Of a stretch of 32,073 nt of DNA, positions 1-32,073 are shown one piece after another. Position numbers and translations under genes: made by a program. The notes under the pieces are model-generated. The model made no database searches, had not been told where the DNA came from, and was given only the letters and a program-made list of their open reading frames with translations. The stretch's first letter is position 1. The number at the start of each line of letters is the position of its first letter. The stretch spans positions 1 through 32,073 of the forward strand of contig JAUVLV010000028.1 in the NCBI GenBank assembly GCA_030600545.1, given 5' to 3'. The stretch is from Candidatus Aegiribacteria sp. (GTDB lineage: Bacteria > Fermentibacterota > Fermentibacteria > Fermentibacterales > JCC-6).

Positions 1-2046
1 GAAAATATCAACCGAGTTTCCAACTGTTGTCTCCAACCGAAGGCTATTCACCTCCTGCGGAAACACTCTGACATCGGAAGAGGTTATTCTAACGTCGGCA
101 GGCAGGCCCCCGGACAGGTCTACGAGCTGGACAAGCCTTCCCTCTCCCGCGTCAAGGGTATCCAGGAAGGTGTAAACGGTATCGTGTGCGTCGTAGGTAC
201 CGTCCATGATAAACCTCCTGGAATGGTCCAGCAGTCTTGTGCTGCAGTCCGCATGGTTAGGAAGGTTTGCTGGGTTAAAAGTTATCTCGTAGAAATTATC
301 GTTGGATGTGCAGTACCTGTCCACATAGAAGAGGTAACAGGCATCCTGTTCTTTATCCTCGAATACTTTAATGACAGGAGTAACAAATTCTCCGGTAGTG
401 AGGGGTCCGTTGTAGCTGATGTCGGCTCCATTACTGCAATCACCGCTGCACCACCAGAGATCGTGCATCTCGGGGCCGATCCATTTAACATCAGCTAGAA
501 TCCCGCCGATATCGTTGTAGAGAATCCCATATGGTTCGAAGAGCCATTCGTACCATTTCTCGTCGTCTTTCGGGTCGGGAGGCATAGATAGAGGTGGTAG
601 GGGAGGCAGCTCGTACAGAGGATCGTAGCCGTCTATCCATGGAGGAATGGAATACGGACGGATGTAAGCGAGGCTGTCATCGGGCCACCTTCCGGTGTAG
701 ACCCATTCCTCGTAAGCAGCATCGAAGGGAATGTTGTGACGGTCAAGAAGGGAGCTCATGATAATGGTCGGATCACCATCGGAATCGAATTCCAGATAAC
801 TGCACAGGTTGTATGGGAATATCCCCTTGGCCTGGTGAAGAAGGGCAAGGTTGCAGAGCATCCTGAACTCCTGTGGAGCCGGGTTACGGTGAAAATAAGA
901 AGCGTAACCAAGCGTAGAATCATTCCACATCTCAGGCCCCCCGGCTTTTCCGAAAGTCTGTGGGTAGTAGTACACGGGAACTTCGTATTCATGTGCGGGG
1001 ATTACAGTCGAATCTATACCTTCCTCAAAATGATCGATCAGGAACAGCCAGTCGTCGTCACACATGGTTGCCACGCCGGAACCAGCAAGGGCCGAATCCG
1101 GATGAACGTAGCGGAAGGGATAGTAGTCGAAGCAGATGAACTCAGGCGGATTATCAAGAAGCTGAGAAATGACAGGACCTTTGAGAGGCCTTTGGTACTC
1201 CGCTTCCATCATTGCCCTTACAGAAATGGCCTGGTCAGCCATGGTTCCGTAGTTAATGTCACCTCTCAGCCCTGTGTATTCATCCTTCTCTATTGTATGC
1301 AGAAGTCCGTAGTTGAGTGTGAATGGAATTTCATTCACTTCATTGTTCTCAGCCATGTACTTCTGCCAGGAAAAGATTCCGCTGGCTTCAACTTCTTCAA
1401 GTGACAATGTATCACCGTTTCGTTTATCCTGCGTGTAAACATTGGGTATGTAATCATCCCAGGGTTCATCTGTGTTTACAGAGTGATTCCGTTGCTGTGA
1501 AGGAGCTTCGTCGTATACCTCGTAGAACCAGAGTAAATCGTAGTCTTTCGTTACATTCGCCAGCACATCAACAACTGTTCTTTTAATAGAGAACGCAGTA
1601 TCAGCATGATGCATTATTGCCGCAGATGTGTACTGCACTATTGAATCATACTCAGCATTACTCCTTGCAAAGCATAAATTGGAGGTTAGTAGTTCATCGC
1701 TGTTACGGAACCAGTACCTGTATGTAGGGTTCGCCCATTCCTTGAGATACTGCATTATCTCCGCTGGGCAGATTGAGTAGTAAACTCCAGCGCTGTCACA
1801 GAGGAACATTAAATCCCTGAATGCTTCGTTTGCAGCTCTACCAGCGAAGTTCACTGCGTCGAAGTTAAGCCATGACAGTTCGCAGAGAAACTCGATGGTG
1901 AAATCTTTCAGAGATACGTCGGGTCCCTTAATCCTCATGGCAAGGGTGGGTATGGTGTTATCAAAGGGTGTTTCCGCAAGGAGCGCGGAAAAGGAGATCA
2001 TCATGATTACTACAATTATTAATCTTATCTGGGGGGGGGGTGCCAT
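1..2046 (-). CDS. Large secreted protein, possible glycoside-hydrolase-like fold, C-terminus beyond window
   Basis: An uninterrupted frame of 682 codons runs from ATG at 2046 off the left edge, so the protein is partial. The start is supported by AAAGGA about 7 bases upstream on the minus strand. Residues 1-25 form a signal peptide: three prolines encoded by a C10 run, an Arg, a hydrophobic core, then an ALLA-E cleavage site. The mature part is rich in aromatic and acidic residues, with FDYYPFRYV and HQAKGIFPYNLCSY patterns that remind me of TIM-barrel glycosidases. The last visible part (DTLDAGEGRLVQLVDLSGG) resembles the beta-sandwich tails of FCB-group secreted proteins. I cannot assign an enzyme family with confidence. 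It probably acts outside the cytoplasm. The homopolymer directly after the start is odd and is treated as a finding. Confidence 0.8.
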   Translation of the reverse strand, partial: MAPPPQIRLIIVVIMMISFSALLAETPFDNTIPTLAMRIKGPDVSLKDFTIEFLCELSWLNFDAVNFAGRAANEAFRDLMFLCDSAGVYYSICPAEIMQYLKEWANPTYRYWFRNSDELLTSNLCFARSNAEYDSIVQYTSAAIMHHADTAFSIKRTVVDVLANVTKDYDLLWFYEVYDEAPSQQRNHSVNTDEPWDDYIPNVYTQDKRNGDTLSLEEVEASGIFSWQKYMAENNEVNEIPFTLNYGLLHTIEKDEYTGLRGDINYGTMADQAISVRAMMEAEYQRPLKGPVISQLLDNPPEFICFDYYPFRYVHPDSALAGSGVATMCDDDWLFLIDHFEEGIDSTVIPAHEYEVPVYYYPQTFGKAGGPEMWNDSTLGYASYFHRNPAPQEFRMLCNLALLHQAKGIFPYNLCSYLEFDSDGDPTIIMSSLLDRHNIPFDAAYEEWVYTGRWPDDSLAYIRPYSIPPWIDGYDPLYELPPLPPLSMPPDPKDDEKWYEWLFEPYGILYNDIGGILADVKWIGPEMHDLWWCSGDCSNGADISYNGPLTTGEFVTPVIKVFEDKEQDACYLFYVDRYCTSNDNFYEITFNPANLPNHADCSTRLLDHSRRFIMDGTYDAHDTVYTFLDTLDAGEGRLVQLVDLSGGLPADVRITSSDVRVFPQEVNSLRLETTVGNSVDIF
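2031..2040. repeat. 10-bp G/C homopolymer after start codon
   Basis: Ten consecutive G on the plus strand encode Pro-Pro-Pro and the first base of Gln at codons 3-6 of the secreted protein starting at 2046. A length change other than by three would shift the frame. Tracts of this length and position are typical of slipped-strand contingency loci. Confidence 0.85.
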
Positions 2047-2324
2047 AATATGTTCCTTTCCAGCGCTGGAAGGGATATTCTGTGTCTGGCCGGGTTATTC
2101 CTTTCTGCGCATTGTTCCTTAATGATGTCCATTCATTTACCTTTAATAAGAATACGCACATGTTTAAACGATTGTCAATGGAATCAGGAATAGAGGTGGA
2201 ATGAACTTTCAGCAATCCGGCTTTATGGGAACAGCCATAGTTATCCTTGGGTTTTTCAAACTCTACAAAGCTATTCTCTGAAGATAAACATGAATATACT
2301 ATTCGGAACGTCAAGTATCAGCGC
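2047..2324. other. Intergenic region between the secreted protein and the ABC exporter
   Basis: This gap separates the upstream end of the secreted-protein gene from the stop of the ABC permease; both genes lie on the minus strand. Apart from the dyad at 2054-2075 I see no gene. Short open frames here lack a ribosome binding site and recognisable composition. The promoter of the secreted protein should lie here, but no convincing -35/-10 pair stands out. Confidence 0.5.
2054..2075 (-). promoter_or_regulatory. Inverted repeat overlapping the ribosome binding site of the secreted protein
   Basis: A perfect 14-bp palindrome TTCCAGCGCTGGAA (2058-2071) is extended by three more pairs on each side after one mismatch. 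On the minus-strand RNA the 3' arm contains the AAGGA Shine-Dalgarno of the gene starting at 2046. It could be an RNA hairpin that hides the ribosome binding site or a protein-binding dyad. Function is not demonstrated. Confidence 0.4.
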
Positions 2325-3068
2325 TTATTCCCACCTGAAGAATTTTGCGGCAATCACGAAACCGACAACCATGACGCCGCACAGGACGGTTATCTGAACG
2401 GGATAATCCCACAGGTGTCCGCCGAGCCAGAGCCCCTGTAATAGTTCAATTGCATGAGTAAGGGGAAGAATCTGAGAAAAGGTTTGCAGGAACGGTGGGA
2501 GCATTTCCCTTGGAAGCGCGGCTCCTGAAAGAAACAGCATTGGAAAGTACATGACGTTGGAAATTATCATACCGCTTCGGGCAGTGGGGGCCAGACTGGC
2601 CGGAATGAATCCCAGTGCGGATATACTGAGTGTGGAAAGAACGAAAGCTAAAACCACTTCGGGAATACTGCCGTAGAAATGCATTCCGAAAACAAACACT
2701 CCGGCTGCAAGAAGAAGGAGCATCCCCATAATCGTAATTACAAAAAGTGACGATAACTCCGCCATCAGAACCAGCAGGGGAGAAATCGGGGCTGCTTTGA
2801 ACCTTCTGAGAATTCCCTTCTCCCGGTAGGCTGCAATGCTCGTTGTAAGACCGCTGATGCCAGTAGTTAAGATCACCATCCCTATGAAAGCTGAAACGGC
2901 GAAATCTATATATCCAAAGTTCTCCCCGGGAAAGGGCTCATTACCCCATATGCTTCCAAAGAGCATCATGAGCAACAGAGGAAATATCAGCGTAAAGAAG
3001 AAGCCGGATGGTTCCCTGAGATAAAGGATAAACTCCGCTCGGGTCAGTTTGGAATACCGCTTCAGCAT
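2325..3068 (-). CDS. ABC-2 type transporter permease
   Basis: The 247-residue protein is the membrane half of an ABC-2 exporter. It begins with the cytoplasmic segment LKRYSKLTRAEFILYLREPSG, then an amphipathic stretch and six hydrophobic segments (roughly residues 23-40, 55-75, 100-130, 136-160, 168-190, 220-243). This is the usual size and layout of the DrrB/YadH-like family, which exports drugs, lipids or glycans. It starts one base after the stop codon of the ATPase gene, so the two are translationally coupled and almost certainly form one transporter. The LSGAALPREMLPPFLQ segment is typical of the ABC-2 signature region. The substrate cannot be told from sequence. Confidence 0.93.
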   Translation of the reverse strand: MLKRYSKLTRAEFILYLREPSGFFFTLIFPLLLMMLFGSIWGNEPFPGENFGYIDFAVSAFIGMVILTTGISGLTTSIAAYREKGILRRFKAAPISPLLVLMAELSSLFVITIMGMLLLLAAGVFVFGMHFYGSIPEVVLAFVLSTLSISALGFIPASLAPTARSGMIISNVMYFPMLFLSGAALPREMLPPFLQTFSQILPLTHAIELLQGLWLGGHLWDYPVQITVLCGVMVVGFVIAAKFFRWE

Positions 3069-3069
3069 A

Positions 3070-4026
3070 TCAGTTCCTTATCTCTTTTCCGGTCAGCTTC
3101 AGAAAAACATCTTCCAAAGTGGATTTTTCAGTATGAAAATCCCCAAGTTCGATCTTCCTGTCAACAAGCAGCTTTACTATTTCAACAACCGCTGAGCTGT
3201 CTCGAACACGGGCTGTGACTTTTACGCCCTCTCTGAAAACCTCAAGTACGCCGGGAATTGACTCCAGCTCGTTTTCGATGAAACTGTCAGGAATACCCAT
3301 AACTACGCTGAGGGCAAAGGCGTGGGATCTGACAAGTGAATCGGGAGTGTCCAGAGCTACGATTCTCCCTTTATCGATAATGGCGACACGGTCACAGAGC
3401 TTTTCAGCCTCATCCATATAGTGTGTGGATAGAAAAACGGTTTTACCGTCATCCCTTAATCCCCTGACAAGATCCCACATCGAACGTCTTGACTGGGGAT
3501 CAAGGCCACTGGTAAGTTCATCGAAGAATACGATTTCCGGATCACCAACCAGGGAAAGGGCTACGAAAAGTCTCTTCTTCTGCCCGCCGGACAGGGCTGA
3601 AAAGAACGATTCGGTTTTGTCAGACAATCCCAGTTTCGAGAGGATCCCGGTAGCTTCCAAGGAGTTTTTATAGAAGCATGAGAACAGTTCCATGGCTTCT
3701 CTGACCTTCATTCTGTCGGGAAGTTCGGATTCCTGCTGCTGTATACCGACCTTCTCAAGGAGAGTCTTTCGCTGACTGACGGGATCAAGACCCAGTACGC
3801 TGATGAATCCAGAATCGGGCCTGCGCATGCTTACGATGCAATCCATGGTTGTGGTTTTACCGGCACCATTGGGTCCTACAATACCGAATATCTCGCCTCT
3901 CGATACTTCAAGTGAGATGCCATCTACAGCACATACCTCGCCGTAGCTTTTTCTCAGTTCTTCAACACGAACAACAGTTCCCAATGTCGGAAGGGTAAGG
4001 TCTTTCATTCTAGCACTATTATCCAT
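3070..4026 (-). CDS. ABC transporter ATP-binding protein
   Basis: The 318-residue nucleotide-binding subunit powers the neighbouring ABC-2 permease. The Walker A motif GPNGAGKT is at residues 51-58, a Q-loop glutamine near 96-98, the signature LSGGQKKR at 145-152, Walker B EIVFFDE with catalytic Glu at 164-170, and the H-loop His at 202 (STHYMDEAE). The usual Pro after DE is Leu here (DELTSGLD), a mild deviation that should not block ATPase activity. About 100 C-terminal residues after the core form the DrrA-type regulatory extension. The ATG at 4026 has no clear Shine-Dalgarno; Met7 (4008) is an alternative start. The gene sits upstream of the permease in a two-gene operon. Confidence 0.95.
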   Translation of the reverse strand: MDNSARMKDLTLPTLGTVVRVEELRKSYGEVCAVDGISLEVSRGEIFGIVGPNGAGKTTTMDCIVSMRRPDSGFISVLGLDPVSQRKTLLEKVGIQQQESELPDRMKVREAMELFSCFYKNSLEATGILSKLGLSDKTESFFSALSGGQKKRLFVALSLVGDPEIVFFDELTSGLDPQSRRSMWDLVRGLRDDGKTVFLSTHYMDEAEKLCDRVAIIDKGRIVALDTPDSLVRSHAFALSVVMGIPDSFIENELESIPGVLEVFREGVKVTARVRDSSAVVEIVKLLVDRKIELGDFHTEKSTLEDVFLKLTGKEIRN

Positions 4027-4053
4027 TTATATTAGTTATCGTTAGTATTAATA

Positions 4054-5598
4054 TCATTCAGTGTCTCCTCCAATGGATTTTTCCAGAGCCTTGATGATCT
4101 GTGATGAGAATTTTCCTTTTTTTCCCTTCTTAAGCTCATATATAACATCCATGGGCATTTTGGGAATCCTGTATTTTCTATTTGGTGTAACTGCCGCATT
4201 GTAAGTATCACTTATTGCTACTATTTCTGTTTCCAGACTGATATTCTTCTTACCTTCAGGATAACCACAACCATCTATTCTTTCATGATGTTCCTCTGCA
4301 ATCTTTGCTTCTTCTTCCAGATCAAGTTTCCTGAGCATCCTTGCTCCCTCAGCCGGGTGAATCTTGATTACCTCCCAATCAAGATCGTCCAATGGGGTAA
4401 TCTTATTCAATGAGTACCAGGGAATTGCACATTTTCCAATATCGTGCAGCTGGGCGGATGTCCCTATAAGTTTGATTTTATCGCTGCTTAATTCCAATAC
4501 TTCCGCTATGCCAACAGCCGTTTTTCTAACGTTTTCTGTATGTTCACTGCCCAGGTACCAGTCCTTTATTTTCAGAACTTTCAAAAGATATTCAAACAGC
4601 CCTTTCTCCCTGAAAAATATATGAAGATCTTTCTTCCCTTTCTTGCTTGCAAGAATGTTATAAACATGAAGACCATCCCTCATAGTCACCGTTTCCGAAA
4701 GCGTATTCCCATAATATCCCGCATCTTCCAGAGAGCGGATCATTAATTCAATACTCTTTTCCGAATTCCCTTTATTTGCCAGTATAAGAGCTTTTATTCG
4801 ATGATAACCCGGTTCTACCAATCCTCTGGTATTCTTACTGACATCCCTGATTATTTCCTCAAGTATTTCATCCGCCTCTTCAGGCTCACCTCTTCTTGCT
4901 TTTGCTTCAGCTTTATTCAGCAGTGTAAGACATCTGGCGGGTTCTGATTCGGTCTCTTCCATTTTTTCTTCAGCAATACTTAATACCCGCTCCAATTCCT
5001 CGTCATCCTTTATCGTCCTTTTTGTAACGAGCAATGAATCTATATAATTATTGGATATCATTTTGGTTGTCCAGAGGTATTCCCTTCCAATCACTGTACT
5101 TTCAAATTGGTCAGGATCAATCTTTCTTATTGTTGAAACAGCTTCCTGATAAATTTTATTTGCATCGGTGTAGTTCTCGCGATAAACATGCAGTATGCCT
5201 GCGTAATTGTTAAGAAATAAAGGTAGGAATAACAGGTTTTTCTTTTCACTTTTCAATTTTTCACAGTAGTATGATGCTTCCTTTTCAATGCTTTTTGTCG
5301 GGTATCCCAGGTTAGCAAATGCCCCTGCAAAATACATTTGCAGCCAGAACATTTTTTCATTACCTCTGCATTTGTAGAAATTCGCATCCGCCTTCATTAT
5401 TTTGTAGGATTCCATCGGAGCGCCAAGAGTTCTTAGTCTTTTTCCTATTTCATAAGATGTCGGATCTTCGTTTCTGTCTATATTTTGAATGAAATCATGA
5501 TAATCAGATAATCTCTCTGTAAAACCTATCAGCACGCTGTCGACCAGATCACGGGGTGAGTTCAGCGTATTAAGGTATTCAAGGAATACCTCTCCCAT
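4054..5598 (-). CDS. HD-GYP domain protein with helical-repeat N-terminus
   Basis: The C-terminal part is an HD-GYP domain, the family that hydrolyses cyclic di-GMP (some members cGAMP). Visible motifs are AQLHDIGKCAIP (HD near residues 385-386), HPAEGARML, and HHERIDGCGYPEG near 438-450, then DTYNAAVTPNRKYR. All metal-ligand motifs look intact. The first 320 residues are alpha-helical, with TPR-like spacing (ANKIYQEAVSTI, EADEILEEIIRD, SEKSIELMIRSLEDAG) and no membrane segment, so the enzyme is probably cytosolic with an unusual repeat sensor instead of a receiver domain. I chose ATG 5598; a TTG at 5631 would add 11 residues but neither has a good ribosome binding site. A GGDEF enzyme lies 3 kb away and could be its antagonist. 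Confidence 0.9.
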   Translation of the reverse strand: MGEVFLEYLNTLNSPRDLVDSVLIGFTERLSDYHDFIQNIDRNEDPTSYEIGKRLRTLGAPMESYKIMKADANFYKCRGNEKMFWLQMYFAGAFANLGYPTKSIEKEASYYCEKLKSEKKNLLFLPLFLNNYAGILHVYRENYTDANKIYQEAVSTIRKIDPDQFESTVIGREYLWTTKMISNNYIDSLLVTKRTIKDDEELERVLSIAEEKMEETESEPARCLTLLNKAEAKARRGEPEEADEILEEIIRDVSKNTRGLVEPGYHRIKALILANKGNSEKSIELMIRSLEDAGYYGNTLSETVTMRDGLHVYNILASKKGKKDLHIFFREKGLFEYLLKVLKIKDWYLGSEHTENVRKTAVGIAEVLELSSDKIKLIGTSAQLHDIGKCAIPWYSLNKITPLDDLDWEVIKIHPAEGARMLRKLDLEEEAKIAEEHHERIDGCGYPEGKKNISLETEIVAISDTYNAAVTPNRKYRIPKMPMDVIYELKKGKKGKFSSQIIKALEKSIGGDTE

Positions 5599-5718
5599 AT
5601 TCAGTTCTACGTTTTTTATTAAGATATTCAAGAGGAAAGTTACCCGAATCCTCTCCTTCGGTCCAAGCTAACAGATTGCATCAATACAAACATACCACCA
5701 TGATTACGATATTATTGA

Positions 5719-6486
5719 TCAAATGCAAGCCCTGATACTGAATCCGCACAGTTCCAGGTTCTTCAATATATCTTCCGGATTTTCGCCCCACAGCCCCAGT
5801 TTACGTGATATATGCTCCGTCCAGGAGTATTTATCGAAATCAAATCTTTCTTCCATACCTTCAGGCAGGGGTATCATGTAGTTGGCTTTCCGGTAGTACT
5901 CCTGTCTGAGGTAGCCTGAATCCATCTTTTTCATGGCTTCGGATACGTCATCATCACTGAAACGGGGGTACTCCTCCTCGAACAGGTGGAAATCCATGGG
6001 ATACCTTGGTCTGAGTGGGGGATCTTCATCAGGATACCCCATTGTTAACATCACAAGAGGAAAAATCCTGTCCGGTAGTTCGTACAACTCCTTTATCTTC
6101 TCAGCCATAAATGGAGCAGCTCCTATAAAGCAGCTTCCCAGCCCGATGCTTTCCGCAGCTATCACCATGTTCTCAGCCATATACGCAGCATCCTGTATCC
6201 CGAACATCAAAGTATAAAGATCGGATGCTTTTCTCTTCCACCCCCTCATCTCCATCACCTTTTCCATCCTGTATACATCAACGCAGATCGTGAATAGAAG
6301 GGGAGCCCTGAATATGTTCCTCTCCATATTCCTTGATAGCAAAACGCTACCCATCTGCATAGCGAACGGTGCCTGCTGTCCAACTCGAATAACAGTTTCC
6401 ACTACCTCGTCCGAAGGCTGTTCCTCCCGGTATTTCCTTATCGATTTTCGGTTCATCATTGCATCAATTACGGGATTACTTATCAT
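5719..6486 (-). CDS. Nitroreductase family FMN oxidoreductase
   Basis: The 255-residue flavoprotein opens with the family signature NRKSIRKYREEQPSDEVVE at about residues 12-30, which binds the FMN phosphate. AAESIGLGSCFIGAA (near 112-126) and the glycine-rich LTMGYPDEDPPLRPR (near 148-162) follow. The long C-terminal extension ending in the DKYSWTEHISRKLGLW segment is typical of a clade of NAD(P)H-dependent nitro/flavin reductases in anaerobes. ATG 6486 has an excellent GGAGG ribosome binding site six bases upstream. The gene stands alone and is divergent from the lipoprotein at 6710. The physiological substrate is unknown; such enzymes reduce nitroaromatics, quinones or flavins. Confidence 0.93.
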   Translation of the reverse strand: MISNPVIDAMMNRKSIRKYREEQPSDEVVETVIRVGQQAPFAMQMGSVLLSRNMERNIFRAPLLFTICVDVYRMEKVMEMRGWKRKASDLYTLMFGIQDAAYMAENMVIAAESIGLGSCFIGAAPFMAEKIKELYELPDRIFPLVMLTMGYPDEDPPLRPRYPMDFHLFEEEYPRFSDDDVSEAMKKMDSGYLRQEYYRKANYMIPLPEGMEERFDFDKYSWTEHISRKLGLWGENPEDILKNLELCGFSIRACI

Positions 6487-6709
6487 TATTATCCTCCATA
6501 ACTTTTGTCCCTATGTCTGCTGGCTTCTTTAATATACTTTTCGGGAGGAATGAACGATTTTCATTTCAAAACCTCTTCGAGTCGATTACTGATTTCAATT
6601 CTACACTGCCATAGGAACTGTGTCACGGTTTCAGGAACGACAGGGCTTGTCCTAAGGATGGTATGGGCTTAAATTGAATTGAATAATTAACACCTCAGAG
6701 GAGTAAAAC

Positions 6710-7828
6710 ATGGTAATATTTAGAGTAGCCCTCACGCTTTTCATGGTCATAGCAATCCATTCAGGATGCGGTAAAGCTACTGATGTAGAAGCTGTTGATG
6801 CTCATCAGGTAGAACGCGAACTTGTCCCCTTTGATTCGATAGGTATCGAGATGGGGAATTCAAATTATGTTTTCGGAATGCCCAGAGCACTGGAATTTAC
6901 TTCATTGGGTAATATAGTTGTAGGGGATATTTCAAAAATGAAGCTTATGATGTATTCACCGGATGGAATGTTCATCCGACGCGGCGGCTTCGAAGGACAG
7001 GGACCAGGCGAATACACGGCTCCTACGGGTATCTCGCCTACTCCATCCGGGGGCATAATGGTTGCCGACGCGATGGGGGGCAAACTGATATTTTACGACT
7101 CTCTCTTGAGTTACAGTCATGAGCTTACAGGTTTTGTTCCATATCCTCCGGAAAATCCTGTAATACAAACTGATGGGAGCATTGTAGGTATAAAATTTAT
7201 TTTTGACCAGGAAGCCGGCAGCCTATGCAACTCGCTGAACAGATGGGAGCCCGGGGAAACCGAAACATCATTCAGCTACCTTGAGAGAACTTCTGACTTC
7301 GATCAGCAGAACCCCAGAAAAGTATTTCAGGAAACGGGGATAAATTTCTGTGTACTTAAGGATGGCAGAGTAATCGTGTCACCTCTTAGTACTGAAGAAT
7401 ACACTCTCACCTGCTACACTGCTGAAGGTGAGGTAGAATGGGAAATTCATCCTCCCTTCGAAAGGTACAGGCGCGCTGAGGAAGATATTGAGGTGGAACG
7501 TGAAATGATGCGTGCTGCCATGAGAAGGAACGGCAGAGATCCTTCGTACGTTGACCAAATGGAACTTCAGGAATGGGCGAATGCCGTAACAGGCCTGTAC
7601 GCACAGTTAGATAAAATATGGGTCAGGAGAGGAGGCAGCCTGGAATCCCTGTTTGATATTTACTCCACAGATGGAGAATACCTCTACTCCTGCTCAGTAC
7701 CATACCTGCCATACGGTAGCAGTGTAGGTTTCGCCATTTCCCCGTACAGTTCCAGTATTCTTGCATATCTGGCAAATCCGGAGGATTATTCGAGGATCTG
7801 GATACTTCATGAGGTGACAGGAGGTTAA
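6710..7828 (+). CDS. 6-bladed beta-propeller lipoprotein
   Basis: The 372-residue protein begins with a short basic/hydrophobic leader ending in AIHSGC, so it is probably a lipoprotein anchored at Cys20, although His at -3 makes the lipobox imperfect. The body has NHL/6-bladed propeller features: VVGDISKMKLMMYSPDGMFIRRGG followed by GQGPGEYTAPTGI, the hallmark of the 6-bladed propeller family common in Bacteroidota and related phyla. Repeats include MVADAMGGKLIFYDS and VIVSPLSTEEYTLTCYTAEG. The ATG follows a GAGGAG ribosome binding site. The role is unknown; such propellers bind ligands or scaffold envelope complexes. It appears monocistronic. Confidence 0.85.
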   Translation: MVIFRVALTLFMVIAIHSGCGKATDVEAVDAHQVERELVPFDSIGIEMGNSNYVFGMPRALEFTSLGNIVVGDISKMKLMMYSPDGMFIRRGGFEGQGPGEYTAPTGISPTPSGGIMVADAMGGKLIFYDSLLSYSHELTGFVPYPPENPVIQTDGSIVGIKFIFDQEAGSLCNSLNRWEPGETETSFSYLERTSDFDQQNPRKVFQETGINFCVLKDGRVIVSPLSTEEYTLTCYTAEGEVEWEIHPPFERYRRAEEDIEVEREMMRAAMRRNGRDPSYVDQMELQEWANAVTGLYAQLDKIWVRRGGSLESLFDIYSTDGEYLYSCSVPYLPYGSSVGFAISPYSSSILAYLANPEDYSRIWILHEVTGG

Positions 7829-7907
7829 TTTAATCCTGCTGACATAACTATATAAGAACCATACTACTGATATTCAGAACTGTAATATCTTCATACTGGT
7901 GGGGGAC

Positions 7908-8246
7908 ATGATGCTTGACAGACTGAGAGAAAAAATTTTTGAATTCCGTAATCTTCGTGACTGGAAACAGTTCCACGATCCAAAGAACCTCGCTGAGGCT
8001 ATTGCCATCGAATCCGGGGAACTTCTTGAGAACTTCCTTTGGAAAACCTGCAATGAATCTCGCAATCTTGACAGCGATAACGTTGTTGCAATCGGCGAGG
8101 AGATTGCTGATATAGCGATATTCCTGACCATTCTAGCCCACGAAATGAATCTGGATATCGATAAAATTGTTGACAGGAAGCTTAAGCTCAACGAAAAGAG
8201 ATATCCAGTTGAAGCCTCAAGGGGCAATGCTGAAAAGCGTCCCTGA
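7908..8246 (+). CDS. MazG-like nucleotide pyrophosphohydrolase
   Basis: The protein of about 112 residues is a single all-alpha NTP-PPase (MazG-like) domain, which hydrolyses nucleoside triphosphates to monophosphate and pyrophosphate, usually for housecleaning. The magnesium-binding pattern is visible as IAIESGELLE (ExxE) and IGEEIADIAIFL (EExxD), followed by LDIDKIVDRKLKLNEKRYP, which is very typical of the small bacterial subfamily related to dCTP pyrophosphatase. I chose ATG 7908 because GGTGGGGG lies just upstream; GTG at 7899 would add three residues without a ribosome binding site of its own. The N-terminal LRDWKQFHDPKNLAEA segment matches the family. It has no obvious link to its neighbours. 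Confidence 0.9.
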   Translation: MMLDRLREKIFEFRNLRDWKQFHDPKNLAEAIAIESGELLENFLWKTCNESRNLDSDNVVAIGEEIADIAIFLTILAHEMNLDIDKIVDRKLKLNEKRYPVEASRGNAEKRP

Positions 8247-8448
8247 GGAACCAGCAGGTTACTGCCTTCAAAGGAAGTTCCGGAAGAGATTATACTGCCG
8301 ACTGAAGCCATTAGTGTTGACCAGTTAAGGATTTCGTAATAATAATTGAATAACGTTTCCGGCATGAACAAACCAAACCCTCCTCTTCCGCAAAAAATTG
8401 ATTATTGTACTTGTTAAACCTACATCCTCCAGGAAAAGGAGAATCAGT

Positions 8449-9801
8449 TTGGAAACAGAATCCGGCTTTGATGGTGAATCGCACGGTGAAAAAATGGATA
8501 GAATGCAAAGTGCTTTAACCGACCTGAAAAAAAGGAATACTCAGCTGAAACGCAAGCTGCAAAGCCTTGAACTCGTTTTCAGGAACGCTGTTGATCTCCT
8601 TGTGGTTGTTGATGCTCCTACGGGCAAAATACGAAGGGTAAGCGATGCCGCTGAAGCTGTGCTGGGCTACAAACACTCGAACCTTATCGGTTTAAAACTG
8701 TCTGAGATTCTTCCAGCTGATAAAGAAAATGACCATTTGACCCTGGAAGATAACATCCCTGAAATCGTTGACGGTGTATTTCTTGATCAGAAACTTAAAT
8801 GCCATGACGGTTCATTCAAATCAATGGATATGACCATCAGCCTGGTGGACAACAATGATTTAAGTGCTATTCTTTTAACCTTCAGAGACACTTCCGAAAG
8901 AAAGCTTCACCTGAGAGAAATGATAAAGAAGAACAGTGCCCTTGAAAGTGCTCTCAGTGCCATGATCATGGCTGACAGTTCCTGGAAAATAGACTATGCT
9001 AACCTTGAAGCTCTCAACTACTGGAGATACAACAGAACCAACATTCTTCACCTTGAACTTTCTGACCTTTTCTCTTTCGTAGATGATTTTGAAAATATGA
9101 AGTCATGCATTGATGAGAAGGGTCAGTGGGATGATGAAGTTGAATGCCTGCGCAGAGACAGCACAAGTTTCATAACGCATGCTACTGCTGTGGCTGTGAA
9201 TAACGATGATGATGACATCGACCCCTGTTATGTTCTTTCCTTCCTGGATATCACAAAACGAGTCAGTATGGAAAAGAAGCTTACGGAACTCTCCCTCCGC
9301 GATAATCTTACCGGCCTGTACAACAGGCGCGGGTTCATGACTCTTAGCAGGCAACTGCTGGATTCGTCACGGCGGAAGCAGCCGGAAATTGGACTTCTAT
9401 ACGTTGATATCGACTACCTCAAGCTGATAAACGATGAACTGGGCCATGCAGAAGGTGACAAAGCGCTTGAAACAACAACTGAAATATTGAGGAACTGCTT
9501 CAGAGATTCGGACATCATAGCCAGATTAGGCGGTGATGAGTTCGTAGTGCTTTTCCTTGATACAACTGAGTTCACCGTACATTCAATCAGGGAAAGGATA
9601 GACAGCAAAATCAAAGAATCTGAAGAAACCAGATTGCTTCCATTCATGCTGTCCCTCAGCATTGGATATCATACTACCGTACTGTGTTATCAGACTCAGA
9701 TCGGACGACTTCTCAGCTATGCCGACTCGCTTATGTACGAAGACAAAAAAAGCAGAAGAAGCCGCATCAGTGAGGAAGACATCCTGCACAATAAGGGATA
9801 G
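8449..9801 (+). CDS. PAS-PAS-GGDEF diguanylate cyclase
   Basis: The enzyme makes the second messenger cyclic di-GMP from two GTP. I place the start at TTG 8449, which has AAGGAG seven bases upstream; a TTG at 8398 lacks a ribosome binding site. The 450-residue product has an N-terminal coiled coil (about residues 17-40), a PAS domain (about 40-150, with GKIRRVSDAAEAVLGYKHSNLIG), a second, weaker PAS (about 160-270) and a GGDEF domain entered by SLRDNLTGLYNRRGF. The active-site motif RLGGDEF is intact near 361-365, and the inhibitory I-site RDSD lies exactly five residues before GGDEF, so product feedback is likely. There is no signal peptide or membrane segment: a soluble sensor enzyme. The PAS ligand is unknown. 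Confidence 0.93.
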   Translation: METESGFDGESHGEKMDRMQSALTDLKKRNTQLKRKLQSLELVFRNAVDLLVVVDAPTGKIRRVSDAAEAVLGYKHSNLIGLKLSEILPADKENDHLTLEDNIPEIVDGVFLDQKLKCHDGSFKSMDMTISLVDNNDLSAILLTFRDTSERKLHLREMIKKNSALESALSAMIMADSSWKIDYANLEALNYWRYNRTNILHLELSDLFSFVDDFENMKSCIDEKGQWDDEVECLRRDSTSFITHATAVAVNNDDDDIDPCYVLSFLDITKRVSMEKKLTELSLRDNLTGLYNRRGFMTLSRQLLDSSRRKQPEIGLLYVDIDYLKLINDELGHAEGDKALETTTEILRNCFRDSDIIARLGGDEFVVLFLDTTEFTVHSIRERIDSKIKESEETRLLPFMLSLSIGYHTTVLCYQTQIGRLLSYADSLMYEDKKSRRSRISEEDILHNKG

Positions 9802-9822
9802 AAGCAGTTTCTCCCGCAGAAC

Positions 9823-9851
9823 TTGACAGCAACAGGTAATTGGAATACGAT
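9823..9851 (+). promoter_or_regulatory. Promoter of the ArsR-sulfur-Hdr operon
   Basis: A consensus -35 TTGACA (9823-9828) is followed after 17 bases by TACGAT (9846-9851). Transcription would begin near 9858 and run into the ArsR gene at 9895. The -10 lies inside the inverted repeat GGAAT-ACG-ATTCC (9842-9854). Confidence 0.6.
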
Positions 9852-9865
9852 TCCATATTCGAATA
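9842..9865. promoter_or_regulatory. Candidate ArsR operator: two adjacent dyads
   Basis: GGAAT-ACG-ATTCC (9842-9854) and the perfect 10-bp palindrome TATTCGAATA (9856-9865) lie side by side over the -10 and start-site region of the promoter. ArsR-family repressors typically bind such AT-rich dyads between -10 and their own start codon, so autoregulation is likely. No footprint is available. Confidence 0.5.
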
Positions 9866-9894
9866 ATTGAATACACAACTTTGGAAACAGTGAA

Positions 9895-10272
9895 ATGACA
9901 TCTGAGAACAGGCCTGACCAGACCCGTTTTGATAGCCATGCTGATATACTCAAAGCCTTAGCGCATCCTGTCAGGCTCATGATTATCGATCAGCTTCTAT
10001 TGAACCCGAAGTGCGTCATGGCCATTCATGAAATACTGGATGTAAGACAGTCTAACATTTCTCAGCATCTCTCGATTCTGCGAAATTCCGGAATAGTTGC
10101 TTCTGACAGCGACGGCTCCTACAGATACTACTACGTTCGAAGGCCCGGCCTTTTAAAAGCAGTGTTGGAAACCTTAGATACTGACTGGCCTGAAACGGAT
10201 ATCGAAGAAGTTAGAAAAAAATTCAAAAAGGCATTAAACAAGAACCAGAAAAAACAGGGGATTAACCCCTAA
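9895..10272 (+). CDS. ArsR-family transcriptional regulator
   Basis: The 125-residue winged-helix repressor has the classic ArsR core: ADILKALAHPVRLMIIDQLL (about 16-35), recognition helix region VRQSNISQHLSILRNSGIV (about 50-68) and beta-wing SDGSYRYYYVRRPGLL (about 72-87), then a basic tail. The metal-binding CVC motif of ArsR/SmtB is absent; only one cysteine (C40, LNPKCVMAIHEIL) exists in the protein. It is therefore unlikely to be an arsenic or zinc sensor of the standard kind, and it also lacks the two-cysteine pair of known persulfide sensors. It is the first gene of the sulfur/Hdr operon; its TAA stop forms part of the TAAAGGAG ribosome binding site of the next gene. Confidence 0.92.
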   Translation: MTSENRPDQTRFDSHADILKALAHPVRLMIIDQLLLNPKCVMAIHEILDVRQSNISQHLSILRNSGIVASDSDGSYRYYYVRRPGLLKAVLETLDTDWPETDIEEVRKKFKKALNKNQKKQGINP

Positions 10273-10283
10273 AGGAGTCTTTA

Positions 10284-10637
10284 ATGGGAAAAGTAGCAAT
10301 CATCCGTAATGGAAGCGAGAACTCAAATTTGTATCCAACATTCATAATGGGTTCTGCAACTGCTGCATCCGGTGATGATGTAATAATATTCTTCACACCC
10401 GGAGGTGTTCCAGCTCTCAAACCAGGTTATCTGGAAAGTTTAAATGCATAAGGCATGCCTGCAATGAAAGAACTGCTTGAAGGCGTAATGGCTCTCGGCG
10501 GTCGCATGGTACTTTGCGAACTTGGTCTTGAAGCCAAGGATGTAACCGCAGAAGACCTCAGGGATGATATTGAAATAGGCGGAGCAACCAGTTTCATGGC
10601 CGACATAAAAGATGCAAAAACAACATTCTCATTCTAA
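10284..10637 (+). pseudogene. DsrE-family sulfur-transfer protein interrupted by an in-frame TAA
   Basis: Reading from ATG 10284 (AAAGGAG just upstream) gives 55 residues resembling the first half of small DsrE/DsrF-like proteins: start MGKVAIIRNG, then GDDVIIFFTPGGVPALKPGYLESLNA. A TAA stop follows at 10449-10451. The same frame continues at once with GMPAMKELLEGVMALGGRMVLCELGLEAKDV and ends with IGGATSFMADIKDAKTTFSF at 10637, a normal family C-terminus including the LCELGLEAK cysteine segment. One base change (AAA to TAA, Lys expected in xGMP) would explain it. Either the gene is newly broken, the base is an error, or translation restarts at ATG 10455 to give a separate 60-residue protein. 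DsrE-family members relay persulfide sulfur with TusA, the next gene. Confidence 0.8.
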
Positions 10638-10657
10638 CACGAAAGGAACGATGTACA

Positions 10658-10882
10658 ATGGCTTCACGTACACTTGATGCTTTAGGACTTAAATGCCCCC
10701 AGCCGATACTGAAAATAGCTGTATTAGCCAAAGAGCTGCAGCCGGGCGACATGCTGGAGGTTCTCGCGAACTGCCCCTCCTTCCCTGTTGATGTTAAGGC
10801 CTGGTGTGCAAGAACCGGAAAAACCCTGCTGTTCTGCGCTACTGAAGGAGACGGCAAGCATAAAGCACAGATCCAGTTTTAA
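10658..10882 (+). CDS. TusA/SirA-family sulfur carrier protein
   Basis: The 74-residue protein has the family motif LDALGLKCPQPILKIAVLAKEL at the N-terminus, where the cysteine of CPxP (residue 13) carries a persulfide. The rest follows the two-layer alpha/beta fold: GDMLEVLANCPSFPVDVKAWCARTGKTLL. Extra cysteines occur at about 39, 49 and 59. TusA-type proteins deliver sulfur to tRNA thiolation, molybdoenzymes or sulfur-oxidation and reduction complexes. Here, directly after a DsrE-family gene and 18 bases before MvhD, a redox role in sulfur trafficking is more likely than tRNA modification. ATG 10658 is preceded by GAAAGGAACG, an acceptable ribosome binding site. Confidence 0.93.
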   Translation: MASRTLDALGLKCPQPILKIAVLAKELQPGDMLEVLANCPSFPVDVKAWCARTGKTLLFCATEGDGKHKAQIQF

Positions 10883-10899
10883 AATTGGGCGAACCAATA

Positions 10900-11322
10900 A
10901 TGGAAATTTTTGAACCGCGTATCATAGGGTTTCTATGTAACTGGTGCTCTTATGCGGGGGCCGACCTTGCCGGTACAAGCAGGCTGAAGATGCCCCCGAA
11001 CCTGGTTCCCGTAAAAGTCATGTGTTCCAGCCGGGTAGATCCGGAAATGGTTACGGATGCTTTCCTCCGCGGTGCCGACGGCGTACTTATCGCCGGTTGC
11101 CACCCGGGTGATTGCCATTACGATAAAGGGAATTATTACGCAAGGCGGAGATTCGCGGTTCTGAAGAAGGTAGTCGAGAGCCTGGGCCTTGAAGCTGAAA
11201 GGCTCCGTCTCTCATGGATATCCGCCTCGGAGGGAGCCCGGTTTCAGCAAATCGTGGCAGAATTCACTGAAACGATAAGGAAACTGGGACCAAATCCCAC
11301 ACAAAAGGAAACTCTTCTATAG
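10900..11322 (+). CDS. mvhD: MvhD/FlpD-type iron-sulfur subunit
   Basis: The 140-residue protein matches the delta subunit of methyl-viologen-reducing hydrogenase, a [2Fe-2S] protein that passes electrons into HdrA. All expected cysteines are present: FLCNWCSYAGADLAG (C13, C16), KVMCSSRVDP (C42) and IAGCHPGDCHYDKGNYYARRR (C67, C72). The length fits the family. ATG 10900 is preferred over TTG 10885, which would begin three bases after the tusA-like stop. The gene overlaps the next (HdrA-type) gene by one base. No hydrogenase subunits are present, so electrons must enter from or leave to something else, as in formate- or NADH-linked MvhD-HdrA systems. Confidence 0.93.
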   Translation: MEIFEPRIIGFLCNWCSYAGADLAGTSRLKMPPNLVPVKVMCSSRVDPEMVTDAFLRGADGVLIAGCHPGDCHYDKGNYYARRRFAVLKKVVESLGLEAERLRLSWISASEGARFQQIVAEFTETIRKLGPNPTQKETLL

Positions 11323-12602
11323 TGGCGTCCGATATCCTTGTTATAGGAGCCGGTGTTGCGGGAATGAAGGCATCACTTCTTCTGGCTTCAGCCGGAAGAC
11401 ATGTTCATCTGATTGAGAGCACTTCCGTAATAGGCGGCAGGCTTATACGGTGTGAAGATATCTTTCCCGCGATGGAATGTGCAACATGTATGGTTTCGCC
11501 CATGCAGCAGGAAATACTCCGAAACGATCTCATAGATGTGGTAACTCTTGGAGAGGTACTTAGCGTTGAAGGCTCAAAGGGAGAATTCCGGGTAAAGATA
11601 CTGAAAAAAGCTTCATGCGTAGATCCTATTGCATGCATAGGCTGTGCGGAATGCTGGAATGCCTGCCCGGTTGAAAAAAATAATGAATTCGAGGAAAATC
11701 TTTCAAAAAGAAAGGCCATTTCCGTCCCCTGCGCCGGAGCTCTTCCAAACGTCCCTTGGATAGACAAAGATATCTGTCTCAGATGGAACGGTGACGAAAA
11801 CTGCAATCTGTGCACAGAAGCCTGTGTCTTCGAAGCCGTGGATTATTCAGATGAAGACTCTGAGTCTGAAATAACCGTATCGGACATAATACTGGCGACA
11901 GGTTTCCAGCCGCCCCCGGGAAAATCGTTTGAAAGATTCCTCTGGGGAAGCAACCCGGGTGTATTCACCGCATCCGAATTCGAACGGTACTACTCATCAA
12001 ACGGTCCCACATCAGGAGAACTGCTTACAAAGGACGGGCAAACACCTGATTCGGCGGCTGTAATCGTTCATGCAGGCGGCATCGGCAGTTACTCAAACAT
12101 CAATACCATGTACTCCCTCAAATTTCTTCATTACCTGAAGGAAAAACTCCCGGATATTCACCCCGTGGTTTTACTTGACGCATCCTATTCTCCCGATAAA
12201 CTCCAGGACAGATACCACCAGGAATGGCGGAGCGCGGACACAGACGTGATTATTTACACGCAGGTTCCAGATGTGCATACGACAAAAGACGGAAAAAGCC
12301 TTAGTATTACCTGCAAAACAGAGGGAGGCAGTTTTTCGGCAGAAGTTGATCTGCTTCTGCTTGGCACGACAATGTTGCCTTCATCCGGAACAGCGAAGTA
12401 TATCGAACTCCTTGACATTGAAGGCAATGAAGACGGATTCGCGGGAAATCCCGAACCAGATCATTCTTCTGTACTTACCACCGTTTCAGGTATCTTCGCG
12501 GCGGGATGCGCAAGCGGTCCCTTGGACATCGCAGCTTCTGTAACCAGTGCCGCAGCCGCGGTCGGCAGAGTGCTGGCAAACTCGAAAGGCAGAGTATCGT
12601 GA
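11322..12602 (+). CDS. HdrA/QmoA-like flavoprotein 1 (FAD domain with inserted ferredoxin)
   Basis: The 426-residue protein starts directly with the FAD-binding Rossmann motif VIGAGVAGMKASLLLASAG (about 7-25), followed by IGGRL and the HdrA-typical MECATCMVSP. An inserted ferredoxin-like section holds CIGCAECWNACP (C105-C115) and C152, C161, C164, C168, enough for two [4Fe-4S] clusters. The C-terminal GIFAAGCASGPLDIAASVTSAAAAVGRVL closes the FAD fold. Compared with full HdrA (about 650 residues) it lacks both the N-terminal cluster domain and the C-terminal ferredoxin; those appear in the next gene instead. This resembles the QmoA half of sulfate-reducer Qmo complexes. The GTG start overlaps the mvhD stop by one base. 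It is predicted to be cytosolic, with a possible role in electron bifurcation. Confidence 0.9.
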   Translation: MASDILVIGAGVAGMKASLLLASAGRHVHLIESTSVIGGRLIRCEDIFPAMECATCMVSPMQQEILRNDLIDVVTLGEVLSVEGSKGEFRVKILKKASCVDPIACIGCAECWNACPVEKNNEFEENLSKRKAISVPCAGALPNVPWIDKDICLRWNGDENCNLCTEACVFEAVDYSDEDSESEITVSDIILATGFQPPPGKSFERFLWGSNPGVFTASEFERYYSSNGPTSGELLTKDGQTPDSAAVIVHAGGIGSYSNINTMYSLKFLHYLKEKLPDIHPVVLLDASYSPDKLQDRYHQEWRSADTDVIIYTQVPDVHTTKDGKSLSITCKTEGGSFSAEVDLLLLGTTMLPSSGTAKYIELLDIEGNEDGFAGNPEPDHSSVLTTVSGIFAAGCASGPLDIAASVTSAAAAVGRVLANSKGRVS

Positions 12603-13807
12603 GAACCGGCGTTTTCGTGTGTAGCTGCGGTCCGAATATTGGCGATAGAATTGATATTGAGAAGATAGCAAAAGAAGTTTCGGAGATTGAGGGTGTTGTC
12701 CTCTCGGAAACTTACGGTCTGCTCTGCTCTCCCGACGGAAAAAAGTACCTTGCTGATAAAATTACTGGAAACAGCCTTGACAGGATAGTTATCGCGGCAT
12801 GTTCCCCGCGGGAACATGAGGAAACATTCATGAAAGTCTGCGAAACTGCAGGACTGAACCCCTTTATGATGCAGATGGCCAATATACGCGAGCAGGTTGC
12901 GTGGGTAACACCAGATAAAAAATCCGCTACGGAGAAGGCTCTGAAACTCGTAAGGGGTGCCATAAACAGGACCAGTCGCCACAAGCCGCTCGAGAAAACA
13001 AGCATTGTTTGTAATCCTGAAGTTGTAGTAATCGGTGGCGGAACAGCAGGCATGACCACTTCTCTTCTTCTTGCGGATGCCGACCGAAGGATAACCATTA
13101 TTGAAAGAAGCCCTTCACCTGGCGGTTCTGTAACACTCGAGAATGAAAAGCTGGTGGAAAACCTTTCGGCAAAAGTAGCCGGGCGAAGCGAAATAAAGGT
13201 AATAACCGGACTGGAACCGGAAGAGATCGTGGGTTTCTTCGGAAACTTCATTGTCAACCTCGGCAAAGACTACGATGAGATCAGAGCCGGAGCGATAGTT
13301 CTTGCAACAGGATGCTCAAAGGATGAAAGCGGCAGAGCCATCGCCTCAGAAGGATTCAGGGAGATGGCTGAAATGCTGCGAATCTCAACCGATCAGGATG
13401 GCTTCCCCGCAAGAGAGCACGATTCCCTGGCACCAATATCAACTCCTATCAACGGCGTATATGTAACCGGATGCGCTGGAGGTCCCTGCAGCCTCAGAGC
13501 AACCGTATCACAATCTGAAGCGGTAGCCGGAACCATACTATCCTCCCTCATACCGGGAAGGAAAGTTGAAACCGAGCCCAGAACGTCCGTTATATCCGAA
13601 ACACTCTGTCGTGGATGTATGACATGCATGGAGGTTTGCGGATACGGAGCAATATCCTTCAATGAAGAAAAACTGGTCTGCCATGTAAACAGTGTTCTTT
13701 GCAAAGGATGCGGCAACTGCGCTGGTGCATGTCCTTCCGGAGCCATCAGGGCTCAGCATTTTACTCCAGACCAGATACGTTACCAGATGGCAGGAGTTCT
13801 GAGATGA
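12599..13807 (+). CDS. hdrA: HdrA-like flavoprotein 2 (N-terminal cluster domain, FAD domain, C-terminal ferredoxin)
   Basis: The start is GTG 12599, overlapping the previous stop by four bases (GTGA), because the true HdrA N-terminus begins there: RTGVFVCSCGPNIG. The 402-residue protein has the N-terminal HdrA domain with cluster cysteines C8, C10, C43 and C68 (IAACSPREHEETF, NIREQVAWV), a FAD motif VVIGGGTAGMTTSLLLADAD (143-162), and a C-terminal ferredoxin with CRGCMTCMEVC (337-347) and CKGCGNCAGACP (368-379). The ferredoxin normally inserted in the FAD domain is missing; the preceding protein has it. The two genes therefore look like complementary halves of an HdrA core, similar to QmoA/QmoB, with MvhD separate. 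The stop overlaps the next ATG (ATGA). Confidence 0.92.
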   Translation: MRTGVFVCSCGPNIGDRIDIEKIAKEVSEIEGVVLSETYGLLCSPDGKKYLADKITGNSLDRIVIAACSPREHEETFMKVCETAGLNPFMMQMANIREQVAWVTPDKKSATEKALKLVRGAINRTSRHKPLEKTSIVCNPEVVVIGGGTAGMTTSLLLADADRRITIIERSPSPGGSVTLENEKLVENLSAKVAGRSEIKVITGLEPEEIVGFFGNFIVNLGKDYDEIRAGAIVLATGCSKDESGRAIASEGFREMAEMLRISTDQDGFPAREHDSLAPISTPINGVYVTGCAGGPCSLRATVSQSEAVAGTILSSLIPGRKVETEPRTSVISETLCRGCMTCMEVCGYGAISFNEEKLVCHVNSVLCKGCGNCAGACPSGAIRAQHFTPDQIRYQMAGVLR

Positions 13808-14868
13808 AGGGTGCAGCGTTGGAATCAGGAAAAGGAATAAAATCCATACTTATCGATCTGATGACAGATGCCCTTAACAATGGTGCTGTCAGCTCTATTC
13901 TAGTGCCCTCAACGGGACCTGATAATTCCTTCCCCTGGACTCTTGTAACCGATGTTTCCTCTCTGGATCGAGCTGAACCCATTCCTCCTATAATGTCCGT
14001 TCAGGGAGCAAAAGCCCTGGCTTCATTCACTCAGTTTCCAGAAGAAGGAAGGTTGCTTGCCGTTATGCGCCCGTGTGAGGCAAGGGCTGCAATCGAACTT
14101 TCGAAGCTTGAACAGATCGATCTTAACAATATTATTCTTCTCACATTCGATTGTCCTGGCGCGGTACCTCTTTCCGAATTCGGAGATGATGGTATAATGA
14201 AACCGGACATTCAACAGTCGGAAACCATTCGCCCCCTCTGCAGGCAGTGTACCAGCTTCACCTCGGAAGGTGATGTATGCCTGACATGCAATGAAGACGA
14301 TCGGATTCTGGTTCCCCTGACCACCAAAGGGCAGAATTTTCTCGATTCACTCGGCAAAAGGGCGGAAGCGGATGCTTCAGCATGGATGAAATGGGCGAAG
14401 GATCTCAGTGAAGAACGGCAAAAGATAAAGAAGGATGCCGAGAATAAGCTGAAGAGCACATATGGCGGACTGAATGGATTAGCCGAATTTTTCAGCGGAT
14501 GCATCTCTTGCCGTAACTGCAGAAAGGTATGTCCCATATGCTACTGCAGACTATGCTTCATCGACATGAAAGACAGGCGCTCCCCTTCTTCTGAGTACCT
14601 TGAGCATTCCAGTAACGCCGGAGCAGCAAGGCTTCTTTCTAATACACTTCTCTTCCATGTGGGCAGAATGGCCCATATGAGCCTTTCATGTGTATCTTGC
14701 GGAATGTGCGAAGATGCCTGTCCATCTGATATACCAATCGGCAGGCTTGTCAGCATGGTTTCAAGTAACACTACCGATATCTTCGGTTACAGTGCGGGAA
14801 GTAATCCTGAAGACCCTCTTCCCCTCAATACTTTCCAGCTGGAAGAACTTCATGAATACGAAGACTAG
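13804..14868 (+). CDS. FrhB/FdhB-type iron-sulfur flavoprotein 1
   Basis: ATG 13804 has GGAG seven bases upstream and overlaps the hdrA stop by four bases; the product is 354 residues. The first 230 residues resemble the F420-reducing hydrogenase/formate dehydrogenase beta family: a QGAKAL segment, MRPCEARAAIEL (the PCQ-like motif), ILLTFDCPGAV, and CRQCTSF. A second pair, CLTC, follows nine residues later, unlike its paralogue. The C-terminal third carries two [4Fe-4S] sites: GCISCRNCRKVCPICYCRLC and CVSCGMCEDACPSDIP. In FrhB the ferredoxin is N-terminal, so the order is permuted. Family members bind FAD and exchange electrons with F420, NAD(P)H or ferredoxin; the partner here is unknown. 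Confidence 0.82.
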   Translation: MKGAALESGKGIKSILIDLMTDALNNGAVSSILVPSTGPDNSFPWTLVTDVSSLDRAEPIPPIMSVQGAKALASFTQFPEEGRLLAVMRPCEARAAIELSKLEQIDLNNIILLTFDCPGAVPLSEFGDDGIMKPDIQQSETIRPLCRQCTSFTSEGDVCLTCNEDDRILVPLTTKGQNFLDSLGKRAEADASAWMKWAKDLSEERQKIKKDAENKLKSTYGGLNGLAEFFSGCISCRNCRKVCPICYCRLCFIDMKDRRSPSSEYLEHSSNAGAARLLSNTLLFHVGRMAHMSLSCVSCGMCEDACPSDIPIGRLVSMVSSNTTDIFGYSAGSNPEDPLPLNTFQLEELHEYED

Positions 14869-14887
14869 TAATCCTGGAGGTGGATGG

Positions 14888-15979
14888 TTGGCTGAAAACA
14901 GCGTACTTATATCCGATGCGTCAATGCAGGATACTCTTAGATATATACTGCATCACCTTCTTGAAACCGGTGAGGTTGATTCCGTTTTCGGCCTCCGCGG
15001 AACAAAGCAGGAAGGCAGATACTGCTATTCACTGATTTCCGACCCGTCTATGCTGAACGAAATCCTGCCTTTTTATCCGGTTATGCCGATTCAGGGGGCA
15101 AGAGCTTTATCGGAATTGACTATTACTAAACCACTTGATCGCCCCGTTGCCGCTCTGCTGAGACCCTGCGAGATCCGGGCATTTGTAGAGAATGTCAAGC
15201 AGTCTCAGGGAAATCTTCAGAATATTTTCGTGATCAGCTGCACATGCCCCGGAGTGATTCCAGCACGAGAATTGCTCACGGAAGACAGACAAAATGTTCT
15301 TAAAAACCATGATGAGAATATCAGATCCGCATGTAAAGCATGTACTGAATTCATTCCCGGACAGCAGGCAGATATGATCGTTCTTACAGCTTCGGATAAA
15401 CCGCAGGATGAAACGATCATCTATCTGCAAACGGAAAAGGCTGCTGAAATTGCTGAAACCCTCGATTCCTATAAACTGGAAACGGGTTTGCCCCTTGATA
15501 AAATCACGTCTGAACTTCTAAAGACCAGGAAAAAGGCTCTCGAACACCTGCTCGGAACAATACCGCCAGTAGCTGAAGGCCTGCAATCACTGGTTTCCCT
15601 CTTCTCAGCATGTATAGGATGCCGCGGATGCAGAGAGGTATGTCCTTTATGCAGCTGCATACTCTGCGATTATGAAACTGCCCGAACGATCCATTCTCCC
15701 GGACTGGTCAGGGCCGAATCAAAGCTCAGGGGATCACTGAGGGTACCTTCCGGAACAATTCAGTTCCAGCTTGGCAGACTGATGCATATTGCGCCTATGT
15801 GCATCGCATGCGGTCAATGCAGCGATGTATGCCCTGTTGATATCCCGGTATCTGACATCTTCATAAGGGCAGGAAATCTGGTTCAGGAATCTCTTAACTA
15901 CCACCCCGGCAGAGACGTTGATGATCCCCCACCCATGGCTACATATTTAGCAGACGAACTGCTTGAAATAACTGACTGA
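14888..15979 (+). CDS. FrhB/FdhB-type iron-sulfur flavoprotein 2
   Basis: The product is about 363 residues from TTG 14888, seven bases after a perfect GGAGG; an upstream ATG (14852) within the previous gene has no ribosome binding site. It is a clear paralogue of the preceding protein: IQGARALSEL, LRPCEIRAFVENV, VISCTCPGVIPAREL, CKACTEFIPGQQADM (closer to the FrhB CxxC-D-F...AD motif), then CIGCRGCREVCPLCSCILC and CIACGQCSDVCPVDIP, and the shared tail motif NYHPGRDVDDPPP. It lacks the extra CxxC pair of its neighbour. Tandem copies suggest a heterodimer, one arm perhaps contacting the HdrA core and the other a soluble electron carrier. It is the last gene of the operon. Confidence 0.82.
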   Translation: MAENSVLISDASMQDTLRYILHHLLETGEVDSVFGLRGTKQEGRYCYSLISDPSMLNEILPFYPVMPIQGARALSELTITKPLDRPVAALLRPCEIRAFVENVKQSQGNLQNIFVISCTCPGVIPARELLTEDRQNVLKNHDENIRSACKACTEFIPGQQADMIVLTASDKPQDETIIYLQTEKAAEIAETLDSYKLETGLPLDKITSELLKTRKKALEHLLGTIPPVAEGLQSLVSLFSACIGCRGCREVCPLCSCILCDYETARTIHSPGLVRAESKLRGSLRVPSGTIQFQLGRLMHIAPMCIACGQCSDVCPVDIPVSDIFIRAGNLVQESLNYHPGRDVDDPPPMATYLADELLEITD

Positions 15980-15983
15980 ATTT

Positions 15984-15999
15984 ACCGTACCGGTTTTTT
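15984..15999 (+). terminator. Weak candidate terminator after the Hdr operon
   Basis: A short stem ACCG-TAC-CGGT (15984-15994) runs straight into six T. The stem has only four pairs, so termination may be inefficient or factor-dependent. It lies five bases after the last stop codon, where a terminator is expected before the opposing gene. Confidence 0.35.
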
Positions 16000-16008
16000 C
16001 TGGTTCAC

Positions 16009-16485
16009 CTATTTTATTATATCCGATGGTACTTCGAACAGGCAGTTGTAGGGCGCACTGAAATAATCTCCAAGCAGGTCTTCAGGCTGGCCAACAGCTT
16101 CAAGCGAATCCCTCCAGTGAGAGAATGATACAGACCCTGTACTGGCTCCGATTACCCGGAGTATTCGCATCATTTCTCCGACTTCCCATATGTAGCTGTC
16201 GGCTTCTTCGATGTCCAGGATAACTCTTTCATTAACGTGGCAGGTCAGAAAATAATCCATAAGAGGATCGGTAGACCAGAAGGACATTATCTTTCCGCTC
16301 TCGTCACGAATGATCGGATGAATGTAATCGCCGACTTCATAACCCAGGAAAATACCGCTTACAGTTGTGGAATCGTATACAATGTTTGGCGGAATTTCAA
16401 AGTCATCCGCAACCACGCCGGATAGAACAGCCAGAATAAATATCAGGTTCAAATTCAACCTCATTCCTATTGAAAAATACTCCAT
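16009..16485 (-). CDS. Small exported protein of unknown function
   Basis: The 158-residue product begins with a clear signal peptide (MRLNLNLIFILAVLSGVVA, then DDFEIPPN), so it is exported. I use ATG 16485; the in-frame ATG at 16464 (MRLNLN) gives a more typical signal peptide and may be the true start. The mature protein is acidic with many aromatic residues, two cysteines and no recognisable domain. A pattern such as VSGIFLGYEVGDYIHPIIRDESGKIMSFW suggests a small beta-barrel (OB-like) fold. It converges with the Hdr operon and is divergent from the CoADR-type gene, with no operon partner. Confidence 0.7.
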   Translation of the reverse strand: MEYFSIGMRLNLNLIFILAVLSGVVADDFEIPPNIVYDSTTVSGIFLGYEVGDYIHPIIRDESGKIMSFWSTDPLMDYFLTCHVNERVILDIEEADSYIWEVGEMMRILRVIGASTGSVSFSHWRDSLEAVGQPEDLLGDYFSAPYNCLFEVPSDIIK

Positions 16486-16602
16486 GACTTTTCAAACTGA
16501 ATATTGCTTCTTATTCAAGACATCACAATACCATGTAAACTAATATAGCGGGAACAGAAAAAATCCTCAACGACTGGTTCATATGCGTTTAACCATGTGT
16601 GT

Positions 16603-16630
16603 TTTTCACTTGAATATTGTATATTATAAA
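16603..16630 (+). promoter_or_regulatory. Candidate promoter of the CoADR-type gene
   Basis: TTTTCA (16603-16608), a 16-base spacer and TATAAA (16625-16630) make a plausible sigma-70 promoter about 50 bases before the ATG at 16683. The spacer contains TTGAATA, also present downstream of the ArsR promoter near 9867, a weak hint of co-regulation. Confidence 0.4.
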
Positions 16631-16682
16631 TGAAAATTTAACATACGAACTTTGTAGGAAAACTTCCAGTTAAGGAGATATA

Positions 16683-18038
16683 ATGAAATCATATGATGTA
16701 ATTATCATCGGAGCCGGTCCCTCGGGAATTGTTACAGGAATAACTGCCAGAAAACAGAATCCGGAAAAGTCCATTCTTATGATCAGGGAAGAGGAAAAGG
16801 GTCTTGTTCCGTGTGGAATTCCCTACATTTTTCATGACCTTGACGATATATCACAGAACCTCATGGGACCTGCACCATTCGTAAATGCTGGCGGCGAGGT
16901 TCTGGTTGACAAGGTAACCGATATCGATATTCGCGGCAAGACTCTTCAAACCGAGTCCGGAAATGGTTTTTCTTACGGCAAGCTTGTCTTTGCGACCGGT
17001 TCAATCCCAACCATTCCAACGTTTATCAGGGGTTACGATCTGGAGAATGTTGAATACATCGCAAAAAGTTTCAATTACATCAACGGGCTTATGGATCGGA
17101 TAAGACCCGCAGTGGATATTGTTGTCATCGGAGGAGGGTTCATAGGCGCCGAAGTTGCTGAGCAGCTTGCTAAACACAGAGACAAGAATGTAACGCTGGT
17201 CGAAAGGGAGAATCATTGCCTTTATCGCGCTTTCTCAGCCGATTTTGCAGCACTTGCTGATGAACATCTAAGGAATGCCGGAGTGAATGTATTGACAGGC
17301 TGTACCGTTAAGGAACTTCAGGGCAGCAGTGGTAAAGTTGAGTCGGTTATACTGGAAGATGGAAGATCGATCAAAGCTGACCTGGTTTTCTCAGCAATAG
17401 GATACAAACCCCGAACCGGGCTCGCGGCCAGGGCCGGTCTTCAGCTGACAAGTAACGGAACGATCAGAGTTGACAGGTACCTGCGTACCGAGGAGAAGGA
17501 TGTATACGCAGTTGGAGACTGCTCACAGACTTCCGGTTTCATAACAGGCAGAACGGATAATATAATGCTGGCCTCAACGGCTACGGCAGAGGCAAGAATA
17601 CTGGGTTACAACCTGTTCAGCATCAGCCTGCTCCGTACTTTTTCTGGAACACTGTCTGTGTTTTCTACCGAACTGGACGGGTTCGTATTCGCTTCTGCGG
17701 GGGCGATTGAACAAACAGCTGAGGAAGCAAACGTGGATTACGTGATCGGTAGATTCGAAGATGTCGATCGCCATCCAGGTACACTGCCGGGTGCGAAGAA
17801 GATAATAATCAAGATAATCGTCTCTCCTGAAAACGGTGAGATAATCGGTGGAGAGATCTACGGCGGGAAATCCGCGGGGGAACTAATAAATGTTATCAGT
17901 CTTGCTATTCAGAAATACGTTACAGTGTATGAGATGATATCCTTTCAGACCGGAACGCATCCTCTGCTGACAACCGCGCCAACGAAATATGCACTGGTCA
18001 AGGCATGTGAAAACGCTATTGTGAATATAGGAAAGTAG
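16683..18038 (+). CDS. CoA-disulfide/persulfide reductase-type flavoprotein
   Basis: The 451-residue FAD/NAD(P)H oxidoreductase belongs to the CoADR/NADH oxidase/Npsr branch of the pyridine nucleotide-disulfide reductases. The FAD motif IIGAGPSGIVTGITA is at 8-22, the single redox cysteine at C44 (LVPCGIPYIF, the hallmark of the branch), the NAD(P)H motif VVIGGGFIGAEVAEQL near 146-161, and the second FAD motif VYAVGDCSQ near 277-285. The C-terminal dimerisation domain follows; there is no fused rhodanese domain. Members reduce CoA disulfide, CoA persulfide, polysulfide or elemental sulfur with NAD(P)H. AAGGAG precedes the ATG. Placement just after the TusA/DsrE/Hdr operon supports a sulfur role, but it has its own promoter. 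Confidence 0.88.
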   Translation: MKSYDVIIIGAGPSGIVTGITARKQNPEKSILMIREEEKGLVPCGIPYIFHDLDDISQNLMGPAPFVNAGGEVLVDKVTDIDIRGKTLQTESGNGFSYGKLVFATGSIPTIPTFIRGYDLENVEYIAKSFNYINGLMDRIRPAVDIVVIGGGFIGAEVAEQLAKHRDKNVTLVERENHCLYRAFSADFAALADEHLRNAGVNVLTGCTVKELQGSSGKVESVILEDGRSIKADLVFSAIGYKPRTGLAARAGLQLTSNGTIRVDRYLRTEEKDVYAVGDCSQTSGFITGRTDNIMLASTATAEARILGYNLFSISLLRTFSGTLSVFSTELDGFVFASAGAIEQTAEEANVDYVIGRFEDVDRHPGTLPGAKKIIIKIIVSPENGEIIGGEIYGGKSAGELINVISLAIQKYVTVYEMISFQTGTHPLLTTAPTKYALVKACENAIVNIGK

Positions 18039-18101
18039 GTCGGGCTAAATTATCTAAACTTCACATATCAAAATATAGAATATATATGATATAAATTGTA
18101 T

Positions 18102-19430
18102 TTATGGGAGATTTTCGATAAGAGAGTCTTCGAATATACGGAGCATTTTCTCCATATCCATTTTCCCTGTAACCAGGGGAGGCCATAGATAGAGTACCGG
18201 CCCCAGGGGACGGATGAACAGCCCTTTTCTTCTGGAAGTTTCATCAATTTCAAGGGCTTTCCCTGATCCACCGTTTTCTTCGCTTATTTCCAGTGAGCTC
18301 ATGCAGCCAAGAGCTGTCGATCCATATACACCGGGGATATTTCTAAATCTTTTGAATGCTTCCGAAAGCATTTTCGAAAGCATCTCTACATTCTCCAGAA
18401 CTTTATCCCTTTCATATACGTCAATGGCGGCACATGCCGCAGCTGCAGCTATAGGGTTGCCGCAGTAAGTATGACCATGGTAAAAAGTTCTATCCGTTTC
18501 GACATCACTTCTGAAGGCGTCGTAAATCTTATCCGACGCAACAACGGCACTCATTGGAAGGGTTCCCCCGGTGAGACCCTTCCCGATGCACATCATATCC
18601 GGCACTATTCCTGCAAGCTCCGAGGCGAACATTCTGCCGCTGCGGCCGAATCCCACTGCGATCTCATCCAGAATCAGCAGCACGTCATTCTCATCACAGA
18701 GTTTTCTCAATTTAGCAATATATCCGGGTGGATAAATTCTCATTCCGACAGCACCCTGACATACAGGTTCCACTATCACAGCAGCAATAGAACCGGAGTT
18801 TTCAGTTACCGCCTTTTTCATTGAGTTGAAACATTCCAACTCACAGTCTTCAGGTTTTCTTTTGTATCTGCAGTGAAAACAATGAGGCGATTCAGCTGTA
18901 ATCGATTTATTAATAACATGCTCTACCGATTCATGAAACCTGCTGATATAACCCAGACCCACGCATCCGAGTGTATCACCATGGTATCCGCCGGATAGAG
19001 ATATCATTCTTTTCTTTCCCGGCCTTCCCTTATTCCACCAGTACTGTATCGATATCCTCATGGCCGCTTCCACTGAACAGGCTCCGTCTGAAGCGTAGTA
19101 AACCCTTGTAAGATCTCCCGGTGCAATCTCAGCTATCTTCTCCGAAAGCTGAATTATCTTTGTATGCGACATGCCGCCTGTGATTGAATTCTGAAGCATC
19201 CCTGACTGTTTTCTTATTGCTTCGATTATATCCCTCTGGCTGTGCCCCAGATTCATGCACCACCAGGAGCTGATACCATCAAGCATCCTGTGCCCGTCGG
19301 TATCTATCAGGTAAACACCTTCAGCCTCCTCAATTACGGGAAACCTGCTCTGTTCAAGAGAACTGATATCGGTATAGGGATGCCAGAAATGGCTGATATC
19401 CTTCTTTCGAAGAGTCTCCGTTCTTATCAT
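18102..19430 (-). CDS. bioA: Adenosylmethionine-8-amino-7-oxononanoate aminotransferase (BioA)
   Basis: The 442-residue class III PLP aminotransferase converts KAPA to DAPA in biotin synthesis. SHFWHPYTD (13-21) and DGISSWWCMNLGH (51-63) are BioA signatures. The PLP aspartate lies in LILDEIAVGFGRSG (D255) and the Schiff-base lysine is K284 in CIGKGLTGGTLPMSAV. A four-cysteine insert at 184-200 (CFHC...CELEC) is reminiscent of the insert in Bacillus-type enzymes, some of which use lysine as amino donor, so the donor (SAM or lysine) cannot be fixed here. ATG 19430 overlaps the bioD stop by four bases. It is the last gene of the biotin operon, converging with the flavoprotein gene across a 63-bp AT-rich gap. 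Confidence 0.97.
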   Translation of the reverse strand: MIRTETLRKKDISHFWHPYTDISSLEQSRFPVIEEAEGVYLIDTDGHRMLDGISSWWCMNLGHSQRDIIEAIRKQSGMLQNSITGGMSHTKIIQLSEKIAEIAPGDLTRVYYASDGACSVEAAMRISIQYWWNKGRPGKKRMISLSGGYHGDTLGCVGLGYISRFHESVEHVINKSITAESPHCFHCRYKRKPEDCELECFNSMKKAVTENSGSIAAVIVEPVCQGAVGMRIYPPGYIAKLRKLCDENDVLLILDEIAVGFGRSGRMFASELAGIVPDMMCIGKGLTGGTLPMSAVVASDKIYDAFRSDVETDRTFYHGHTYCGNPIAAAAACAAIDVYERDKVLENVEMLSKMLSEAFKRFRNIPGVYGSTALGCMSSLEISEENGGSGKALEIDETSRRKGLFIRPLGPVLYLWPPLVTGKMDMEKMLRIFEDSLIENLP

Positions 19431-20140
19431 GACAGTTCCAGGATCTTTCCGGCCAGGATTGACATGGTTCTCATAAAAGAAACGTTACAGGCCGATTCGT
19501 CCACGCCTGGCATATATGGGATATCCATCGTTAAAGGTACTTCACCAAATTTCGCGATTGCCCGGGGATTATCTTCTGTGATTATTGAAGTATCCTCTGT
19601 CAGGTGGTTCACGACTACCGCTGTGATTCGCAATCCGGCATTCTTCAGAACCGTAATCGAAAGCAGTGAATGATTTATCGTACCCAGATCCTCTCTGGCC
19701 ACGAGGATAACCGGCCAGTTCAGCTCAATCATAAGATCAAGCATTTTTTCATTTTCATTGAGCGGAACCAGGATCCCTCCAGCTCCCTCGGCAACCAGAA
19801 AGTCGCAACTGTTCGATAACCTTTCCATCTTATTAACAATTGTTTTTACATCTGGCTGAATCCCGGACAGCCTTCCCGCAAGATGGGGGGAACACGAGGG
19901 AGTGTATCGGAAAGGACACATCAGATCCAGTAATTGAGCATCGGGCTGCAACCCGGCCATCCTGATACTGAATTCAAGGTCGGGTGCTGAAAGCATGCCG
20001 TTTACTTCAGTACATCCTGTCTGTACAGGTTTTACAGGAAGAACAGCTACTTCTTCGTCTCTGAGAGCTTTCAGAAGTCCGGCGGCAACAAGTGTCTTGC
20101 CTACGCCCGTACCTGTCCCGGTTACGAACATGCCTCGCAT
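19427..20140 (-). CDS. bioD: Dethiobiotin synthetase (BioD)
   Basis: The 237-residue ATP-dependent carboxylase closes the ureido ring of dethiobiotin from DAPA and CO2. The P-loop GTGTGVGKT lies at residues 8-16, the catalytic KPVQTGC near 36-42, and the second conserved region VAEGAGGILVPLNENE near 117-132. The length and motifs are normal for the family. The gene starts two bases after the bioC stop and overlaps bioA by four bases, so it is translated as part of the operon. It acts in the cytoplasm as a homodimer in known cases. Confidence 0.97.
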   Translation of the reverse strand: MRGMFVTGTGTGVGKTLVAAGLLKALRDEEVAVLPVKPVQTGCTEVNGMLSAPDLEFSIRMAGLQPDAQLLDLMCPFRYTPSCSPHLAGRLSGIQPDVKTIVNKMERLSNSCDFLVAEGAGGILVPLNENEKMLDLMIELNWPVILVAREDLGTINHSLLSITVLKNAGLRITAVVVNHLTEDTSIITEDNPRAIAKFGEVPLTMDIPYMPGVDESACNVSFMRTMSILAGKILELS

Positions 20141-20142
20141 GC

Positions 20143-20949
20143 TTACGATTTCCTCGCCAGGATGTACAGGATTCTGTAGGTTGACGAGACTTCTCCGCAG
20201 CTGTCAATCCGGAAATGCTCCCTGTAATATTCCATCATCTTCTTCAAATCTCCGGGCTTCAAAAAGGCTGTGCCCTGTTCAATGCAGGCTCCAATTCCTC
20301 TTATTGATTTAAGAACCTCAATCGGATGACTGTACGCACACGCAACATTTTCAACAGTACTTAAACGGATGTTCATCCCGCTGTTTTCAAAGCGGTTTGT
20401 CCATTCTTCTTCCGTATCCAGGTCAAGCTGACGCATCACCTTTCTGGCTCCAAAGAAGCAGCTTTCCTCAAGCTCACGCAGCATTCCCCTGACGGGAATT
20501 GCCATCAGGCAGCTTCCGCCGTCCGGGAGCATCGCATATATACTGTCCGTAAAACGCCGTCTATCGTGAAACCACTGAAGGGAACAGCTGGATACCACAA
20601 GATCGTACCTGTCTCCATTTCCGCAGTACTTTTCGGCATCGGCCACCAGAAAAGATACCTGTCTTGAGCAACGAAGTTTCGAGCTGCAGCGATGAACCAT
20701 ATCCGGGGAAATATCCAATGCAGTCACGAAGGAATCCGGAAAGCGCTCGAGCAGTTTCTTCGTAAGAATCCCTGTACCGCATCCAATTTCCAGAATCGAT
20801 ACTGCGGTATCATCGGGAGGAGCAAAATCAATCAGCCTTTTCGCAATTATCCTATGGTGATCTGCATACCTGTCGTAAAGTCCGGCAGCTTTTGAGAAGC
20901 TGCTTTTGATAACAGATTTGTCAGGAGATACAATAATCACAGAATTCAT
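20143..20949 (-). CDS. bioC: Malonyl-ACP O-methyltransferase (BioC)
   Basis: The SAM-dependent methyltransferase caps malonyl-ACP (or malonyl-CoA) so that it can enter fatty-acid elongation as the pimelate precursor. I start at ATG 20949 (268 residues), which gives the standard BioC N-terminus VIKSSFSKAAGLYDRYADHHRI; a longer frame from 21093 would add 48 unrelated residues inside bioH. Motif I ILEIGCGTGILTKKL and LDISPDMV bind SAM; VVSSCSLQWFHD is motif IV, and the GIGACIEQGTAFLKPGDLKKMMEYYREHF tail is BioC-specific. It overlaps bioH by 29 bases, suggesting translational coupling, and has no strong ribosome binding site of its own. Confidence 0.93.
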   Translation of the reverse strand: MNSVIIVSPDKSVIKSSFSKAAGLYDRYADHHRIIAKRLIDFAPPDDTAVSILEIGCGTGILTKKLLERFPDSFVTALDISPDMVHRCSSKLRCSRQVSFLVADAEKYCGNGDRYDLVVSSCSLQWFHDRRRFTDSIYAMLPDGGSCLMAIPVRGMLRELEESCFFGARKVMRQLDLDTEEEWTNRFENSGMNIRLSTVENVACAYSHPIEVLKSIRGIGACIEQGTAFLKPGDLKKMMEYYREHFRIDSCGEVSSTYRILYILARKS

Positions 20950-21610
20950 TAAGCAGATTTCCCATTGTTTCTGGTTCGGTAAGAGGCAGCAGATGCCCCG
21001 AGTTTCTAAAATATTTCTCTCTCGAATTACCAGATGTATTCGTGCTGATGTATTCACTGCATTCCCAGGGAATAATATCGTCTTCTCTTCCATGAATCGT
21101 CATTACCGGAGCCTCTGCAGTAAGCATAACCTCTGTATCAGTCATGAATTCCAACCCTGAAAGCAGCGCATCCATCGTTATCGAATCGGATTCGTACAAC
21201 AGGTTATCAACCAGTTGAGGATTCTTAAAGGGACTGAGACACCGTGTAAAAAAGCCTTTCAGATAAACCTTTCTGTTCCTCTCAAGCATAGCCCTTATCT
21301 GAGCTGGAGCTTCTCTTGGAACCCCGGGTCTTTCACCTTTTTCTACAAGGCAGGCCATTGATGATATCAGATACAGTCCGGCAATATTATCTGGATGACG
21401 GGCTGCTTCCATAAGCGCGATCTGCCCTCCCATTGACCACCCCGCGATAATGCATCGGTCAGAGCTTCCAGCAATTCTTCCGCTGAGTTCACCATCAATT
21501 GCGCTCCACCAGTCAACGCATTCAGCATCTAATTCATCTTTTAGAATCTTGATAACGGGATCCCATAAAGTGCATTTCGTCGCCCAGCCGGATACAAGGT
21601 AGAGTTTCAC
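20921..21610 (-). CDS. bioH: Pimeloyl-ACP methyl ester esterase-like hydrolase (BioH)
   Basis: The 229-residue alpha/beta hydrolase would remove the methyl group from pimeloyl-ACP methyl ester after elongation. The nucleophile serine is S59 in AGWSMGGQIAL, the acid lies in HGREDDIIP and the catalytic histidine in NSGHLLPL. The opening LYLVSGWATKCTLWDPVI matches BioH, including the GW oxyanion segment. Sequence alone hardly separates BioH from other gatekeepers of this fold such as BioV or BioJ, but the position between bioF and bioC makes the role secure. ATG 21610 overlaps the bioF stop by four bases. Confidence 0.9.
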   Translation of the reverse strand: MKLYLVSGWATKCTLWDPVIKILKDELDAECVDWWSAIDGELSGRIAGSSDRCIIAGWSMGGQIALMEAARHPDNIAGLYLISSMACLVEKGERPGVPREAPAQIRAMLERNRKVYLKGFFTRCLSPFKNPQLVDNLLYESDSITMDALLSGLEFMTDTEVMLTAEAPVMTIHGREDDIIPWECSEYISTNTSGNSREKYFRNSGHLLPLTEPETMGNLLNEFCDYCIS

Positions 21611-22725
21611 CGAATGCCACCATTTATGAAATTCAAAACCTCTGCTGTGTGGTAGAGGTCCTCCCGGGAGTGCCTCAGTGTAACTGAAAGTCTTATCCGC
21701 GCTGTTCCTTCAGGTACGGTGGGTGGTCTGATGGCAACAGCCGAAATATTTTCCGTCTTCAAGTAGTCGGAGAGTGCGACAGCTCTGTGGTTTTCTCCCA
21801 CATGAACAGGGACGATCTGTGATTCCGAAGGCGCCGTTGAAAAGCCGGAAGATTCTATCATATTTCTGAAATGGGAAGCTGTCTCGAGAAGTTTTCTTCC
21901 CAAATCGGGCTCAGATTCAATAATATCAATAGCCTTTAGGGCCGCGGCGGGGGCTGCCGGTGGTAAACCTGTGGAATATATGAAAGTCCGTGCCCTGTTG
22001 ATCAAAAACTCTTTCATATCCGTATTACCAGCAACAAAACCACCGTAGCTTCCCAGGGCTTTACTCAGAGTACCTATTATTGCATGCGGTTTAACTCCAT
22101 ATTCTCTGCATACCCCGCCACCGTTTCCAAAAATCCCTATTGCATGGGCTTCGTCAACTATGAGATTGCAATTGTAACGCATGGACAATTGCTCCAGTCT
22201 TCGAAGCGGGGCTATATCCCCGTCCATGCTGAAAAGGGAATCGGTTACAATAAAACGATTTCCCCTGCAGGTTCTGTTTGCCAGGAAATACTCCAGGTGG
22301 TCCATGTCGCAGTGTCCGTACCTGAACACACCGGCCCTGCTAATCAGCGCACCGTCTACAAGGCTGGCGTGATTCAGTTTATCCGAAAACACAAGATCAT
22401 CCCTGGATGTAATCGAGCTGAGAAGCCCTGTATTCGCCAGAAAACCGCTTCCAAAAAGCAAAGCTGCCTCCATACCGGTTTGTCTGGCAAGACGGATTTC
22501 CAGATCCTCGTGAAGTGCAATATTCCCTGACATCAACCTGGATGCAGCCACGCTGGAACCGTACAATTCAATCGCCCTTATGGATGCTTCCTTCAGAAGC
22601 GGATGATCAGCCAGCCCCAGATAGTCGTTGGATGAAAACTCCAGCATATCCGGTCTTCTGACTGCAAGTTTCCTGGTAAGACCATCCTTTTCTATCTTCT
22701 CCAGGTCATTGCCGTACGTTCTCAT
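21607..22725 (-). CDS. bioF: 8-amino-7-oxononanoate synthase (BioF)
   Basis: The 372-residue PLP enzyme condenses pimeloyl-ACP with alanine to KAPA. Visible hallmarks are LEFSSNDYLGLADHP (28-42), GSSVAASRLMSGN (56-68), the cofactor segment FGSGFLANTG, SLFSMDGDIAPL (163-174), DEAHAIGIFG (191-200) and the PLP lysine K222 in GTLSKALGSYGGFVAG. The size is usual for AONS, and nothing suggests the related KBL enzyme given the operon. ATG 22725 overlaps the bioB stop by four bases (ATGA). Confidence 0.97.
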   Translation of the reverse strand: MRTYGNDLEKIEKDGLTRKLAVRRPDMLEFSSNDYLGLADHPLLKEASIRAIELYGSSVAASRLMSGNIALHEDLEIRLARQTGMEAALLFGSGFLANTGLLSSITSRDDLVFSDKLNHASLVDGALISRAGVFRYGHCDMDHLEYFLANRTCRGNRFIVTDSLFSMDGDIAPLRRLEQLSMRYNCNLIVDEAHAIGIFGNGGGVCREYGVKPHAIIGTLSKALGSYGGFVAGNTDMKEFLINRARTFIYSTGLPPAAPAAALKAIDIIESEPDLGRKLLETASHFRNMIESSGFSTAPSESQIVPVHVGENHRAVALSDYLKTENISAVAIRPPTVPEGTARIRLSVTLRHSREDLYHTAEVLNFINGGIR

Positions 22726-23672
22726 GATGCTGGAATTCTTCCTGCGGTTTCCAGGAGTTCCAGATCGTTCTGAATCCGTGAACCTGCCGTAGTAAGAAGG
22801 TCTCCTGTCATTATACCCGTCACCCCGGCTCTGAATATTTCTTTCTGATATTCACCCAGAAGTTTTCTCCCGGCACATATTCGCAATTCGGCTTCCGGAC
22901 AGACCATTCCGAACATGATTACTGTTTTCAGCATATCTGCTGGTGAAAAAAATTCCTGCCGGGAGTTGATTCGCGTACCCTTGAGTAGAATAAGGAAATT
23001 CAACGCAATCGAATCAACTTTCAGATCCCTCAGCTGAAACGCCATATAAACCCTCTGACGCAAACTCTCTCCAAGGCCGATGATCCCGCCCGAACAAACT
23101 TCCAATCCTGCAAGTTTCGCGTTAGATATCGTATTTATCCTGTCCTGCCAGGTATGTGTTGTACAGATTTCGGGGAAGTAAGTTCTTTCAGTCTCAAGGT
23201 TATGGTGATACCTGCTAAGACCTGTACTCCGTAAAAGTTGTAGCTGCTGCAGCGAAAGAAGACCCAGGGAAGCGCACCAGAATGGTTTCATTTCCCTGCC
23301 CCTGGATATCATTCCGCAGATATTTTCCAACTCCTCCCGGGTGGGAGAACCACCACTGGTCACAATTGAAAAATTCCCTGCTCCAAGTTCTCCTGCTCTC
23401 CTCCTGGCGGACAGTATGCTGTAACTATCCATCATCGGATAAGATTTGCAGGACGTAGAGCTTACAGATGACTGAGCACAGAAGGCACAGTCTTCGGTAC
23501 AGTTTCCCGATTTGGCATTAACTATTGAACAGAGTGAAACTTCATCTGAGGACTTCTCGGCTCTCATTCCATCGCAGAGCTGAAGCAATGATGGAATCCG
23601 CTTCTCAGGAGTCTTAAGAACTTCAAGGGCTCTGTCGGGACTGATATCCTGCATAATGTGATTTCCCTGCAT
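22722..23672 (-). CDS. bioB: Biotin synthase (BioB)
   Basis: The 316-residue radical SAM enzyme inserts sulfur into dethiobiotin. The radical SAM cluster cysteines are C58, C62 and C65 (NCTEDCAFCAQS). GLEVCSGGIIGLGES and RICAGRKLLG contain further BioB residues; the latter arginine binds the auxiliary [2Fe-2S] cluster. MTGDLLTTAGS matches the C-terminal family motif. The first ATG (23672) directly follows the birA stop; Met7 (23654) has a better placed AGGGAAA and may be the real start. It acts in the cytoplasm. The [2Fe-2S] cluster is destroyed as sulfur donor in known BioB, so dependence on FeS assembly is expected. Confidence 0.97.
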   Translation of the reverse strand: MQGNHIMQDISPDRALEVLKTPEKRIPSLLQLCDGMRAEKSSDEVSLCSIVNAKSGNCTEDCAFCAQSSVSSTSCKSYPMMDSYSILSARRRAGELGAGNFSIVTSGGSPTREELENICGMISRGREMKPFWCASLGLLSLQQLQLLRSTGLSRYHHNLETERTYFPEICTTHTWQDRINTISNAKLAGLEVCSGGIIGLGESLRQRVYMAFQLRDLKVDSIALNFLILLKGTRINSRQEFFSPADMLKTVIMFGMVCPEAELRICAGRKLLGEYQKEIFRAGVTGIMTGDLLTTAGSRIQNDLELLETAGRIPAS

Positions 23673-24665
23673 TCAGCTGCCTGAGGAAGTTCCATGCAGA
23701 GTAGCATCCCCCGCATATACCATACGCACTGAACCATCTCGAAGTTCAAGCTTCAGGGCTCCATTATTCGCGATCCCTACTGCTTTTCCACTGATTATTT
23801 TTGTCGCTGTCTTCACATCGACCTGCTTATTCTGAAGCATTGAATACGTGTTCCATTCATCTATAATGAAACCCAGATCTCCCAATGATAACCACTCATT
23901 GTAGACTCTCTCGAATTCCTCCAGCAGAAATACTGCTGTTTTCACCCTTGAGTATTCACTTCCAGTCTCCATTAACAACGAAGTGGCAATATTTCGAATT
24001 GAATCATCAGATGGTTTCATATTGACGTTTATTCCCGTACCCACCACAACGTAATTAACCCTGTCTATCTCCGCCTTTATTTCACAGAGAGTACCGCTTA
24101 TCTTTTTTCCGTGACAGTAAATATCGTTGGGCCATTTTATATTGAATTGCAGATTAGAAACCATGCGATTAAGAGCCCTGACTGACGCTATGACCGACAG
24201 AATCGGAATCTGGGATGCTTCAGCCGGCGAAACCTCGGGTCTTAAAACGATGGAAAGGTAAAGGTTCATGCCTGGAGGTGAAATCCATTTTCTTCCTTTT
24301 CTACCCCGGCCCCTGGTCTGCTGATCAGTCGTTACTACGGTACCGTGTGTGGCTCCCTGCCTCGCCAGTGTCATCGCAAGATCATTGGTTGAATCCACCG
24401 TTTTCATATAAACGATTTCATCACCGAAACATTCAGTATCAAGATAACGGTGGATTTCATCACTGATAGGCAGGTCAATCCCTTCCGACAATCGGTATCC
24501 GCGGCTAGAGACAGCATCGATGGTATAACCCATTTCCCGCAGCTTCCCGATGGTTTTCCATACGGCCGAACGTGATACACCCAGTTCCGTAGATATATCT
24601 TCACCTGATATGTATTCTCTGCTGTTCCTTAGAATTTTCAGAATTTTGCGACCGTTGTCGCCCAT
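23673..24665 (-). CDS. birA: Bifunctional biotin protein ligase / biotin operon repressor (BirA)
   Basis: The 330-residue protein has an N-terminal winged helix (1-62, SGEDISTELGVSRSAVWKTIGKLREMGY), the catalytic core with GRGRKGRKW (119-127, biotinyl-AMP loop) and KWPND (177-181) plus the active lysine region GKKISG (187), and a C-terminal SH3-like domain. It attaches biotin to carboxyl carrier proteins and, when holding biotinyl-AMP without acceptor, binds its operator. It is the first gene of the biotin operon, 89 bases downstream of a clear BirA operator, so it should control its own expression and that of bioB-F-H-C-D-A. GGAAG lies six bases before ATG 24665. Confidence 0.97.
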   Translation of the reverse strand: MGDNGRKILKILRNSREYISGEDISTELGVSRSAVWKTIGKLREMGYTIDAVSSRGYRLSEGIDLPISDEIHRYLDTECFGDEIVYMKTVDSTNDLAMTLARQGATHGTVVTTDQQTRGRGRKGRKWISPPGMNLYLSIVLRPEVSPAEASQIPILSVIASVRALNRMVSNLQFNIKWPNDIYCHGKKISGTLCEIKAEIDRVNYVVVGTGINVNMKPSDDSIRNIATSLLMETGSEYSRVKTAVFLLEEFERVYNEWLSLGDLGFIIDEWNTYSMLQNKQVDVKTATKIISGKAVGIANNGALKLELRDGSVRMVYAGDATLHGTSSGS

Positions 24666-24732
24666 TATTGACTTCCATATCTGCTTGCTATTAAATATTA
24701 TATTTCGGTATTAATCATTCAGCACAGATGTG

Positions 24733-24761
24733 AGTATGAACCAAGGAATGACTATTGTCAA
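24733..24761 (-). promoter_or_regulatory. Promoter of the birA-bio operon
   Basis: On the minus strand a perfect -35 TTGACA (24761-24756) is followed after exactly 17 bases by CATACT (24738-24733). The -35 lies inside the proximal arm of the BirA operator, so bound BirA would block RNA polymerase. Confidence 0.7.
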
Positions 24762-24787
24762 CCAATACTTGCGAGCAGGTTGACAAT
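24754..24787. promoter_or_regulatory. BirA operator (biotin box)
   Basis: A perfect inverted repeat ATTGTCAACC-N14-GGTTGACAAT has 10-bp arms at 24754-24763 and 24778-24787. The arms and spacing match the known bacterial BirA box (TTGTnAACC, 14-16 bases, GGTTnACAA). It overlaps the -35 of the birA promoter, which fits repression by biotinyl-AMP-loaded BirA dimer. Confidence 0.88.
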
Positions 24788-24849
24788 TGAGAGTCACCAT
24801 CTCCACCGTGACTACGCACCTCCGGGAACGAAGAACATGACCCTCTTTT

Positions 24850-25293
24850 TTAATGACCCTTTATCCATCCTTTTCCCGGATCTGGCTTTGAGTCCCTTTT
24901 TGTATATGGTTTTACGTCTATCAGGGGTGTTCCATCGAGGGCGCTCAATCCGGAGGTATAAATTCTGTTTCCCTCAATTCTGAGAAGTCTCGCAACATCA
25001 AGCCCGATTGGATTCGGCCGGTTGGGAGATCTGCTGGCAAACAGCCCTACTGTACCGCCGCCCAGAGATGGCGGATGCGCAACATTTGAACCATTGTAAC
25101 CCTTCGCTCTATCTATGTGGAAAAGAACGATGACATACCTGAAATATTCAAGATCCTGTAAGGCTGTCTCATACTCCGGTAGCAGTTCAAGCACGAAGGG
25201 TCCCTTCGTATCACCCTCCTTTGGCTGGAATGGAGCCATATCAATGTAGGGTGAGTGTATTAATCCAATAGGCCTGTAGATTATTTCGTTCAT
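24850..25293 (-). CDS. trmO: tRNA (t6A37) N6-methyltransferase TrmO/TsaA-like
   Basis: The 147-residue protein has the TrmO (YaeB/TsaA) fold and motifs: YRPIGLIHSPYIDMAPFQPK at the start, a central LEYFRYVIVLFHIDRAKGY, and the highly conserved FASRSPNRPNPIGLDVARLL, with LSALDGTPLIDVKPY near the end. The family uses SAM to methylate threonylcarbamoyladenosine at tRNA position 37. It ends soon after the DVKPY segment, so it is the short single-domain form found in many bacteria and archaea, without the C-terminal extension of E. coli TrmO. AGAGGAG precedes ATG 25293. It lies upstream of the biotin operator, separate from that operon. Confidence 0.93.
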   Translation of the reverse strand: MNEIIYRPIGLIHSPYIDMAPFQPKEGDTKGPFVLELLPEYETALQDLEYFRYVIVLFHIDRAKGYNGSNVAHPPSLGGGTVGLFASRSPNRPNPIGLDVARLLRIEGNRIYTSGLSALDGTPLIDVKPYTKRDSKPDPGKGWIKGH

Positions 25294-25469
25294 AAATACT
25301 CCTCTGCCGTATTCGGTTGCTGAGTTACAGGTATTTGATTCTCAGTCATAATATTAAATAAATTCCCGCTGACACCATGGCTGCTGAATTTCAAGCTTGG
25401 TCGGCACTTGCCTTTATATATCAATTGTTAGTATATGACATCCATATGTAAATAGCAGGAGTATTCAAC

Positions 25470-27908
25470 ATGTCGAGTTCTGAAAGTACAAATGGAGAGC
25501 TTATTCAGGAGCTGTCTGATCTCAGAAAACAGTTGGACGGTTTCAAAGATAAGCCATACTCTTCTCCCATTGATGGATTAAACACCAATGAATGTATTGA
25601 TTTTTTTCAAAGTATAATTGCCGCCATCACCGAACCAATACTTATATTGAACGCTGAACTCAAATGCGTTTTCGCGAACAAGAGCTTTACTGAAATATTT
25701 AGCATCAAACCCTCCACCATCAAGGGTGTTTCCGTTTACGAAATAGGCGATGGTCTTCTAGACCTTGAAGACCTGAGAAACCTTCTTGAAGAGCTGCTCT
25801 CAATTCACATGGATTTCGACGGATACGAAGTTAATCTCAATTTGATCAACATAGGCGAACGGATAATGTCGCTGAGCGCAACTGATGTACATCAGAAATC
25901 AGATAATGAGAGGCTTCTGCTCCTGAGCTTTATCGATAATACAGAACAGAAAAAAGCTGAGAAAAAACAAAGGGAGGATGAGGAGAGGTATAGATCACTC
26001 TTCGAAACCTCGAAGGATGCAGTAATGATACTTGAGCCTCCTGCCTGGGCTTTCACAGCAGGGAATCCTGCCACCATAGAGATGTTCAAGTGTACAAGCG
26101 ATACCGATTTCGTATCAAAACAACCCTGGGAACTCTCACCGGAGTATCAGCCCGATGGCCAGATATCAGCCATAAAGGCTAAGGAAATGATCAATATGGC
26201 AATTGAGAACGGATCCAACTACTTTGAATGGGTTCATAAAAGACTTGATGGCGAAGAGTTTCCCACAACCGTTCTTCTCAGCCGTGTAGACCTGAAAGGA
26301 AAAAAACTTCTGCAGGCAACTGTACGCGATATCACCGGACGTAAACAGGTTGAAGATGAACTCAGATTACACCGGTTCCACCTTGAGGAAATAGTCAGGG
26401 ATCGAACAGCGGAACTCCAGGAAAGCGAAAAGAAGTACCGCACTCTTGTGGAGCAGAGCCATGATGGTATTTACATCTACGGAGCCAACCACTTTCTGTT
26501 TGTGAACGATCGTGTATGTGACCTTACGCAATACAGCAGAGATGAGTTGCTGAACATGGAATACTCAACCCTGATCCATCCCGATGACAATGATATGCTG
26601 AACGTAGACGGAACCATAAAAGATGGCTTATTTGAAATCCCGAATGTTTTCCAGCTTAGAATAGTAAGGAAAGACGGGAAAATCCGTAATATAGAATTTT
26701 CCATTCGAGAACTGACCTACAGTGGTGAAGAGGCAGTCCTCGGTATAGCCAGGGATATAACCACACTGAAAAAACTGGAAGAGGAACAGAGGAGAATTGA
26801 AAAGCTTGAATCCCTGGGTCTTCTTGCTGGAGGCATAGCCCATGATTTCAACAATTTTTTAACAGCCATCATAGGTAATATTTCCCTTGCGAGAACCATG
26901 GTTGAACCGGGAGGTGATCTGTACGAAATCCTGACAAGCTCCGAACATGCTGCCAGTAAAGCATCCAACCTTCCAAGACAGCTCCTTACGTTCTCCAGGG
27001 GAGGAAATCCGGTAAAAGCACGTATATCGATTTCAAAACTTCTCAGGGAATCCGCTGCTTTTGTACTGAGCGGTTCAGTCTCAACCGCCGAGTATTCCAT
27101 TGCGGATGACCTCAAGCAGGTTATCGCTGACAGAGAACAGATCGGACAGGTCTTCAACAATATCATTATCAATGCATACCAATCCATGCCGGAAGGAGGC
27201 CAGGTTTTTATAAGCGCAGAGAACATAATGATAGATGAGAACAATCCAGCGGCAATTCCAGAAGGCCAGTACATCAAAGTTATAATAAAGGACGACGGTT
27301 ACGGTATTGAAAAAGATCATCTCAGCAGAGTATTCGATCCTTTCTTCACGACAAAGCAGAACGGAACCGGCCTTGGACTGGCAACCGCATATTCAATTAT
27401 CAGGAAACACCGGGGACACATAATAGTTGAGACTGAAGTGGGTAAAGGCACTGCGTTTACAATATATCTTCCTGTAGACAGTTTTTCCGAGAATCACGAT
27501 ATCCATAAATCCGGACCTGCCAAACTATCGGGAGGAAAAATCCTTGTAATGGATGATCAGAAAATGGTTCGGGAAACCGCAATGTCGATGCTGAAGAAGC
27601 TTGGTTACAAAGTTGACAGCGCGGTGAACGGCAAAGAAGCCATTGAAAAATACAAGGCAGGTATGGATAACTCGGAACCATACGACGCAGTAATCCTCGA
27701 TCTGACAATCCCTGGCGGCATGGGGGGAATAGATACTATGAAGGAACTGCTCAAAATAGATCCGGATGTAACTGCAATTGTTTCCAGCGGGTATTCAACT
27801 GCACCTGTTATGGCTGATTACACCAAATACGGATTTTCAGGAGCCATGATGAAGCCATATTCGATCTCTCAGGTTTCAGATCTGATGAAGAATATCTTCA
27901 ATGAATAA
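25470..27908 (+). CDS. PAS-containing hybrid sensor histidine kinase with receiver domain
   Basis: The 812-residue protein has three PAS regions (about 40-155, 165-290 with LFETSKDAVMIL, and 315-435 with LVEQSHDGIYIYGANHFLFVNDRV), joined by coiled-coil linkers. A DHp/HATPase core follows, with phospho-acceptor H458 in GGIAHDFNNFLTAIIG, the N box NNIIINAYQSMP, G1 DDGYGIE and G2 GTGLGLATAYSI. The C-terminal receiver begins ILVMDDQKMVRE and carries phospho-acceptor D744 in VILDLTIPGGMGG and the switch lysine in MMKPYS. There are no membrane segments, so it is cytosolic. The HDFNN motif and terminal REC are typical of the HisKA_4-like delta-proteobacterial/FCB kinases. AGGAG precedes the ATG. No output regulator is adjacent; the partner is unknown. 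Confidence 0.95.
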   Translation: MSSSESTNGELIQELSDLRKQLDGFKDKPYSSPIDGLNTNECIDFFQSIIAAITEPILILNAELKCVFANKSFTEIFSIKPSTIKGVSVYEIGDGLLDLEDLRNLLEELLSIHMDFDGYEVNLNLINIGERIMSLSATDVHQKSDNERLLLLSFIDNTEQKKAEKKQREDEERYRSLFETSKDAVMILEPPAWAFTAGNPATIEMFKCTSDTDFVSKQPWELSPEYQPDGQISAIKAKEMINMAIENGSNYFEWVHKRLDGEEFPTTVLLSRVDLKGKKLLQATVRDITGRKQVEDELRLHRFHLEEIVRDRTAELQESEKKYRTLVEQSHDGIYIYGANHFLFVNDRVCDLTQYSRDELLNMEYSTLIHPDDNDMLNVDGTIKDGLFEIPNVFQLRIVRKDGKIRNIEFSIRELTYSGEEAVLGIARDITTLKKLEEEQRRIEKLESLGLLAGGIAHDFNNFLTAIIGNISLARTMVEPGGDLYEILTSSEHAASKASNLPRQLLTFSRGGNPVKARISISKLLRESAAFVLSGSVSTAEYSIADDLKQVIADREQIGQVFNNIIINAYQSMPEGGQVFISAENIMIDENNPAAIPEGQYIKVIIKDDGYGIEKDHLSRVFDPFFTTKQNGTGLGLATAYSIIRKHRGHIIVETEVGKGTAFTIYLPVDSFSENHDIHKSGPAKLSGGKILVMDDQKMVRETAMSMLKKLGYKVDSAVNGKEAIEKYKAGMDNSEPYDAVILDLTIPGGMGGIDTMKELLKIDPDVTAIVSSGYSTAPVMADYTKYGFSGAMMKPYSISQVSDLMKNIFNE

Positions 27909-27912
27909 ACCT

Positions 27913-30900
27913 TCAATGAGCTGCAGCAGAAGAGCCTTTCGGAAGTCCGTCTGAATTATCCTGCCAGTTTGACGGCAGCCTGTGGCTGATGGTCTTTGAG
28001 CTTAGCATCTTTATCAGCTCATCAAAATCCTCATTCATTCCAGGTTTCATCTTATTCTCCTCCACCAGTTCCACCGCCTTATCGAAGAGCATCAGGGCTG
28101 TTTCGGTATTACCCGTTTCAATCTCCGTCATACTTTCAATACTGAGGGCATGACAGTTGCTCAAGAAATCGTTTATCTGAACAGCAATTTTGCGGGATTC
28201 TCTGCAGAATTCCAGAGCCTTTGCATAATTTCCAATGAGCCTGTGCAGATTGCCGACGTTCAGGAGAGATATGCATTCATATCTTTTGTTTCCCGACTCA
28301 CGAGCCAGTTCAAGAGACCTTCGTCTGTAATCCAGTGAACGTTCGTATTCATTCAGCATCCTTGTCAGAACTCCCAGATTATTCAGAATGCCGGACTGAA
28401 GAGCCTTGTTACCGATATCGATCTGACACTCAAGAGCTTCTTCGAACATCTCTCCCGCTTGCTTTAAATCGCCTTTTTTGGCTTTGCATATCGCGTAACC
28501 GTTAAGGGAATAACCAAGCCCCGACCTGCTGCCAATTTCCCGGTTGAGTTTTATTGAACGGTGAAAACTGTCTTCCGCTCCATCCTGATCTCCAATAGCG
28601 GATAGCAGGTTCCCTATATTAGAATATGATGCTGCCATATGGTATTTCTTATCATGCTTCATATGTATTGCAAGTGCCTTTTCATAATATTCCAGCGCTT
28701 CGCTGCTATTTCCAGTATCGGACAGGTAGTTAGCAAAACTGCCAAAAATACGACCCTTCAGCTTATCGTCTTTCGCATCAACTGCCTTCTTCAAGGCAAG
28801 ATCGTACAGATTGTCAATACCTTCCATTTGTCCCATCTCCTGCAGCAGGATACACTTTAATCTCAGGGCTGCTGCTTCCATTGCGAGATTATTTCGATTT
28901 CTTGCATTTTCAAGCAATTGATCAATTATTTCGAAAGCCTCGGAAATCTTGCCGGACCTGGCCAGAACCCCCTGCTTTGCTTCAAGAGCTTTCATGTACG
29001 CAAACCATTTATCCTCATCGGAATGATCGGATGCAAGATCGAGAATTATATCCACAAGGCGCATGATTTCATCACTCTGGTCATTTGCCCTGGCACTCTC
29101 CAGAACTTTCAAAGCCCATTCAAGTGTTTTCTGCTCATCTCGAGCCTCTCTCCAGTGGTTAAACAGAATGGGTGCCATTGCATCAGCTTCATCGGGATAT
29201 AGCTTTTCCATAGTCTGCGCCGTAAGGTTATGTATAATTCTCCTGTTGTACTTCAGCAGAGTACTGTAAGCTGATTTCTGCTCCAGATCGTGCCTGAAGG
29301 ATACCTCCCCGCTCTCAGATTTAACCATAAACCCCTTACCAATAAGAAGATCCAGGATTACTTTCAGATCAATATCAAGGTCCAGTCTCGAAACCACCTG
29401 TTCCAGTACGGGAATTTTTAAATTGTCGCCGATGACCGAAGCCAGCTGCAGTATTTTCCTCTCATCACGGGGAAGCTTGTCTATTCTGGTCTGTATAAGC
29501 GATTGCACAGAAGACGGAATGTTCACCTGATCCGCCTGAATAGAAAGACCCCAAAAACTGTTTCCATGGGGCTTTATCCCCCCTGAATCTAGCAGTCCGA
29601 GAACCAGTTCCTCAGCGTAGAAAGGATTACCTCTTGCACATCTGATAATCAGGTTCTCAAGATCGCTTTCGAAAGATCTGCTGCCGTGTTCATCGGAAAG
29701 TATGAATCTGGAAATCGAACCTATTTCATCTCTGTTCAGTGGCGAAAGAGCGATTATGGTCCAGCTGTTTTCCATTACATTGAAAATTTCCTCCGAAGAT
29801 CTTTCGGTTACCACGACCATGATCGGATTGAAGAATCTTCCCGATTCAAGGAAAAGCTGCAGAACTTTCATCGAAGGTTCATCGATCCAGTGCAGATCCT
29901 CCAGAGCAAGGATCATAGCTCCTCTATAGCTGATGGCATCAAGCATCAACCTGAGAGCTACGACCTTGCTTCGACTTGCTTCCAGAGTTTCAACCATGAA
30001 GCTGTTCCTGATCATCGAGAGTAGATCACCAATGATATGCGAAACCGGCTTCAGCTTAAGACCAAGATTTTTATTGCCGCAGTCTTCAGCTAATTTTACT
30101 ATCTTCCGGGCGATTTCTTCCGATGTATCATCATCGATTTTCAGGTAATCCCTTAGAATACTTATCCATATCCAGAAAGGAGTCTGAGCGTAGGGCCTGG
30201 CATGACCGTGAAGAATCTGCACATCAGAGATACTTTTAAGAAAGTTATGAAGCAGTCTGGATTTTCCGATTCCTGCTTCCCCTGTTATACTGATCAGAAC
30301 TGGTTTTCTTTTTTCTCCCAACGCGTCCTGCAAAGCCGATTCAAGGATTTTGCTTTCCTTAATCCTGTTGATCATTGGGGTGTCAGACAATCTCTGTGCC
30401 CTCTGCCACCTCTCGTACTGAATACTTCCGGGTCCCGAGGGAATGTGAAGTTTAACCGGTAAACTGATGCCGCGGACATTAACTGTTCCATGTTCAGTGA
30501 ATCTGAAAAGCTCTCCGCATTCCTGCCGCACTTTGTCCGTGACCAGTATTGTTCCGGGCACCGCCATTTCCTCTATGCGGGATGCCAGATTAACCGTTAT
30601 TCCCGTGGCGGTTAAATGACCGGTAGGGTCAGGAGCAACGGTTACAGAACCGAAGTTAACGCCTATTCTGGATGCTATTCGGTTGCCGCCGGGAAACACC
30701 GGGCCAATTTCCTCAAGAATACCCAGCATCCGCAGAGCACAGCTTACAGCTCTTGCGCTGTCATTCTCGGCTGACGTCCTTGCGCCGAAAAGGGCCATGA
30801 GCCTGTCTCCCTCGAATTTGTCTACGTACCCTCCGAAAGATTCCACAACCGATGAAAGAAAACCCATTATTCTGGTGATAAGACTGTGCACTATTTCATG

Positions 30901-31107
30901 ATCCATGGATTCACTCAATCTGGTGAAACCAGTCAGGTCAAGAAATAGAATCGCGACTCTGCGTCTTTCCCCCTTCTTCAATCTCCGGGTTTTCCCTGCC
31001 AGAAGCCTTTCTTTCCCTGAATATCTTGCAAGGCTTTCTTTAAGGATATCGGCTATTTCTGATGCGGAGACCGGCAGTTCATTCATAGACAGGATAACCT
31101 CTTTCAT
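27913..31107 (-). CDS. Adenylate/guanylate cyclase - STAND ATPase - TPR regulator
   Basis: The 1064-residue protein starts with a class III nucleotide cyclase domain (about 45-220). Metal aspartates are D57 (LFLDLTGFTRLSE) and D101 (DKFEGDRLMALFG), with K97 and the transition-state pair N173/R177 (TVNLASRIEE), so the domain looks catalytically competent. A STAND-type ATPase follows, with Walker A GEAGIGKS at 276-283 and a Walker B-like ILALEDLHWIDE near 400. The last 400 residues are tetratricopeptide repeats (for example SSEALEYYEKALAIH, AASYSNIGNLLSAIGDQDGAEDSFHRSIKLN). No LuxR or other DNA-binding domain is visible, so output is probably cyclic nucleotide or protein contact. The stop lies four bases from the convergent kinase stop. 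ATG 31086 (Met8) is an alternative start. Confidence 0.93.
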   Translation of the reverse strand: MKEVILSMNELPVSASEIADILKESLARYSGKERLLAGKTRRLKKGERRRVAILFLDLTGFTRLSESMDHEIVHSLITRIMGFLSSVVESFGGYVDKFEGDRLMALFGARTSAENDSARAVSCALRMLGILEEIGPVFPGGNRIASRIGVNFGSVTVAPDPTGHLTATGITVNLASRIEEMAVPGTILVTDKVRQECGELFRFTEHGTVNVRGISLPVKLHIPSGPGSIQYERWQRAQRLSDTPMINRIKESKILESALQDALGEKRKPVLISITGEAGIGKSRLLHNFLKSISDVQILHGHARPYAQTPFWIWISILRDYLKIDDDTSEEIARKIVKLAEDCGNKNLGLKLKPVSHIIGDLLSMIRNSFMVETLEASRSKVVALRLMLDAISYRGAMILALEDLHWIDEPSMKVLQLFLESGRFFNPIMVVVTERSSEEIFNVMENSWTIIALSPLNRDEIGSISRFILSDEHGSRSFESDLENLIIRCARGNPFYAEELVLGLLDSGGIKPHGNSFWGLSIQADQVNIPSSVQSLIQTRIDKLPRDERKILQLASVIGDNLKIPVLEQVVSRLDLDIDLKVILDLLIGKGFMVKSESGEVSFRHDLEQKSAYSTLLKYNRRIIHNLTAQTMEKLYPDEADAMAPILFNHWREARDEQKTLEWALKVLESARANDQSDEIMRLVDIILDLASDHSDEDKWFAYMKALEAKQGVLARSGKISEAFEIIDQLLENARNRNNLAMEAAALRLKCILLQEMGQMEGIDNLYDLALKKAVDAKDDKLKGRIFGSFANYLSDTGNSSEALEYYEKALAIHMKHDKKYHMAASYSNIGNLLSAIGDQDGAEDSFHRSIKLNREIGSRSGLGYSLNGYAICKAKKGDLKQAGEMFEEALECQIDIGNKALQSGILNNLGVLTRMLNEYERSLDYRRRSLELARESGNKRYECISLLNVGNLHRLIGNYAKALEFCRESRKIAVQINDFLSNCHALSIESMTEIETGNTETALMLFDKAVELVEENKMKPGMNEDFDELIKMLSSKTISHRLPSNWQDNSDGLPKGSSAAAH

Positions 31108-31185
31108 CGAATGTTACTGACATGAATTTACAGCACCTGGTCAGCCATAGCAAGTAAGAGAAAAGCTTCTGGCCAGTTGAACCAG

Positions 31186-31214
31186 AAAAAGGGGAGGGTA
31201 CGGACCCTCCCCTT
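31186..31214 (-). terminator. Rho-independent terminator
   Basis: On the minus strand a perfect 9-bp GC-rich stem GGGGAGGGT/ACCCTCCCC (31191-31199 and 31204-31212) with a four-base loop is followed by TTTTT (31190-31186). It ends transcription from the sorting-domain fragment at 31237 and shields the cyclase gene downstream. Confidence 0.9.
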
Positions 31215-31236
31215 CAACGTGCTGAGCTGTTTCAGC

Positions 31237-31548
31237 CTATCTTAGAACCATCAGTGATTCAACAGCGGTACAGCCAGGCGTGGAAAGTCTGATATGGTAA
31301 ATACCTGCGGGAACAGCCCGGTCATTACCGTCCGTCAGGTTCCATTCGAGACTGTGTTCACCACCCTGCAGCTCACTGTTCAGGAGTGTTCTAATCTTGC
31401 GGCCGCTCAGATCGAATACATCGATCGTCACATTGGACACTGTTCCGATGCTGAAGTTCAGAACAGCGGATTCGCAAGCCGGGCTTGGATAAACACCGAT
31501 GAACCTTTCCGGAAGTATCGGGCAACAACATATTAGTTCCGAAATAGT
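31237..31548 (-). pseudogene. Orphan C-terminal secretion/sorting domain remnant
   Basis: The frame after an in-frame TGA (31549-31551) encodes about 103 residues that are almost wholly a C-terminal FlgD-like/Por-type Ig domain: LPERFIGVYPSPACES, VSNVTIDVFDLSGRKIRTLL, then PAGIYHIRLSTPG and MVLR-stop. Such domains sit at the C-terminus of large secreted proteins of FCB-type bacteria and direct export or surface attachment. Here there is no N-terminal cargo, no signal peptide and no ATG in frame; the only plausible start, GTG 31440, would fall inside the domain. The piece is best read as the tail of a lost or moved gene, kept with its terminator. A frameshift upstream was considered, but the flanking sequence shows no matching secreted-protein frame. 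Confidence 0.65.
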
Positions 31549-31690
31549 TCAATATCGCTTACTGCGTAATGCAGTGAGACCTGATGCATATTGCTATCGA
31601 TGAAAAATTTTTAGATAATATCTTCGTTGGAAGCAGTAAAATTTACCGGACTGTTTTGAAATTGTTAAACCTTTTTACAGAAAATTATTT

Positions 31691-32073
31691 ATGAGTAATT
31701 CTAATACTGTTTTATCATACGTATCCACTGAGAACATTCTGAGGGATTCAGATGAACTTATCCTTTTCATCAGTCGTACCGGGACAATTGTTCTTATTAA
31801 TGATCGAGGCAGTGAGATTCTGGGCTGTCCCGCTGATGAAATTACCGGGAAGAACTGGTTCAATGATTTCATCCCAGATTCGTACAGAGATCAGGCTGCC
31901 GATGAATTTCGTGATAACCTCAACGAACCTGTCAAATCCGTTTTCCAGCAGGATTACCCGGTACTCTCAGGTCAGGGAATAGATAAACCGGTTTCCTGGC
32001 ATAATAGAATCATCACAGATGAAGATGGCATATTAATGTGTGTACTGGTTTCAGGTCATGTGAATGATGAATC
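31691..32073 (+). CDS. PAS-domain signalling protein, 3' end beyond window
   Basis: An open frame of 127 codons runs from ATG 31691 off the right edge. The visible part is a PAS domain with the characteristic start ELILFISRTGTIVLINDRGSEILGCPADEITGKNWFNDFIP, then SWHNRIITDEDGILMCVLVSGHVND, the beta-strand pair before a linker. The output domain (kinase, GGDEF or HD-GYP) is not in view. The ribosome binding site is poor: the upstream sequence is AT-rich without a GGAGG-like element. The gene diverges from the sorting-domain remnant. Confidence 0.82.
   Translation, partial: MSNSNTVLSYVSTENILRDSDELILFISRTGTIVLINDRGSEILGCPADEITGKNWFNDFIPDSYRDQAADEFRDNLNEPVKSVFQQDYPVLSGQGIDKPVSWHNRIITDEDGILMCVLVSGHVNDE

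Follow-up and report, generated by a model that had tools for sequence, protein, structure and literature searches.

An eight-gene operon in Candidatus Aegiribacteria suggests a TusA-linked Hdr-type sulfur-reducing complex shared by little-known anaerobes

In a Candidatus Aegiribacteria genome bin (Fermentibacterota), an operon joins genes for sulfur carriers to those for MvhD, two HdrA-like proteins and two FdhB/FrhB-like iron-sulfur subunits, and this gene set recurs, with its order preserved, across many poorly studied anaerobic bacteria and in a small number of archaea. The co-occurrence counts presented below establish that the order DsrE-TusA-MvhD-HdrA-HdrA-FrhB-FrhB is no local accident. 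Judging from the sequences, the operon may encode a cytosolic Hdr-type complex that lacks an HdrB of its own and reduces sulfane sulfur bound to its own TusA, and to DsrE where that gene is intact, a reading to which we assign a probability just short of even (about 0.47).

Results

The window, a stretch of 32,073 nucleotides, carries the operon on its forward strand between positions 9895 and 15979, with the eight reading frames as first described. They begin with an ArsR/SmtB-type regulator (9895-10272; HTH_5, 1.3e-12; NF033788, 5e-22), a DsrE-like sulfur carrier broken by an in-frame TAA (10284-10637; DrsE_2, 7.9e-12 with the stop read as X), a TusA of a four-cysteine subfamily (10658-10882; PF01206, 1.6e-16) and an MvhD/FlpD protein, the predicted [2Fe-2S] connector to HdrA (10900-11322, with an alternative start possible at TTG 10885; PF02662, 1e-54). 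These are followed by HdrA-like 1, a flavin domain with an inserted ferredoxin (11322-12602; HdrA in the PDB at 1.5e-58, and alignment), HdrA-like 2, whose N-terminal domain and shortened flavin domain precede a two-cluster ferredoxin at the C-terminus (12599-13807), FdhB/FrhB-like subunit 1 (13804-14868; FdhB in the PDB at 1.8e-49 by profile) and FdhB/FrhB-like subunit 2 (14852-15979; FrhB_FdhB_C at 1e-4, just under the cut-off). Pfam and profile matches bear out the ArsR-DsrE-TusA-MvhD-HdrA-HdrA-FrhB-FrhB set proposed in the earlier note, with the DsrE frame interrupted. The genes had been described as mostly overlapping by 1-4 bases, which is true of three of the seven junctions (1, 4 and 4 bases), whereas a fourth overlap spans 17 bases and the first three junctions are gaps of 11, 20 and 17. 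No Rfam family matched the window at its gathering score.

In relatives, too, the operon begins with ArsR, which is likely its regulator. As the window protein contains just one cysteine, the two-cysteine sulfane-sensing mechanism of SoxR/sHdrR was not assumed for it. The stop in the DsrE frame lies at 10449-10451, and the nine full-length DsrE relatives compared are intact at this position, so that the window gene is a pseudogene, is re-initiated or contains a sequence error; either DsrE is dispensable in this copy or the sequence is wrong. Selenocysteine was rejected, as the codon is TAA and a normal sense codon takes its place in the nine relatives.

To place the operon among its relatives, we retained 80 loci of 283 confirmed ones, with taxon names taken from record titles: 51 of type A, 9 of a sister arrangement (type B), 15 marked 'A?', which have no complete HdrA1 and mostly lie on cut contigs, and 5 unassigned. 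The TusA count was confined to the 41 type-A loci in which 1600 bases or more precede HdrA1, and 35 of these, under many phylum labels, have TusA immediately before the core; DsrE was found upstream in 30 of the 41, and six had no TusA. In type B, TusA was upstream in 0/9 loci, six of which have at least 1500 bases upstream and three (L075, L077 and L082) fewer than 600, giving Fisher values, with relatedness ignored, of 2e-6 for all nine and 9e-5 for the six with room. Among fetched window-type relatives whose contig covers the place, TusA lay directly upstream of MvhD in 10/10.

The linkage also holds across genomes. In the phylum of a WOR-3 locus (147 genomes), 14 of the 15 genomes that encode this TusA also carry an adjacent FrhB pair, which occurs in none of the 132 others; these 14 pairs were picked by eye, and 11 share a contig with TusA, whereas those of G121, G189 and G114 do not. 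In Fermentibacterota the pair was present in 18 of 20 genomes with this TusA vs 1 of 22 without (Fisher values at the genome level ignore relatedness). The conserved tusA-mvhD-hdrA-hdrA-frhB-frhB co-occurrence that the earlier note proposed as a check was thus strongly recovered at both levels, and the opposite outcome it had named, a TusA unassociated with the Hdr genes of relatives, did not materialize.

In a tree of FrhB subunit 1, the Fermentibacterota window-type rows group as a single clade (12 rows, 100/100), apart from those of C8 type, which leaves an origin from the C8 paralogue of this phylum unsupported for the window type. The sister row of the clade, L096, is a long branch of unsure placement, and the count of three label changes on the tree is explained by L062 and L063, which are truncated upstream of HdrA1 and bear no label. 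Armatimonadota-labelled rows fall among Cloacimonadota and may be misbinned.

By its sequence, the operon TusA is a distinct four-cysteine subfamily. Its cysteines are C13, within a CPQP motif, C39, C50 and C60, with C13 and C39 kept in 43/43 sequences, and the window protein is 58-89% identical to the 37 others aligned (the alignment holds 37 of the 43 TusA ranges listed). Its AlphaFold2 model has a pLDDT of 95, and the TusA structure 3lvj was matched at 3.2e-11; the protein has both the CPxP motif and the fold of TusA sulfur carriers.

HdrA-like 1 spans the flavin domain of HdrA, and its E221 and K267, the equivalents of E356 and K409, are kept, each in 10/10 window-type HdrA1 sequences; the operon thus combines MvhD with an HdrA bearing this pair, as HdrABC systems with an MvhD arm do. 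Flavin-based bifurcation is therefore possible. The claim is weakened by losses in the window clade: four flavin-domain cysteines of HdrA1, which we take to be the HA4 ligands, occur in 0/10 window-type sequences vs 42-43 of 43 others, and HdrA-like 2 is missing about 150 residues relative to full-type relatives. The operon HdrA matched 6tjr_A, presumably sHdrA, weakly (5e-13). Alignment A2 covered 41 of the 80 loci.

Among solved structures, FdhB/FrhB-like subunit 1 comes closest to the FdhB and ElpB of Hdr complexes, with FrhB behind them; its fold matched 7bkb_E in Foldseek (E = 3.7e-18) and, more weakly, chain B of P. furiosus SHI. Its 15 conserved cysteines lie in the region aligned with FdhB and agree with the iron-sulfur ligands of that protein, and subunit 2 has the same pattern, with 15 cysteines in at least 76/77 sequences. 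A GGxVT stretch, which we take to be the flavin stretch of FdhB/FrhB F420 subunits, is present as GGAVT in the three FdhB chains compared, whereas the strict pattern occurred in 0/80 copies of subunit 1 and 0/77 of subunit 2, a few of them truncated (0/78 and 0/76 among full-length copies), and a looser pattern in 1/78 and 0/76 full-length copies. Of the earlier label of iron-sulfur flavoproteins, the cysteines thus uphold the first half, and the missing GGxVT makes the second doubtful. The suggestion that these subunits take the place of HdrB and HdrC does not hold either: in sequence and fold, subunit 1 resembles the FdhB/ElpB electron-donor arm acting via MvhD, which would leave the HdrB position within the operon empty.

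At E 0.01, families of CCG (HdrB), hydrogenase and membrane proteins were all missing from a Pfam scan of the operon proteins; the window operon has no NuoF/HydG gene, and neither a hydrogenase nor a siroheme subunit was seen next to the core. The absence of HdrB, HdrC, hydrogenase and membrane subunits described earlier is thus true of the operon itself, but not of all its relatives, as HdrB-like frames (counted by cysteine pattern, not by profile) lie near the core in 8/80 loci; three of these (L084, L101 and L134) belong to the 35 TusA-bearing loci, and in L084 the frame directly precedes DsrE. An HdrB contribution is therefore possible in some hosts. Elsewhere, bin G000 encodes a CCG protein on another contig and a separate HdrC-HdrB-HdrA-like set; hydrogenase families occur in 35/42 and CCG families in 26/42 Fermentibacterota genomes, making a partnership possible in most of them. 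Such partners, whose constant company would have told against a self-contained set, are present elsewhere in the genus, but not in every operon-bearing genome: G012 (95% complete) shows nothing beyond an incomplete hydrogenase match that covers profile positions 1-69. The NIR_SIR sulfite reductase family was found in 0/42 Fermentibacterota genomes and in 11/14 control genomes, which counts against delivery of sulfur to Dsr and led us to reject Dsr-linked disproportionation for the phylum.

Bin G000 also holds a paralogous full-type cluster with modules resembling HydB, HydG/AsrB, HdrC, NuoE and NuoF, the HydB- and HydG/AsrB-like genes lying downstream with matches below cut-off. Dependence of the operon on the paralogous C8 cluster or on a hydrogenase is unsupported, as G007 (97% complete) and G014 (98%) have only the window-type FrhB pair.

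Upstream of the core, genes for a YeeE-like protein, two rhodanese-like proteins, a porin-like protein and a two-domain rhodanese occur in 7/80 loci (L085, L086, L095, L113, L115, L120 and L132; Pfam names from L120 alone), or only 7 of the 26 type-A loci whose upstream sequence is 6 kb or longer; L079 has only the porin-like and two-domain rhodanese genes. In G015 and G019, a YeeE-like gene and a second TusA lie about 9-10 kb upstream, and Sulf_transp (PF04143) had no match in G000, a 73% complete bin.

Discussion

The analysis shows the gene content, the conserved linkage, the protein families and the cysteine patterns; from these we infer that the products form a complex, as well as its substrate, reductive direction and electron carrier, and its flavin may or may not bifurcate. 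In the model we favor, a YeeE-type transporter and rhodaneses would bring in sulfane sulfur to be loaded on TusA and DsrE, while electrons from NAD(P)H or ferredoxin, as the soluble carrier, would pass through the FdhB-like iron-sulfur subunits to MvhD, reach the HdrA-like 1 flavin and the HdrA-like 2 ferredoxin domains, and reduce the persulfide on TusA to sulfide and free TusA. The empty HdrB position, the missing GGxVT stretch and the lack of a NuoF/HydG gene count against this model, the last two making a route from NAD(P)H less evident. The operon is present (L064) in Ca. Aegiribacteria MLS_C, described as a presumed fermenter from a polysulfide-rich lake (PMC4846661).

The same machinery could run in reverse, oxidizing sulfide or TusA-persulfide and passing electrons to ferredoxin or NAD in the manner of sHdr, as proposed for Ca. 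Stygibacter. The sulfur carriers and rhodanese are those of sHdr organisms, and a related cluster was read by Williams et al. as oxidizing sulfur through TST and Hdr (PMC8542988), but the operon has no HdrB or lipoate-binding family among the best 25 families listed, NIR_SIR is missing from all 42 genomes and the presumed fermentative life of MLS_C (PMC4846661) fits oxidation poorly; we consider this reversal unlikely. More improbable still is an ordinary Hdr complex balancing ferredoxin and NAD(P)H, with TusA and DsrE as functionally unrelated neighbors. A core without TusA in 6/41 loci and in 9/9 type-B loci is what such a complex would predict, yet the near-exclusive co-occurrence at the genome level and the high conservation of the operon TusA both speak for a functional tie.

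The carriers might instead feed iron-sulfur cluster building or another biosynthesis rather than serve as substrates of the complex. Although the cysteine ligands in the complex are very numerous and the E. coli TusA is described as serving tRNA thiolation, type-B clusters have similar iron-sulfur subunits and TusA in 0/9, and the porin, rhodanese and transporter genes upstream in 7/80 loci suggest bulk sulfur uptake; we regard this role as quite improbable. Handling of a selenium or tellurium oxyanion in place of sulfur seems very unlikely indeed: the genes upstream in L120 do match YedE/FdhT, ExtI and ExtH, known from selenium and tellurium operons, in NCBIfam, but all far below the curated cut-offs, its transporter also matches the thiosulfate transporter TsuA (again below cut-off), and two TusA copies with three rhodanese proteins suit sulfane sulfur equally well or better.

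Reduction of TusA-bound sulfur would bear on a wider problem. Genome bins with the gene set belong to Fermentibacterota, WOR-3, Cloacimonadota, Delongbacteria, Krumholzibacteriota and Eisenbacteria and are mostly uncultured; elemental sulfur reportedly serves a WOR-3 strain as electron acceptor, although representative genomes have no dsr or psr (PMC12542636). The operon, with its defined carrier protein, is a candidate for a missing sulfur pathway and could explain sulfur use without the usual enzymes. A bolder extension, rather doubtful and made more so by the HdrB-like frames near the core in 8/80 loci, is that the persulfide of the dedicated four-cysteine TusA is the acceptor at HdrA, replacing HdrB and CoM-S-S-CoB, in an old system of many bacterial phyla and some archaea whose cytosolic sulfur reduction, coupled to ferredoxin or NAD(P)H, would need neither Dsr nor Psr nor a hydrogenase. 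If true, this would widen the view of the HdrA partners that can replace HdrB and the heterodisulfide.

Among known systems, Qmo has the membrane subunit QmoC, whereas no membrane family was found in the operon at E 0.01, and P. furiosus sulfhydrogenase/AsrAB is echoed by the HydB- and HydG/AsrB-like genes of the G000 cluster, which are absent from the window operon. The YTD cluster of sulfur disproportionators (PMC9751629, PMC8528874, PMC12998232) has YedE/YeeE, TusA and DsrE in common with the loci described here, but it is described with conserved hypothetical proteins in Dsr organisms and with no Hdr core named in the parts of these sources consulted, whereas the hosts here have NIR_SIR in 0/42 genomes; its combination of YedE-like permease, TusA, DsrE and hypothetical proteins was not found in G000, and relatives have YeeE-like genes nearby. 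Systems of the sHdr type likewise have an HdrA homologue beside TusA and DsrE genes, but they use HdrB-type (CCG)/HdrC proteins and a lipoate-binding protein, whose association with sHdr has been called inevitable (PMC6067878), where the operon has MvhD and FdhB-like proteins; no lipoate-binding family appeared among the best 25 families listed for the nine operon-region proteins. In Hyphomicrobium, thiosulfate oxidation is governed by ArsR-type repressors (PMC12423496).

Ca. Stygibacter (Cloacimonadota) has a similar neighborhood, a TusA-TST-transporter-Hdr cluster that also has homologues in Ca. Tenebribacter; sulfur oxidation was inferred for it, and MvhD and FdhB-like subunits go unnamed in the available part of that report (PMC8542988). 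A related cluster has thus in part been noted in print, which qualifies the novelty proposed earlier. L110, labelled Ca. Stygibacter frigidus, has TusA directly before the core. Fdh-Hdr and Elp-Hdr resemble the operon in MvhD, HdrA and an FdhB-type iron-sulfur subunit, the best match by profile and fold; ElpB gives electrons via ElpC to the HdrA flavin (PMC12350162), and bacterial HdrBCA-MvhD-FdhBA sets have been described (PMC5736913). The operon differs in having no HdrB, HdrC or FdhA; it has instead two FdhB-like subunits lacking GGxVT, an HdrA split in two, and added sulfur carriers.

Gene content of the operon and its neighbours

An earlier note had proposed a run of eight frames at 9895-15979 (+), coding for ArsR, DsrE, TusA, MvhD, two HdrA-like and two FrhB/FdhB-like proteins, and Pfam and NCBIfam matches confirm all of them. 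The genes had also been described as mostly overlapping by 1-4 bases, which is true of overlaps of 1, 4 and 4 bases but not of the leading gaps of 11, 20 and 17 bases or of the last overlap, which spans 17. The DsrE frame is interrupted by an in-frame TAA at 10449-10451, soon followed by an ATG, and lacks an early cysteine that is present in 8 of the 9 full-length relatives compared, all nine of which are uninterrupted. The contig (C44) belongs to a genome bin (G000) of 2.29 Mb that is 73% complete, and a scan of named genomes places its nearest named relatives in Candidatus Aegiribacteria and other Fermentibacterota.

A PAS-GGDEF protein is encoded immediately upstream of the operon (8398-9801, +), and a PAS-GGDEF gene also precedes the operon in the fetched relative loci L037, L040, L041, L043, L048 and L050. 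Convergent to the operon lies a protein without a Pfam family (16009-16485, -), kept beside it in L037 (in part), L040, L041, L042, L043, L048, L050 and L054. Right after the operon, 16683-18038 (+) encodes a CoA-disulfide reductase-like FAD/NAD protein (NF007123, 7e-65, below cut-off) with 88-92% identity in L037 and L040; the gene was seen in none of the other fetched loci, some of whose contigs are cut.

TusA is linked to the core within and beyond the phylum

Across a sample of 42 genomes of the phylum searched with the second FrhB-like protein (FrhB-2), matches at E 1e-10 or better were found in 25 and at 1e-40 or better in 19. The 20 loci fetched comprised 16 of the window type, the operon form of the window's Fermentibacterota clade, and 4 of another type. 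In each of the 10 window-type loci with contig coverage of this position, TusA lay directly before MvhD (the remaining 6 contigs end at or after the TusA/MvhD position), preceded by a DsrE that is complete in 9 and contains the contig end in 1. Operon-type TusA (E 1e-40 or better) occurred in 20 of the 42 genomes, 18 of them within the 19 having a strong FrhB-2 match; in G024, the one strong-FrhB genome lacking it, the contig stops inside HdrA1.

When named genomes were scanned with the alignment of the first FrhB-like protein (FrhB-1), 283 relatives were confirmed, 80 of which were kept. Two core arrangements were seen: type A, MvhD-HdrA1-HdrA2-FrhB-FrhB, and type B, with one long HdrA, MvhD, FrhB, FrhB and MvhD. 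Upstream of the type-A core, in the 41 loci with at least 1600 bases there, TusA was detected in 35 and DsrE in 30, and neither appeared in the DNA examined of the 9 type-B loci, 6 of which have at least 1500 bases upstream. By record titles, some perhaps reflecting misbinning, the 35 TusA loci belong to Fermentibacterota, WOR-3, Stahlbacteria, Cloacimonadota, Delongbacteria, Krumholzibacteriota, Eisenbacteria, Latescibacterota, Neomarinimicrobiota, Mcinerneyibacteriota, Spirochaetales, Deltaproteobacteria, Armatimonadetes and Euryarchaeota, some being called only 'bacterium'. TusA is also present in the Thermoplasmata-labelled L070, which has a shorter upstream stretch.

In a second sample of 147 genomes, from the phylum of a WOR-3 locus, operon-type TusA was found at E 1e-20 in 15 genomes and an adjacent pair of FrhB matches in 14, all among those 15 and with TusA and the pair on one contig in 11 of the 14. 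For the fifteenth genome (G062) the search gave one FrhB match, a weaker one, and no operon-type TusA was found in the other 132, 35 of which show a weaker unpaired FrhB-type match. The co-occurrence of tusA with mvhD-hdrA-hdrA-frhB-frhB anticipated in the earlier note was upheld, both among type-A loci and in this sample.

Judged by its sequence, the operon TusA is a distinct subfamily. Among 43 sequences, C13 (in CPQP) and C39 are each present in 43, C50 in 39 and C60 in 40. The window TusA shares 58-89% identity with 37 others aligned, including 78% with the Thermoplasmata-labelled one, whereas for FrhB-1 the identity to relatives beyond the window-type clade is 34-44%. The other TusA copies of these loci, one in L126 excepted, appear distinct and match the operon-TusA profile near 1e-13 to 1e-17; a second copy of operon type was found in 2 of 7 genomes tested. 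The window TusA is modelled with high confidence as a small alpha/beta fold.

No HdrB was found in the window operon, as had been claimed, but its absence does not extend to a general rule, with HdrB-like frames (by cysteine pattern) in 8 of the 80 relative loci (L084, L092, L097, L098, L101, L102, L119 and L134), including three of the 35 with TusA (L084, L101 and L134). L084 is a case of HdrB linked to the set, with HdrC-, HdrB- and HdrA-like frames (L084:1566-5853) directly before DsrE-TusA; an HdrC-HdrB-HdrA-like set also occurs on a separate contig in G000 and in another genome, G015. Because HdrB-like frames lie near the core in some loci, 'HdrB-less' fits the common core, not each host. 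One core branch, of Cloacimonadota type (L092, L098, L102), has no TusA/DsrE upstream but instead another MvhD, an HdrA of 653 residues and an HdrB-like frame.

Putative electron-transfer subunits

The best solved relatives of the FrhB-1 profile are FdhB of Fdh-Hdr (9t1s, 1.8e-49, aligned over nearly full length), ElpB of Elp-Hdr (8rvu) and M. hungatei FdhB (7bkb). Foldseek with an AlphaFold2 model of FrhB-1 (pLDDT 84.7) returned 7bkb_E first (TM 0.76 of query) and 8rvu_E next, followed by FrhB and chain B of P. furiosus SHI. ElpB is described as passing F420H2 electrons through FAD and clusters to the MvhD-like ElpC and on to HdrA (PMC12350162). The operon FrhB-like subunits carry 15 conserved cysteines. 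The GGxVT stretch of all three FdhB chains, which we take to be flavin-holding, is absent from all 80 first-position and all 77 second-position proteins, a handful of which are truncated; among full-length proteins, a looser pattern turns up once in 78 at the first position and not at all in 76 at the second. We infer that these subunits may form an iron-sulfur wire without flavin, FAD being predicted for HdrA1.

HdrA1 aligns with residues 146-569 of HdrA (5odc). Four cysteines around 'CVGR...YCS..CC', presumably the HA4 ligands, are gone in 10/10 sequences of the window type, whereas 42-43 of the 43 others retain them. HA4 is reported to pass the high-potential electron towards CoM-S-S-CoB (PMC12350162). 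In the FrhB-1 tree, the window type is one Fermentibacterota clade, apart from the phylum's other copy, and its HdrA2 has ~150 residues fewer than that of full-type relatives. With the HdrA1 cysteines lost and HdrA2 shortened, the window type appears to be a pared-down version of a larger complex. E221 and K267 of HdrA1, equivalent to the E356 and K409 named for bifurcating HdrA (PMC12054007), are both present in 10/10 window-type sequences, and outside the window type in 43/43 and 40/43, respectively. Bifurcation by the operon HdrA, as suggested earlier, is possible.

Among relatives, MvhD is split in 34 copies by an in-frame TGA (for example L126:6556-6975), in loci labelled Cloacimonadota, Delongbacteria and Armatimonadota (L110, L111, L113, L114, L116, L121, L122, L126, L127, L129, L130, L132, L133 and L135). 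In 34/34 the TGA coincides with the first Cys position of CHPGDC, so these proteins look like selenoproteins.

Paralogous cluster and putative sulfur-uptake genes

Contig C8 of the window's bin carries a longer, paralogous cluster that reads MvhD, HdrA, HdrA, FrhB, FrhB, MvhD, a 1018-residue double HdrA and MvhD, continuing with a 4Fe-4S protein (whole in L112) and HydB-, HydG/AsrB-, HdrC-, HdrA-NuoE- and NuoF-like frames, the electron-module names coming from NCBIfam matches below cut-off and HdrC from our own reading of a Fer4_8 protein. An MvhD gene comes next after FrhB-2 in 42 of the 53 loci with room that are neither window-type nor type B, compared with 0 of 11 window-type loci. Elsewhere in the bin (L139, G000:C40:50000-64000), HydB- and HydG-like frames stand ahead of a membrane complex whose frames resemble NuoD/FpoD and antiporters, possibly related to a membrane-bound sulfane reductase or hydrogenase.

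Upstream of DsrE-TusA, the Marinimicrobia-labelled L120 encodes a second TusA, Sulf_transp, two rhodanese-domain proteins, Porin_O_P and a two-domain rhodanese. Counterparts of the latter five lie upstream in L085, L086, L095, L113, L115 and L132, giving 7 of 80 loci, or 7 of 26 when the count is limited to type-A loci with 6 kb or more upstream of HdrA1; L079 has only the Porin_O_P and two-domain rhodanese counterparts. A YeeE-like gene and a second TusA are found ~9-10 kb upstream in the Fermentibacterota genomes G015 and G019. This layout is that of a putative sulfur uptake and use pathway.

Predicted function and relation to known systems

We predict, at slightly below even odds (about 0.47), that the operon encodes a complex that reduces TusA-bound sulfane sulfur, for which a soluble carrier would supply the electrons. 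Reduction is favoured because sulfur uptake genes occur with a dedicated TusA and because electron modules adjoin the full-type core. Also counted for it were NIR_SIR matches in 0 of the 42 phylum genomes and a host that comes from a polysulfide-rich lake and is presumed to ferment (PMC4846661). It is weakened by the interrupted DsrE of the window and the HdrB-like frames of some relatives, and a related cluster has been read in print in the opposite direction, as sulfur oxidation (PMC8542988).

Several elements of the operon have precedents. FdhB-MvhD-HdrA arms are already known, bacteria included (PMC12350162, PMC5736913, PMC6085437), and for Desulfurivibrio dismutans HdrA with MvhD has been suggested to connect sulfur metabolism with carbon metabolism (PMC12142623). 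Part of the combination has been noted in Ca. Stygibacter, where TST, TusA and a sulfur transporter are encoded in an Hdr cluster (PMC8542988). None of the portions of the open-licence PMC literature consulted describes the TusA-linked FdhB-like composition or its spread. The TusA/DsrE relay and YeeE import are known principles, as are the parts themselves.
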